This document shows positions 1 to 64,000 of a stretch of DNA of 64,000 nt, in pieces. The first letter of the stretch is position 1. Every line of letters starts with the position of its first letter. Source of the stretch: Rugalucina vietnamica (lineage: Eukaryota; Mollusca; Bivalvia; Lucinida; Lucinidae); the NCBI GenBank assembly GCA_964017185.1, contig OZ024882.1:38909988-38973987 (forward strand), read 5' to 3'. The position numbers and the translations under genes are program-made. The notes below the pieces were generated by a model. It was not told the DNA's origin. It did not search any database and saw nothing but the letters and a program-made list of their open reading frames with translations.

Positions 1-930
1 ACACAAAATAGGAAAGCTCTGTGCCTTGAGGTTTCGGAGAAGAAGATTTTTTTTTTATGTTTTTCCCATTGTAAGTCTATGGGAGCTAATGACCCCGGGG
101 CGGGGCCATTTTTGACCCCAGGGGCATGGTTGGCAGGATTTATAAAGAGGACCTCTACACATTGCTACATACAAAATATGAAAGCTTGACTTGTAGTTTC
201 GGAGAAGATTTTTTTTATGTTTTCCCATGACGCCCCTGGGGCGTGACCAGTATGGACCCCAAGGAGCACGGTTGGCAGGATTTATAAGAAGGATACACTG
301 TATACACTGCTACACACAAAATATGAAAGCTCTGGCCCTTGTGGTTTCGGAGAAGAAGATTTTTTTTTGTTTTTCCCATTGTAAGTCTATGGGAGCTAAT
401 GACCCCCGGGGCGGGGCCTGTATGGACACCAGGGGCATGGTTAGCAGGACTTATAAAGAGGACCACTACGCATTGCTAAATACAAAATATGAAAGCTCCG
501 GGCTTTGTGGTTTCGGAAAATATTTCTTTTTTATGTTTTTCCCATGACGCCGCCGGGGCGGGGCCCGTATGGACCCCAGGGGCACGGTTGGCAGGATTTA
601 TAGAGAGGACCACTATGCACTGCTACACACAAAATATGAAAGCTCTGGCCCTCGTGGTTTCGGAGAAGAAGATTTTTTTTTATGTTTTTATTTCCCATTG
701 TAACTCTATGGGAGCTATCTGTTGCCATGGAAACCAGAGTTCTGATCCGGCCTAACCCCAAACCTAATGCAAACATTCCCCTTCCTCAATGATGCTTTAG
801 ATAAAATTTGATCCTGATTGGCCTTGTTGTCTTAGAGATATTCAAGTTTGAAAAAGTGAACGGAAGGACGGACGCCGGCTCGAATACTATACTTTTAGCT
901 CACCTGGCTTCGGCTCAGGTGAGCTTAAAA
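1..930 (+). repeat. Five-unit dispersed repeat ending in a hairpin
   Basis: About five imperfect tandem units begin near 1, 174, 316, 484 and 631. Each carries a block about gaaagctctggcc..., a T-rich stretch, 'cccattgtaagtctatggga' and a GC-rich 'ccccrggggcggggcc' block. The array ends with a unique tail ('gacgccggctcg') and a perfect 10-bp stem hairpin at 897-925 (agctcacctg / caggtgagct). The left edge lies outside the window. The short ORFs here come from the repeat and show no protein similarity that I recognise. A reverse-oriented copy of the unit lies at 47,250-47,340. Confidence 0.75.
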
Positions 931-1694
931 AACCGTTGGCCAATGTTCTTACACTTTCAGCCATACTTTATTTTCTGAATCCGAGTATTTTATACGTTTT
1001 AAGATATCTTGATTCAGAAGATACAAAACTCCAAAAGGGTCTAACACTGTCAGTTTCTTGTGTAGAAATCCATGCAAGAAATCTCAGTCCATCTTTGCGA
1101 GGACGGACGAACGTACATGTGTGGACCACCCAAAATAATATATATGAGCTTTCGAAATGATACATGTGATTTGGCCAACACGCTAGTTTGCCGATTGCCT
1201 GTTGTAAAACCCGCCATTATGAGAATGGGGTCACGGAAGCCTGGTCAACTCGCTCCCAGCTCAACTGAAATGCAACCAATCCGACACCAGTGCAGAGCTG
1301 CTGTATCATATGAAACACCGACTTTTGCAAAGAAAAAACATGACTAACGAGTTGTTACTACGAACTGAGTAGCGATACTTGATCTTATTTCGTTTCATTG
1401 ATCACCTGTTACCAGTCTCCTAGTCATGTTGTGTGATTGATCTGGTCATGCTTCCAAAAGACAGCCTTGTCGTGACGCTGCTCATGATAATGAAACTTGA
1501 CATTGCATCAAGCGCTAAATCGGAAATTAATTACAAAACTCCTTCTTTTTAATTAGTTTTTTTCGTCAGGATAAGATTATCCTCGCTTTAGAGAAAGCAG
1601 CCTCATATTAGCTTTTGCGATAAGAAATTGCCATCGAAGGGAATCAATTTCGGTGAAATTACGCAAACTGAGATGCGCGTATTGAAGAAAACAA
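930..1694. other. Unannotated single-copy-looking stretch
   Basis: Moderately AT-rich DNA with only short ORFs (74-91 codons) lacking any recognisable domain. I see no RNA gene, repeat end or regulatory element that I can support. Confidence 0.5.
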
Positions 1695-1703
1695 CAACAA
1701 CAA

Positions 1704-1758
<55 letters not shown>

Positions 1759-3563
1759 AAGTAGCCCAAGGGCAACGATTGCTCACCTGAGAGTCAACAA
1801 GTACAGTCACTGGACAAAGTGTTGTCTTTTTTCCATATATGGGTATGACGGTCATCTTGGTCAAGTTTCAGGCCTATGGCTACAATGGTTTCCATAGGAT
1901 CATTGGTCCTGTAAATGCTTACCCGAGACCTAGTTGTCACTTTTTCCCATGTTTCCATGTTTGCCTATGTTTCCAAAATCGACCTTTACCTACATTAATC
2001 ACATACCTTCATCTACTCTATCAGTCGTTTGCATCTATCACTTTTCAGTTCTCAGGCTGCAATAGTTTTCAAAAAATAACATTTTAAAAGCAGATGGGCT
2101 CCTGGGGTCCATTTTTTCAGAATCATTAAATTTCAGTCCTACTGCCCATTTCCTGCAAGACTTTCACTTAAAATGACATTTTAAAAGTTTTTCCCATTCA
2201 AATGCATTGACGACCTATGTTGACCTTGCCATAAAATAGGTCAAGGTCACCGCAGGGTCATGTTTTATATATACATTGTAGTACTTGAGTCATCCATACT
2301 TCATGCAAAGTTTCGTTGAAACCGGTTCACCGGTTCTGGAGAAGAAGATATTTTAATGGTTTTTACCATATATGGGCATGGCGGCCATCTTGGTCATGTG
2401 ACCTGGATTATTTATATATACATTGGTTCCCGCTTCCTATAGATGCTTCATATAAAATTTGGCTTTGATTGGCCAAGTGGTTTCAGAGAAAAAAATCTTT
2501 GAAAAGTGTGTATGGACGACAGACCGGCCAAGGTCAAGAGATGACCTTGACCTAAATTAATCATATACCTTCATCTAATCTATTAGTTTTTTGCATCTAC
2601 CACTTTTCAGATCTCAGGCTGCAATAGTTTTCAAAAAATAGCTAATTTCCACTTTTCCCATTATAAGTCTATGGAAACTTAAAGTTACCATAGCAACCAG
2701 AGTTCTTATCCGACTGGAATAAAAACACAAATTATGTGGAGGCTACTGTCAGGAACATGTATACAAAGTACAGGATTCATCCACTTGACAGTTTCTGAGG
2801 AGAAGATTTTTGAATGTTTTCTTTTTTTTTCTCAAAATTTTGCCCTTTATGGGGCCCCAGCAACCAATCAAAATAAAGGATTAGGACAAAACTCGCAAGA
2901 AACGTCAAAAACTACTCAATAAACATTTCTGCAAAAACAAAATTCAAGTGTCTGCAATTTTAGCGGAAAAATAGCCGATTTCCACTATTCCCATTATCAG
3001 TCTATGGAAACTTTAAGATGCCATAGCAACCACTGGCAGAGTTCTTATCCGCCTGGAATAAAAAAACACAAATTATGTAGAGGCCACTGTCAGGAACATG
3101 TATACAAAGTATAGGCTTCATCCCCTTGACAGTTTCTGAGAAGAAGATTTTTGAATGTTTTTCGAAATTTTGCCCTATATGGGGCCCCTGCAACCAATCA
3201 AAATGAAGGATTAGGACAAAAGTCACATGAAACGTAGAGGACTACTCAATAAACATTTCTGTAAAAACAAAATTCAAATATCTCAAACAAGACAGAAAAA
3301 ATAGGCATTTTTCATTTTTCTCCATTATAAGTCTATGGGAGGCATAAGTTGCCATAGCAACCCGAGTTCTTATCCGATCGAAATTAAAATATTCGTTCCC
3401 CCCACCTGTAGATGCTATATGTGAAATATGAAAAGATTCGGCCTGGCAGCTTCAGAGGAGAAGTCGTTTGAAAATGTTGACGACGACGTACGACGACGCA
3501 CGGACGCCGGCTCGACTACTATACTATAAGCTCACATTGTGAGCCTTCGGCTAAGGTGAGCTA
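1695..3563 (+). repeat. Second hairpin-ended dispersed element with A-rich lead-in
   Basis: An A-rich tract ((caa)n then a run of about 50 A, 1,705-1,757) precedes 'caagtagcccaagggcaacg...gctcacctgag'. The element then shows internal units ('cccattataagtctatgg' near 2,655, 2,990 and 3,320; 'aacatgtatacaaagta' near 2,753 and 3,098). It closes with the same 'gacgccggctcga' tail as the element at 1-930 and a hairpin at 3,529-3,562 (agctcac / gtgagct). The shared tail and hairpin define a family. No coding capacity is evident. Confidence 0.7.
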
Positions 3564-4082
3564 AAAACAAACAAAAACAGCTAACGTTATGCATATTTCT
3601 AATAGTATGCATATTTCTTCACATGGCATATCATTTCTCTTCGTCTCGTTGCAATATTCATTGTGCATAAGTAGGTCATGACACATCTGCAACCCTTTGG
3701 GGCATTTTTAAGTGTTACAAAATGAAACCGAACTGTCGTCGGTCCATGGGGTTTTACTGACACGGTAACAATATGATACGGTATGTGGTGCACTGTTGTA
3801 GTCCTCCCGAGTCCAAGTATGCTTTTTCAGGCTAGAAAATAGTTACGCATCTCGGGTCGCTCTCGGTGTGTTCAAAACAACTAATGACGTCACACGTTTA
3901 TTTTAGAGACGTGTTCAAAGTCATCACGTGGTAAGTAAATTCATATACACAGTGTAATTTGATAAATTTTTCTTATACCCACAAAGTTGAAGATCAATGG
4001 GAGTCAAATATTTTTTCAGTCATTTAACATGTTGGTCAGCTATGCTTTTACTATCTCCGCTTCCGAATCACGTGCATCAGTG
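3564..4082. other. Unannotated stretch
   Basis: No gene, RNA or repeat boundary that I can support. It contains one TGACGTCA-like site near 3,884 and otherwise ordinary AT-rich DNA. Confidence 0.4.
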
Positions 4083-4372
4083 TGTGACTTGGTAGAATAC
4101 GTTTTTGCAACGTATTAGCGGTATCTTAGCGCAGTAAACCACCCTTGGTGGATTAGCATGCTTTTCCACCGACGGGGTTTGCTGTGGCTTGGCTCGGCTG
4201 CACGTTACATTTGGTGGCAGCGGTTGGATGATGACAACTGCCAGAACGGAGTTGCCTTATCCATGTAGTCCCCAGGCCAAGACTCGGGACGAGTCTTCTC
4301 GGAGGGGGAAGTAATGTGACGGTATAGCCTTCCTTAGTAGAATACGTTGGTGCAACGTATTAGCGGTAGACA
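4083..4372 (+). mobile_element. Miniature LTR-retroelement remnant (TRIM-like)
   Basis: Two direct repeats begin TGTGAC (4,083 and 4,315) and share a block containing 'tagaatacg..tgcaacgtattagcggta'. The first repeat ends in TTACA at 4,209. It is followed immediately by 'tttggtggcagcggttgg', the position and style of a tRNA primer-binding site. Just before the second repeat lies a purine run at 4,301-4,311 (ggagggggaag), as a polypurine tract should. Only about 105 bp separate the repeats and there is no coding sequence. The 3' repeat is shorter (about 58 bp against 127), so it looks truncated. An internally deleted larger retroelement is the alternative. Confidence 0.6.
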
Positions 4373-5164
4373 TCATATTGTTACCAAGTCAGTGATGAAA
4401 TAAAAATAAAGACGTTCACTTCAAGTGAGCATCACATAGTATACTTGTTTTAACTGTCCTTCTTTAGAATGTACAGGCAACCAAGTTTGCCTTATTTCTT
4501 CTAGAAAATCAAACAAATAAATTATAAATTTCCTTGCCCACTGTCAGTAAGTTCCTTGGAACTCTTGTTGACAGACATGATCAATTAATAAGATTTGTAG
4601 CCTTCAAGACAAAGCCATCTTTTAGATTGCAGACAACTTCCATTAATGCTTTTAATGAGATAGATACTGCATCATAAGAAAGTGACTGAATGATTTACTT
4701 ATTTGTGTCCCATCTTTGATTTCTCTTTGTACCTTTCCTTTGTTTGTAGTTTGTATTGAGATATTTTATCGGTTTAGACCAGTATTTAAGACATTTAATA
4801 TATTTGGTGATAATGGTCTTTGTATCGACTATTCTGTTGAAAATTGCAAACCTACAGTACAGTAATTCTCTTTGGCTCCATGTTGCCAAATCTATAGGGT
4901 CACTGAAGAGGATTAAATAGCCGAAACCGCGTCCATCCCCTTTCTCATTAATACGTTCGCTGCTCTTAAAGGATCTTAGTTTTATTTTTATTTTGGCAGT
5001 TGCCAACTTCAAATTCCGTTACTATTTGACCAAGAGACTCAGTTTTAAATTGCCTTGTAGTATAGAATTATTGTGCGTTTGGCTGCCCTTACATTCAACT
5101 ATTTTGTTTGTATTGTAGTTATACGTCCCTGTCAACAATTTTTCAGTCATGTCAGGACGGATCC
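4373..5164. other. Unannotated stretch
   Basis: AT-rich DNA. A 105-codon ORF on the minus strand (4,695-5,012) has no domain or composition that I recognise, so it is not called. Confidence 0.4.
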
Positions 5165-5308
5165 ACCGCTTCCTGGATTTTAACTAGGGGTCTGGTGAGT
5201 TAAAGTATCTTGCTTAAGGACACAACACGGTGCAGCCAGTGGGGATGGAACTCATGACCTCTCGATTTGGAGTCCGATGTTGTACCACTATGCCATCCCC
5301 CCCCCCTT
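5165..5308 (-). mobile_element. tRNA-derived SINE, minus strand
   Basis: On the minus strand a tRNA-like head starts after a C/G run with an A-box-like 'ggcatagtggt' (near 5,284-5,294) and a B-box-like 'gtcatgagttcca' (near 5,245-5,257). It is followed by a body with 'tgtccttaagcaagatact', which resembles the conserved central domain of V-type and mollusc SINEs. The tRNA fold is degenerate, so this is a SINE and not a tRNA gene. Assignment of the body to a named domain is from memory and tentative. Confidence 0.65.
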
Positions 5309-5482
5309 CGACTATTTATGCGCGTTTTTGATGACGTAGACAGCAAGTCGTCATTTTTGTTTGGGGCCAGAAAAAGCATGTGAAAAGATACGTTTTTAAA
5401 ATTGTCAGTGGCCGTGAAGCAATAGTTTAAGTTAATGAATGTAATAGTGGAGCAAATATGGTTCAAAAAGTAGCTTAGAAAT

Positions 5483-6640
5483 AGGAGTAGGTGGTCTACG
5501 GAGTACCACATTTGTTTCTATATACCAAAATGTTCGTCTTGGTCTGTAGTTTTGATATCCAGCGTTTGCCACCTTGGCAAACCTTGCATAACTCCAGTAT
5601 TCAAGATGGCGTCCAAGATGGCTGCCGTTTCCTAAAACCAACCCCTACTCCAAAAATGCTCAATTTTTTTATGTTTTTGCATTGTAATGGTTTTTTAATG
5701 CCCCATTTCATGTAAGAATGATATATTTGTATATTTCAAGTAAAAACCCAGACAATTTAGGTAAAACAGTTGTAAAAATCCTGTTTAAATTCACAAATGC
5801 ACGTGCCCAAGGTTTTTCACCTAGGAATGTTTGTTTAATGGCTCATTATTTACGATCAGATAGTTATGGCTGCTTTCTTACTTCTTTTCTATCAAATATA
5901 ATATCTGTAAAGATTTTAGAGAAACAGAAATTGTTTCTATATATAAGCTTCATGCTTAAAAACAGGTTTTTGACATCCAACCCAACACGAAAAAAACAAC
6001 AAAAAGTACATATTTTTTTTTATATAAAATATGCTCTTCAATCTTATTTGTTTTTTGATTCTATATACCATAGTAGTGTTTGTCTCAGTCTTAGTTTGTA
6101 GCATAAAATCCAGTGTTTGCCACCTCAGCGAAGCACAGGATAGCTCCAGTATTGAATATGGCATCCAAGAAGGCCGTCAAAATATAGAATTTTGAAAAAA
6201 TGAGCCAAAGATGTCCCTTGACTTTCATTGAGTAATAAAAAGCTAAAATCAAGTTGTAAAACACTTAGAGCATTTTTCTTAATGTTATCTTCATGTGTGT
6301 TTTTCCTTGTTAAAACAAAATTATTCAGACACCATAACCTTTTTATAACACTATTGTTGGGGTTCAAACCAATCTCTGTGTTAGCTATATTCAATTTGTG
6401 TTATAACGAGAGTAAAGTTTATAGACATATACCAAAGGTAGTATATATGACCATTTGGAGTCCAGCTATGATCAGTGCTATATCCAAAACTATGTTTCTT
6501 GAACTGAGTTATAGGAAGGTCCAGATGTATTTATTCTAGAAATGAGTGGAATTTTCTTGCCCGGCAAGAAAAAGAGCAACAAAGAAAACTTATTTTCTTG
6601 TACATCATAAGCTCCGCAATCTTATTACAAATGTAATTCA
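5483..6640 (+). repeat. Left arm of an ~11-kb inverted repeat
   Basis: This segment matches, in reverse complement, 15,590-16,552 over nearly its whole length. Examples are the block 'cagcgtttgccaccttggca' near 5,552 against its complement near 16,455, and 'gtcccttgac' near 6,212 against 15,829. The left arm holds two copies of a unit containing 'ttcaagatggcgtccaaga' (near 5,600 and 6,150). It also carries about 200 extra bases around 6,310-6,520. The ORFs in it are not conserved between arms and are not called. Confidence 0.75.
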
Positions 6641-7151
6641 CAAATTCTGGTTCTGCAATCAATATAACTTTGGTGCAGTATTAATCTTACGATTAATACA
6701 ACCTTGGTGAAGACATGGATGTACGATGTGGCACTATATAAAACAAAATAATACCAAACCATGTTTTGTTTCGACACTATAATCATATGTAGGATCTAAT
6801 TCCTCATTACTGATTATGCGTTGAGTATGTATGTACAAGGTTTATGCAAACTGTGGTGCCATAAGAACTGTAAATCCACTTATCAGAGCATTAAAGCAAA
6901 AATAGTAGAGAGGTAAAGTCAAACATAAGAAATGATTAGACTAACCGTAGAAGTACCATATCATCTACAAAGTATTTTGATTGGAAGAATAATTGCTTAT
7001 TTGTGGCGAGATTTCTGACCTGTTAGAAATGAAAGTAAAGTAAGTGAAAGCTGGTCGATGTTAGCATGCGCAATTGGTGATTGTAACATTGATGTATTTA
7101 TAAGAGTTGTTGAAGCAACGGAGAAACGCAATGACTTCAAAGTGCTATACA

Positions 7152-8170
7152 TACGAGGGTTGTCCGGAAAGTTTTGAGACTGTGTCTGTATCTCAAAGTC
7201 ATTTGTATGCTTTACAATAAAATACATACCGATGAACAGATAAATGTTTTGTGTGGAACTGTGGAAAAAAATAGAGTCGAAAAATGAATATTGTTGGAGA
7301 TATTCGTCTCCAAGGTAACCAATGTAGTGCTTCTCGGAGCACTTTGAATTTGACGTTTTCAAAATACTTGAGACAACAAAACAAATGAGCACAAATAAAA
7401 AATCTGGCTCTTCAAAGCAGAAACAATTTGCATGATGCCACTACATCATCTGTTGAAAACGTTAGAGAAATTTCAAGGTGTTCCGATCGAAAACATTGTT
7501 GCTATAGCTTATGGAAGTGTTCATGTCAAACGAAATGCTGGATAAAAGCGCGACGTTAAAGCAATGCACGGAGCAGCGCCTTACTACCAAACACTGTATG
7601 CATGCCAAAATTAGTCCCCAACATACTCAAAACTTGTTGTTGTTGGCTAAATCAAATTAAGCATATGTTTTGTCATTTTTTGTTTGCTACCGGCAAGATT
7701 TTAGAAAAGATTCAGATAATTTGGGGTAGGGCAATAGACAATTTAATGTTTGAGGGGAAAAGCTACAAACTTAAAATCTGTGCAAAGTTATTGGGAGCTG
7801 GCTACATGAGATCTGGCGTATGTTTTTTTAATAGAATTAACTGTTGTTCTCAGAATAATCAAATATAACATAATTACAATCAAATGTTAGTGCCGAATAG
7901 ACTTAAAGGCACCCTAAAAGGCATTAGATCGGAAGGAAAAATCTTGAAAAATGTAAAGGGGTGTGACGTTGACGTCAAAGTGCTCCGAGAGTAATGACAT
8001 GCCCATACTAAAATGATTAAATGTATAGGTTAAAGATGAGCTATTCTTCTGAAATTCTCAGCAGTATCTCACGATATATTGCCATGTTCCTGGGTAAAAT
8101 TTCAATAGATTCTTTTCAGCAGTTACTGAGTTACAGACACAGTCTCAAAACTTTCCGGACAGCCTACGTA
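7152..8170 (+). mobile_element. Degenerate mariner-like transposon
   Basis: Terminal inverted repeats of about 38 bp (7,152-7,190 and 8,132-8,170) share 'tgtccggaaagttttgag' and 'actgtgtctgta' exactly and are flanked by TA, as expected for the Tc1/mariner superfamily. The ~1.0-kb interior is shorter than the ~1.3 kb usual for mariner and carries many stops. On the plus strand I see a scrap resembling the transposase C-terminus near 7,895-7,945 (LKGTLKGIRSE) and weak N-terminal-like similarity near 7,440-7,520. No intact transposase remains, so this is a dead copy. Confidence 0.7.
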
Positions 8171-8529
8171 CATGTACTAATGGACCTTTCAAATGGTGAC
8201 TTAGTTGCTGCTGGAGCAATATATTGTGCAGTAAAAAGGGCTGTTTGCTCAATGGCACATTAGAAGATAACATTCAGCTATGACACTGAGCATGCTAAGG
8301 ATAATTCTGTTTCATTTAAATATGCAGATACAGGTTCAAAGCTAAAAGCTGAGTATGAAAGTTCAATAATGAACGAAAATCAAGTTGTAGAGTTATCCAA
8401 TTAATAGACAAATTTAAACACCTGGAGTTAGAAAGCTGGGTTATAGACAAATTTAAATACATGGAGTTGGAAATCTGGGTTATATGACATAGAATGTTAT
8501 AAAAAAAATGTTATAAAACAAACAATATA

Positions 8530-8645
8530 GAGAATGTACAAGTAGGCAATGATCAGGAAAATGTGCAATCAGAAAGAAATTACCACTCCGAAAGCCGAGA
8601 TGGGAAAAAACTAAATTGACAATTAGGTACATGTACTTATAAAAA
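8530..8645 (-). mobile_element. Fragment of a retroelement 3' region, minus strand
   Basis: The minus strand reads a segment with 'cggagtggtaatttctttct', 'attttcctgatca' and 'gcctacttgtacatt'. It matches the 3' region of the element at 45,840-45,985 and its relatives at 35,920 and 51,880. Only the last hundred or so bases are present. Confidence 0.55.
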
Positions 8646-10195
8646 GAGCCTTTTTATCTATTATGGTCCAAATTATAATTTACGTATTGAGATTGATTTG
8701 GTACGAATCAGTGTGGCTGAAGCGCTGAATATGTTTGATCAACTATGAAAATTAAACCAAAGCATTTCAGCTGATGATACACACACAGGCTTCTTTTAAA
8801 TAATAGCAGAAGATACAATAAATCATAAAACTATCGGTATGTTTATAAATGGTATTCTTAGAAACATTGAAATTGTATAATGGATCAATCTGCCACCAAT
8901 TGCAAGCCTTTCAAGATATTTTACTGCACTAGACAAATGGTCGGCTTCAAGTGTGAGCAATGAAAGATTTGCTAATCGGCTGAGCTTCAGAAGACTTGCA
9001 CTGTCTTTAAGTTGCTTATAATATTACAAAGCAGCGATTTCTATTGCATACCCAAAACATGTAGGTCTTGTTGTACATGATCTAATCTGGAGTAGACTCT
9101 TTGATTTAACAAATAGATTATCTTCGATATACGATTACATACCCTGAAATGAGGCGAGTTTTATCATCAGCACACAAACTAACACTCCACACAAACTAAC
9201 ACTCCCTCAGTGGAACCGTCCACTCAAATTACGTCAGAAATCAGGGGGTATGCTTTTATACTGGGAGTTACCGATAACTTTGACAAGGCAGTAGATGTAA
9301 ACTAACCAAACATGCAATGACCTCTATCGTTCTTATTGCGCCATTTCCTAATTGTTATTTTCATTTAGCTTTGTTATCACATTATGCAGGGTCCTGAAAC
9401 GCATATAGAATGGCTTAGGGAGTAGGGAGATCGGTAAATCGGTAGCCTTTTTGGAGTAGGGGTTGGTTTTAGGAAACTGCACCATCTAGGTGAAGATTTA
9501 GAATACTCGGAGGATCATAGGTGGTCTAAGTTCGTAACAAAAACAGTTTGTCTTTAAACTCACTGTGTGCAGAGAAGGCAATATTGTTGATGGCTAAAAA
9601 GCTACCTCGACAGATAACAGTTTCGGGTTTCATTGCCTGAGGTGTGTCTATCAGCACTATGTTCAAGAACTGAAATCACCATCAGACTTTAGATGTGAAT
9701 TGGACAATGAATGATAAAATAAAATGCTTAGTATTATTGGTAACACTATCAGTTGCAGCTCCAGAGCTATTGAATGACACTGTATGCTAACGTAAAGAAA
9801 TGAGTGATGAATACTGCACAAGCTATATGTGTCGACAACCATACACTGTGATATATAAATGTCAGAAATTAATGTACATCAGTGTAGTTATATACACAAA
9901 TGTGCATACTATCTTTTCAGGCATATTGACAGTGGAAAATTACAGTGATTCAGATAATTAAAGGGAATTTAAGTTGCATCTGTTTAAACATACTCCAGCC
10001 CTTACCCCATGCATTTCTAGATTTGTATGCATAATGTAATATTGACAAAGAAATATATGAGTCAATATATATTTTTGCAACCATTTCAAGGGGTTAGTTG
10101 TTAAAAATTCAAACGTCTCAAATAGGAAAGTGACATTAACAAACAAGTTTATGGATCTCTCCCCCGTGTAGAACACTACTCGGTGACCCTTAAAA
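8646..10195. other. Unannotated AT-rich stretch
   Basis: No supportable gene. There is a short direct duplication 'cacacaaactaacactcc' near 9,171-9,205. A small piece near 9,456-9,490 resembles the repeat unit of the 5.5-kb arm. A minus-strand ORF of 72 codons near 9,958 has no recognisable features. Confidence 0.4.
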
Positions 10196-12835
10196 GATAT
10201 CTAATTTGCATATTCATGAATTTTAATGAAAACATTAAAAATGACAGAAAATCGTTAAAAATCAATAAATAAACTAAATTTGAGGTCGAAACTATCATTG
10301 TGACACTTTGTTATTGAACCAATAATACCATATGACAAATTGATTGATGTCATGGGCCAAAATGACAATTATCTTATTTGCATATTCATGAATATTAATA
10401 GAAAATGTCGAAAAACGAGGGATAAACTATAGCAATTTCAAGGTTTTGGATGGGTTACAAGATCTACCTTGCATCCCTGAAACCAATGTTCATGGCTGCC
10501 AGTGTGTTCAGAAGGACCATCTAAATGCCATAAAATATTGTCCTCAACGATGGACACATTTGCATGATGTAAAATTATATAGTTTCCGCATCCCCCCCCC
10601 ACCCTACTGTGATTCTAAAGAATAGGGTGTACTGACAAAAATATTCATATACGAACAAAAGCATTATCTAAAATACTATAATGGGTTTGGTTGTGATGCA
10701 TGGACTGATCAATTTAAACTTAATACCTATATTTCAAATCATTGATATTGCTTATTCATGAAAATGAATGAAACATTCAAGAAATCAGAGACAAAGGGGG
10801 TATACATACAAAATCACTTAAATCATAGCTGTTCACAAACCTAGGATGCTGAAAGAAGTATAAAATAAATGCTATGGCAATGTTCTATAACCCTAAAGTC
10901 TCATATAAGAATGATCTTATTATTTTCAGTTTCATGAATTTTCATGAAAACTTCATAAATTTGAATGAAAAAATGGAAAAAAATAAACCGGCAAACCTAA
11001 AAAATGGTGTGTATCTCGGCAACCAAAAGCCCTTACACGCTGAAAATGGCATGAATTGATTGCCAGGACATTAGTATACCATCCTGTACTACAATATATA
11101 AGTCATTTGATTTTTTGTATTATGAATATTAACAAAACCTTTCGAATTTAGATGGAAATTACGGAAAAATTAAGGTGGTATACATAGAAAATCACATGTA
11201 TCTTGGCTACTGACTGACCTAGAGAGCTATAATTGGTATCAAATAATTGCTAGGACAATGTTCTATAACCATATAATCAGATATTTAAATCACCAGCTTC
11301 TTCTATTAGAATGATATTAATGAGATTTATATAAATAAGGGAAACATCAACGAAAAATGAAGGGGTACACCAACAAATTGAATATATTTCGACTACCAAT
11401 GGCTGTAGAGATCTCAAAATGACATCAATAATAGCTAGGACAATATTGTATTATCATGTATTCAGATAAACAAGGGTACACTTGCTGGCAACCAAGATTC
11501 AATTAAATTTATTAGAGCACAAGCTTCAATTTTCTGTTAATATTACACTTTTCATACATTTTATTCAGTACTCACAAAAATTGAAAAAAAAAGAAAAAAA
11601 AGTGTGATTAGGCTATCAGACTGCATGACATAATTGCATCATTCTAGCATTCTATTGGTACCATTTCAGCACATATGGCAATTGGCAGCTGAGATATATG
11701 CAATTATTCTTAGTGATCTCATTAATACCCATACAACAAAAGTCACTATTTATTTATATAACAGGTTATATGGTTATAGAATATTGTTCTATAGCACTCT
11801 ATGTCTATCAGTAGCCAAAATTCATGTGATTTTCTATGTAAACTGCCTTAATTTTTCCGTAACTTTCCTCTAAATTCAAAAGGTTTTGTTAATATTCATA
11901 AAATAAAAAAATGAATTACTAACATATTGTAGTACAGGATGGTATAATATTGCCCTAGCAACCATTTAATGCAATTTTTAGCATGTTAGGGTTTTTGCTT
12001 GCTGAGAAAAGCATCATTTTTATGTTTGCCGGTTAAATTTTTCACTTTTTCATTCCTATTTATGAAGTTTCCATTAAAATTCATGAAATTGAAAATAAGA
12101 TCATGCTTATATATGAGACATAAGAGACAGAGTACATAGCCAGAGCATTTATTTGATAGTTCTTTTACCATCCTAGGTTTGTAACAGCTCTGCTTTTAGT
12201 GATTTTGTACGTATACCCCCTATTTCATCTAAGATTTTTCTCCGATTTCTTGTGTGTTTTATTTATTTTCATGAATAAGCAAAATCAATGATTTGAATAA
12301 TAGGTATTAAGGTTAAATTGCTAAGTCCATGCATCATTATCAGACCAATTATAGTATTCTAGAGAATGCTATTGTTTGTATATGAATACTTTTACGAGTA
12401 CACCCTATTCTTTAGGATCACACAAGGGGTGGATGTGGAAACTATATTTTTTTACATCATGCAAATGTGTTCATTGTTGAGGACAATATTTTATGGCATT
12501 AAGATGGTCCCTCTGACCACACTGGCAGCCATGAAAATTGGTTTCAGGGATACAAGATAGATCTTATAACCCATCAAAACTTGCAATGGCTTTAGTTAAT
12601 CGCCGTTTTTCTTTAATTTTCTATTTTTATTAATATTCATGAATATGCAAATGAGATAATTTTCATTTAGGCACATGACATCAATACATTTGTCATATGC
12701 TATTACTGGTTAAATTACAAAGTGCCACAATTATAGTTTCGACCTCAAATTAAATATGGCTGATTTTTCTGTCATTTTTTAATATTTTCATTAAAATTCG
12801 TGAATATGCAAATTAAATATCTTGTATTTCTTACC
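10196..12835. repeat. 2.6-kb palindrome built of ~180-bp degenerate units
   Basis: Two arms, about 10,196-11,470 and 11,640-12,835, are reverse complements joined at a short spacer near 11,480-11,640. Matching landmarks include the end blocks near 10,204 and 12,800 (atttgcat...ttcatgaat), 'gaggtcgaaactat' near 10,282 against 12,737, and 'ccatcctgtactacaatat' near 11,080 against 11,930. Within each arm a box like 'ttcatgaat.tt.atgaaaa' recurs at about 170-190-bp multiples (near 10,212, 10,385, 10,754, 10,931 and 11,122). The arms therefore look like satellite-type monomers in opposite orientation. Short ORFs are by-products. Confidence 0.75.
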
Positions 12836-13222
12836 ATATGGTGAAAGGGCAATGTCTAAGCTTTAAATTTGTGACCAAGTTCAGTGGTAATTAATTTTGT
12901 ATGCACACATCCATTTTTTTAAATGACCTAAATTAATCTTCAAATGTTCAAATGCGAAAAAATACCGCTGATTTTGAGAATCTTCCGAAACCCAAATAAA
13001 ACTGAATCATTTTATATTTTGGACAAAGGAAGTGCGGTTTGTTGGATACAAAGACAATGTTGAAATTCGCAGACACTTTGAACCGAAAGGACAAAGGCAT
13101 AAATGTACAGGTTATTATGCTGAAAGTTTCTTTTTTAATGGCTTAACGTATACTTTGTTCTCTTTTTTACCAGAAAAATCAACTTTTTGATGAATGTTCA
13201 ATTATTTCCTTAACGTAATAAC
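12836..13222. other. Unannotated stretch between repeats
   Basis: AT-rich DNA with no ORF, RNA or repeat end that I can support. Confidence 0.4.
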
Positions 13223-14276
13223 AGGGTTGGGGTAATATGGACCATTGGGGAATATGGGCCACCCTGTGTTTTCTTCAAATATTTTACTCAAGACTCATGT
13301 TTGACAAAAAGTAATAACATTTTGTTATTCCCTGGTTATCCAACCTAAATTTACATTCATACCTAAGCTGGTGTTTTCGGACAGGTTAAGTTAATGAACC
13401 CCAATAAAACAGCCTGTGAAAATCATGCACTTAGAATGTTTTAGTTTACACTTAAGAACCAATAAAAAGATTAATGACATTATATAGAACCAAGTTTCAC
13501 GTAAAATTAACCTAATACACCGTTTTTAGAAGATGATGCAAATGGTCATTTGCATGAGCTATTTTTCAGTGTTGGAAAATTTCTCCATTGACATAACCGT
13601 CGTGTCTGGGGTAGTATGGACCATCAATTTCCCAATGTAAATTTTCCTTTTGGGGTAATATGGACCATCTAGTAAGAATTTTGTCTCAAACTCTTTCTGA
13701 AAGTGATACACTGAACATTTGATACCACATGTATTTAGAATTTTAACTTTTGCACTTGTGTGATATGTTTAAAGCTATCTTTGAAAATAAACTCTTTTTT
13801 AAGTGAAGTTTATAAGCTAAATGAACATATTTTGAAATCTGTGACATTTTTGCGAATGTCCGTTTTGTAAGTTTGTCAAGGTGTTTTGATTTTTGATGCG
13901 AAATATTTTTCCAGTGAATTTGTTTCGTGAACATCTATGTTTATTTTATGCTAAATAGACTTTTAACTAGAAGTTTACATTTTGTTTTCCGAATTTATAT
14001 GTTGACATCATCAGCATTTTTAAGTTGTGGTCCATATTACCCCAGTAGAGTGGTCCATATTACCTCAAATGTCTGGGGTAATTTGGACCACCCAGTGGGT
14101 GTGTTTATCATAATAAGCAACAAAAACTAGCAAACGAAATGAAGTAAATTTTATATTAAAATGGTTTGCAGATGCCTGCCTCAAAACAGACACAGTATAC
14201 AATAATAACGTAAATAGCCTGTGGTTGAACTGATTCGTTTTGTGCTTAAGCGGTCCATATTCCCCCAAATTACCCT
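13223..14276. mobile_element. Transposon-like element with iterated 'ggggtaatatggacc' motif
   Basis: The left end begins 'agggttggggtaatatggac' and the right end, read in complement, begins 'agggtaatttgggggaatat', giving imperfect terminal inverted repeats of about 25 bp. The core motif recurs in both orientations inside: plus at 13,232, 13,607, 13,651 and 14,075; minus at 14,028, 14,051 and 14,250. No transposase ORF is visible, so it is non-autonomous. Target-site duplication is unclear. Confidence 0.6.
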
Positions 14277-14571
14277 ATATATTACTTGATGTAACGTGTG
14301 TTTGATAAACAGACATATTCGACATCTATTTGTTGAAATTGTATAAACTATAAAAGTTTGATATTTGGAAGTAGCAAAAACGTTCAAATGCAGGTAGTAT
14401 TGGCCGTATTGCGCAATTTTGGGTACTGAATCCTCATCAGTGACCCTTTATAAAGTCTGCAGACTCTCTGGCTGTATTGGAATTGCTGTGTTGCTCTGTA
14501 TTATACAATGAAACTTATAAAATCAAAGCATATCAGAAATAAATATCCTTTCCCCGAAATATTGTCCCTGA

Positions 14572-14989
14572 TGTAACGATTTCTGTCCCTGATGTAACAC
14601 TTTTCACCGTTACATCACGGACCGTTACATCAGGGACGTATTTTGAATAAATCACCTGTAAATTGCTTCCAATATACTTGTGCGTTCATTGTTATGGTGA
14701 AATGTTTACACAACCACTAAACACGTTTTATGAATAGTACCTACATATTGTCGTTTGAAAAAAATAATCAGTAGAGGCTGTAACATCAGGGAACTATTAT
14801 AAATATACTCACTCACCTGACAATTGTAATTATTATTTTTTCAGATCTACTCTATAGATGTGTCATCACGGCAGTCAGCCATATTTAATTTCAATGTAGC
14901 TCTTCAAAATGCAGATAGATGTTCCACCTTTACCAAGGGGAGTCACCTTGTACTTGGTATTTTTAGATAAATTGTTACATCAGGGACAA
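14572..14989. mobile_element. 418-bp MITE with 'ttgtccctgatgtaac' ends
   Basis: Perfect 16-bp inverted ends lie at 14,572-14,587 and 14,974-14,989. Further copies of the motif lie just inside: plus near 14,584, minus near 14,609, 14,623 and 14,778. There is no coding capacity. No convincing target-site duplication could be read by eye. Confidence 0.7.
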
Positions 14990-15439
14990 AATGCTAGGTA
15001 CAAAGTTTGAACACGTAAATTTAGTATTAAAACCATGGATATTTGCTATCAAAATGTATTATGTCATGCATGAATGATTGAATATAGATGGAGTAGCATT
15101 TAGAACAACCACCTTAGCAAAAAAATCATTGAATCAGAGACAGATAGCAAAAAAATCATTTTGCAGACAGCGAAAATATGCCATTTTAGACACTTTGAGT
15201 AACAATTTTTTATATTTACTAGCACTTTAACGATTTTGTTTTGGATGACTTATACTCACCTCGATTCACACCACATTCCAAGCATAAAACATTTACCAGA
15301 AGTAAACGGTTTTCAGAAAAAACTTATCCGGACAGGATTTGGTTACGAAAAAATATATTGACTCATATACATGAAAATATTTTTAAAAAGATAGATCTAA
15401 GTGTTTTAGCTTGATTTTTTAACTGTTTTGTTAGTAAAC

Positions 15440-16552
15440 AAAGGTTAAAGGACGCATGCGGCTTATTTTTCGAAATGTTATATTTTGAAGGCCTTCTTGG
15501 GTGCCCTTTTGAAAACTGGAGTTATGCTGGGTTTGCAGAGGCGGCCAACGCTGGATTTAAAAGCTTCAAACCTTCAAAAAGCTTGCAAGACAAAATATTT
15601 GGTAAATTGAATCAATATCAATCACGATTCAAGAGCCTATAATGTATAGGAAAATTTGTTTTTTTTTGTTCTTTTTTTGCCTTGTCAGTGAGACCTTACT
15701 CCATTCATATCTAGAATATATATGCATTATGTAGTTTTAACAATGGAAAACACATGAAAATAACAATAATAAGATAACTCTAAGTGTTTATAGCTCAATT
15801 TAAGCAGATTTGTTTCTAAACAAAAGTCAAGGGACATATGTGTCTAATTTTTTCAGAATTGTAAATTTTGGCGGCCTTCTTGGATGCCATCTTGAATACT
15901 GGTTTTACAGAGGTGGCAGACACTGTATTTTTATGCTACAAACCAAGACCAACAGAAACACTATGGTATATAGAATCAATAACAAATTAAATTTTAGAGC
16001 GTATTTTGTATAGGAAAATATGTACTTTTTGTTGTTTTTTCCATGATGGGTTGGATGTCTAAAACCTGTTTTTAAGCATGAGTATTATATATAGAAACAA
16101 TTTCTGTTTCTCTAAAATCTTTACAGATATTATATTTGATAGAAAAGAAGTAAAATAGCAGCCATTACTATCTGATCATAAATAATTTGCCATTAAACCA
16201 ACATTCCGAGGTGAAAAACCTTGGGCACGTGCATTTGTGAATTTAAATGTGATTTTTGCAACTGTTTTACCTAAACTGTCAGTTTTTTTTACTTGAAATA
16301 GACAAATACATCATTCTTACATGAAATGGGGCATTAAAATACCATTACAATGCAAACACATGAAAATTATGATGCATTTTTGTATAGGGGTTGATTTTAA
16401 GAAATGGCAGCCATCTTGGACATCATCTTGAATACTGGAGTTATGCAAGGTTTGCCAAGGTGGCAAACGCTGGATTTTAAAATAACAGACCAATACGAAC
16501 ATTCTGGTATATAGAAACAAATGTGGTACTCAATAGACCACCCCTTGAAAGA
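15440..16552 (-). repeat. Right arm of the ~11-kb inverted repeat
   Basis: Read on the minus strand, 15,590-16,552 repeats the left arm (5,483-6,640). It carries three copies of the 'ccagcgtttgccacct'-type unit (near 15,520, 15,900 and 16,455) against two in the left arm. The sequence between 15,440 and 15,590 is the extra unit. Divergence between arms is clear but moderate, with several indels. Confidence 0.75.
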
Positions 16553-16678
16553 TAGCCCATGATATTTGCTCCACTGTAAGAATATAGATGAATAGAGTGT
16601 TTGGTTTATATTTGTATACTAGTATATTTTTATGAGCCCCGAAACGTATGGTCCGTGATTGTTTTTTTACACTAGGAT

Positions 16679-17712
16679 ATATACTCATCAAAAGATGTTT
16701 TGCACCATTTAGATTTTTTCATATTTTGAAGTGACATTGTAACTAACAAATTTTAAACCTAGCTTTTTGAATTGGCACAGTCTGAAAGAGTTTGATAATG
16801 TGTGTGATAAGACCAAAAATTGCTGCGGAAACGATTTTAGGAACAATTGAAAATTCCCATTTTCTGTAAATGCTGAAAATTGGAAAATCGAAAAAATTCA
16901 ACAAAAAATGCCACAGCATTAAGAACACATTTTTGTTTCCAAATTTACACACAAGAACTCCAAAGCTAATGAGTGTATGCCTAAAAACAATTTTAAAAAT
17001 CTCAAAATTTTAGTAAAAAATCATTTTTTTTATAGAATTGCAATTAAAATATTGGAAAAAATGAGTATAATCGAAATTCATTTCAATTTTGGATCACTCT
17101 GAGATGTTTTGACACCAAAACCTGCCGCCTGTTTTCTTTCTGTTAAAGGCAATCTCATGTCAAAGATGTTGCATGAGTACGTTTTTGATATGCAGCTTAT
17201 AAAAAATTCTGAATTTGGATGGGTTGAAAACCAGTACCTCCAGTTAAACATTAATGGGTGCTGCATGCTGTGTTTGAAAGAAAAACAAACCATTTCATTG
17301 GAGAGATGAGTTACTAAGCTTTATCTTAGAATTTAAACAAAATCTCAAAAATCGTTATTTTTGGTCAAAAATAGTGTTTTTGGCAAAGAAAGTCAATTTT
17401 TAGTTTTTTTTTTTTTGCTTTAAATGATTGCTTTTAGTATTTCGAATGAGGATGTGAAATGAGTTTGGAAGCCCAGAAATAAAGATGTGGGCTTTTTGCT
17501 GCATCCCAATTTTTGGCGTTTTCAAAAACATGCATTTTTGCACATTTTTATTTAATCTTTTTAAGACAAAAATATAGATTTGTCATTCAGGAAGTCCAGC
17601 CCTTTAAGATGGTATTAAGTTTTAAAAGTTTATTTGAAAAATATCTATACTAGACATTATTTCAAAATGAGAAAAATATTAACTGGTGCAAAACTTCTTT
17701 TGATGAGTATAC
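16679..17712. mobile_element. ~1-kb element with ~54-bp inverted ends
   Basis: The left end (16,679-16,732; 'actcatcaaaagatgttttg') is an imperfect reverse complement of the right end (17,659-17,712; 'caaaacttcttttgatgagt'). The interior is AT-rich and holds two opposed ~70-codon ORFs (17,078-17,309) that overlap on both strands and match nothing I know. This is most likely a non-autonomous DNA transposon or a short foldback. Confidence 0.5.
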
Positions 17713-18239
17713 AACATCTCCAATCAGCATTTTTTTCTTTCTTTTCGAATCAGCAAAATCAAACCGTGAATGAAGAAAGGAGAACGTCCATTCTGTATGG
17801 GAGACTGCCTATAGAAAAGGCAAAATAAGTTTTTATTTCAAAAACACTTTTTTGTCAGTGAATTAAATAGTTTGAATATGCATTCATTAATTCCTAGAAT
17901 GTTTTATTCCAGGAAAAACTACCAATTAAAGTTTTTGGTGTGAAAACATAGTTTCTGCAATTTACCTTAATGGAAATTGAAAAAGTTTTTTCAGGTGTGT
18001 CCCCCCCCCCGGGACCAAGAAAATCCTTTTGCATACAGTTGTAGTTTTACATTACAGACATCATATAAAAATTTTGTTTACGACTGTAGCTAGCTTGTAT
18101 ACATATTTCTACCTGGCTGAACATGGCCTAGTGTTTTGAAAGTAGCCACACCAGGTGAAAGTCTGTCCTCTGTTCTTCAATAAGACACACATCTGGTGAA
18201 CTTTGATGATCACCACTTGTTAGGTTTTAGAAATTAGAG
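17713..18239. other. Unannotated stretch with a C run
   Basis: No gene supported. A run of about ten C lies at 18,001-18,010. Confidence 0.4.
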
Positions 18240-18990
18240 TGTCTGTTCCAATTAGTCAATGCCGCTGTGTAATCCCGTGGCAAATTTTTGCTAAAAGTGG
18301 GAAACATGCATTTTCTTATAGAAAAATATATTCTATTTAAGAAAAAAGATGTTTCCATTTTTTTCATGACGTTTTAACGTCATAGTGACGTCACATAAGA
18401 TGGTACCCATTTTTGCATAGTAAAATGTATATAAATAGAGTTAAATAAACCCATTAAAAGTAAATATTGGACATAACTTGTATATTTTGATCAGTTGAGC
18501 TAATATTATAAAGATGGCATCATGTTCGTTAATAGCAAATGCAATTTTGAATTATTTGAGAGTAATTATGACGTAAATATGACGTTAGTAAGTGAAATAC
18601 ATGTCGCTGTATAGTCTTGTTTGTATTTTTGGTAAAATGTTGCAAACAAGATATTTCTTGTAGAAAATATATATATTTCCTATCAGAAAAAAGATGTTTC
18701 TAATTTTTAAAATTGTTTTGACGTTGACGCGACTTTCCGTCATAAAGTGACGTGTGCAGTTATTTTGTCGTATACCAAATTTATTAACTTAGGGCTATTT
18801 ACTTGATTGTAATAACCTTGAATAGTTTGATTAGCTGTTATATTATTAAAAACAACACATTTGAACATAAACTTAATATGCTGAATTTGAATATTAATTA
18901 TTTGTAACAATAACGTCATAATGACCTAAGTGTTTGAAAAATGACGTCACATAAGTATAAACGGTAGATTTGTTTAGAAGTTCAAATGCC
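18240..18990 (+). repeat. Tandem ~340-bp units, plus orientation
   Basis: Two head-to-tail units begin near 18,260 and 18,600. Each has 'cgctgtgt/cgctgtat', 'ggcaaatttttgctaaaa' or its equivalent, 'aagatgtttcca' and CRE-like TGACGTCA/GACGTCAC sites. The same units recur in opposite orientation at 21,650-22,560. This may be an inverted pair flanking 19.0-21.6 kb. Confidence 0.6.
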
Positions 18991-19098
18991 AAAGGTATCC
19001 CGTTTTGTAGGGGGCGATATTTTAGTCATAGGTTGTGTCTAAGATTAATAATTCATGTGAAAAATAAGGTTTATGCAACTAGTGCCTATGTTCATATA

Positions 19099-19335
19099 TG
19101 AGCCGCATCGTGAGAAAACGGGATTATTGCCTATGCGAAAACAAAGGCGCAGATCAGCTTCGCAGTAACTGCGAAGCTGATCAGCGCCTTTGTTTTCGCT
19201 ACACGGATAGTACAATTTCTCTTCTTCTTAAATCCGAAATTTCAAGCTTCTAGCCTGCTTCTGAGACTGTACAGGCCGGTTTATGTCTGAGCTGGTCGGA
19301 ACTCCCGAAGACCGGTTTTCTCGCGTCGCGGCTCA
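19099..19335. mobile_element. 237-bp MITE with TGAGCCGC ends and a 65-bp palindrome
   Basis: Ends 'tgagccgcatcgtgagaaaac' (first 20 of 21 bp) and its near-complement at the right are flanked by TA on both sides. Inside, 19,135-19,199 is an almost perfect palindrome around 'gcagtaactgc', whose outer part reads gcgaaaacaaaggcgc. No coding capacity. Related copies lie at 32,340-32,520 and 35,455-35,890. TGAGCCGC-ended MITEs of this style are abundant in heterodont bivalve genomes (family knowledge, from memory). Confidence 0.8.
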
Positions 19336-19936
19336 TATTATAATGTGCATTAGATGACCTTGGAAGTTTGAAAATTATTTCGTATTAAAGCATAAGCAAA
19401 GCGTCAGTACTTCTTTTAAAATGAAACTAAAACTGTTGCTGGTCGTTAACCATTTCACGTAAAATATATATACTATTTACATGACAATTTGCAAACTAGT
19501 TAGTAGTAAATGGTACTTAAGCTTCTTGAACTTCAACTAACTGATATAGTGAACCTAATCAAATCCACAAGATGGATGTCCTGTTAATAAATCGATAACC
19601 TCTATGGATGGCTTTTCGAATTTTCCGGTATGTTTCACATTTATTTTAATAGTAAATAATCTCTTAGACCAGATGACGGTATCATCGCATTCAAGAGCAC
19701 TATGCTGTTCTTCTTTTTATGGTCTTCTGTCACCGATATGTGTGTTTTTGTACTTCACTTGCAAATCATGTTCGATACTTATCATTTCTGTGTAGTGACA
19801 TTGAGCAAGGCACTTTCAGCTCCACACAGTACTGACTAAATACACAGGAGATACATTGACCAGACCAAACATGAGTCAAACACTTGGCCATTATGTATGA
19901 CCAAACCAACCTGAAAGCTCTAGCTCTAGAATTAAT
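19336..19936. other. Unannotated stretch
   Basis: No supportable gene or repeat boundary. ORFs are 63 codons or shorter. Confidence 0.4.
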
Positions 19937-20047
19937 GAGTAATATATCACTGTTTGTTGGTCAGTTGTAAAGCAGAGCAAATCACGAGCGCGCAGCGCGA
20001 GTGATTTATCTGCGTACAACTGACCGACAAACAGAGATATATTACTC
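19937..20047. repeat. 111-bp palindrome
   Basis: Arms 'gagtaatatatc..tgtttg' and 'caaaca.agatatattactc' enclose a GC-rich centre 'gagcgcgcagcgcgag'. It is extended by 'ttaatgagt' at the left and 'actcattaa' at 20,056-20,064. It resembles the core of a MITE. No ORF. Confidence 0.7.
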
Positions 20048-20065
20048 AACAATTCACTCATTAAC

Positions 20066-20846
20066 AGTGAGTGATACTTAATTCAATCGAAGGTTTTCAG
20101 ATGATTGGTTGATTACTCTTTTTGTCTCTTTTATACTTATATTAAGGTCATAGCTGTCACATGACTGCTGAACTTCATGCATAGTCGCTTGTATTTTAGT
20201 ATCGCAGTTGATATCTTTTACGTAATCTAGCACAATTGTTTGTGACTTGCTTGCGCCTGCAGTTTTCGTAGGTTGAATAACTTGTCACCAATTCATTTCT
20301 TCTTCTGGGAGCCAGTATCAAAGTTCAGATAAGCATATATAGCATGGCAAACACCACATGTATCACAATAAGCCCTGTTATAACCCGAGTGTCACTGAAA
20401 AAGGATCAGAGAATGTGGCAGTCTCAACAAGTGCATGCATGTCACCATGTATGCATCGCTTCACTGATTTTTTCTTGTACCTACAGCAAAAGCAAATGAT
20501 GCAGCAGGTGGTGGAAAAAGCAAGATTAGCATTGTAATTACATGAAGTCATCAAGGCGATGCGTGGCTGGATACTACATATATGAAGCATCGCTTAAGAC
20601 GCTGGTTTTATCGTTTTCATCGTGATAATTTAAAGATGGTCAATGAGGCAAATGAATGCCAATTAAACGATAAAGCGAATTATATCGCATTCATCGCACG
20701 GGCCTTTCATATAACTGATAAAGTTGAAAGTATACACGCAGACTTTTCTAAAGTCATTGCACAGCTAACATACATATCCGAAGATCAATAACAGAGAATC
20801 ATTTATGATACGAAAGGCCAAGAGGATGTATGCGATACCGGAAGCC
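20066..20846. other. Unannotated stretch with a 69-codon ORF
   Basis: The plus-strand ORF 20,582-20,791 is basic and aromatic at its start but has no domain, signal or context that supports a gene. Nothing else seen. Confidence 0.35.
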
Positions 20847-20956
20847 TCTATGGCACAGTGGTTAAGCCACTTGCCTTGTAAACCAGGGGTCGCAAGTTCG
20901 ATCACGGGCTTCTCCAGTCCTTCGGATTGAGACTACAACCTGAGATCCCGTGACAA
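20847..20956 (+). mobile_element. tRNA-derived SINE, plus strand
   Basis: The head contains an A-box-like 'tggcacagtggtt', a TGT-type anticodon loop 'cttgtaa' and a B-box-like 'gttcgatcac'. The acceptor halves gaagcct/gggcttc can pair, but the anticodon stem is mismatched, so a functional tRNA-Thr is unlikely. The body continues with 'ccttcggattgagac...cctgagatcccgtgac', a conserved SINE central domain known in molluscs. The tail is not resolved. Confidence 0.65.
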
Positions 20957-21649
20957 TTTTTCAAAACAAATGACATACCGTGATGAGACTGGATACTATG
21001 TTGTGCCTAATTTGTTAATTCCAATGGATTTAGTCCTCAGACCTGACTTATTTTCAAATCTGTACTCACACATACGATACCACCCCCTTGAAGTACGCAC
21101 GAGTTATCACATCGATGACAGAAATTTCCATGAGCAAGAGAACGATGTATTGTGTAGTATATGGCATTCCAGTAGTCTTGTCGATTACTTTAATGTCAAT
21201 TTTGTAACCAAATACCTTGCATTTTAAATATCACCCCAAACCTTATAAACTTTATATAATGATAATCTAATAAAATGGTGGTGTAAACTTTTTTAAGTCA
21301 TTTGGAAGAAGCCAACGTGATTATTAAATTTTCGTAACGCAAATGAAGCTAAAGGGACCAGAATACTACTATAATGAATATCATTTCACGTATAATTCCG
21401 AATTCAAACATAATGAACCCAAAGCAATACTTTAATGTCGAAATAATTTGTGGAATTCCTTTACCAAAATTGGCGAAAAACTGGGATAATAAACATTATT
21501 TACATAGTATAAAGCTTTTTGGGTTCATGCAACGTCAATGCACTGCTGTAGTTAAATGTTTTCCACAGATTGTCCATTTATGAGGCGATCATTTAGTCAG
21601 AAACATATCTGCTGTATTTTTGTCAAATTGGTGATGTACATTTGTTCTT
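20957..21649. other. Unannotated stretch
   Basis: Short ORFs of 85 and 69 codons (20,970-21,227; 21,374-21,583) carry no recognisable motif. Nothing else is supported. Confidence 0.35.
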
Positions 21650-22560
21650 ATGCGTTCAAGTATTTTCTTGTGTAGTATATTTCTTATTATAACACAAAGA
21701 CGTCAAACCAACGTCACTTTCACGTAGCAGTTGAGCCTACATAGAATCAAAATTGCATTTTAGTTTTGCAATAGGCATACTTAACCACTCTGCCTTTAAA
21801 GTAAGCATTAAATGCCACTATTAGCGCTTCGAGAGAAAAAAAAATCAATAAAATCCACCTTATTTGATAAGAAAAGAGCTTACGTCATTTTGTTACGTCA
21901 TTTTGACGTTAATATTTGGAATAAATAATTGGAACAACATCTTTAATTTTAAATGGCATATATAGCTCTGTATAAAAATCCCAAAGGAAACACTTAAACC
22001 AAACATTTGCCACGGGAGCCAAAATTTAGACACAGCGGCCTAAATTAATGTTTTGTTCAGCGGTGCCGATTCCGATCAGAATGTGTGCTGGATTTCTTTG
22101 CAAGATGGGTAGCTATACGCCGTTAGTATTGGTTTTTCCTTTAAACATATTGTGTTTTTACTAAGTGTACATGGCACGGTCAAATTACTAGTAATTTACA
22201 TTTTTTTTCGCACATAATATAAATTTTATCGAATTTACGTCAAAATGACGTCATTTTTACGTTGCATGAAGGCTGGAATTGCATTAACAATATATTCAAA
22301 ATGTTTCAAACCACTTCACGACCAAATAAAACATACAAATTTGCTTATTTTTTTAAAAAAAGATGCAATGTTCATTTCTGAGAAAAAGTTAGTACGTCAC
22401 TTTGTGACGTCATTGTGACATTAATACACCAAGGAAAAATTGGAAACATCGTTTTTCTGGAAGGGCATATATTTCTCTACATGAAAATGGACAAGAATCA
22501 CTTTTAGCAAAAATTTGCCACGGGAGCTCAAATCTCGACACAGCGGCCTTGACTAAATGT
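21650..22560 (-). repeat. Tandem ~340-500-bp units, minus orientation
   Basis: Reverse complements of the units at 18,240-18,990. Examples are 'ccacgggag' with 'gacacagcggcc' near 22,014-22,044 and 22,516-22,548, and runs of TGACGTCA-like sites near 21,895, 22,240 and 22,400. Order and orientation make an inverted pair with the plus-strand units. Confidence 0.6.
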
Positions 22561-22604
22561 GTTTGTTTATGTCTAAGTGGTGACCCATACCTTTGTCTTG
22601 GCGT

Positions 22605-23345
22605 AAGTCCAATTCGCATGCGCAAAAAATACACGCGTGTAAATATACTCCGGTGTGTATTTATACTCCGGTGTGCAAATAAACCTGAGAGTAAATTTAA
22701 ATTGCGTTCGCATGGGTTTTATCGCCAGGAGTATTTTTGTAGGTAAATTTATCATTTCTGGATTAAAACCTGTTCATTTAAGTTTTCTGTATTTACAAAA
22801 CAAGAAGAGGCTGCTTCAAGGTGTTCATGTAGACCTTGGCAGCAGAAGGGAATCATGTAATGGTCAGGCATAACCTTAGCAGTTATACAGTTCCCTTCAT
22901 CTTTTCACAAGGAATTACTGTTAAAATGCCTCAAGAATCCTAACCAAGAATGTTGAAGAAATAGTGTGGCTGTTTGCACTCCCTATGATCTAAAATGTTA
23001 TGAATGGCAATAAACTCTTATTTAGCAACAATGTCCACAGTTTCAGCAACTGTCATATAATCAGTTAGGAACAAAAATGTGAAAAGGCAGAATATTGACT
23101 TGAAATAAAAATACTCATGGGTAAATTTTACTTTGCGTTCGCATGGGACATAATAGTAAATTTACACGTGTGTATTTGTAAAAATAAAATTTGCACCTGG
23201 TCAGACCAAGGTGTAAATTTACCCATATGTAAATATACTCCGGTGTGTATCTGCGTTCGCATGCGCCATTTACTTACCCCGAGTAAAATTTGCACACTGG
23301 AGTATATTTACACGTGTGTATTTTTGGCGCATGCGAATTGGACTT
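22605..23345. mobile_element. ~741-bp MITE with ~50-bp inverted ends
   Basis: The left end 'aagtccaattcgcatgcgc' and the right end (complement 'gcgcatgcgaattggactt') pair over about 50 bp, including acacg.gtgtaaatatactcc. Internal blocks 'gcgttcgcatgg' (near 22,704, 23,136, 23,249) and 'atactccggtgtg' recur. The GCATGCGC palindromes and alternating 'tacacgtgtgta' make it strongly self-complementary. A 130-codon ORF (23,117-23,509) runs past the right end, so it is not called. Confidence 0.7.
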
Positions 23346-23791
23346 TAGTAACATGTAAGCTTGTGTTTGCACATTTGAGGCAAGTCATTGTGTACATAGT
23401 CATCGGGTTCTATGTTTTGCTAAACTGTGTTGCTCAAAATAAGTGGGCAAATATTTACAAGCTTAAAGCACAAATAGTCGATTTTTGTGTTGCTTGCATG
23501 TATAAGTAGGTACATTTATCAGACATGTAGAGTTCATGTTGACAGTATGTATTTGTGATACACCTGAATGATGACAGTGTATGATATAGGCATTACAGGC
23601 AATGTTCAAAAGTTATAGATAAAATAATTATTTGACAACATCTTTGAAATATTTTACTCGCTTTTTATCAAAATCTGACCCTTTGCAGCATCGTTTTACG
23701 CTGCATATATTATTTTACCATGTATTTCGATCAATACTTGAAAAAATCTTGGTTTTTGGTATCAAATTTTTTTGTCCAAAAATTACCCCTA

Positions 23792-23832
23792 CCCCCCCCC
23801 CCCCCCCAAAAAAAAAAAAAAAAAAAAAAAAA
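23792..23832. repeat. C run followed by A run
   Basis: About 16 C then about 25 A just upstream of the large minisatellite. Length is probably unstable and error-prone in assembly. Confidence 0.85.
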
Positions 23833-26289
23833 ACAACAAAAAACTAACGTTATGGTGAGTATATGTAAAATTTCCAAATCGAACTTGTTTTATTGTGTGG
23901 TCGACATGAAGGCTTGTTGAGCTGTGGTCGACATATAGGCCTGTGTGGTTGTGGTCGACATGTAGGCCTGTGGAGTTGTGGTCGACATGTAGGCCTGTGG
24001 AGTTGTAACCGACGTGTAGACCTGTAGGGTTGTGGTCGACATGTAGGCCTGCGGAGCTGTAGTCGACATGAGGGCCTGTTGAGTTGTGGTCGACATGTAG
24101 GCCTGTCGAGTTGTAATCGACGTGTAGGCCTGTAGGGTTGTGGTCGACATGTAGGCCTGTGGAGTTGTAGTCGACATGTAGGCATGTGGAGTTGTGGTCG
24201 ACATGTAGACCTGTGGAGTTGTGGTCAACATGTAGGTCTGTGGGGTTGTGGTGGACATGTAGGCCTGTAGGGTTGTGGTGGACATGTAGGCCTGTGGAGT
24301 TGTGGTCGACATGTAGGCCTGTAGGGTTGTGGTCGACATCTAGGCCTGTAGGGTTGTGGTCAACGTCTAGGTATGTGGGGTTCAGGTTGACAAGGAGGTC
24401 TGTAGGGTTCAGGTCGTCATGTATATGTAGGTCTGTAGAGAGGTCTGTAGGGTTCAGGTCGACATGTAGGTCTGTATGATTGTCGTCGACATGTAGGCCT
24501 GAAGGGTCGTGGTCGACATATATGCCTGTAGGTTTGTGGTAGGTAGGGTTATGAACAACATGTAGTTCTGTGGGGTTGTGGTCGACATGTAGTTCTGTAG
24601 GGTTGTGGTCGACATGTAGGCCTATAGGGTCGTGGTCGACATGTAGGCCTGTGGGGTTGTGGTCGACATGTAGGCCTGTGGAGTTGTGGTCGACATATAG
24701 GCCTGTGGGGTTGTGGTCGACATGTAGGCCTGTGGAGTTGTGGTCGACATATAGGCCTGTGGAGTTGCGATCGACATGGAGCCTGTTGGGTTGTGGTCAA
24801 CATGTAGGCCTGTGGAGTTGTGGCCGCCATGTAGGTCTGTAGGGTTGTGGTCGACATGTAGGCCTGTGAAGTTGTGGTCGACATATAGGCCTGTGGAGTT
24901 GCGGTCGACATGGAGCCTGTTGGGTTGTGGTCAACATGTAGGCCTGTGGAGTTGTGGCCGCCATGTAGGTCTGTAGGGTTGTGGTCGACATGTAGGCCTG
25001 TGGAGTTGATCGACATGACGGCCTGTAGGGTTGTGGTCGACATGAAGGCTTGTTGAGTTGTGGTCGACATGTAGGCCAGTGTGGTTGTGGTAGGTATGTA
25101 GGTTTCAGCTCGACATGTAATATAGGTCTGTAGGGTTGTGGTCGCCATGTAGGAATGTAGGGTTGTGGTCGACATGTAGGTCTGTGGTCGACAGATATGC
25201 CTGTAGGGTTGCAGTCGACATGTAGGAATGTAGGGTTGCGGTTGACATGTAGGTCTGAAGGGTCGTGGTTGACATATATGCCTGTAGGTTTGTGGTCGAC
25301 ATGTAGGCCTGTAGGGTTGTGGTCGGCGTGTAGACCTGTAGGGTCGTGGTCGACATATATGCCTGTAGGGTTGTGGTTGACATGTCGGCCTGTAGGGTTG
25401 TGGTCGACATGTATGCCTGTGGAGCTGTGGTTGACGTATAGGCCTGTGGAGTTATGGTCGACATGTAGGCTTGTGAAATTGTTGTTGACATGTAGGCCTG
25501 TAGGGTTGTGGTCGATATGTATGCCTGTGCAGCTGTGGTCGACATGTGGGCCTCTGGAGTTGTGGTTGACATATAGGCATGTGGAGTTGTGGTCGACATG
25601 TAGGAATGTAGGGTTGTGGTCGACATGTAGGCATGTAGGGGTGTGGTCGACAAGTAAGTCTGTATGGTTGTGGTCGACATGTAGGAATGTAGGGTTGTGG
25701 TCGACATGTAGGCCCGTGGGGTTGTGGTCGACATGTAGGCCTGTGGAGTTGTGGTCGGCATGTAGGCCTGTGGTGCTGTGGCCGACATGTAGGTCTGCAG
25801 GGTTGTGGTCGACATGTAGGCCTGTGAGATTGTGGTCGACATGTAGGTCTGTGGAGTTGTGGTCGACATGTAGGCCTGTGGTCGACATGTAGGTCTGCAG
25901 GGTTGTGGTCGACATGTGGGCCTGTGGGATTGTGGTCGACATGTAGGCCTGTGGATATGTGGTCGACATGGAGGCCTGTGGAGTTGTGGTCGACATGTAT
26001 GTCTGTTTGGTTGTGGTCAACATGTAAGCCTGTGGAGTTGTGGTCGACATGAAGGCATGTAAGGTTGTGAACGACATGTAGGCCAGTGGAGTTGTGGTCG
26101 ACATGTAGGCCTGTAGGGTTGTGGTAGACATGTAGGCCTGCAGGGTTGTGGTCGACAAGTAGGCTTGTTGAGTTGTGGTCGACATGTACGCCTGTGGGGT
26201 TGTGGTCGACAAGTAGGCCTGTGGAGTTGTGGTCGACATGTAGACATGTAGAGTTGTAATAAACCTATAGGTATGTCGACATGTATGCC

Positions 26290-29030
26290 TGTGGAGTTGT
26301 AGTCGACATGTAGGCATGTTATGTTGCGGTCGACATGTAGACCTGTGGAGTTGTGGTCGACATGTTGGTCTGTAGGGTTGTGGTAGACATGTAGGCTTGT
26401 GGAGTTGTGGTCAAGATGTAGGCCTGTAGGGTTGTGGTCGACATGCAGGTCTGTGGGGTTGTGGTCGACATGTAAGCCTGTGGAGTTACGGTGTGGAGTT
26501 ACGGTCGACATGTAGGCCTGTGGGGTTGTGTTCGATATGTAGGCCTGTGGAGTTGTGGTCGACATATAGGTATGTAGTTTTGTGGTCGACATGTAGGTCT
26601 GTAGGGTTGCTGTTGACATGTAGGTCTGTAGGGTTGTGGTCGACATGTAGGCCTGTATGGTTGTTGTTGACATGTAGGCCTGTAGGGTTGTGGTCGACAT
26701 CTAGACCTGTAGGGTTGTGGTCGACATGTAGCCTTGTAGAGTTGTGGTCGATATGTAGGTCTATAGGGTTCAGGTCGACATGTAGGTATGTAGGGTTCTT
26801 GTCGACATGTAGGTCTGTAGTCGACATGTAGGTCTGTAGGGTTGTGGTCGACATGTAGGTCTGTGGTCGACATGTAGGTCAGTAGGGTTCAGGTCGACAA
26901 GTAGGTATGTAGGGTTCTTGTCGAGATGTAGGTCTGTAAGGGTGTTGTCGAAATGTAGATCTGTAGGGTTCAGGTCAACATGTAGGTCTGTAGGGTTCAG
27001 CTCGACATGTAGATCTGTAGGGTTGTGGTCGACTTGTAGGTTTGTAGGGTTGTGGTCGACATGTAGTCTGTAGGGTTCATGCCGACATGTAGGTGTGTAG
27101 GGTTCTGGTCGACATGTTGGTCTAGTGTCGACATATATGCTTGAAGGGTTGTGGTCGACATGTAGGCCTGTGGATTTGTGGTCGATATATACGCCTGAAT
27201 GATTGTGGTCGACATATGTGTATGTAGGGTTGTGGTCGACATGTAAGACTGTAGGGTTGTAGTCGACATGTAGGCCTGAAGGGTCGTGGTCGACATATAT
27301 GCCTGTAGGTTTGTGGTAGGCCTGTAATGTTGTGGTCGACATGTAGTTCTGTGGCGTTGTGGTCGACATGTAGTTCTGTAGGATTGTGGTCGACATGTAG
27401 GCCTGTGGGGTCGTGGTCGACGTATATGCTTGTAGGGATGTGGTTGACATGTAGGCCTGTAGGGTTGTGGTCGACATGTATGACTGTGGAGCTGTGGTCG
27501 ACATGTGTGGTCGACATGGAGCCTGTTGGGTTGTGGTTAATATGTAGGCCTATAGAGTTGTGGTCGCCATGTAGGTCTGAAGGGTTGTAATAGACATATA
27601 GGTATGTAGGGTTGTGGTCGACATGTAGGCCTGTGGAGTTGTAGTCGACACGTAGGCATGTTATGTTGTAATCGCCATGTAGACCTGTGGAGTTGTGATC
27701 GACATGTTGGTATGTAGGTTTGTGGTAGACATGTAGGCTTGTGGAGTTGTGGTCAAGATGTAGGCCTGTAGGGTTGTTGTCGATATGCAGGCCTGTGGGG
27801 TTGTGGTCGACATGTAGGCCTGTGGAGTTACGGTCGACATGTAGGCCTGTGGGGTTGTGTTCGATATGTAGGCCTGTGGAGTTGTGGTCGACATATAGGT
27901 ATGTAGTTTTGTGGTCGACATGTAGGTCTGTAGGGTTGCTGTTGACATGTAGGTCTGTAGGGTTCAGGTCGACATGTAGGTTTGTAGGGTTGTGGTCGAC
28001 ATGTAGGCCTGTATGGTTGTTGTTGACATGTAGGCCTGTAGGGTTGTAGTCGACATGTAGGCCTGTAGGGTTGTGGTCGACATGTAGGCCTGTAGAGTTG
28101 TGGTCGACATGTAGGTCTGTAGGGTTCAGGTCGACATGTAGGTATGTAGGGTTCTTGTCGACATGCAGGTCTGTAGGGCTGTGGTCGACATGTAGGTCTG
28201 TAGGGTTGTGGTCGACATGTAGGTCAGTAGGGTTCAGGTTGACATGGAGGTATGTAGGGTTCTTGTCGACATGTAGGTCTGTAAGAGTGTTGTCGAAATG
28301 TAGATCTGTAGGGTTCAGGTCAACATGTAGGTCTGTAGGGTTCAGCTCGACATGTAGATCTGTAGGGTTGTGGTCGACTTGTAGGTTTGTAGGGTTGTGG
28401 TCGACATGTAGGTCTGTAGGGTTCATGCCGACATGTAGGTATGTATGGTTCTGGTCGACATGTTGGTTTGTGGTCGACATATATGCCTGAAGGGTTGTGG
28501 TCGACATGTAGGACTGAAGGGTTGTGGTCGACATGTAGGCCTGTGGAGTTGTGGTCGATATATACGCCTGAATGATTGTGGTCGACATATGTGTATGTAG
28601 GGTTGTGGTCGACATGTAAGACTGTAGGGTTGTAGTCGACATGTAGGCCTGAAGGGTCGTGGTCGACATATATGCCTGTAGGTTTGTGGTGGACATATAG
28701 GCCTGTAGGGTTGTGGTCGACATGTAGTTCTGTGGCGTTGTGGTCGACATGTAGTTCTGTAGGATTGTGGTCGACATGTAGGCCTGTAGGGTCGTGGTCG
28801 ACGTATATGCTTGTAGGGATGTGGTTGACATGTAGGCCTGTAGGGTTGTGGTCGACATGTATGACTGTGGAGCTGTGGTCGACATGTAGGCCTGTGGGGT
28901 TGTGGTCGACATGTAAGCCTGTGGAGTTGTGGTCGACATATAGGCCTGTTGAGTTGTTGTCGACATGGAGCCTGTTGGGTTGTGGTTAATATGTAGGCCT
29001 ATAGAGTTGTGGTCGCCATGTAGGTCTGTA
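26290..29030. repeat. Higher-order duplication inside the minisatellite
   Basis: The order of variant units in about 26,290-27,580 is repeated in about 27,640-29,030. Landmark variants shared at an offset of 1.33-1.45 kb include 'gcatgttatgttg' (26,312/27,657), 'ggtcaagatgtagg' (26,409/27,750), 'gttcgatatgtagg' (26,530/27,859) and 'ggttaatatgtaggcctata' (27,534/28,986). Confidence 0.75.
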
Positions 29031-30383
29031 GGGTTGTGGTCGACATGCAGGCCTGTGGAGTTGATCGACATGACGGCCTGTATGGTTGTGGTCGACATGA
29101 AGGCTTGTTGAGTTGTGTTCGACATGTAGGCCAGTGTGGTTGTGGTCGACATGTAGGCCTGTGGAGTTGTGGTCGACATTTAGGCCTGTGGAGTTGTAAC
29201 CGACGTGTAGGCCTGTAGGGTTGTGGTCGACATGTAGGCCTGTTGAGTTGTGGTCGACATGTAGGCCTGTGTGGTTGTGGTCGACATGTAGGCCTGTAAT
29301 TTTGGTCGACATGTAGTCCTGTCGAGTTGTAATCGACGTGTAGGCCTGTAGGGTTGTGGTCGACATGTAGGCCTGTGGAGTTGTAGTCGACATGTAGGCA
29401 TGTGGATTTGTAATCGACATGTAGACCTGTGGAGTTGTGGTCAACATGTAGGTCTGTGGGGTTGTGGTCGACATGTAGGCCTGTGGAATTGTGGTGGACA
29501 TGTAGGCCTGTAGGGTTGTGGTGGACATGTAGGAATGTGGAGTTGTGGTCGACATGTAGGCCTGTAGGGTTGTGGTCGACATGTAGGCCTGTGGGGTTGT
29601 AGTCGACATGTATGCCTGTGGAGTTGTGGTCGACATGTAGGCCTGTTGGGTTGTGTTCGATATGTAGGCCACCGGAGTCGACATGTAGGTCTGTAGGGTT
29701 GTTGTTGATATGTAGGTCTGTAGGGTTCAGGTCGACATGTAGGTTTAAAGATTTGTGGTCGACATGTTGGCCTGTAGGGTTGTTGTTGACATGCAGGCCT
29801 GTAGGGTTGTGGTCGACATGTAGGCCTCTAGAGTTGTGGTCGACATGTAGGTCTGTAGGGTTGTGGTCGACATGTTGGTTTATATGAGGTGTCGTCGACA
29901 TGCAGATCTATAGGGTTCAGGTCGACATGTAAGTATGTAGGGTTCAGCTCGACATTTAGGTTTGTAGGATTGTGGTCGACATGTAGGCGTTTAGGGTTGT
30001 GGTCGTCATGTAGGTATGTAGGGTTCAGCTCGACATTTAGGTCTGTAGGGTTGTGGTCGACATGTAGGTTTGTAAGGTTGTGGTCGACATGTAAGTCTGT
30101 AGGTTTCAGGTCGACATGTAGGTCTATAGGGGTGTGGTCGACATGTTGGTCTGTGGTCGACATATATGCCTGAAGGGTTGTGGTCGACATGTAGGACTGT
30201 AGGGTTGTGGTCGACATGTAGGCCTGTGGATTTGTGGTTGACATAAAGGTCGACATGTGGTCGATATATAGGTATGTAGGGTTGTGGTCGACATGTAGAA
30301 CTGTAGGGTTATAGTCGGCATGTATGCCTGAAGGGTCGTGGTCGACATATATGCCTGAAGGTTTGTGGTCGACATGTAGGCCT

Positions 30384-30977
30384 ACAGTCCTACATGTCGA
30401 CCACAACCGTTCAGGCATGTATTTTGACCACATACCAACATGTCTACCACACCTTTATATAGACCTTCATGTCGACCTGAACCCTACAGACCTACATGTC
30501 AACCTGAACTCTACAGACCTAATGTCGACCACAACCATACAAACATACATGTCGAGCTGAACCCTACATACCTACATGCCGACGACAATCCTACAGGCCT
30601 ACATGTCGACCATAACCCTACAGGCCTACATGTCGACCACAACCCTACAGGCCTACATGTCAACAACTACCCTACAAGCCTATATGTCGACCACAACCTT
30701 ACAAACCTGTCGACCACAACTTCACAGGCCTACATATCGAACACAGACCAACGGGTCTACATGTCGACCACAACTCCACATGCCTACATGTCGTCCAGAA
30801 ACCCACAGGCCTACATGTCGACCACAACACTACATTCCTACATGTCGACCACAACTCCACAAGCCTACATGTCGACCACAGCCCTACATACCTACATGTC
30901 GACCACAACTCCAAAGGCCTACATGTCGACCGCAACCCGACAGACCTACATGTCGACCACAACTCCACAGGCCTACA
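30384..30977 (-). repeat. Inverted block within the minisatellite
   Basis: For about 590 bp (some 22 units) the array runs in the opposite orientation (plus strand reads ctacatgtcgaccacaac). Forward orientation stops at an AGGCCT (30,378-30,383) and resumes at an ACATGT (30,975-30,980), so both switches lie at or beside a palindromic hexamer of the unit. Confidence 0.9.
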
Positions 30978-31985
30978 TGTGGAGTTGTGGTCGACATGTA
31001 AGTCTGTAGGATTGTGGTCGACATGTAGGCATGTGGAGTTGTGGTCGACATGTAGGCATGTGAAGTTGTGGTCGACATGTAGGCCCGTTAGTCTGTGTTC
31101 GATATGTAGGCCTGTGGAGTTGTGGTCGACATGTAGGTATGTAGGGCTGTGGTCGACATGTAGGCTTGTGGAGTTGTGGTCGACATGTAGGAATGTAGTG
31201 TTGTGGTCGACATATAGGCCTGTGGGTTTCTGGTCGACATGTAGGCCTGTGGAGTTGTGGTCGACATGTAGGCCCGTTGGTCTGTGTTCGATATGTAGGC
31301 CTGTGAAGTTGTGGTCGACAGGTTTGTAAGGTTGTGGTCGACATATAGGCCTGTATGGTTGTTGTTGACATGTAGGCCTGTGGTCGACATGTAGGCCTGT
31401 AGGGTTGTGGTTGACATGTAGGTCTGTAGGGTTGTGGTCGACAGGTAGGCCTGTAGGGCATGTAGGCCTTTAGGGTTGTGGTCGACATGCAGGCCTGTAG
31501 GGTTGTTGTTGACATGTAGGCCTGTAGGGTTGTTGTTGACATGTAGGCCTGTAGGGTTGTGGTCGACATGCAGGCCTGTAGGGTTGTTGTTGACATGTAG
31601 GCCTGTAGGGTTGTTGTCGACATGCAGACCTGTAGGGTTGTTGTTGACATGTAGGCCTGTAGGGTTGTTGTTCACATGTAGGCCTGTAGGATTGTGGTCG
31701 ACATGTAGGCCTGTAGGGTTGTTGTTGACATGTAGGCCTGTAGGGTTGTTGTCGACATGCAGGCCTGTAGGGTTGTTGTTGACATGTAGGTCTGTAGGGT
31801 TGTTGTTGACATGTAGGCCTGTGGAGTTGTGGTCGACATGCAGGCCTGTAGGGTTGTGGTCGACATGTAGGCCTGTAGGGTTGTGGTCGACATGTAGGTC
31901 TGTAGGGTTGTTGTTGACATGTAGGTCTGTGGAGTTGTGGTCGACATGTAGGCCTGCAGGGCTGTGATCGATAAGTCTGTTTGTT

Positions 31986-32339
31986 GTAGCAACGTAAACG
32001 TATGTCTCTAGTCCCACTTTGAAATGGGACCATACTGATTCAATATCTTCTTCTATGACTCTTTTTGTCCTAATATTCCGTAATTGCATTATTTTGATTT
32101 AGTTTCCGCTACATGTGCTGAAATTCAAAATACAGAATTAACCAAATTTTAAAGAAATTGACTAGATCTACTTCGGAATTGATTAGTGTCTTTTTGCAAA
32201 TTTATAATAAAATTCTTGTCCTTGATTGATGTCAAAATTATGTTTCTACTCGATATCCTGAGAATTGATGGACAGAACTTGATTCAATTTTATACATACA
32301 TAATATTTGTATCATTGTTGGTGTTTTTGTTGGTAAACC
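31986..32339. other. Right flank of the minisatellite
   Basis: A hairpin-like 'tcccactttgaaatggga' (32,011-32,028) lies close to the array edge. No gene seen. Confidence 0.45.
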
Positions 32340-32525
32340 TAGTTTTGCGCTTTATAACTGAGTTTGCAGTAACTGCAAACCTGATCAGCGCCTTTGTTTT
32401 CGCTACACGGATAATACAATTCCTCTACTTTCTAAATCCAAAATTTCAAGCTTCTAGCCTGAGCCTGTGCTTGTACAGCTCGGTTTGTGTCGGACCTTTT
32501 CGGAACCAAATGTTTTGGTTTTCAC
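32340..32525. mobile_element. Partial copy of the TGAGCCGC MITE family
   Basis: 'gcagtaactgcaaacctgat', 'cagcgcctttgttttcgcta' and 'cacggata.tacaatt' match the right two-thirds of the MITE at 19,099-19,335. The left end and the terminal repeats are missing or diverged. Confidence 0.65.
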
Positions 32526-32676
32526 ACGCACAGGCTCAGATACAGGGTATTTGTTGTTCACCTTCAAATTTATGATGTTCTTGAAGGATCTTCTAACATT
32601 ACGAAAACTCGTCCATGCAATATTGAGAGATTTTCAAAGTTTTAAAAAATAAACAATTTTAAGCATAATTTTTTTG

Positions 32677-32799
32677 ATATTTTTCTTATTTTTGCTCAAA
32701 ACATAGATTTTGGGTACGTGTTAGAACCGCCTCGTCGAGGCGGTTCGAATTCTAACGAGTACCAACAATGTATGTTTTGGAGCAAAGATAAGAAAAATA
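32677..32799. repeat. 123-bp nested palindrome
   Basis: Outer arms 'ttttcttatttttgctcaaa' and 'ttttggagcaaagataagaa' enclose an inner perfect palindrome at 32,724-32,746 (gaaccgcctcg t cgaggcggttc), with intermediate pairing ggtac.tgttaga / tctaac.agtacc. It could extrude as a cruciform or fold as RNA. It is probably a MITE remnant. Confidence 0.75.
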
Positions 32800-33982
32800 G
32801 GTTTAACCCTGTCAACCCCAGTTTTTTTTTATAATATAAGTGGAGTTCAAGGGGGGGGGGGGGTTACTTTTCATGGATATGTTTGCCTAATGGTAAGGAT
32901 ATAGTATCGTGTAACCTGTATACATTATTATTTTAATTGTGCAAGTAAGTCACATTATCACAGACCTGTGCTAGAGAACATTCGTAAAGGCCGCTGTTAT
33001 TTACCGGTACTGATGATTAACCCGTTTGACCGAAAATTTTTATAGCCTTATTAACTTACAAAGGAGTGTTGACCATTTCTGTTTACAAATGCCTACTTTT
33101 TTAACTAGAGGCTGGTCATTTGTCTTCTTATTCACAGGCTAGCTTCCCTGAACAAGGCACTACAGGAAAGTAGTTTTTTTTTTCAAGTTATGTGCTACAC
33201 AATCTAAATTTTGGGCAAGAACAAACGTTGTTGTATGAAATGTATAGAGAATAGGAAAAGTTTTTTTAGAGTGTTGTTTCCCCTCCACCCCCACGCGACA
33301 ACCGTACTCTTAGAGCCCGAAACGAGAGCCCAAGTATGTTTGTCGGTCATAGCTTCTCATTCAGGCAAAACTAGCAGATATAAAGTTATCGAAATTGAAA
33401 CAATATAAAAAGGCAAGCATATGCACTAGTTTAATTGTAGTTAAGTTGAACTTGGATGCTGCAAAACCAATTAAGGCATGAAAGGTTGTGGCCATTATGT
33501 ATTACAATATTTTAAAACATACTGTACTAGTTCACGCCCTCTTAGCAACAAAGCTGTTATCTATCTCTGTTTTAGTTATTTCTCAGTCATGACAGGGTTT
33601 TCCGTTCACATTGTACTAGTTTCTGGTCTTTGGTTGTTTATAAACCAACTTGTTTGTATTTTTGATACCTTTTAAAAATAATAAATATTTCAAACTTTAA
33701 TGACCAAAATGCAATGCAAACATCGAATACCTAAAGATGAAACACATGCCTTTCACTACAGGGCAATTAAAGTTCCAACATAGACACCGAGTGGGAAAAA
33801 TACATAAAAGATAACAAAACATTTTTCCGACAACACACACGAAGAGCAGAATGACTAGCTCTTTTAAAAAAAAAAAAGAAAGAAAAAAAAACAGGCAACT
33901 TTTTCTGTGATTTTGCATGTATCAGTCGGTTACACATTCTAAAATAGAAACACTAGTGATAAAAATAATTGTCAGCATACAG
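32800..33982. other. Unannotated stretch with a G run
   Basis: A run of about 14 G lies near 32,857-32,871. ORFs are up to 73 codons with no recognisable feature. No gene supported. Confidence 0.4.

Positions 33983-34056
<74 letters not shown>
33983..34056. repeat. (CA)n microsatellite
   Basis: About 37 uninterrupted CA dinucleotides. Confidence 0.95.
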
Positions 34057-34059
<3 letters not shown>

Positions 34060-34229
34060 AATTTCTGTCATTTGTTTTTAAGATTCAGACACCCACCCCC
34101 AATGGAACTTAGATTTCTACCAAATTATGACAAAAAATATGCAGATATCTGACCATAAATATCTTCACAAGACATAGAAGTATTGTCCTCAACGTAAATG
34201 TTCAGCATCTTGAGCTCAGTTGCAGTGTT

Positions 34230-35350
34230 CTGGCTGCTAAAGATTAGGCATTATAGTCAATGATCCTTTGTATTACTACATACAACCTGTTATATCGACA
34301 CCCTGCATCCTCATGCTAATGTTATTGTTTACTACTGGAAATGTTGATGAATTCGTACGTAAAATGACAATTAGCAGACGATGCTGGGAATGTTCTGGGA
34401 ATTTTTCGCTTATATCTACACGATCTGTCCCTTTAAGAATACTTGAGGAATCTCAATCTTACATTCATCCTATTGCACGTACATTTTCTCCGATTTACCG
34501 TTTTAAAAGACACGATAAAGGAAAACAAGACGTAGACGCTGTAAGTAAATTTTCTGTAACTTTCTTTTATTTACGTTTTATGATAGTATACAGGCAATAT
34601 TTCCAACCGAAAATACGGTAAAATATTACCTTTTAAGTCGTGAATCAAAGCCAAAAAATACAATATAAAAAAGCGTTGTTATTGTTTTCCACTGCTTATT
34701 TATTACCAGTGTTATTATTTCTCCCAGCTAAGATAAGGTTTCTTACTGTTGACGTCATAGTATCCTCACGTTGATGTGTTGATGTAAAAGGATCACATTC
34801 ATTATGTTGAGTGACTATGAATGCATATAAAGAGTGTCTATGGGTATGTGTGACTGTGATTGCATTGAAAATGTAATCTGTAAAGCAAAAGAGGTGTTAT
34901 GCACACAGGAACAGTACAGATACACGGCAGTCAACCTGTTAAATCGGCACCCTGTATTCTCAAGCTAATATTATGGTTAAAATGTTGATTACATACGTAA
35001 AATGACAATTAGCAGACGATTCTGAGAATAAAATATCGTTTGTCGCTTATTTCTGGACGATCTGTACTTTTAAGAATATCTGAGGACTCACACTTTGACC
35101 TTGATCCTATTGCACGTGCATTGTTCCCGATTTACCGTTTTAGAAGACATAATAACGGAAAACAAGTTTAAGACGCTGTAAGTAATTTCTCTGTGATTTT
35201 CCTTTATTTACGTTTTATGATAGTGTACAGGCAATATTAAATTGTGACCGTAAAATATTACCTTTAAGTCGTGAATCAAAGCCAAAAATGTCAAATTTAA
35301 AAACGCGTTGCTATGGTTTTCCACTGCTTATTTATTGCTAGTGTTATGTG
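34230..35350 (+). repeat. Two direct copies of a dispersed repeat
   Basis: 34,230-34,690 and 34,915-35,350 share 'aaatgacaattagcagacga', 'cgatctgt.c.tttaagaat', 'gatttaccgtttta.aagac' and 'cgtgaatcaaagccaaaaa'. A third copy lies on the minus strand at 36,640-36,920. The 117-codon ORF at 34,268-34,621 is not conserved in the second copy, so it is not called. The family is unidentified. It could be an LTR or MITE-like piece. Confidence 0.6.
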
Positions 35351-35454
35351 TGATTGTGATAGCCTGAAATGTAATCTGCCATGCAAAAGAGGTTATATGT
35401 ACTGTAGTTCCCTTTTTTGAATATATGAGTACCGTTGTGAAAACACAAACGTTT

Positions 35455-35890
35455 TTCATATGCGAAAACAAAGGCGCAGATCAGCATCCAGTATCTGCCA
35501 AGCTGATCAGCGCCTTTGTTTTCGGCTCTACAAAGTTTGTATAAATCATGAACCCGTGATGACCTTGACCTATTTCATATATTTTATATATTGTCAGCTT
35601 AGGTCGCATATCTCAGGAGCTGAAGGAGCTAAGTCTTTAAAGACATTATGTACTCTTCCGAACAAAACCTTTATTTATTCACCTTCAAATAAAACAACGC
35701 CGTAATTTACGTTGATTTTGACAAATTATAAATATGAAGGCAATTCCTGACGCGACGTCCACATGGATAGTACAATTCGTCGATTTTCTAAATCTAAAAT
35801 TTCCAGTATCTAGCCATCATTTATGTTTGTACAGTTCGGTTTGTGTCGCGCCTGTTCGAAAATCACACAATTGGTTTTAAAAAATAAACA
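35455..35890. mobile_element. TGAGCCGC-family MITE split by an insertion
   Basis: 35,460-35,524 is the palindromic part (gcgaaaacaaaggcgcagat...) and 35,757-35,880 resumes with 'cacatggatagtacaattcg' and the family's right part. About 225 bp between them (35,530-35,756) are absent from the copy at 19,099 and form an unrelated insertion. Confidence 0.65.
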
Positions 35891-35919
35891 CATATAGAAA
35901 TAAAACTATTCCCAATATA

Positions 35920-36385
35920 TAGCTAAAATGAAAATAAATGGAAAGTCAATCTACTTTCATCAATTTCCTGTAAAAAGGTACACGTATGCAAAGATCAGGA
36001 AAAAGCGCAATCAGAAAAAGATTCCCACTCCAAAAACCGACCGAGGTGGGAAAACCCAAACTAACAATCAGGCACTTATTATATTATATACCATGAAACA
36101 TATCGTAAGCCGAATGAGCAGCTATTTTTCCAATAGGTGGCCACTCAGTTACCTTAACTTAACTAAAACTATGAAAACACACATAAGGCGCCAACAGCAC
36201 AAATTTTTTTTAAACACCAAGATATAAAACAAAAAGAACCACCACAGATGTATCGCCTTGGAACGATCAGTAACACAAAGTTACTGGCGGGCTTAAACCG
36301 CTTTTACAGGCGCCGAATCTCACCCTCAGCTTCTGCAGTGGTTCATAACATTTAGTTAGTTCTTCGGTCCTAAGAATGTCGAGAT
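35920..36385 (-). mobile_element. Retroelement 3' region, minus strand
   Basis: In reverse complement it matches 45,540-45,985: 'gaaccactgcagaagctgag', 'agcccgc.agtaa', 'tggccacc.attgg', 'cttttcctgatc'. The fragment is non-coding. The 99-codon ORF in it is spurious. Confidence 0.65.
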
Positions 36386-36639
36386 TTATTCTCACCCATT
36401 TTTTTTTATTAAATATAGAAAGGCATCACTATCAACAGTAGGAAACCTTATCATTTGTTAATTTTTACCTGAAGAAGTAATAACTTAGCAGGGAAATGTA
36501 ATAACACCTACTCGCGAAAACAATAACATGAAAACTGGAAAACGGCCTTTTTAAGAACAAACAAAGCTTTGAGTTTGGTAGTTTATGTTCCCTGGGTATA
36601 TTTACATAACGTAGAACTAATTAGGACTGAAATGAACTT

Positions 36640-36920
36640 TTGGCGCCTGCTTACAGCGTCAGCGTCTTGTTTCCCTTTATTTTGTCTTCTTAAACGGTAA
36701 ATCGGGGAAAAAGTACGTGCAATAGGATAAAGGTAAGAGTGAGATTCCTCAAGTATTCTTAAAGGGACAGATCGTGTAGATATAAGCGAAAAATGACAGT
36801 TTATTCTCAGAATCGTCTGCTAATTGTCATTTTACGTACGAATTCATCAACATTTCCAGTAGTATAAATAACATTAGCTTGAGGATACAGGTTGTCTGTT
36901 AACAGGTTGTATGTAGTGTA
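36640..36920 (-). repeat. Inverted third copy of the 34.2-kb repeat
   Basis: The minus strand reads 'gatttaccgtttaagaagac', 'aaatgacaattagcagacga' and 'acatacaacctgtt', matching 34,280-34,540. With the copies at 34.2 and 34.9 kb this makes an inverted pair around 35.4-36.6 kb. Confidence 0.65.
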
Positions 36921-37164
36921 TATGCTTAACAAGTAGGCACGATTTTCATTCATCGAAAACCATAGTCAAAGAATGACCATTACCAATATGAATGACATGC
37001 ATGTTCCCATTAGTCATATGCATTTATTTCATTGATTTCATATTTACGGTAAATGTGTGGCATGGGTCCATGCTGAAAGAGACGCTTTATACGTGCTTAG
37101 TAATGGGGATAAAAACAGTTTTCTCTCGTCACACTTATCAAAGTTAAATTTCAGAAAGGCAGTG

Positions 37165-37235
37165 GCCATTTTGCCGGACCCGGCAAAATAGCCCCTAGGA
37201 GCTATTTTACCGGACCCGGCAAAATAGTCCCTATG
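37165..37235. repeat. 'CCGGCAAAATAG' terminal-like repeat, left
   Basis: Two direct copies of 'ggacccggcaaaatag' and a complementary 'agctattttaccggacc' lie within 70 bp. The same motifs occur at 40,060-40,165, suggesting the two ends of an element split by the foldback element between them. Confidence 0.5.
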
Positions 37236-37771
37236 AAACTCACATGAAAAAATATGGTTCAACTTTTTTCATGAGGAATACATTTATGAAATTTCAAAAC
37301 TCGAGCATTTACCATTCAACTTGAAAGTTAAAAAAAAGTGGCCAACAGACTCAGCTAGCAATCCCTCCACACCCGCACACACACAGTCAAACCCAGCAGA
37401 CATTTGACGTCAGTTGGACGTCAGGTAGACGTCAGACTCCGACGTCATAATGACGTTGGATTTAGGTTGATTTTGAAAGTTTGTTTGACGTCAAAAACAG
37501 ACGTCATTCTGACGTCAAAAACAGACGTCATTCTGACGTCAGAAATACAACGTTGGTTTGATGTCTCAAATGTGACGTCATAATGACGTTGGGGTTAGGT
37601 TGATTTTGAAAGTTTGTTTGACGTCAAAAACAGACGTCAATCTGACGTGCTAAAACCGATATCGTGAATGTTTGTTCGCAGTTTAATTAACATTCTGCAT
37701 GAAATCCTGAAGTGGATTCAGTAGTGCGGTGATGCACTATTATTATTCCCCTTTCACTCCTTTGATAGAGT

Positions 37772-38028
37772 TGCTTTTCCCGGCGACCACCCGAAGGCTC
37801 AAACCGTGGTTTGCTTTTTGTAACACCGTTCTTGGGTAAAAACCAGTACTAGGTTGATTTTTTTTTGTTTTTGTTTTTCGTTTGACACCGTTCCTGGGTC
37901 CACCTTAACCAGTACTTTTTTTTTTTTTTTTTTTTTTCCTGGGCGAGACCAGTACTATAGGAGGTTGTTTTTGTGTGTTTTTGTTTTTGTTTTTGTTTTT
38001 GTTTTTGTTTTTGTTTTTGTTAAACATT
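37772..38028 (+). mobile_element. Insertion with (TTTTTG)n tail in the left foldback arm
   Basis: This ~257-bp piece is absent from the otherwise matching right arm (between 39,248 and 39,262). It contains 'accgttcttgggtaaaaacc' and a related 'accgttcctgggtccacctt', long T runs, and ends in about nine TTTTTG repeats. It looks like a SINE or other retroposed sequence, family not identified. Confidence 0.55.
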
Positions 38029-38384
38029 TCGGGATATACAAAATGTTTAAGATATCAATCTGATGTTGGTATATCTTATTCATGTCAAATTTTATTGTTA
38101 TATGGTGCTAAAACAAATAAGACATTAGTGTAAATAATAAGACTATTGTGAACAATCAATAATTTAAAATGGTGAAATAAGTATTAAAATATACAAATTT
38201 CATTTTCGTCTTAATAGAAGGTTTAATAATTTAGTGAAAGACTTTATTTTGATTAACAAATAATTATTTTTTTCTAAATTAATTAAGCATGGTGATTTCC
38301 GATACGAGACCTAGATATGGCTTTTTTAAAAGTGGCAATGTTGAAATTATTATTTGAATTTGATGTTGTTACATTTGCGCAAGA

Positions 38385-38642
38385 AATTATGTCAGTTCAA
38401 GGGCAGCTAACTCTGTCGACATATGACGTTAGACTTACGTTTGAATCCGGCGTCATTTCGACGTCATATCAATACGTCCACTGACGTCAGGACTGGACGT
38501 CAGGTGGACGTTGGTTATTGGTTGTATGACGTCGTGACCAAAATACAACCAATATCCGACGTCAAGTTGACGTCAGATGCCTGCTGGGGACGTGTTTTTC
38601 ATATATGTCGATAGAGTTAGCTGCCCTTAAACTGACATAATT
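38385..38642. mobile_element. Nested small GACGTC element at the foldback centre
   Basis: Inverted flanks 'agggcagctaactctgtcga' (38,400) and 'tcgatagagttagctgccct' (38,608) enclose GACGTC-rich DNA ending 'gatgcctgctgggg'. That end matches the 3' end at 39,865-39,881. Confidence 0.6.
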
Positions 38643-39679
38643 TATTACACATATTATGTATTATCATATGACGTCGCTGTTTTCCAGTGGATAACGTCAT
38701 GTCATAAAAATCGTATGACCACACGTGTAATAACACTTTTGCGGGAATACGTAACGTCATTGACGACGTCCGTAACAACAATGTAAATTTTCATTGAAAA
38801 TATGTCCACTTCGAAGGCGATAAAATCCTATTTTAGAAGTCATATGATAAAACGAATCTTAGGCTCGTTTAATAAATTTCATATGAAATGACCACTCGTG
38901 TAAGATCCTCTATATAATATCAAATTCAAATAATAATTTCAACCTTGCCACTTAAAAGTCATATCTGAGTCTCGTATGGGAAATCCCATATTTCGCCCTC
39001 ATGCTTAATTAATGTAGAAAAAAAATGATTATCTATTAATCAAAATAAAGTCTTTCACTAAATTATCAAACTTTCAATTAAGATGAAAATAAAATTTGTA
39101 TATTTTAATATTTATTTTACCATTGTTCTGAATAATCTTATTTCTCACACTAATGTCTTATTGGTTTTAGCACCATAAAGCAATAAAATTTTGCTTAAAT
39201 AAGATGTACCAACATCAGGCTGAATTAATATCTTGAACATTTTGTATGTTCCGAAAAACTCTATCAAAGGAGTGAAAGGGACTATCAAAAGTGCATCACT
39301 GCTCTTCTGAATCCACTGTTATTCAAAAATGCGAAAAAATATACACCTTAAACTATTTATATGACATGAATTCAAACGTCGTTTTTAGGACGTCAGATTG
39401 ACGTCAGCTTTCAGACGTTAAACCGACGTTGGCTGTAGCACGTCAGATTGACGTCTACTTTTGACAACAAACAAACTTTCAAAATCAACCTAACTCCAAC
39501 GTTATTATGACGTTGGAGTCTGACGTCAATCTGACGTCCAACGGACGTCAAATGTCTGCTGGAAGTAACATAGAAAAAAAAGAAAGGAAGAAAGCAAAAG
39601 AAACACACGAAACGAATGATCTGATTTTTACCGAAAGTGAAGTTTCATTAATTTGCACACCACACATGGTCAGAAGTAT

Positions 39680-39882
39680 GAAAAACACAAGGTCTAAATC
39701 ACGTCTTGATTACGACGTCTAACTGACGAACTAGTTTGACGTCAAAACAACGTCCAATCCAGACGTCCAAAAGACGTCAGGAAATGACGTCTGATAGACG
39801 TTGGAAATTGGTTATATGACGTGGCGACCAAAATATAACCAATATCTGACGTCAAACAGACGTCAGGTGCCTGCTGGGAACA
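39680..39882. mobile_element. Partial GACGTC element
   Basis: It contains about ten GACGTC-type boxes, 'attggttatatgacgtggcg' with its complement 'aaatataaccaat', and ends 'caggtgcctgctggga'. This is the same end as the nested copy at 38,590, so it is a fragment of the family adjacent to the foldback. Confidence 0.6.
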
Positions 39883-40054
39883 AGCTGAAAGCAATATGCC
39901 CCCAACTTCAAACTTTTTCCAAAATTGGGGACATAAAACAGCACAAAAAATCAACCTATTGATTGACAAAATCCTCAAATAAGTAACTAGATAAATAATA
40001 CAAAAATGAAGATAGAAAAACCTAACATGATATAAAATAAAGTTTTTAATAAGT

Positions 40055-40165
40055 ATTTGGTCCGGCAAAATAGCATATATACTAATTCCAATAGCTATTT
40101 TACCGGGTACGTCAAAATAGCCTGGTGACTATATTGCCGGGTCCTGAAAAATAGCATCTAGGAAA
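40055..40165. repeat. 'CCGGCAAAATAG' terminal-like repeat, right
   Basis: 'ggtccggcaaaatag', 'tagctattttaccgggtac' and 'attgccgggtcct' echo 37,165-37,235. It is probably the other end of the host element. Confidence 0.5.
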
Positions 40166-40280
40166 ATATTGAGATTTCAACTCAACCGTTATATTATCTA
40201 TGCGTTATTTTTGTGGCTAAGTTTATTTACTTCACGGTGCCTTGCCTGACTTAGAATGCTTTAGGAAGACATATAATATA

Positions 40281-40402
40281 GGGTTATTGCACTGATATCG
40301 GTGAATATTGTCCCGAGTTGGGATATCGAAGGACGCGAGCTTGCGAGCGTCCGTAGATATCCCAACGAGGGACAATATTCACCAATATCAGTGCGATAAC
40401 CC
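40281..40402. repeat. 122-bp palindrome
   Basis: Arms 'gggttattgcactgatatc..tgaatattgtccc' and their complement meet at 'ggacgcgagcttgcgagcgtcc'. Near-perfect self-complementarity suggests cruciform potential or a MITE end. Confidence 0.8.
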
Positions 40403-40404
40403 TT

Positions 40405-40926
40405 TTATTATATAGCTATAAATATTTCTGTGTCATGTTTTATTTTTTGTTGAGCGTAAACATTAAAAAATTTAAATATCTACACAAAAGCTGCTATAAT
40501 ATCCAAAGGTGATATCATTTTTGCACTAGTGCAATATCAAATGATATCACTTTTGCACTGTTACTTTTCAGAAGCAAATTTTGCAATTGAATCATTATTT
40601 CTGACATTTTGTTTTTTCTTCTTTCGGCTTAAATTGCTTAAATCTGAAAGTGTCAAACTTCAGTTGACGTTTCGGACCGGTATGACGTCATTTTCCACGC
40701 GACGTCAGATGAAGATGACGTCATTAGAGCTGACGTCCCAAATTAACTATTTTGCAAGATGACCATAAAGTAAAAATAATGGCAAGGATTTACAACAAGA
40801 TTTTTTCGCTTTTAACAAAGTGTGCAATATCAAGTAAGTGTGCCGATATCGTCTGATATCTGCACACTTGTTACTCGGCTTTTATCCCTATGTTTTAATC
40901 ATTTGATATTTATAGCTATATAATAA
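40405..40926. mobile_element. ~520-bp MITE with 21-bp perfect inverted ends
   Basis: The ends at 40,405-40,425 and 40,906-40,926 are exact complements (core tatatagctataaatat). The interior has 'gatatca.ttttgcac' repeats near 40,511 and 40,544 and four GACGTC boxes at 40,680-40,735. It adjoins the palindrome at 40,281, and the two may be one element. Confidence 0.65.
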
Positions 40927-41852
40927 ATTAAAATATAATCTATCCTCCAACCACTATGTTACAATATGCACCAGATGATTTTTTTCTTCTATAAACCAAA
41001 GAAAAATGGATGATGTCGATATAAACCATTGCTGGTTTTGTGTAATGGCGCATGGACATCATTGGAACAAGTTTAAGGCCATTCTGTTTCCGATCACGCT
41101 ATAATACTTATGTTTAACAGTTTGGTAAACATCGCCCCCACCCCCCCCCAACGCATCCTTGACCCAGCTTCCCACTTACATATGCACATGTACAGTGTGT
41201 ATATATACATGTACATTGTATATTTAGTGTCTCCGGTAAAAAGATTTGTTGAGTCAAGGGGAGCATACTTTTAAACTAAAACGTTTATGATCGAAATCAA
41301 AATGACCTTGAAATATGTTCCATTGATGCGCATCCACACTCCAAAACACTCTTCTATGTTATCTCCACCTGTTGACAGTAGGGAACACTTCCAAATCCGT
41401 TTTTGTACATTTAAAATATATACCAAATAATACAATTTTTAATTATTTTTTACTTAAATTTCGTGTTTTAAGTATGACCCTTCGATTTTAGGCTTTTGGC
41501 GACTTTTTCACATTTCACATGTTTCTCCTACAACTCTACTGTAATCTAAGCTTCGAGAAGGCAAGCACACCAGCCACGTGCAGATCCAAAAAGTGCAGAT
41601 CCAAAAATATAAACGAATGACCAACGGAAATATTATCAGTTCCCCGTCGCTTTTCACACCTTTCTCTACGTGTGGACCTTTTGCTTTTGGGCTTAACATT
41701 TATATCATTATTCTTGATCAAGTAAAAGCATTTTCTTTTCAATTTTATCCATAGAGTTGCATTTTATGTAAAACAGTACCAGTATTCAAGACTGAAATTA
41801 AAGAGTAATCAGTATTCGGGGCAAAAATGAGAGAGTACTAGTATTCAGTACT
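40927..41852. other. Unannotated stretch
   Basis: A C run lies near 41,137-41,150 and alternating 'tgtatatatacatgtacattgtata' type DNA (described only in part) near 41,197-41,222. No gene supported. Confidence 0.4.
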
Positions 41853-42301
41853 AGAGGGGCTACGTTCCCATACAGTTAGAAACTTGGCATATAACTCTCG
41901 GGCATTTAATCATTATATATATATATATATATATATAATGTCAATTGGCGTACATAATCGGTGGTGTAATGGTTAGCACGTCCGCCCGGAATGCAGGAGG
42001 TCCGTGGTTCGATTCCCGGTCGCGGCACGACCGACTTTTGAGGGGCTACGTTCTAGAGGGGCTACGTTCCCATACTGTTAGACTCTCGGGCATTTAATCA
42101 TTATATATATATATAATGTCAATTGGCGTACAGAATTGGAAGACCGCGGTGGTGTAATGGTTAGCACGTCCGCCCGGAATGCAGGAGGTCCGTGGTTCGA
42201 TTCCCGGTCGCGGCACGACCGACTTTTGAGGGGCTACGTACTAGAGGGGCTACGTTCCCATACAGTTAGAAACTTGGCATATAACTCTCGGGCATTTAAT
42301 C

Positions 42302-42373
<72 letters not shown>

Positions 42374-42480
42374 GTCAATTGGCGTACAGAATTGGAAGAC
42401 CGTGGTGGTGTAATGGTTAGCACGTCTGCCCGGAATGCAGGAGGTCCGTGGTTCGATTCCCTGTCGCGGCACGACCGACG
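41853..42480 (+). repeat. Three tandem units, each with a tRNA-like module and an (AT)n tract
   Basis: Each unit reads 'gaggggctacgttcccatac', 'ctctcgggcatttaatcatt', an (AT)n run of variable length (about 25, 14 and 68 bp), 'aatgtcaattggcgtac', then a tRNA-like module at 41,960-42,027, 42,144-42,215 and 42,400-42,471. The module has an A-box 'tggtgtaatggttagca' and B-box 'ggttcgattcc' and a pairable acceptor (ccgcggt/gtcgcgg). Its anticodon arm lacks T33 and the T-stem is mismatched, so I read it as a SINE head or tRNA pseudogene, not a working tRNA. Confidence 0.7.
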
Positions 42481-43016
42481 TTTGTACGCTAATTCTGTTT
42501 GTTTATATGGTACTTAGCCCAGTTTTCGTGGTGGTTCCAGTTTTCGTGGTATACACATTTTTCAGCTGAAACTGTATTTTCTCACAAGTCGTCAAGTTTA
42601 CCAGTGTATGTCATCCATAATGTGCAAGAAAAATATTTAAAAAATGTTTTAGTGAGGGTTGTTCAATTTTTCTCATTGATTTGATTCTGAATGGATGTTA
42701 AGCTTTATTCAAAATTGGTAGATGTTTTCAAAATGTTTCTATTATCACATCTGACAGTGAATTATTTTCAAATTTACTTATTTCAATTCACAAGGTGTGA
42801 TAAAATCATGAGACATTAAAGTCTGGTAAGAATTTACTGAAGCATTGAGATTTCCAGCCACTTTTTGAATGACCCACGAATTCTGGCGCCTTACTTTTGA
42901 TGACTTCAAAGATCAATACTTCATTCAAAATGGCGTCTATGTAATCAATAAACAGATTTGTCATGAAAAGGTAAGATGGACATAGAATGTCAAAGTCTAT
43001 TTTATACAATTCCATA
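42481..43016. other. Unannotated stretch downstream of the receptor exon
   Basis: No feature seen except a candidate polyadenylation signal for the receptor on the minus strand at 43,017-43,022. Confidence 0.4.
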
Positions 43017-43022
43017 TTTATT
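43017..43022 (-). terminator. Candidate polyadenylation signal of the receptor gene
   Basis: AATAAA on the minus strand, about 310 bases downstream of the receptor stop codon. This hexamer is common by chance in AT-rich DNA. Confidence 0.35.
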
Positions 43023-43334
43023 TAAGCTATGAGCTGTTTCTGTTATCCAGGAGATGCCTATGAATTATTAGTACCACGAAAACTGGGCCAACCATCATAT
43101 ATATATACATACTTGAGCATTGGTTTAAGAGGGAAATCGTTAAATCACGGGCAATTTATGACAACCCTCCTTTTACAAATCCGCAATATTGATACGAAGT
43201 AAGTATGTCTTATCTGAAAAGTCTGGATCTTTGCGTTTCCATTGGCTAGTCTAATTCTACACTTGATCCTATGACTTTGGTTGGTCGTGACGTGTTGTTA
43301 TTTTTGGACATTCACCATACAATAGGAATCATGT

Positions 43335-44296
43335 TTAATGGAGAAGCTTATTATTATTGTAGTTTGGAGAATCGAACTTTGCCGGCTGTAGATAATCCGA
43401 GAGAGATACCCTTGTCTCAATAGCTCCACCACGGCTACAATGACTGCAATAAATATGTGCAAACGTTTGTCTGAACTTGATGCTCATTGAGCAGTATAAT
43501 ATGAAATTAACACTGTTATTTACTAGAGCAACAATATCCATGATATCACCCAGTGGAATGTACACGCTCTCAAAGAATCCGTTCACGCATGCGCTGCATA
43601 CAATCAAAATCCCTTGGGGGAATTCGGTAACGAGGAACAAAACAATGACTGCTAGAAGCATTTTCGTCGTTCTTGAATGCTCCGTGAGTCTAAAACAATT
43701 AGTTCCACTGATTTGTAAAACTTTACGTCGTTGTCGGATCTTTACGTGTATGTTGTAGATTAAAAGACTTCCAAATACTGACATTAAGAGACATGGCACG
43801 AGTTTGGCGATCACGGCGTACAGCCAAACGTTCACTAGAACCATGGTTTCAGTGCCATCACGACCCAGTTTTAGATCTTTCAACACATACGCCGTGCTAT
43901 TATCATGTGTCGTTGTCTCTTGGAGTTCATTACTCATATAATTGGGAATAAGAATCACAGTTGAAGATATGTATACGAACAAAATAATAAGTTTCGTTTG
44001 AAACATTCTTCGTTTTCGAAACAGCGTTGTCCTTGTCGGCTTTCGTATGTGTAGATATCTTACAACGGCAAGTAGAACACACATCCATATGGAGATAGTG
44101 TGAGTTGTAGAGGTTAGATTGATATGAAATATCATGAATACCATCCAGCCATGGCTGTTCCGGTAACTTATCTTATCATCCGAGCAGTAAAAGTGGATTG
44201 CAAATGGCACGTAAGATAACATAGTGAAGATGTCTGAGACAGCCAGCCATGTAAGAATTTGGTTCACCGGGGTTTCCATATGTCTCCTCGTTAGAA
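43335..44296 (-). CDS. Last exon of a rhodopsin-class peptide GPCR (FMRFamide/myosuppressin/sex-peptide receptor type)
   Basis: This exon encodes about 320 residues, TM2 to the C-terminal tail, of a seven-helix receptor that would sit in the plasma membrane and bind a neuropeptide. TM2 contains TPVNQILTWLAVSDIFTM. The end of TM3 reads AVVRYLHIRKP, where the usual DRY is VRY. TM6 contains FLVTEFPQGI and TM7 NNSVNFILYC in place of NPxxY. These variants are typical of the dmsr/SPR-like group. The stop is at 43,335. I start the exon at 44,296 and not at the upstream ATG (44,375), because the minus strand has a strong acceptor (a T-rich stretch ending ttttcag) just before the codons for LTRRHM; the intron would be phase 1. 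TM1 and the N-terminus must be in an upstream exon, which I could not find up to 50 kb. Reading frame and motifs are intact, so the gene may be functional. Confidence 0.85.
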
Positions 44297-44757
44297 CTGA
44301 AAAATAATGAAAACAATGTGAGCTGAAATATATAATCACGATGCATAAATAAATAACACATACATGTCTAGCCATGTATTTCCTTTGTTTTACGTCTTCG
44401 GTTATTATTTATCTCAGGATAGCTGAACGACATCACCAGAAGACAGAGCTGAGTCGACACACTAGTGGCATTTACAAGATACCTGGTGGTATGAAGTATG
44501 AAGTTTTGTCTGTAGATGGGATATAAGTACGAGCGTATACTACTCGCTAGCGTTAGAGACACTTTTGTTGGGGGTAAGATTTATGATAATTTTCTTTATT
44601 ATTATAAAATATTCTACTATTACAAAATACTATTACGAAATAAAATAACGAACTATTTTCGATTGTTTTTTGACAGTATTCCGGAAGTAGAAAACAAAAA
44701 GAAAGCCTAGCATGCTTTAAACGCCAGAGCAGCGCGCGTTTGCTGCAGATCATCTGC
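44297..44757. other. Putative intron of the receptor gene
   Basis: It begins at the splice acceptor of the exon above. I see no TM1-coding exon in it; the minus-strand ORFs here lack a hydrophobic helix followed by the expected junction. Confidence 0.45.
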
Positions 44758-45985
44758 TGCGGAAGTATATTTGTGGATGGAAGACACAAATAAAAAATGT
44801 TATCAACAAAAACGTAAAGCTCAACTTCGATGCTACTATGCTGATGAGGATTTATCGTAAATCTGTTAATTGGACTTTGGATTTCGCAACTAATTAGGTT
44901 GGCTAGAGTCTGTAATCATGTTGCGGACTTCAATGCACGTAATAAATGTTTAACAGCCAAAATTCTTCAGCAGGGCTATGGGTATCATAAACTTCGAAAA
45001 ACATTTTCTAAATTTTATCGCAGACACTAGGAATTGATTTCCAAATTTAATGTTGGGCTAAAGACCCTTTTACAAGAGGGCCTTTCGGAACCAGAATTTT
45101 ATGGTGACTTGGAAACTTATAGGAAGGAATGATTTTTCTTTTTAGCTCAGAAAAATCATGACTCATTACAGACGAATGGGATATAACTTAAATGTTCTGC
45201 GACAGTCTGCATGCTTAGTTTTTAACCCAATCATGGTTGATAACTATGCTGCCTTCTTTAATTGCACGCCGGTGGGTCGGGCATCAGACTCTATGATGGC
45301 CCCGACATAAAGCTATTCATTTTAGTTGGTTGGGGCCGGAGCGGGGGCTGGAGCTTCTTGTCTGTTGCTTGGCCCCTATGGTTCAACTGGTGTTTTTCTT
45401 TTGCTCCGGAGTAAGTAAGTTATTTGGCGCCCAAGGATCTTCATCGTCGGGCAGCTTACTGAGTCTGTGAGTCCTCTTTTTTGATTCATCATGGTGGTTA
45501 TCGTGATTTATTTGTTTGCCCTTGATGATTCACTGACTAATTAGAGATTCGCCACGAGGACCGAACAACTACCAAAATGTTGTGAACCACTGCAGAAGCT
45601 GAGGGAGAGGTTAGGTACCTGTAAAATTGATTTAAGCCCGCTAGTAATTTTATATAAGTGATCTTTCCGATGCGATACTTCTGTGGTGGTTCTTATTGCT
45701 TTATGTCTTAGTGTTAAATTTTTTGTTCTGTTTGCACCTTATGTATGTTTTCATATTTTTAGTTAAGCTTAGGTAACTGAGTGGTCACCAATTGGGAAAA
45801 TAGCTGCTCATTCGGCTTACGATATATTTTCATGGTATAAGTACCTGGTTGTTAATTTAGTTTTTTTCCCAGCTCGGTTTTTTGGAGTGGGGATCTCAGC
45901 TCGGTTTTTTGAGTGGGGATCTCTTTCTTTTTGCGCATTTTCCTGATCGTTGACTACTTGTACATTTTAATTAATGTACAGAACA
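44758..45985 (+). pseudogene. Decayed retroelement: reverse-transcriptase tail plus 3' region
   Basis: About 44,960-45,132 encodes KILQQGYGYHKLRKTFSKFY, a stop, then KFNVGLKTLLQEGLSEPEFY. This conserved module lies after the reverse-transcriptase domain in predicted bivalve retroelement proteins (recognised from memory; clade not established). Stops and frameshifts follow. Translated scraps downstream (45,175-45,310) fit the rest of the module. From about 45,540 the sequence is the non-coding 3' region shared with 35,920-36,385 (minus), 51,880-52,090 (plus) and 8,530-8,645 (minus). The element is dead and 5'-truncated. Confidence 0.65.
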
Positions 45986-45994
45986 ATCTAAAAC

Positions 45995-46025
45995 AAAACA
46001 AAACAAAACAAAAAAAAAAAAAAAA

Positions 46026-46075
<50 letters not shown>

Positions 46076-46077
46076 AA
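45995..46077. repeat. A-rich tract
   Basis: (caaaa)n grading into about 65 bases of almost pure A just after the retroelement 3' region. It may be that element's tail, but the other copies do not show it. Confidence 0.8.
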
Positions 46078-46167
46078 CGCTAATAAATGTACTGGCCACG
46101 TTTCAAGAAAATTGACATGCACCTCAATTTAGCATAAAAGTTCATATTTAATTGTTTTGGTATTTTT

Positions 46168-46462
<295 letters not shown>

Positions 46463-47209
46463 CTCAAAAAAGTAAACGACTTAATAATTCTTATCAAGGG
46501 AACATTACCTCCAGCATTCGTAGAAACGGTGCCAATACATGGGATGTGAGCAAGAACAATTGACACGGATCCTTGAAGCATTGGAAGACAGTACAATGTC
46601 TATGAAATAAGCAGCTGAAACATATGGTATACCAAAACTGCTCTGATAGACTGCATTGGCGCACAAAATGTAAATGTTTTGAAATCAGATATTTCAAGCT
46701 GGTCACAGCTTCGGCTAAAGAAACAATAAGACTTTAGTTTAGAAAGTGACAAAAGCTAGGCGTCTTACCAGAAATGCAGTCGTCACTTATTACTTAGAAC
46801 CGGACAAAATACTAGTAAAACATGGTAAAAGCCAAACCACACTTAATCTATAACATTAAAAAAACTTACAGCCAGACCACCAACCCCCCTACAACTGTAC
46901 CTGCCAGACATTATAATACACAGGCTATTACATCGATATCAAATTTTATTGGATGTGTCAACGGTGCTTGTCAGTTCCACCGTTCTTTCCTCCGTTCCGC
47001 CAGGATGACAGATGGTTTGATTATATGGTTCTGTTTGATTACGACTGCCCTTATGGAAATTCCACGTTGCATTCGTTGCCGGTTTATAAAGGGTCCCTGA
47101 TGAGAATGCATTACCCAAAATGCGCAATATGGTCCATACTATCTCTCTTTGAATGTTTTTACTACTTCCAAAGGATTGAAGTAAACCTTTATACAATTAT
47201 ACATGTAAT

Positions 47210-47210
<1 letters not shown>
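46463..47210. other. Unannotated stretch
   Basis: No supportable gene. Short ORFs overlap on both strands without recognisable motifs. Confidence 0.4.
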
Positions 47211-47255
<45 letters not shown>

Positions 47256-47345
47256 CTTTTCCGTGACCACAAGGCCCAGAGCTTTCGTGTCTATTGTGTA
47301 GCAATGTTTTTCGATACTGTGTTGTGGTTACATCAGGATAAGCAG
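47211..47345 (-). repeat. Copy of the 1-930 repeat unit, minus strand, with A tract
   Basis: After a run of about 38 A (47,212-47,250), the sequence 'atcttcttttccgtgaccac..aggcccagagctttcgtg' is the complement of the unit at 316-365. Confidence 0.7.
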
Positions 47346-47866
47346 TGCTACCATGAATATATTCCAGTAATAAATAGGACTTTTTGGCATAATCGTGTTT
47401 CTTCACACAGACAATATTTATATGAAAGTGCTCTGCCTAAGTTTTTATCTTGTGTGATACTATAATGTGAAACAGTGTGATGTTCTTCATCCCTATGTTG
47501 GGTAAAAGTACCGCCATAATGGATGGGACATCCTGACGTTATCAAGTGCTGTTGACTATAATGTTAAGCAACACAGAGAATAATAACTATGAAGTGTGTC
47601 AAATGTAAGACCCTGATGTTGAGATAGTTGCCCGATGTATGGATGCAAAATACACTGTTAAAAATTTCTTTTAATATCTCACTGCCAAGCATTTATTTTT
47701 TTTTTATTAATTTAGTATTTATTAGTTAATTTATTTATTAAATTTTACATTGATAGTTACATGCGCGTATCATATATCACTGCAAAGGACATTCTACGCT
47801 GAAAAATCTGATATTCAACACATTTACCTCACTTAAGAACTTTCATCTATAACCCGGTGCATGGCG

Positions 47867-48482
47867 GTATATCTGTAAAACGACTATAGTCATCGTCGGC
47901 GGCAATGGCAGTAAAACGACTGTAGTCGTCGGCGGCAATGAGCAGTAAAACGACTGTAGTCGTCGGCGGCAATGAGCAGTAAAACGACTATAGTCGTCGT
48001 CGGCGGCAATGGCAGTAAAACGACTATAGTCGTCGTCGGCGGCAATGAGCAGTAAAACGACTATAGTCGTCGTCGGCGGCAATGGCAGTAAAACGACTAT
48101 AGTCGTCGTCGGCGGCAATGGCAGTAAAACGACTATAGTCGTCGTCGGCGGCAATGAGCAGTAAAACGACTATAGTCGTCGTCGGCGGCAATGAGCAGTA
48201 AAACGACTATAGTCGTCGTCGGCGGCAATGAGCAGTAAAACGACTATAGTCGTCGTCGGCGGCAATGAGCAGTAAAACGACTATAGTCGTCGTCGGCGGC
48301 AATGGCAGTAAAACGACTATAGTCGGCGGCGGCAATGAGCAGTAAAACGACTATAGTCGTCGTCGGCGGCAATGAGCAGTAAAACGACTATAGTCGTCGT
48401 CGGCGGCAATGAGCAGTAAAACGACTATAGTCGTCGTCGGCGGCAATGAGCAGTAAAACGACTGCAGTTGTCGGTGGCAGTA
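47867..48482. repeat. ~35-bp GC-rich minisatellite with a hairpin in each unit
   Basis: About 17 copies of a 33-37-bp unit made of 'cggcggcaatg(ag)cagtaa' plus 'aacgactatagtcgtcgt'. Each unit holds the palindrome ACGACTATAGTCGT. Units differ mainly by the 'ag' insertion and by one or two GTC triplets. Copies near 47,920 and 47,950 have the tgtagtc variant, and the last unit is degenerate. The ORF in it is a periodicity artefact. Confidence 0.95.
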
Positions 48483-50018
48483 AATGTGTTAAAGAACTGC
48501 TCTCAATAACACTCTTTGCTATATAGTAGTAACTTTATGATGTTCTAAAAACTAGAAAAAATAATAAAACCATGTACCTTGTAAATTCATTAAATTCATT
48601 AAATTATCGCTCTTTACATTAAAAGTGTATCGCGAATTTCAAAGTCTTTATTTAGACTAAATCTAACGGTCTTTTTCAAGGTTTATTCATAAATGTTTTA
48701 TATCATTTTCATTTCCAAATAAAGAAGCCTTATATAAATCAAGAAATCACGATTTCAAATGATTTTGCTACTGAAAGTGGCATTTTAAACACTTTTTAAG
48801 TCACCACAGTAGCTTGATTTGTCGCTCATTTCTTCCCACAGAAGAAGTCACCTTAGTTTCAGTTTCTTGATCATCATCGGGTTTTATGTTCAATCGACAA
48901 GCATAGCAAATAAGGAAACATAAATATGTCTGTCTGTTTCATAGACAAATGATTATTCTTGTCTTTAAGCACAAATTCTAAACTCTACCGTAGTTGCCAT
49001 AGCATTATCAGAAATTCTGGTGTAGGAACTTAATTGATACAGTATATCAATCATCATTCATTTACGTATTTTATAGAGAATACTAATGACGTCATTTAAA
49101 ATCTCTTAAAACTGGAAGTGTTTTATTCTCCATTTAAGTCGTTGAGTTTTTTGTTCAATTCTGAATGATTCGTTGCTTTGTAAAACTTGTGATATTCAAG
49201 AGAAAACCTGTATATGCTCATACAGCGATTTATCTTTTCTTTTCTTCTGAATTTGTTTTTGCATTTTATTTTTATCTTATTTTATTTTTTTCTTATTTTT
49301 TATTTTATTTTATTTTCTTTTTATTTTTTATTTTGGAAGTGCAGTTAACCTATCTTTTTTGTCCAATAAAACATCGTTCAGTTCAGATTGAAACTGGAAT
49401 TATGGTCAAAACCAATACACACGACTGTCACCATTCTGCTTAATAAATCGGTTGATAAAAGTGAGCGCGCTTACAAGTGATAAGGGTCAATTACTGACAT
49501 AGGAGGCGGACAAACGGAAATTGAGAATATGTATCATTCATGTCAAATAAACTGGGCCAGCGCCTGTGATTCTCGTAACATAATTGTTTGTAAGCTCGTT
49601 GTTCACAAACCCAACAAACCTAGATGAGGTTGCTGGGTATGTCAGTAGCTGGACCAAGACCTTCAGTTAATTTTGATAGGTTCATTTTTCATCATACGTG
49701 AAATCAGAAATTGCGCTTATTTTGTACACGTATGTGTAAAATTGAGCATGAAACATTGAGGACCTCGTTACCGACAAAATGGGATCAAAGAAACTTTGAT
49801 TTATTTTCGTACAGTGAATAGAGCTAGTGTGTGTTCTATTCAGTTTTGTTCTGATTGGGATGGCCAAGCACCTTCACGTTTATGTATAAATGTGAGGTTA
49901 TTTCGACACGAAAATGGGGCATAATGCTTCAAGAATGCCCTCTAAATCCACCATTGCTGTGTACTTCGAATTCTTGGAATAAAGTAAGAATAGAAGGACC
50001 ATGAATTGAACAAATAAT
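48483..50018. other. Unannotated stretch
   Basis: AT-rich DNA. (TTTTA)n-like run near 49,250-49,335. ORFs up to 92 codons are low-complexity. No gene supported. Confidence 0.4.
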
Positions 50019-51369
50019 AGGCAGCCATCCATTCATACATTTGAGGCGTATTTTCACTTTAAATGGCAAAATTGAGTAGAAGCAATTTGATGTTGTAAAC
50101 ATATTCATTGATGCATGCCTAGAGTCATAGGGGTGGATGCCAAGTCTAGATTTGCTTTTTAAGGTCAGAAACTAGGTCAAAGTTCAACAAGTGCAAAAAT
50201 TAAGAAAACATACCCCAGCTGAAAATACAAGTAAAATCAAGGCCAAAGAAAATGGTTTGAATGATAAAATTTGGTTTATTAACAATTAGACAGTACATTG
50301 AGGGTTTGAATATCTCAGATAATCAAGCATGTTTGTCTGAACCAAAGTACAGGAGGTCAAAAGGTTAGTAAGTGTAATTTAGGATTTTTTCAGTGTAGTA
50401 TGCCAAAGTTTTATTAGAATTGTCAAATATCTTGGTCTAAAAGCCTTTCATGGCTGAATTACTTTCCATTTATTAAAACAAACACATAAGAGGCATCACT
50501 GAACATATAGTTTAATTTTAAGACATGCAATTTCAAATTACATACACCATTTACATAATTACACATTTGCAAAAAAGTGAATTTCTTTAATACATTTCGG
50601 CATGAAGCCTAGATGACTGTGTAATACCATCTACAGAATATATTTCCACATACATAACTACATATGAATATCCTGATATTAAATCCTTGAACAATTCAAG
50701 ATGGCCACCAAATTCAAGATGGCCGCCAAAATTCAAGGTGGACGACCTAAAGGGGTTTTGATAGAAATTATTACATATATATAGGTATATATAAAGCCTT
50801 GATATTCCACCAATATGCAACAAGAGAAAATAAACAAAATCAAATTGGCTGCCAAAATCCTAGATGGCTATTGAAAATGAGGTACATTTAGAGTATTCAA
50901 GTAAACAGTCGATGGCCGTCTACATTTGGATAGGAGAATTTATGTTTAATTTTACAATTTTACATCCATCCAATATCTATTTGCCTTTAAGCATTGTCTA
51001 TAAACACGATGCTGGAAATTCATATAATAGTTCCCTACATTTTTACGCTTAAATATTTCAAAGGTATGGATATAGTATGCAGGCAGACATATGGTAGAGT
51101 AGGGTGAGATGAGGTAGGGTAGGATAGGACAAGGTATGGGTGGCATGTGGTAAGGAAGTCACATGGTGGCGTTTCAAAACTGTTGGGTATGTGTAGATAG
51201 TATAGTAGAGGTCAGTACAGTTGGATTAGATAGTGTTATAGTAGGGAGGGCAAACGGTAATAGTGTGGAAATGTTGTAGGTTCGGTTCGGTTTGGTCATG
51301 GCTTGATGCTCCAGTCAACATTTTTTTCAGTCACGTTTTGATAGAGGCAATATTTTCTGATTATAACCT

Positions 51370-51475
51370 AGGAATCTGAGGAGCTTAGTGTCTTGCTTAA
51401 GGACACTACATTGAGAAGAAATGCTTTAAATCCAGGACCTGTTGCTCTACTACTAGGCTACCACATAATCCTGGA
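51370..51475 (-). mobile_element. Degenerate tRNA-SINE body, minus strand
   Basis: The minus strand reads 'gtggtagcctagtagtagag', 'caggtcctggattt' and 'tgtccttaagcaagacacta'. This is the same layout as the SINE at 5,165-5,308 but more eroded. Its counterpart in copy B is at about 56,045-56,145. Confidence 0.5.
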
Positions 51476-51857
51476 GTAGGTTAGGGTAGGCTCAGGAAGG
51501 GTGGGTTGGGATAGTGTAATATGTTTAAAAGTGTTACTGGCTTATCAACTTTTGCTCAGACTGAGGCTCGAACCACGTCCTCTTGCCTGCTGAACCAACA
51601 CTTCAACACCGCAAGAATTTACTTAAAATTAAATTAAAGAAGAAATGCTTTAAATCCAGGACCTGTTGCTCTACTACTAGGCTACCACATAATCCTGGAG
51701 TAGGTTAGGGTAGGCTCAGGAAGGGTGGGTTGGGATAGTGTAATATGTTTAAAAGTGTTACTGGCTTATCAACTTTTGCTCAGACTGAGGCTCGAACCAC
51801 GTCCTCTTGCCTGCTGAACCAACACTTCAACACCGCAAGAATTTACTTAAAATTACT
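51415..51857 (+). repeat. Near-perfect 224-bp direct duplication
   Basis: 51,415-51,633 and 51,639-51,857 look identical at every position I compared, at an offset of 224 bp. It is absent from copy B, so it arose after the larger duplication. Confidence 0.85.
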
Positions 51858-51879
51858 GTCATGGCGTTGTATATTTGTG

Positions 51880-52090
51880 TTGTATGCACCTTATGTACGT
51901 TTTCATATTTTTTAGTTAAATTTAGGCAACTAAGTGGCAACCTATTGGGGAAATAGCTGCCAATTCAGCTTACGACATGTTTTCATTTGATAATTACCTG
52001 ATTATTATTGTAATTTTCCCCATCTCGGTTTTTGGAGTGGAAATCTCTTTCTGTTTGCTTTTTTTCCTGATCACTGCCTACTTTTACCTT
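51880..52090 (+). mobile_element. Retroelement 3' fragment, plus strand
   Basis: 'caccttatgta.gttttcata', 'atagctgcc.attc.gcttac' and 'tcggtttttggagtgg' match 45,735-45,960. It lies inside copy A; I could not find a counterpart in copy B. Confidence 0.55.
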
Positions 52091-54090
52091 AACATAAAAC
52101 ATTCCGCTTCTATTTTAGAATTGTCCACGAATCTCTTTTTAAAATTCTACAAATCTGCTATTGACTTTGATGCGCTCCTATTCATTTACCATCCTGTGGC
52201 GGTATTGTCAATTTGACGTTTCACCAGTTAACTATTCAATTTCTGTTTCTGATCAGATGGGGCATTGTATGTTGGACACCAAATCTATATAAGGTAAAAC
52301 AATAATGATCCCTTTTATTTATTGGTGCATTTAGGGATAGGTGGGGTACAACAGGGTTGTGTTGGGAGGTTGAAGGTAGGATTTCCATCATCTGGTACCT
52401 GTGTACAAAAACGGGTGGGTTAGAAATGGGTTGCGGTCGTAGGGTCACCGTCACAATTGAGTTCGGACTTTTATCTTTCCTAACTTTACAAGAAATCATA
52501 AAAAAACTTCAATATTTCTTTGTGGCAATAAACGGAATCAGAATAGTTGGAAAACCTACGAAATGTCAAAAAAGACGATGCAGTCATGCATTATACAAGA
52601 GTAAATGTCAAAAGCCTAGTCCGTAGAGCTAAATATTGCATCATTCTTCTTCCCTTTCAACTGACAACAAAACGGGGATATCAGCATTGTTGCACATATT
52701 GGTTGACAAAGAAACGGCTAAAACAAAGAAATCCCCAGAAGTTCTGTACTGTATTGTGGAACAATTCTTGGATGTACCCCTGAAATTCGGTATCCATCAG
52801 TACTTCAAGCAATTGTTTCCACATTCTGGTACTCGAAAGCTTTAAAATTTGAAATATTTCCTTCATTATGGAGATGTTTTTCTACCAATATCATCTTGTA
52901 GCAGCAACCAGTGGCTGTAGATGTGGACAGGCAGTTATCGTAGTATTTTTTTTTTGGCTTGCAGTCTTCTGTGTGGAAAGTTTTCAGGACTGGTCTGTTT
53001 GATTTGTGGCTTTGATCCCCAGTCAGCAGCTATGGTCATGTTGGACTTAAGCCCAACATGGTCATTCGTCTCTCACTAGTGAGAAATATGTATATTTCTT
53101 GATCATTTATGTGAGTCGATCAATTCTTTGATGGCTGACTGGAACTTTTTAGCTCTAAACTATCGGTTGCAATTAGAGCAAGTCAATGTTGAAGAAATCA
53201 GTGATGATCCATTTACTCTGGCTTAGCGCTCAATGCACTTTCTTTCAGCTTTACAGATTCGTTTTCTTCATGATAGATTGCTCCTTTACGCCTACATAAG
53301 GACGTCCATGATATCCAAAATGTGCTCTCGACAATATAACCATCCAAGTAAACGACTAAGGCTTATATGCACTGATGGTTTGACTTGACTTGAAAAACTT
53401 TTCCTAGAAAGGCTAAGACCTTCTGAGTGGTTAATCAGATGATCAGACAGTAGTGATACGCATTGCCTGTATGTACAAGCATTTCTCTTATTTTTCATGG
53501 CCCCAATGGCCCAGAGCCCACATTCACATGCGGTAACCCTTTGCAGTACTGTCCATCAATGCTGTACCACTGTTAGTTTGTACAACTTTTCCATTGTTGA
53601 TGTTGTTGGGTTGTGTGTAATTCCTGTACTGAAGTAGAGTATTCTACTTGGAGCCTCACAAAAATGTCTGATAGATTGATATTGATATTGGTGGGTGGGG
53701 GTTGGTGGGGGCTGCACATTAACCTTTGCAGAAATTTCCCTACTTCCTCTCAAACGTTGACATGGAGGTTATACACCAAACTAGACCAAACAAACAAATA
53801 GGAGGCGATGGCTACACTGATCGCTGAACAAAATTTTGCCCTTCCTGTGCACTTAATGACCTTTAAATCTTGGCCTTGTATGACATAAAATATCACATTG
53901 CAATATTCAAAACCAGTTATGAGCATATTTTAATGTTTTCATATCATTTGACACCTTTTATATCATCACAAAACTCAGCACTGATTTTACTTACATTTTC
54001 TTTAGAAATTTGCACTTACATGGCCTTTAACCTTGCAAGGGCATATGCTTAGTGCTCTTTTCAATTATAATGTAAATGTTACATGTATAA

Positions 54091-54730
54091 TAAGTGTATA
54101 CTGGATAGTTTCAGCAAACTTTAAAGGAAAATATAGGCAAGTTATTACACTGAATGGAGTTTTTGTACATTTTATTACTATTTTGCACCTAGTTGACCTT
54201 TGACCTAATTCCAAGACCCAGGGTCATTTACAGACTTGGCATCCACCCATATCTGTTATAGAATCTGTCTAGAAACATATTTAGCATGGATGCCAGCTTC
54301 TACCCCATTTTGCCATTTGAAGATTTTTTCATGGAATGGATGACTATAACACAAAGACCAGATAGGAAAGCAATAATAACGCAAGACAAAATATATATCA
54401 ACACACAAAGATGGTCAGAAGACTCGTTATTTCCCAACAAGATAGCTATTCTGGATAGCATTAATCAAAACAAAAATGTCAATCACAATCAAGAGTCAAA
54501 CAGAAGAAACAGACGGCGTTAAGGTAACCGCCTTGGAACGTACAGTCCTGAAAAATACTGAAATGGTATAAGAAATACCATTGCAAAACAACTCATGTGA
54601 GTTGAAAAGTAAGAACAATAAAATCAACACAATGCGCCAGATAAAAAATAAATACACAGCTATTTGTTCGCACCCACTGCATAATAGAATGTACCAAGTA
54701 TTATATGTAATTTTGCAGTATACCCATGAA
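54091..54730. other. Spacer between duplication copies
   Basis: No gene seen. An ORF of 78 codons at 54,286-54,522 lacks recognisable features. Confidence 0.4.
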
Positions 54731-57700
54731 GGCAGCCATCCAACCAGACATTTCAGGCTTATTTTTACTTTATATGGCAAAACTGAGCAGAAACAATTTG
54801 ATGTTATAAGCATATTCATTGATGCATGCCTGAAGCCATAGGGGTGGATGCCATGTCTAGATTTGCTTATTAAGACCAGAAACTAGGTCACAGTTCAATG
54901 AGTGCAAAAATTAAGAAAACCTACCCCAGATGAAAATACAAGTAAAACCAAGGCCAAAGAAAATGGTTTGAATGATACAATTTGGTATAATAATAGTTAA
55001 AAAGTACATTTAGGGTTTGCATATGTCAGATAATCAAGCATGTGTGTCTGACCAAAAGTACAGGGGGTCAATAGGTCAGTAAGTGCAATTTAGGAAATTT
55101 TCAGAGAAATGTGCCAATGTTTTATTAGAATGTTCAAAATTCTTGGTCATAAAGCATTTAATGGTTGGATTGTTTTCCATTTTTGAAACAAACACATTAG
55201 AGGCATCATTGAACGGATAGTTCAGTCTCAAGACGTATTTGCAAATTGCATATACCATTTACGTATTTACACGTTTGCAAAAAGCGGATTTCTTTAATAT
55301 AGTTCATGACCGTGTAACATAACTGCATATACAGATATAAAATCCTTGGACAATTTAAGATGACCACCAAAATTCAAGATGGCTGCCATAATTCAGGATA
55401 GACAACAAAATGGGGTTTTGATAGAAATACTCGCAAAGGCATAATCGTGATGACATGTTAAAGGATGCCACTTAAAGGAGAGATACATAAACTTTTCATA
55501 TTTCACCAATACGCAAAAGGAGAAAAATACAAATGGCTGCCTAAGCGAAAAGCAGGTAGTGTATTCGATGGACGTCTACATTTGGATAGGTTTAAGTTTA
55601 GAATTTTACGCTCATTATTTAGTGAACAATATCAATTTGCATTTAAAAATTTCGATAAACACAATACTGGAAATTCACATATTAACTGTTTTTTTTTGTT
55701 GTTTTTTTCATATTTACGCATTCCTGTTTCAAAGATATGGATATACGAGCCCGTAGTATACAGGCAGACATATGGTAGTATAGGGTGAGTTGAGATAGGC
55801 TTGAATAGAGCAAGGGATGGATGACATGTGGTAAGGTAGTCACAGGGTGTGCCGTTTCAAAATTGTTGGGAATGTGTTGAGACTATAATCGAGGTTGGTA
55901 CGGCGGGATTAGATAGTGATATGGTGGGGGAAGGGCAAAAATGTGGAAATGGGGTAGGTTCGGTTTGCTTTGGTCATTGCTTGATGTTCCAGTCAACATT
56001 GTTTTAGCCATGTTGTGATAGAGCCTACATTTTCTGATTATTAACTAGGATTATGAGGAGCTTAAAGTTTCTTGCTTAAGGACACTACGTAGAGAGGATA
56101 TGCTTTAAATCTAGGACGTGCTGCTCTACTACTAGGCTACCACACTCCCCATGTAGAGTAGAGTAGGGTAGGTAGGGTAAGGAAGGGTGGGTTGGGATAG
56201 TGTAATATGTTAAAATGTTACTGGAATAATAACATCTTGCCGAGACTGAAGATTGAACCACGTCCTAAACCAACACTCTACAACACCACAAGGCAGTACA
56301 AGTGAGTGTATATGTAACCTTATTACATAATACATTCCGCTTTTATTTTAGATTCGTCCACTATCTAACTAGGATTTCCATCGTCTGGTACCTGTGTACA
56401 AAATGGATGGATTAGAAATGGGTTGTGGTCACCGTCACAATTGCGTTCGGACTTTTATCTTTCCTAACTGTACAAAAACTAAAAATATTGTGGCCATAAA
56501 CTGAATAATGGTAGTTGTAATACCTACGAAATCCAAAATTGACAATAAAATCATGTATTACACAAGAGTAGATGTCAACATTCAACAGCCTAGTCCGTAG
56601 CACTCAAAATTGTATCGTAATTCTTCCCTTTCAAATGCAAACAAAAAACAACAAAAGAAATCAGCATTGCTGCACATACTGATTTAAATAAAAAGAAAAG
56701 GCTAAATAAAAAAAAATCCAAAAGTTCAGGGCTGTATTGTGGAACAACGCTTGGATGTACCCTTCTTGATCATTAGATTGTTCATGTGTATCGGTGAGTT
56801 CTTTGATGGCTGACGAGGCCTATTTTAGCAATAAAGTGTCGGTTGCAAGTAGAGAAAGTCAATTTTAAGATATTGGTGATGATCCATTTACTCTGGCTTT
56901 GCGCTCTATGCGCTTTTTCTCAGATTCGCAGATTTTTTCTTAATGATGGGCTGCTCTTTTACGCCCTACATAAAGCTGTATTCTTACTGTCTAATTTTAG
57001 TAAACCGGGATGAACCGCGAAAACCCGGGATAGAACCGTAGTGCTACCATGGCAACCGGGATAAACCGGTGGGGGAGGGGGGCTTGCTGATAGTAACAAA
57101 ATGTTTAATACAACCAGGACGAACCGGTAGAGATGTCAGAAACTGTAGAAAACGTGGCAATACTGGAACAAACCGTGATACCACTGAAGGTATACCATGA
57201 TAAACAGGGTGTATCGAAGTTTGTCCAGTAGGCGTCCCGGTTTACCAGGGTGGCGTCCCGATTCAACCCGGCTGCTATCATTTTTAATACCGGCAAACGC
57301 CAGGGCATAACCGCGGCTTGGACAGCAGTTACCAGGACACCATGGTAGACAACCAGAGTAATGCCGGGCTTCACCGTAGTAAAACCGGGGCATACCGGTC
57401 TGCACCGTGATAACACCGTGGTAGAACTGGGAACAAGACCGGGCTTCACCTGGGTAACACCGTGACTGTGAGAACGTGATCATTTTTTGTAGGTACAGTT
57501 CCCCGGTTTATAACGGTATACCAGTTTGTCTTCACCGGGGCTTAAGGGTCCGGGGCTTAAGGGTGTCATGACATTTTAAATGTGCTTCACAGCATAACCC
57601 ATCCAAGTAAACGATTAAGGCTTACATGTTTATGTATGGATGGAATGACTTGACTTGAAAAACATTTCCAATCAAGGATCAGACCTTCTGAGTGGTTAAG

Positions 57701-58335
57701 CAGTAATCATATGATCAGTCATAAGCTTTGCCTATATGCATAAGGAAATCTCTTATTTTCTCATGGCCCCAATGGGCTTGAGCCCATATTCCCACATGGC
57801 CACCCTTTGCAGAACTGCCGATCAATGCAGTAACACAGTTAGTTTGGACAGCTTCTCCATTGTTGATGTTGTTGGGTTGAGTGTAATTCCTATACTGAAG
57901 TAGAGTATTCTACTTGGGGCCTCACAAAAAGTTCTAATAGACTGATATTGACTTTAATGGGGGTGGGGTTGCATATTAACCTTTGCAGAAATATCTCTAC
58001 CTAAGGTTAAACAACAGACTAAACCAAACAAAAACCAAATAGAAGGAGATGGGTTCACTGATGCTGAAGAAAAACTCATTTACAAATTTTGACCTTACTA
58101 TGCACCTAATGACCTTTAAATCGTGGCCTTACATGGCATAAAGTAGCACATTGCAATACTTCTTAATCATTTTAGCATATTTTAATGTCTTGACATCATT
58201 TGATAGTTTTTATATTATCAGAAATTTAGCACTGGTTTTACTTTTATTTTCTTTAGAAATTTGCACTTACATGACCTTTAACCTTGCAAGGGCATATGCT
58301 TTAAGCTCTTTTCAGTTATAATGTAAATGTCACAC
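54731..58335 (+). repeat. Copy B of the ~4-kb tandem duplication
   Basis: Colinear with copy A (see landmarks there). It is interrupted by an insertion at about 56,975-57,575 and truncated or diverged in places. The LINE at its right end begins just beyond the homologous 'ttataatgtaaatgt' shared with 54,067-54,081. Confidence 0.75.
56975..57575. mobile_element. ~600-bp insertion dense in (A/T)ACCGGG/ACCGTG motifs
   Basis: Copy A has only about 45 bp at this place (53,296-53,341). The insert is GC-richer than its surroundings and contains more than 25 loosely spaced 'accggg', 'aaccgt' or 'taccagg'-type words. It ends with a direct repeat of 'ccggggcttaagggt' (57,535-57,565). Two overlapping ~115-codon ORFs on the minus strand are by-products. 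No terminal inverted repeats were found. Confidence 0.55.
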
Positions 58336-58436
58336 TAATTTACGTTAGAAAACAAGATGGTCGACTTTTTAAATCAGTTATAATGTAAATGTCACGCTAA
58401 TTTACGTTAGAAAACAAGATGGTCGACTTTTTAAAT
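58313..58436 (+). repeat. 62-bp tandem duplication at the LINE 5' boundary
   Basis: 58,313-58,374 and 58,375-58,436 differ at about one position. The first ~22 bp correspond to flanking duplication-copy DNA (cf. 54,065-54,083), the rest to sequence on the LINE side. Confidence 0.8.
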
Positions 58437-58611
58437 CTGTGAACGTTTTTTTTGTGCTAAAATCCAAAATTTAACCGGTTAATGTGACTTCGTGATATGA
58501 AAAAGACATTGTGATATTCCTTTTGAAAATCGGAATAAACTGGTACGTATTTTAACGGAATCGGATTGTGAAATTTGCTATAATCGCTAATTGAAAATTG
58601 ACTGTCTGAAA

Positions 58612-59594
58612 ATGCCGGGCGAAGCGAGTTTGCTTGACCTTACGTCGACGGAGCGTGTAAAAACAATAGCCAGGCTGATTCTAAAGGCGGCTGTGGAGTG
58701 TTTTGGGGAGAGAATCATGATTTGAATTGTTCAGAGTCGTTATTGGGAGAAAAGCAGACCAACAATAGAGCAGAAATGTCAGCCGCTGTCATAGCGTTGT
58801 CTCAAGCTATAGATCTAAAGATTGAAAGACTGACGATAGTTTCTGATAGTCGCTACCTTAAAGAAGGAATATCGAATTGGATTAAAACTTGGAAGTTAAA
58901 CGGGTGGAAAACAGATAAAAAGACAGGTATCCTAAATAAGGACCTTTGGCTGTTGTTAGACGGTCTACAGAAGAAACTGGAGGTGACCTGGAGGTGGGTT
59001 GAGGGTCATAGTACATCGGAGGGTAACAACCGAGCTGACACACTGGCGGGAGTTGGAGTAGGAGAGCCTTCCTGTTTTTGGCAACAGCGTGCGCTAGACA
59101 TCGTGTCTGTCCCCATACTGTTCCCTGAGCCTTCTATCCAGACAAAAGTGGAAGAAGTCCATGTAACAAAGGTATGCAGCTTTTGTAATAAAGATGATTC
59201 GTCTGAGAAAACTATCCTGTGCACAGACTGTAGGAGTGTATGTCATTATTCCTGTACTCGTCTACCAAGATACCAGCTGTATGCACTCGCTAATAGACAT
59301 AGGAAATTTTCATGTGAACAATGTCTGTCGGTTCCAGCGTCTTTTGCAAGCGATATTGAGGATGAGATCTTGGTCGGAAATTCAACTCTGAAGGATTTGC
59401 CCCATGTTGATGAACACAATGGAACTTCAACTTGTCCCAATCAGCTATCGGATGTCCTATCTCAGCACGCGAAAAGTATGCAGAATATGTTAGATTCATT
59501 TAAATCAAGTACTGTGCATTCTTTGGAGCTTTCCCTTGTTGGCGCTATAGAAAAACTCAGTAATATGCAGTCTGCTCAGTCCAATAGTGAATAA
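58612..59594 (+). pseudogene. LINE ORF1, N-terminal part: RNase H1-like domain plus PHD finger
   Basis: Counting residues from the GTG at 58,698, the frame carries E26 (NNRAEM), D50 (SDSRY), H104 and D114 (GHS...NNRAD). The first catalytic Asp lies upstream in the same frame at 58,647-58,649 (YVDGACKNN). All carboxylates and the His of an RNase H1 active site are therefore present, with the W..W..NGW segment typical of cellular RNase H1. RNase H would cut the RNA of RNA-DNA hybrids. A PHD finger follows: C160-x2-C163-x11-C175-x2-C178-x4-H183-x2-C186-x19-C206-x2-C209. The plausible ATG (58,612, MPGEASLL) is in another frame; one missing T near 58,638-58,641 would explain this. A TGA at 58,635 closes the RNase H frame upstream. 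The frame ends at a TAA (59,592-59,594) but continues in frame beyond it. Confidence 0.85.
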
Positions 59595-60074
59595 CAAACT
59601 CAAATTAGTCAGTTACTTCGAGAGAAGGATAATTTGATGAGAGAAAAAGACAATCTGTTAAAGCAGCGTAGAAACGGTGATGAAAATCAGCACGCAGCGA
59701 TGAAGGCAGAAATTCAGTCCCTCACGCGAAAACTAGAAACATGCAACCAAGAAAAAGAAAGCTTGCAAGAACGGTTACACAACTCGGTAACGGAGTATGA
59801 AATTCAAAAATCTAAGTTTGAACTGGATGCAACAGTCCTACGTCAGAAGCTTGATGTCCTGTCAAGGAGGAATGAAATGCTGAGCAATGAAATGGCTAGA
59901 TTGAAGAAAATTACAACAATGAAAAACGATGATGTGGTGGAGCTTGAGAAGAATAATCGGGACCTTAAACGTAAAATTGACCAGCTGGAGCTGGATATTT
60001 TGTCCTGGAAGTCGCATGCATCACGAGCGACGACTCATTACTTGTGGGGGCAACAGAAAGTTCGCCAGTTGTAG
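59595..60074 (+). pseudogene. LINE ORF1, middle part: coiled coil
   Basis: Same frame as the part above, separated only by the TAA at 59,592. About 150 residues rich in Glu, Lys, Gln, Asn and Leu with heptad character (ISQLLREKDNLMREKDNLL; later RRNEMLSNEMARLKK; ELEKNNRDLKRKIDQLELDI). It would be expected to oligomerise ORF1p, as coiled coils do in other LINEs. The frame closes at 60,072. Beyond it the sequence continues in other frames through a Ser/Thr-rich stretch up to 60,247, where I cannot tell which frame is ancestral. Confidence 0.75.
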
Positions 60075-60247
60075 TGACCACGATGAAAACAACCAAACAG
60101 AACGGTCATACAGCTCTGCGGCGTCTTCGTGGTTGAACGTTACACCATTCGGCGCGACGTCGACGTCACAACATGAACGTGTCTCGGGGACGGAGTCAGC
60201 AACGTCAAATTTAGCGGCACGGCAGTCGCCTCTATCGAGTACGAGAC

Positions 60248-60751
60248 GTGCGGCTACGGGACAACAACGACAATGTGTCCAAGTTTTTGCTACATCTATC
60301 CTGTAACGATATAAAGACTCTCTCAGCTACGGAGCATGCTACGGCTTATTGTGATCTCGCGAAAATAATCCAGGAAAAGTACCCTAGCGCGCAGGTGATT
60401 ATATCCCTTGGGCTGCCTTGTAATGACCCTAAGATTTACAATAAGATAGAAATTGCGAATGCCATGATTAAGGATCGTTTGTATGGGAAACCGGGTATCA
60501 AACTCTGTGACAATAGTAACCTTTCATACAGAGGTAGACCTGCTTATGGAATGTTGGAGGAAGACGGTGTTTATATTTCTAGACGGGGTGTCTACGCGTT
60601 GAATAACAATTTACGGTCCTGTGTCTACAGCAACGGCGGTGAATCGGACTCTAGTAGCGTTCGGTCGAAGGGAGGTAACTACAGGAGATTTGGCGGAAGG
60701 AGATCAACCGGTTATCATGCGGGTTTCGGCAATAATCGTTCTCGGCGTTAA
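60248..60751 (+). pseudogene. LINE ORF1, C-terminal part: SGNH-hydrolase-like domain with basic tail
   Basis: Residues 13-22 (FLLHLSCNDI) match the Asn block of SGNH/GDSL-type domains. Residues 50-60 (VIISLGLPCND) fit the following strand. Residues 87-114 (CDNSNLSYRGRP...EEDGVYISRRG) are the C-terminal block. The family's catalytic D-x-x-H reads D106-G-V-Y109 here, so the His is replaced by Tyr, which one C-to-T change would explain. The Ser/Gly blocks should lie upstream in the broken 60,000-60,250 stretch. The tail (about 135-167) is rich in Gly, Arg and Ser (GGNYRRFGGRR), probably nucleic-acid binding. Esterase-like domains are known in CR1-type ORF1 proteins. The first codon is GTG and is not a true start. 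Confidence 0.8.
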
Positions 60752-60768
60752 ATAGTGAAACATTGACG

Positions 60769-62187
60769 ATGAGAAAAACTTCTATAAATTTAGCATACTG
60801 GAATATTAACTGTCTAAAATCTAAATTGTTCGATAATTCAAAGGATACTGTGTTTTTAAAGGAAATTTCATGTTTTGATATTGTCTGCTTATCTGAAATT
60901 AAGTGCAATATGGATAATGTAAGTTTTGATGGTTTTCGATCTCATGTTTTGCTAAGAAAGCAGGCAAGAAAGGGTCATGTTCACGGGGGCTTAGCCATTT
61001 TAATTAAGAATGAGATAAGGCAAGGAGTTAGGTTTTTGCAAACCACGTCATCGGAATACCAATGGTTTCTTCTGAAGAAAGAATTTTTTGGCTTTGCTAA
61101 TGATATTTATGTTTGCTGTGTTTATTTTTCTCCTAGGAATTCCACATTTAATGCACATTGTGCAAATGATAATGATTTGTTTGAACAAATTAACGTTGAT
61201 ATGTCACAGCATAGCAAACATGGCAAAATTCTTATTTGTGGCGATTTGAATGCGAGAACAGGCCAGAATGAGCCTGATTTTATTCTAAATGATGATTCTA
61301 CATATATTCCGCTGTCCGAAAATTATATACAGGATACTAATTTACAATGCCGTAATAGCCAAGACAAAGTCATTGACAAAAGAGGAAGGGATCTTTTGGA
61401 TTTCTGTGTGGAAAGCCAAATGCGCATTCTCAATGGCCGATCGTTTGGTGACATGCAAGGCATGTATACATCGTATAATTATAACGGTAATAGTGTTGTT
61501 GATTACATGATCGCGTCTGAAAGTTTAATATCACAGGTTCTATATTTCAATGTTAGTCTTAATAAGCCAAGATTGTCCGATCATTCACAAATAGGCTGTA
61601 AAATTTTAGCTAATTTCTCGATGAGAGATGAATCAGTCCCTCTTTTGCCTTTTCCTGTCAAATATAAATGGAGTGAGGCTTCGTCGGGACGTTTTAAAGA
61701 TGCTTTATGTTCCTGTTCGATTAAACAGAAAATTTTGGATTTAGAAAACTTAGATGCCAATTCCTCAACAGATACTTTAATAGGTAAATTGGAAAATATT
61801 ATTATTGCAACTGCTGATATTTCGCTGCGCAAAAAGTGTAAGAAAAAGTCGAAGAAACGTCATACTCCGAAAAAGTGGTACGATTATGAGCTTTATAATA
61901 TGCGAAGAAAGCTTGATCAGAAGGGATTTTTGTATGCTAAATACCCATGTGATCCATTTGTCCGTGGCTCTTACTATAAATTTCGAAAATTGTATGTTAA
62001 GCTTTGTAAACGGAAACGTAAGGAATACAAGGGTCAAATTGTTGAAAAATTAGAACAGCTTCATGAGAATGATCCTAAAGCTTACTGGAAACTTTTAGAA
62101 GATTTAAAAAATGAAGATGTAACTAATTCAGAACCACAGATTTCACCTGAGGAATGGGTAGACCATTTCTCTAATCTAAATACTTAA
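60769..62187 (+). pseudogene. LINE ORF2, endonuclease part (APE type)
   Basis: ORF2 starts 17 bases after the ORF1 stop. The APE-like endonuclease nicks target DNA for target-primed reverse transcription. Counted from 60,763: N14/N16 (AYWNINC), E45 (CLSEIK), the GGLAILIKN strand near 75-83, Y121..P124, G160-D161-L162-N163 (ICGDLNAR), N224-G225, D247 (SVVDYMI) and D273-H274 (RLSDHS). The catalytic set looks complete. After the domain a Lys-rich linker (near 370-385, KKCKKKSKKRHTPKKW) leads towards the reverse transcriptase. A TAA at 62,185 interrupts the frame, which continues unchanged after it. Confidence 0.9.
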
Positions 62188-63138
62188 AATGACAAGTTCA
62201 AAGCTAGGGTTGATCAAATTTCTGATATACTGGTTCATGAGGAGAAGTTAAAATCATTTTCACATCTAGATTTTCACATTTCTCCACAAGAACTGCGTGT
62301 GGCGGTTGATTCTCTTAAAAATAACAAAGCGGTAGGTTTTGATAGTATATCAAATGACATGCTTAAATGTGGATTTTCGCAACTAAAAGGTTGTTTATTG
62401 AAAATTTTTAACTCTATACTTACTAATGGATCATATCCTTCTAGTTGGAAGAAAGCATACATTTCGCCTATTCATAAAAGCGGAACATTGGATAACCCTA
62501 ATAACTATAGAGGGATTTCAATTCTTTCTTGTGCCGCTAAGTTATTCAATACTATTCTTACAAATCGTATGGATACTTTCTTAAAAGACAACGCCTTGAT
62601 CAATCCAGTTCAAATAGGCTTTACTAAGAAAGCTCGCACTGCTGATCACATGTTTGTATTAAGAACTCTTATTGAAAAGTACACGAAAGATAAAGGTGGT
62701 AAATTATTTGCTTGCTTCATAGATTTTCGCAAAGCTTTTGATACGGTTATTCATGAAATCTTATTATTTAAGTTGCTTAGAATTGGAATCGCTGGAAACT
62801 TTTATAATGTCATCAAGGACATGTACGTAGGCAATCGTCTAAATGTGAAAATGCACAACGGTTTCACGCAATCGTTTTTGTCTAATATTGGAGTCAGGCA
62901 AGGTGACACACTAAGTCCTGATTTGTTCAAAATCTTTATAAATGATCTACCTGATATATTTGATGAAAGCTGTTTTGGGGTTGACATTGGTACATATCAT
63001 TTGAATTGTTTACTTTATGCCGATGATGTCATCTTATTATCTAAAAACGAAGAAGGTTTGCATAATTGTTTAACAAAGCTTGAAACTTATTGTGCTGATT
63101 GGTGTCTGGATGTAAATTTTGACAAGACAAAAGTCTAA
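62188..63138 (+). pseudogene. LINE ORF2, reverse transcriptase part
   Basis: Same frame as the endonuclease. It copies the element RNA at the nicked site. Visible reverse-transcriptase blocks: NNKAVGFDSISNDML, the SSWKKAYISPIHKSG and NNYRGISIL blocks, FACFIDFRKAFDTV with the first catalytic Asp, GVRQGDTLSPDLFKIFINDL, and the YADD box at 63,016-63,027 in LLYADDVILLS. The domain ends with CLDVNFDKTKV, where a TAA (63,136-63,138) falls inside the conserved KTKxxVF block; the frame then continues. Apart from this stop the domain is intact, implying recent loss of function. Confidence 0.9.
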
Positions 63139-64000
63139 GTGTTTGATAAAACAGGTAAATTAAACAAGAATGAATTTAAATTTAATGGGGAAACGTTAGA
63201 AAATGTGAGACAATATAAGTATTTAGGAGTTACCTTCTGCATTTCTGGGTCATTTTCGGTTGCTTCATCAGAGCTTTATAAGAAAGCACTCAAAGGTATA
63301 TTCAAACTGAAAAGTATCTTTGGTTCTATGTGTCCAAAGTCTTCGGTTGCTTTTCATATATTTGACCACACTATAAAGCCAATTTTAACCTATGGTTCCG
63401 AGATATGGGCATCGATGAATAAATCTGTACGTTCTGGCGATATTATTGATAACCTTTACCAGAATTTGCATGGTGAAAAGTTACATACTAAATTTTGTAA
63501 ATATGTATTGGGTGTTCATTCCAAAGCATCTAATATAGCTTGTGTTGGTGAACTCGGTCGGTTTCCAATTTATATTGATATTTGTAATGATATCTTGAAG
63601 TACTACTGCTACGCTTCACATAAGCCAAATGACTCTTTAATTGGTCAAGCTTTGCTAACAAGTAAAGCATTATATCAGTCTGGCGTTAAATCGTGGTTTG
63701 GAGGTGTAGATACTATCCTTAAAGAATTAGATTTAAATGAAACGAATTGTAGTCACGCAAAGTGGTCTTTGATTTGTAGGTATAAAGATTTGTGGAGTTT
63801 AAAATTAGAAAATGAAGCACTGGTTAAAAAGGGAAAATTGAGAACATTTTATACTTTTAAGTCAACATTTCAAAAAGAAATTTATTTAGATACTTTAATG
63901 AACCGGATTCATCAGAAGTCTCTAACAAAATTAAGAATCAGCGCGCACAAATTAGAAATAGAGAATGGAAGATATAGCAGGAAATCAGTAGGGGACAGAG
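63139..64000 (+). pseudogene. LINE ORF2, C-terminal part, cut by the window edge
   Basis: Continues in frame without a stop to base 64,000. It starts with the thumb-type block QYKYLGVTF and continues with AFHIFDHTIKPILTYGSEIW, then KLHTKFCKYVLGVHSKAS and ACVGELGRFPIYIDI, which are conserved after the reverse transcriptase in several animal LINE families. I see no second RNase H here before the edge. In most RNase H-bearing LINEs it would follow the reverse transcriptase, so the unseen part matters. Confidence 0.85.

Follow-up and report, generated by a model that had tools for sequence, protein, structure and literature searches.

Results

A LINE family of the bivalve Rugalucina vietnamica carries an RNase H1-type domain at the front of its ORF1, and this RNase H moves with the element. 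One copy lies in the window, the stretch of 64,000 nucleotides that was analysed, and comparison of copies supports the domain as a genuine component of ORF1, kept by selection in a LINE family of many copies. The ORF1 protein (ORF1p) runs from an RNase H1 catalytic domain through a PHD finger, a coiled-coil-like segment and an SGNH domain to a basic R/G-rich tail, and is accompanied by an RNase H-free ORF2. It probably owes its RNase H to a captured host RNase H1, which would clear the template RNA. For the group as a whole, the balance tips slightly towards a whole cellular RNase H1, hybrid-binding domain (HBD) and catalytic domain together, having been taken into ORF1 in one LINE group and then shuffled into at least three layouts (HBD-RNaseH-CC-SGNH, RNaseH-PHD-CC-SGNH and HBD-PHD-SGNH), with the RNP coat protein, and not the polymerase protein, clearing or at least recognising the RNA:cDNA hybrid.

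Architecture of the window copy

The window element is an APE-type LINE, with endonuclease and reverse transcriptase (RT) in one ORF2, dispersed copies and a common 3' end. It occupies 58402..64000 on the forward strand, as do all window features given here, its 5' end being set by alignment with loci L011-L015 (L009:1402-1411 corresponds to window 58402-58411). The 3' end falls outside the window, where homology to L011 continues to about 64268 in window-equivalent positions and, after an insert, covers 64501-64662. A 62-bp unit present twice overlaps the 5' end of the element (58312..58437; Tandem Repeats Finder, 98% matches).

An RNase H at the front of ORF1, as the initial annotation had proposed, was recovered by profile at 58641..59051 (PF00075, E 1.4e-35, 123 bits). 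All five active-site residues are present (D 58647, E 58773, D 58845, H 59007 and D 59037), and the earlier designations E26, D50, H104 and D114 are correct when numbered from the in-frame codon at 58698. Human RNase H1 was the closest solved protein to this domain (E about 1e-29), with E. coli-type RNase HI chains ranking next (about 3e-22). The C4HC3 PHD finger predicted downstream was likewise borne out at 59175..59324 (PF00628, E 1.2e-05; 25.7 bits, cut-off 24), spaced 40 aa from the RNase H within a single stop-free frame of 318 aa (58638-59591). An alignment-free AlphaFold model of this RNase H-PHD piece showed a long helix at aa 267-314, at low confidence (pLDDT 36).

The reading of 58612-60751 as one continuous ORF1 did not hold for this copy. 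The ATG at 58612..58614, which stands where better copies start ORF1 (MPGDV...), is out of the RNase H frame here, an in-frame TAA at 59592..59594 marks decay, and the frame shifts near 60072-60248. The proposed coiled coil can be kept as a coiled-coil-like segment at 59595..60071, its Pfam matches, mostly to coiled-coil families, being weak and below cut-off. Further on, about 225 bp that L011 has are missing (60218..60260; L009 3218/3260 against L011 3598/3864); the loss affects the linker and SGNH block I, so that block I is gone from the window copy. The second half of an SGNH hydrolase-like domain, with block V DGVY, and an R/G-rich tail follow at 60248..60748 (assigned by Foldseek), and the ORF1 stop is at 60749-60751. 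The APE-RT ORF2 that had been placed downstream was found there on the same strand: a first part with an ATG at 60769 holds an APE-type endonuclease (60763..62184; PF14529 E 7.5e-11, PF03372 E 1.2e-09), the RT lies at 62188..63135 (PF00078, E 3e-35), and a C-terminal part without an RNase H hit occupies 63139..63999, its frame ending at window-equivalent 64239. ORF2 is interrupted by stops at 62185 and 63136. With its broken frames and partly deleted SGNH, the window copy is dead.

Copies in the host genome

The host genome (1.09 Gb, 47 contigs) was searched for further copies. The RNase H-PHD piece gave 14 DNA matches, window included, and its protein gave at least 96 hits (125 of 144 candidates scored). 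The same fusion is thus present in many copies, which disposes of the case, raised in the initial annotation, of an RNase H lying beside one copy only. One place may bear several locus names (L001/L009, L002/L011/L022, L003/L012/L024, L004/L013/L023, L005/L014/L025, L006/L015/L027/L030 and others).

ORF1 frames of 783 to 799 aa, starting MPGDV, were found in L011, L012, L013 and L014, and in the better copies the RNase H begins no more than about 16 aa from the start methionine, its motif being reached by residue 15. A separate ORF before ORF1 was ruled out, since the RNase H is in one frame with the ORF1 start in these copies. Other subfamilies are mostly 43-47% identical and have the RNase H even nearer to the start; six near-identical copies (L037-L042) start MDDF[VI]SVFVDGA. 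The copies L012-L015 come from four contigs, share 96.5-99.5% identity wherever they align and differ in their flanks. Their 5' ends lie a few bases apart about 210 bp upstream of the ATG, and their 3' ends carry one or more ATCTT units. No terminal repeats were seen in the L011-L015 copy alignments, and candidate target-site duplications of 5-8 bp at L012-L015 have a length near that expected by chance. L037-L042 together with L046 are 98.7-99.7% identical, starting 198-216 bp before the ATG. Chance insertion beside a LINE was ruled out by the shared element ends and by the positional pairing with RT described below. L037 and L046 have, in addition, a second, separate common stretch further upstream (92%).

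Conservation of the RNase H and PHD finger

The five catalytic residues and the eight PHD zinc ligands were invariant in an eight-row alignment (A1). A loose motif scan was anchored on the Glu motif and so gives no row for copies without that motif. Of the 31 distinct places with a row, 28 keep the full set of RNase H residues; the three exceptions (two on contig C12, and L048) are broken or partly covered. The count is by places, and RNase H pieces are present at L007/L016/L050, L019/L026 and L043, yet these gave no motif-scan row. The PHD finger scored below the Pfam cut-off in all six other ORF1s scanned (17.3-23.8 bits), and its name therefore comes from the ligand pattern and from the window copy's own score.

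Between L034 and L035, dN/dS was 0.043 in the RNase H (6 changes over 361 nonsynonymous sites and 27 over 89 synonymous sites), 0.101 in the linker and PHD, and 0.375 after residue 250. Between L011 and L012, whose RNase H synonymous sites are saturated, pN was 0.039 in the RNase H, 0.037 in the linker, 0.048 in the PHD, 0.084 in the RT and 0.097 in the endonuclease. In both pairs the slowest change within ORF1 is in the RNase H and in the linker and PHD next to it, and the RNase H is under purifying selection.

The SGNH domain

The SGNH-like domain of the initial annotation stood as to its kind, but the window copy has its second half only. Foldseek ranked PAF-AH and sialate O-acetylesterase highest for this half (best E 1.3e-03, probability 1.00, TM about 0.4), with nothing at E 0.001 or less from a model of pLDDT 56.6. 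Block I GTSN and block V DGVH are present in L011 and L012, and GTSN and DGLH in L052; the window copy has no block I, and its block V, DGVY, is without the His. Profile A3, made from four other copies, matched the ZfL2-1 ORF1 esterase 4c1b (E 0.001, 9-169 of 187 positions) and PAF-acetylhydrolase (E 0.0009), and Pfam GDSL models stayed below cut-off (best E 0.0099). By its coiled-coil-like segment and its SGNH domain with Ser and Asp-x-x-His, the family's ORF1 appears to fit the esterase type (type IV).

ORF2 and the region after the RT

LINE RNase H domains occur in the ORF2 of I, R1, Tad1 and some plant L1 elements, where they stand after the RT. In the present family, endonuclease and RT were found together in ORF2 frames of 1155 aa in L012 and 1212 aa in L011, and in one ORF2 also at L019, L051 and L053. 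Pfam detected no RNase_H in any of six ORF2 frames (L011, L012, L019, L051, L052 and L053, that of L052 being cut at the end of the sequence stretch examined), in agreement with the domain's proposed absence after the RT, and a move of the RNase H within ORF2 was rejected. Among the 126 RT matches listed, none was followed within 4 kb by any of the 84 hits of a second RNase H class described below. One ORF1-type hit does lie within 4 kb after an RT hit; this ORF1-type hit is preceded at 309 bp by an HBD of its own and followed at 4152 bp by an RT of its own.

Sister ORF1 layouts

The RNase H1 HBD gave 51 hits in the host genome, and further RNase H hits of the protein search stand in long frames behind such an HBD. 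At C10:33236085-33238134, a single frame holds an HBD (PF01693, E 1e-13), an RNase H (E 1.6e-36) and, judged by eye, a charged, helical-looking stretch; it matched full-length human RNase H1 (6vrd_A) over residues 3-263 (E 2.6e-44). No HBD was found in the window family, in that none of 25 RNaseH-PHD loci had an HBD hit upstream. An HBD-PHD layout was seen at seven loci without an RNase H hit, four of them spaced 393-465 bp, too short for an RNase H. These layout counts draw on 75 of the 96 RNase H-PHD hits (21 second or short pieces left out), 51 HBD hits and 126 RT hits. Modules were paired by position and strand, the frame being read through only at loci in hand, and some loci scored as RNase H alone, e.g. 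C4:27257701, have a PHD in a hit that was left out.

An RT hit was present 2.5-7.5 kb downstream on the same strand at 21 of 25 RNaseH-PHD loci, 8 of 36 HBD-RNaseH loci and 5 of 7 HBD-PHD loci. The RT list holds the best 126 of 16,923 candidates, which accounts for the 28 of 36 HBD-RNaseH loci without an RT hit. Viewed from the RT, 37 of the 126 listed hits had a module upstream, against 0 of 126 after the RT was shifted by +50, -50 or +200 kb.

SGNH hits (112 of 118, six second pieces left out, from the best 150 of 174 candidates) were found downstream in all three layouts, in frames whose lengths equal those found for the RNase H or HBD hits, such as 976 aa at C10:33238692, 790 aa at C15:10884600 and 801 aa at C1:45376575. 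When the 65 SGNH hits in frames of at least 600 aa were sorted by what stands upstream, 21 had RNase H and PHD, 17 HBD and RNase H, five HBD and PHD, one RNase H only, one HBD only and 20 none. Eight of these 20 long SGNH ORF1s without detected HBD, RNase H or PHD have an RT hit downstream. Truncation at the 5' end or decay may explain some of the 20; one of the module-less frames, C9:44950079, is placed by its RT in a subfamily that has RNase H elsewhere. Certain lengths recur among the module-less frames, 656 aa at three places and 751 aa at two, and the RNase H module may therefore be dispensable in the group. Because the genome searches scored part of the candidates, a missing hit is weak evidence. 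The initial annotation had asked whether the RNase H is always in ORF1; given the SGNH ORF1 relatives without a detected RNase H, the module is common in the group but not universal, and it seems to have undergone more than one gain or loss.

Origin of the ORF1 RNase H

Among the best 150 of 412 candidates, the ORF1-type RNase H gave at least 59 full or nearly full-length hits at 97.9-137.5 bits, and seven further hits at such loci were partial, at 62.7-89.9 bits; hits were matched to ORF1-type loci by eye. A second class comprised 84 of the 150 scored PF00075 hits (64.6-74.1 bits), some of them in frames of up to 1398 aa, which to judge from their length are probably ORF2s of other LINEs. In a 30-row RNase H tree, unrooted and with few references, the window family and its sisters formed one clade (98/97); the numbers marked '_x' in that tree include repeats of the same place. 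The split between the window family on one side and human RNase H1 with the HBD-linked domains on the other was weak (83/80), and one common capture is therefore not supported by this tree. The suggestion that an RNase H1-type gene was captured thus fared well in one respect, RNase H1 character being supported by the HBD in sister ORF1s, and less well in another, as a single capture does not follow from so small a tree.

Proposed role of the ORF1 RNase H

We infer that removal of template RNA by ORF1p is the likeliest role. Once ORF1 had taken up the RNase H1 gene of a host, its coiled coil would allow ORF1p to form a multimer coating the element RNA, and the RNase H would thereby be carried into the target site in excess. 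The RNase H would spare single-stranded RNA and cut once first-strand cDNA had formed an RNA:DNA hybrid; hybrid cleavage would free the cDNA for second-strand synthesis, and the element would not depend on host RNase H2. Through its PHD finger the protein would probably tether the RNP to chromatin; its SGNH domain would retain the function at membranes or lipids that has been suggested for the esterases of other LINE ORF1s. In the accessible part of a study of host RNase H2 (PMC6068448), the question of how LINEs without an RNase H domain dispose of their template RNA leads to that enzyme: such LINEs, ZfL2-2 included, depend on it, RNase H-coding retrotransposons do not, and RNase H1 partly rescues.

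It is rather unlikely that the RNase H1 parts mainly recognise RNA:DNA hybrids, be they R-loops or target-primed, and guide the RNP or resolve host R-loops at the target, with cleavage secondary. The HBD-PHD ORF1s, which retain an HBD without a nuclease hit and at four of seven loci are too tightly spaced for an RNase H, suggest that hybrid recognition may matter alone. Recognition only is, however, hard to square with five catalytic residues kept in 28 of the 31 places with a motif-scan row, and the RNase H, linker and PHD change more slowly than the rest of ORF1, unlike a module that only binds. Action in the cytoplasm or in defence, where the RNase H would trim alarming or misprimed hybrids or degrade the copied RNA of competitors, appears quite improbable. 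Nothing direct speaks for it, apart from the abundance of ORF1p as an RNP protein in other LINEs, and because reverse transcription of LINEs takes place in the nucleus, primed at the target, cytoplasmic hybrids should be few.

As to descent, derivation of the ORF1 RNase H from the ORF2 RNase H of other LINEs (I/R1-type) in place of RNase H1 is very improbable. The second class (84 of 150 scored PF00075 hits, some probably ORF2s by frame length) speaks for it, as does the weak 83/80 split, in which the window family does not group with RNase H1; yet ORF1-type hits of full or nearly full length score 97.9-137.5 bits against 64.6-74.1 for the second class, the best solved match is human RNase H1, and an HBD precedes the RNase H in sister ORF1s. 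Practically no credence can be given to a chance neighbour, that is, a host RNase H1 retrocopy beside, or read with, one LINE. Although the window copy has decayed, with an ATG off the RNase H frame, in many copies a start codon opens one frame through the whole fusion, both element ends are shared on four contigs, and the 37 of 126 listed RT hits with a module upstream fell to 0 after shifting.

Relationship to known ORF1 and RNase H proteins

Like the type IV SGNH-esterase ORF1s of ZfL2-1, CR1 and RTEX, the present ORF1 has a coiled coil followed by SGNH, but here RNase H and/or HBD and PHD precede the coiled coil. The accessible part of the esterase paper (PMC3905857) describes no RNase H in type IV ORF1 and mentions RNaseH as a domain lost and gained in general. 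A PHD in ORF1 is shared with CR1/L2 elements (types IC, IIB, IIC, III and others; Metcalfe and Casane 2014, PMC4120745), where, according to the portions of that survey available, it is often N-terminal, modules have been shuffled between lineages, and esterase ORF1 is confined to two vertebrate subgroups. The main text of this survey of Jockey-superfamily ORF1s, in the same portions, has no word beginning RNase, ribonuclease or RNH.

The domain shares the RNase H fold with LINE ORF2 RNase H and would serve the same retrotransposon step, but it stands at the ORF1 front, is RNase H1-like and is absent from the tested ORF2 frames. With eukaryotic RNase H1 it has in common the D-E-D-H-D catalytic domain, to which sister ORF1s add an N-terminal HBD in the same order; it differs in being transposon-borne and fused to a PHD, a coiled-coil-like segment and an SGNH domain, and in that the window family is without the HBD. 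The view that this layout had no earlier description agrees with the accessible open PMC text, where none of a LINE with RNase H in ORF1 was found; Repbase and most subscription papers lay outside the scope, so priority is not proven. LINEs with an RNase H1 in their RNP protein offer a natural experiment, in which the template-removal step may come from ORF1p, in trans to the polymerase. ORF1p, usually viewed as a coat or chaperone, would thereby gain a hybrid-specific enzyme, and host-gene capture and ORF1 domain shuffling would have taken place on a large scale within one genome.

Matches outside the host genome

Viral and prokaryote contigs yielded no relatives of the LINE. Profile A1 matched 12 viral loci at which the RNase H piece was the sole match, other LINE pieces giving none at E 0.01. 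In plasmids, where matches are uninformative on origin, tblastn returned 739 records with RNase H matches, and two of the five listed were annotated rnhA.

ORF1 variants in the host genome

At three loci of the host genome, ORF1 frames of 738-790 aa carried matches to the hybrid-binding domain (HBD) of the RNase H1 N-terminus together with matches to a PHD finger and an SGNH domain (C15:10882824-10885106, C6:65804648-65806885 and C1:8814994-8817078). Among the matches listed in the search of this genome, none to RNase H was found at any of the three. Judged from sequence, these ORF1s would have retained hybrid binding, with the nuclease undetected. ORF1 frames of about 1300 aa were found at two further loci of the same genome, L034 (C4:35323749) and L052 (C3:7418202). 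In the latter, the SGNH domain is followed by a very long repeat tail rich in R/G/Y, which is possibly an RNA-binding region.

A motif at the LINE 5' end

In the LINE subfamily of the window, the sequence AAGATGG lies approximately 17 bases downstream of the element 5' end, located in the window within the 62-bp duplicate (58312-58437) and at position 1264 in loci L022-L025. The exact motif was not found in the first 1700 bases of the 19 other loci scanned. We take AAGATGG to be reminiscent of a YY1-like site that human L1 carries at its start.

Other features of the window

A minisatellite with a 27-bp unit, TGTGGTCGACATGTAGGCCTGTAGGGT, occupies 8 kb (23896-31971; matches of ~77%), is reversed in orientation in part, near 30464-30980, and gives rise to long ORFs that are spurious, most of them on the minus strand. 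A tandem repeat with a 37-bp unit, GTAAAACGACTATAGTCGTCGTCGGCGGCAATGAGCA, is present in 16 copies at 47875-48463 (matches of 96%). An ORF of 346 aa on the minus strand (43335-44375) appears to resemble an invertebrate seven-helix neuropeptide receptor, as judged by eye only.
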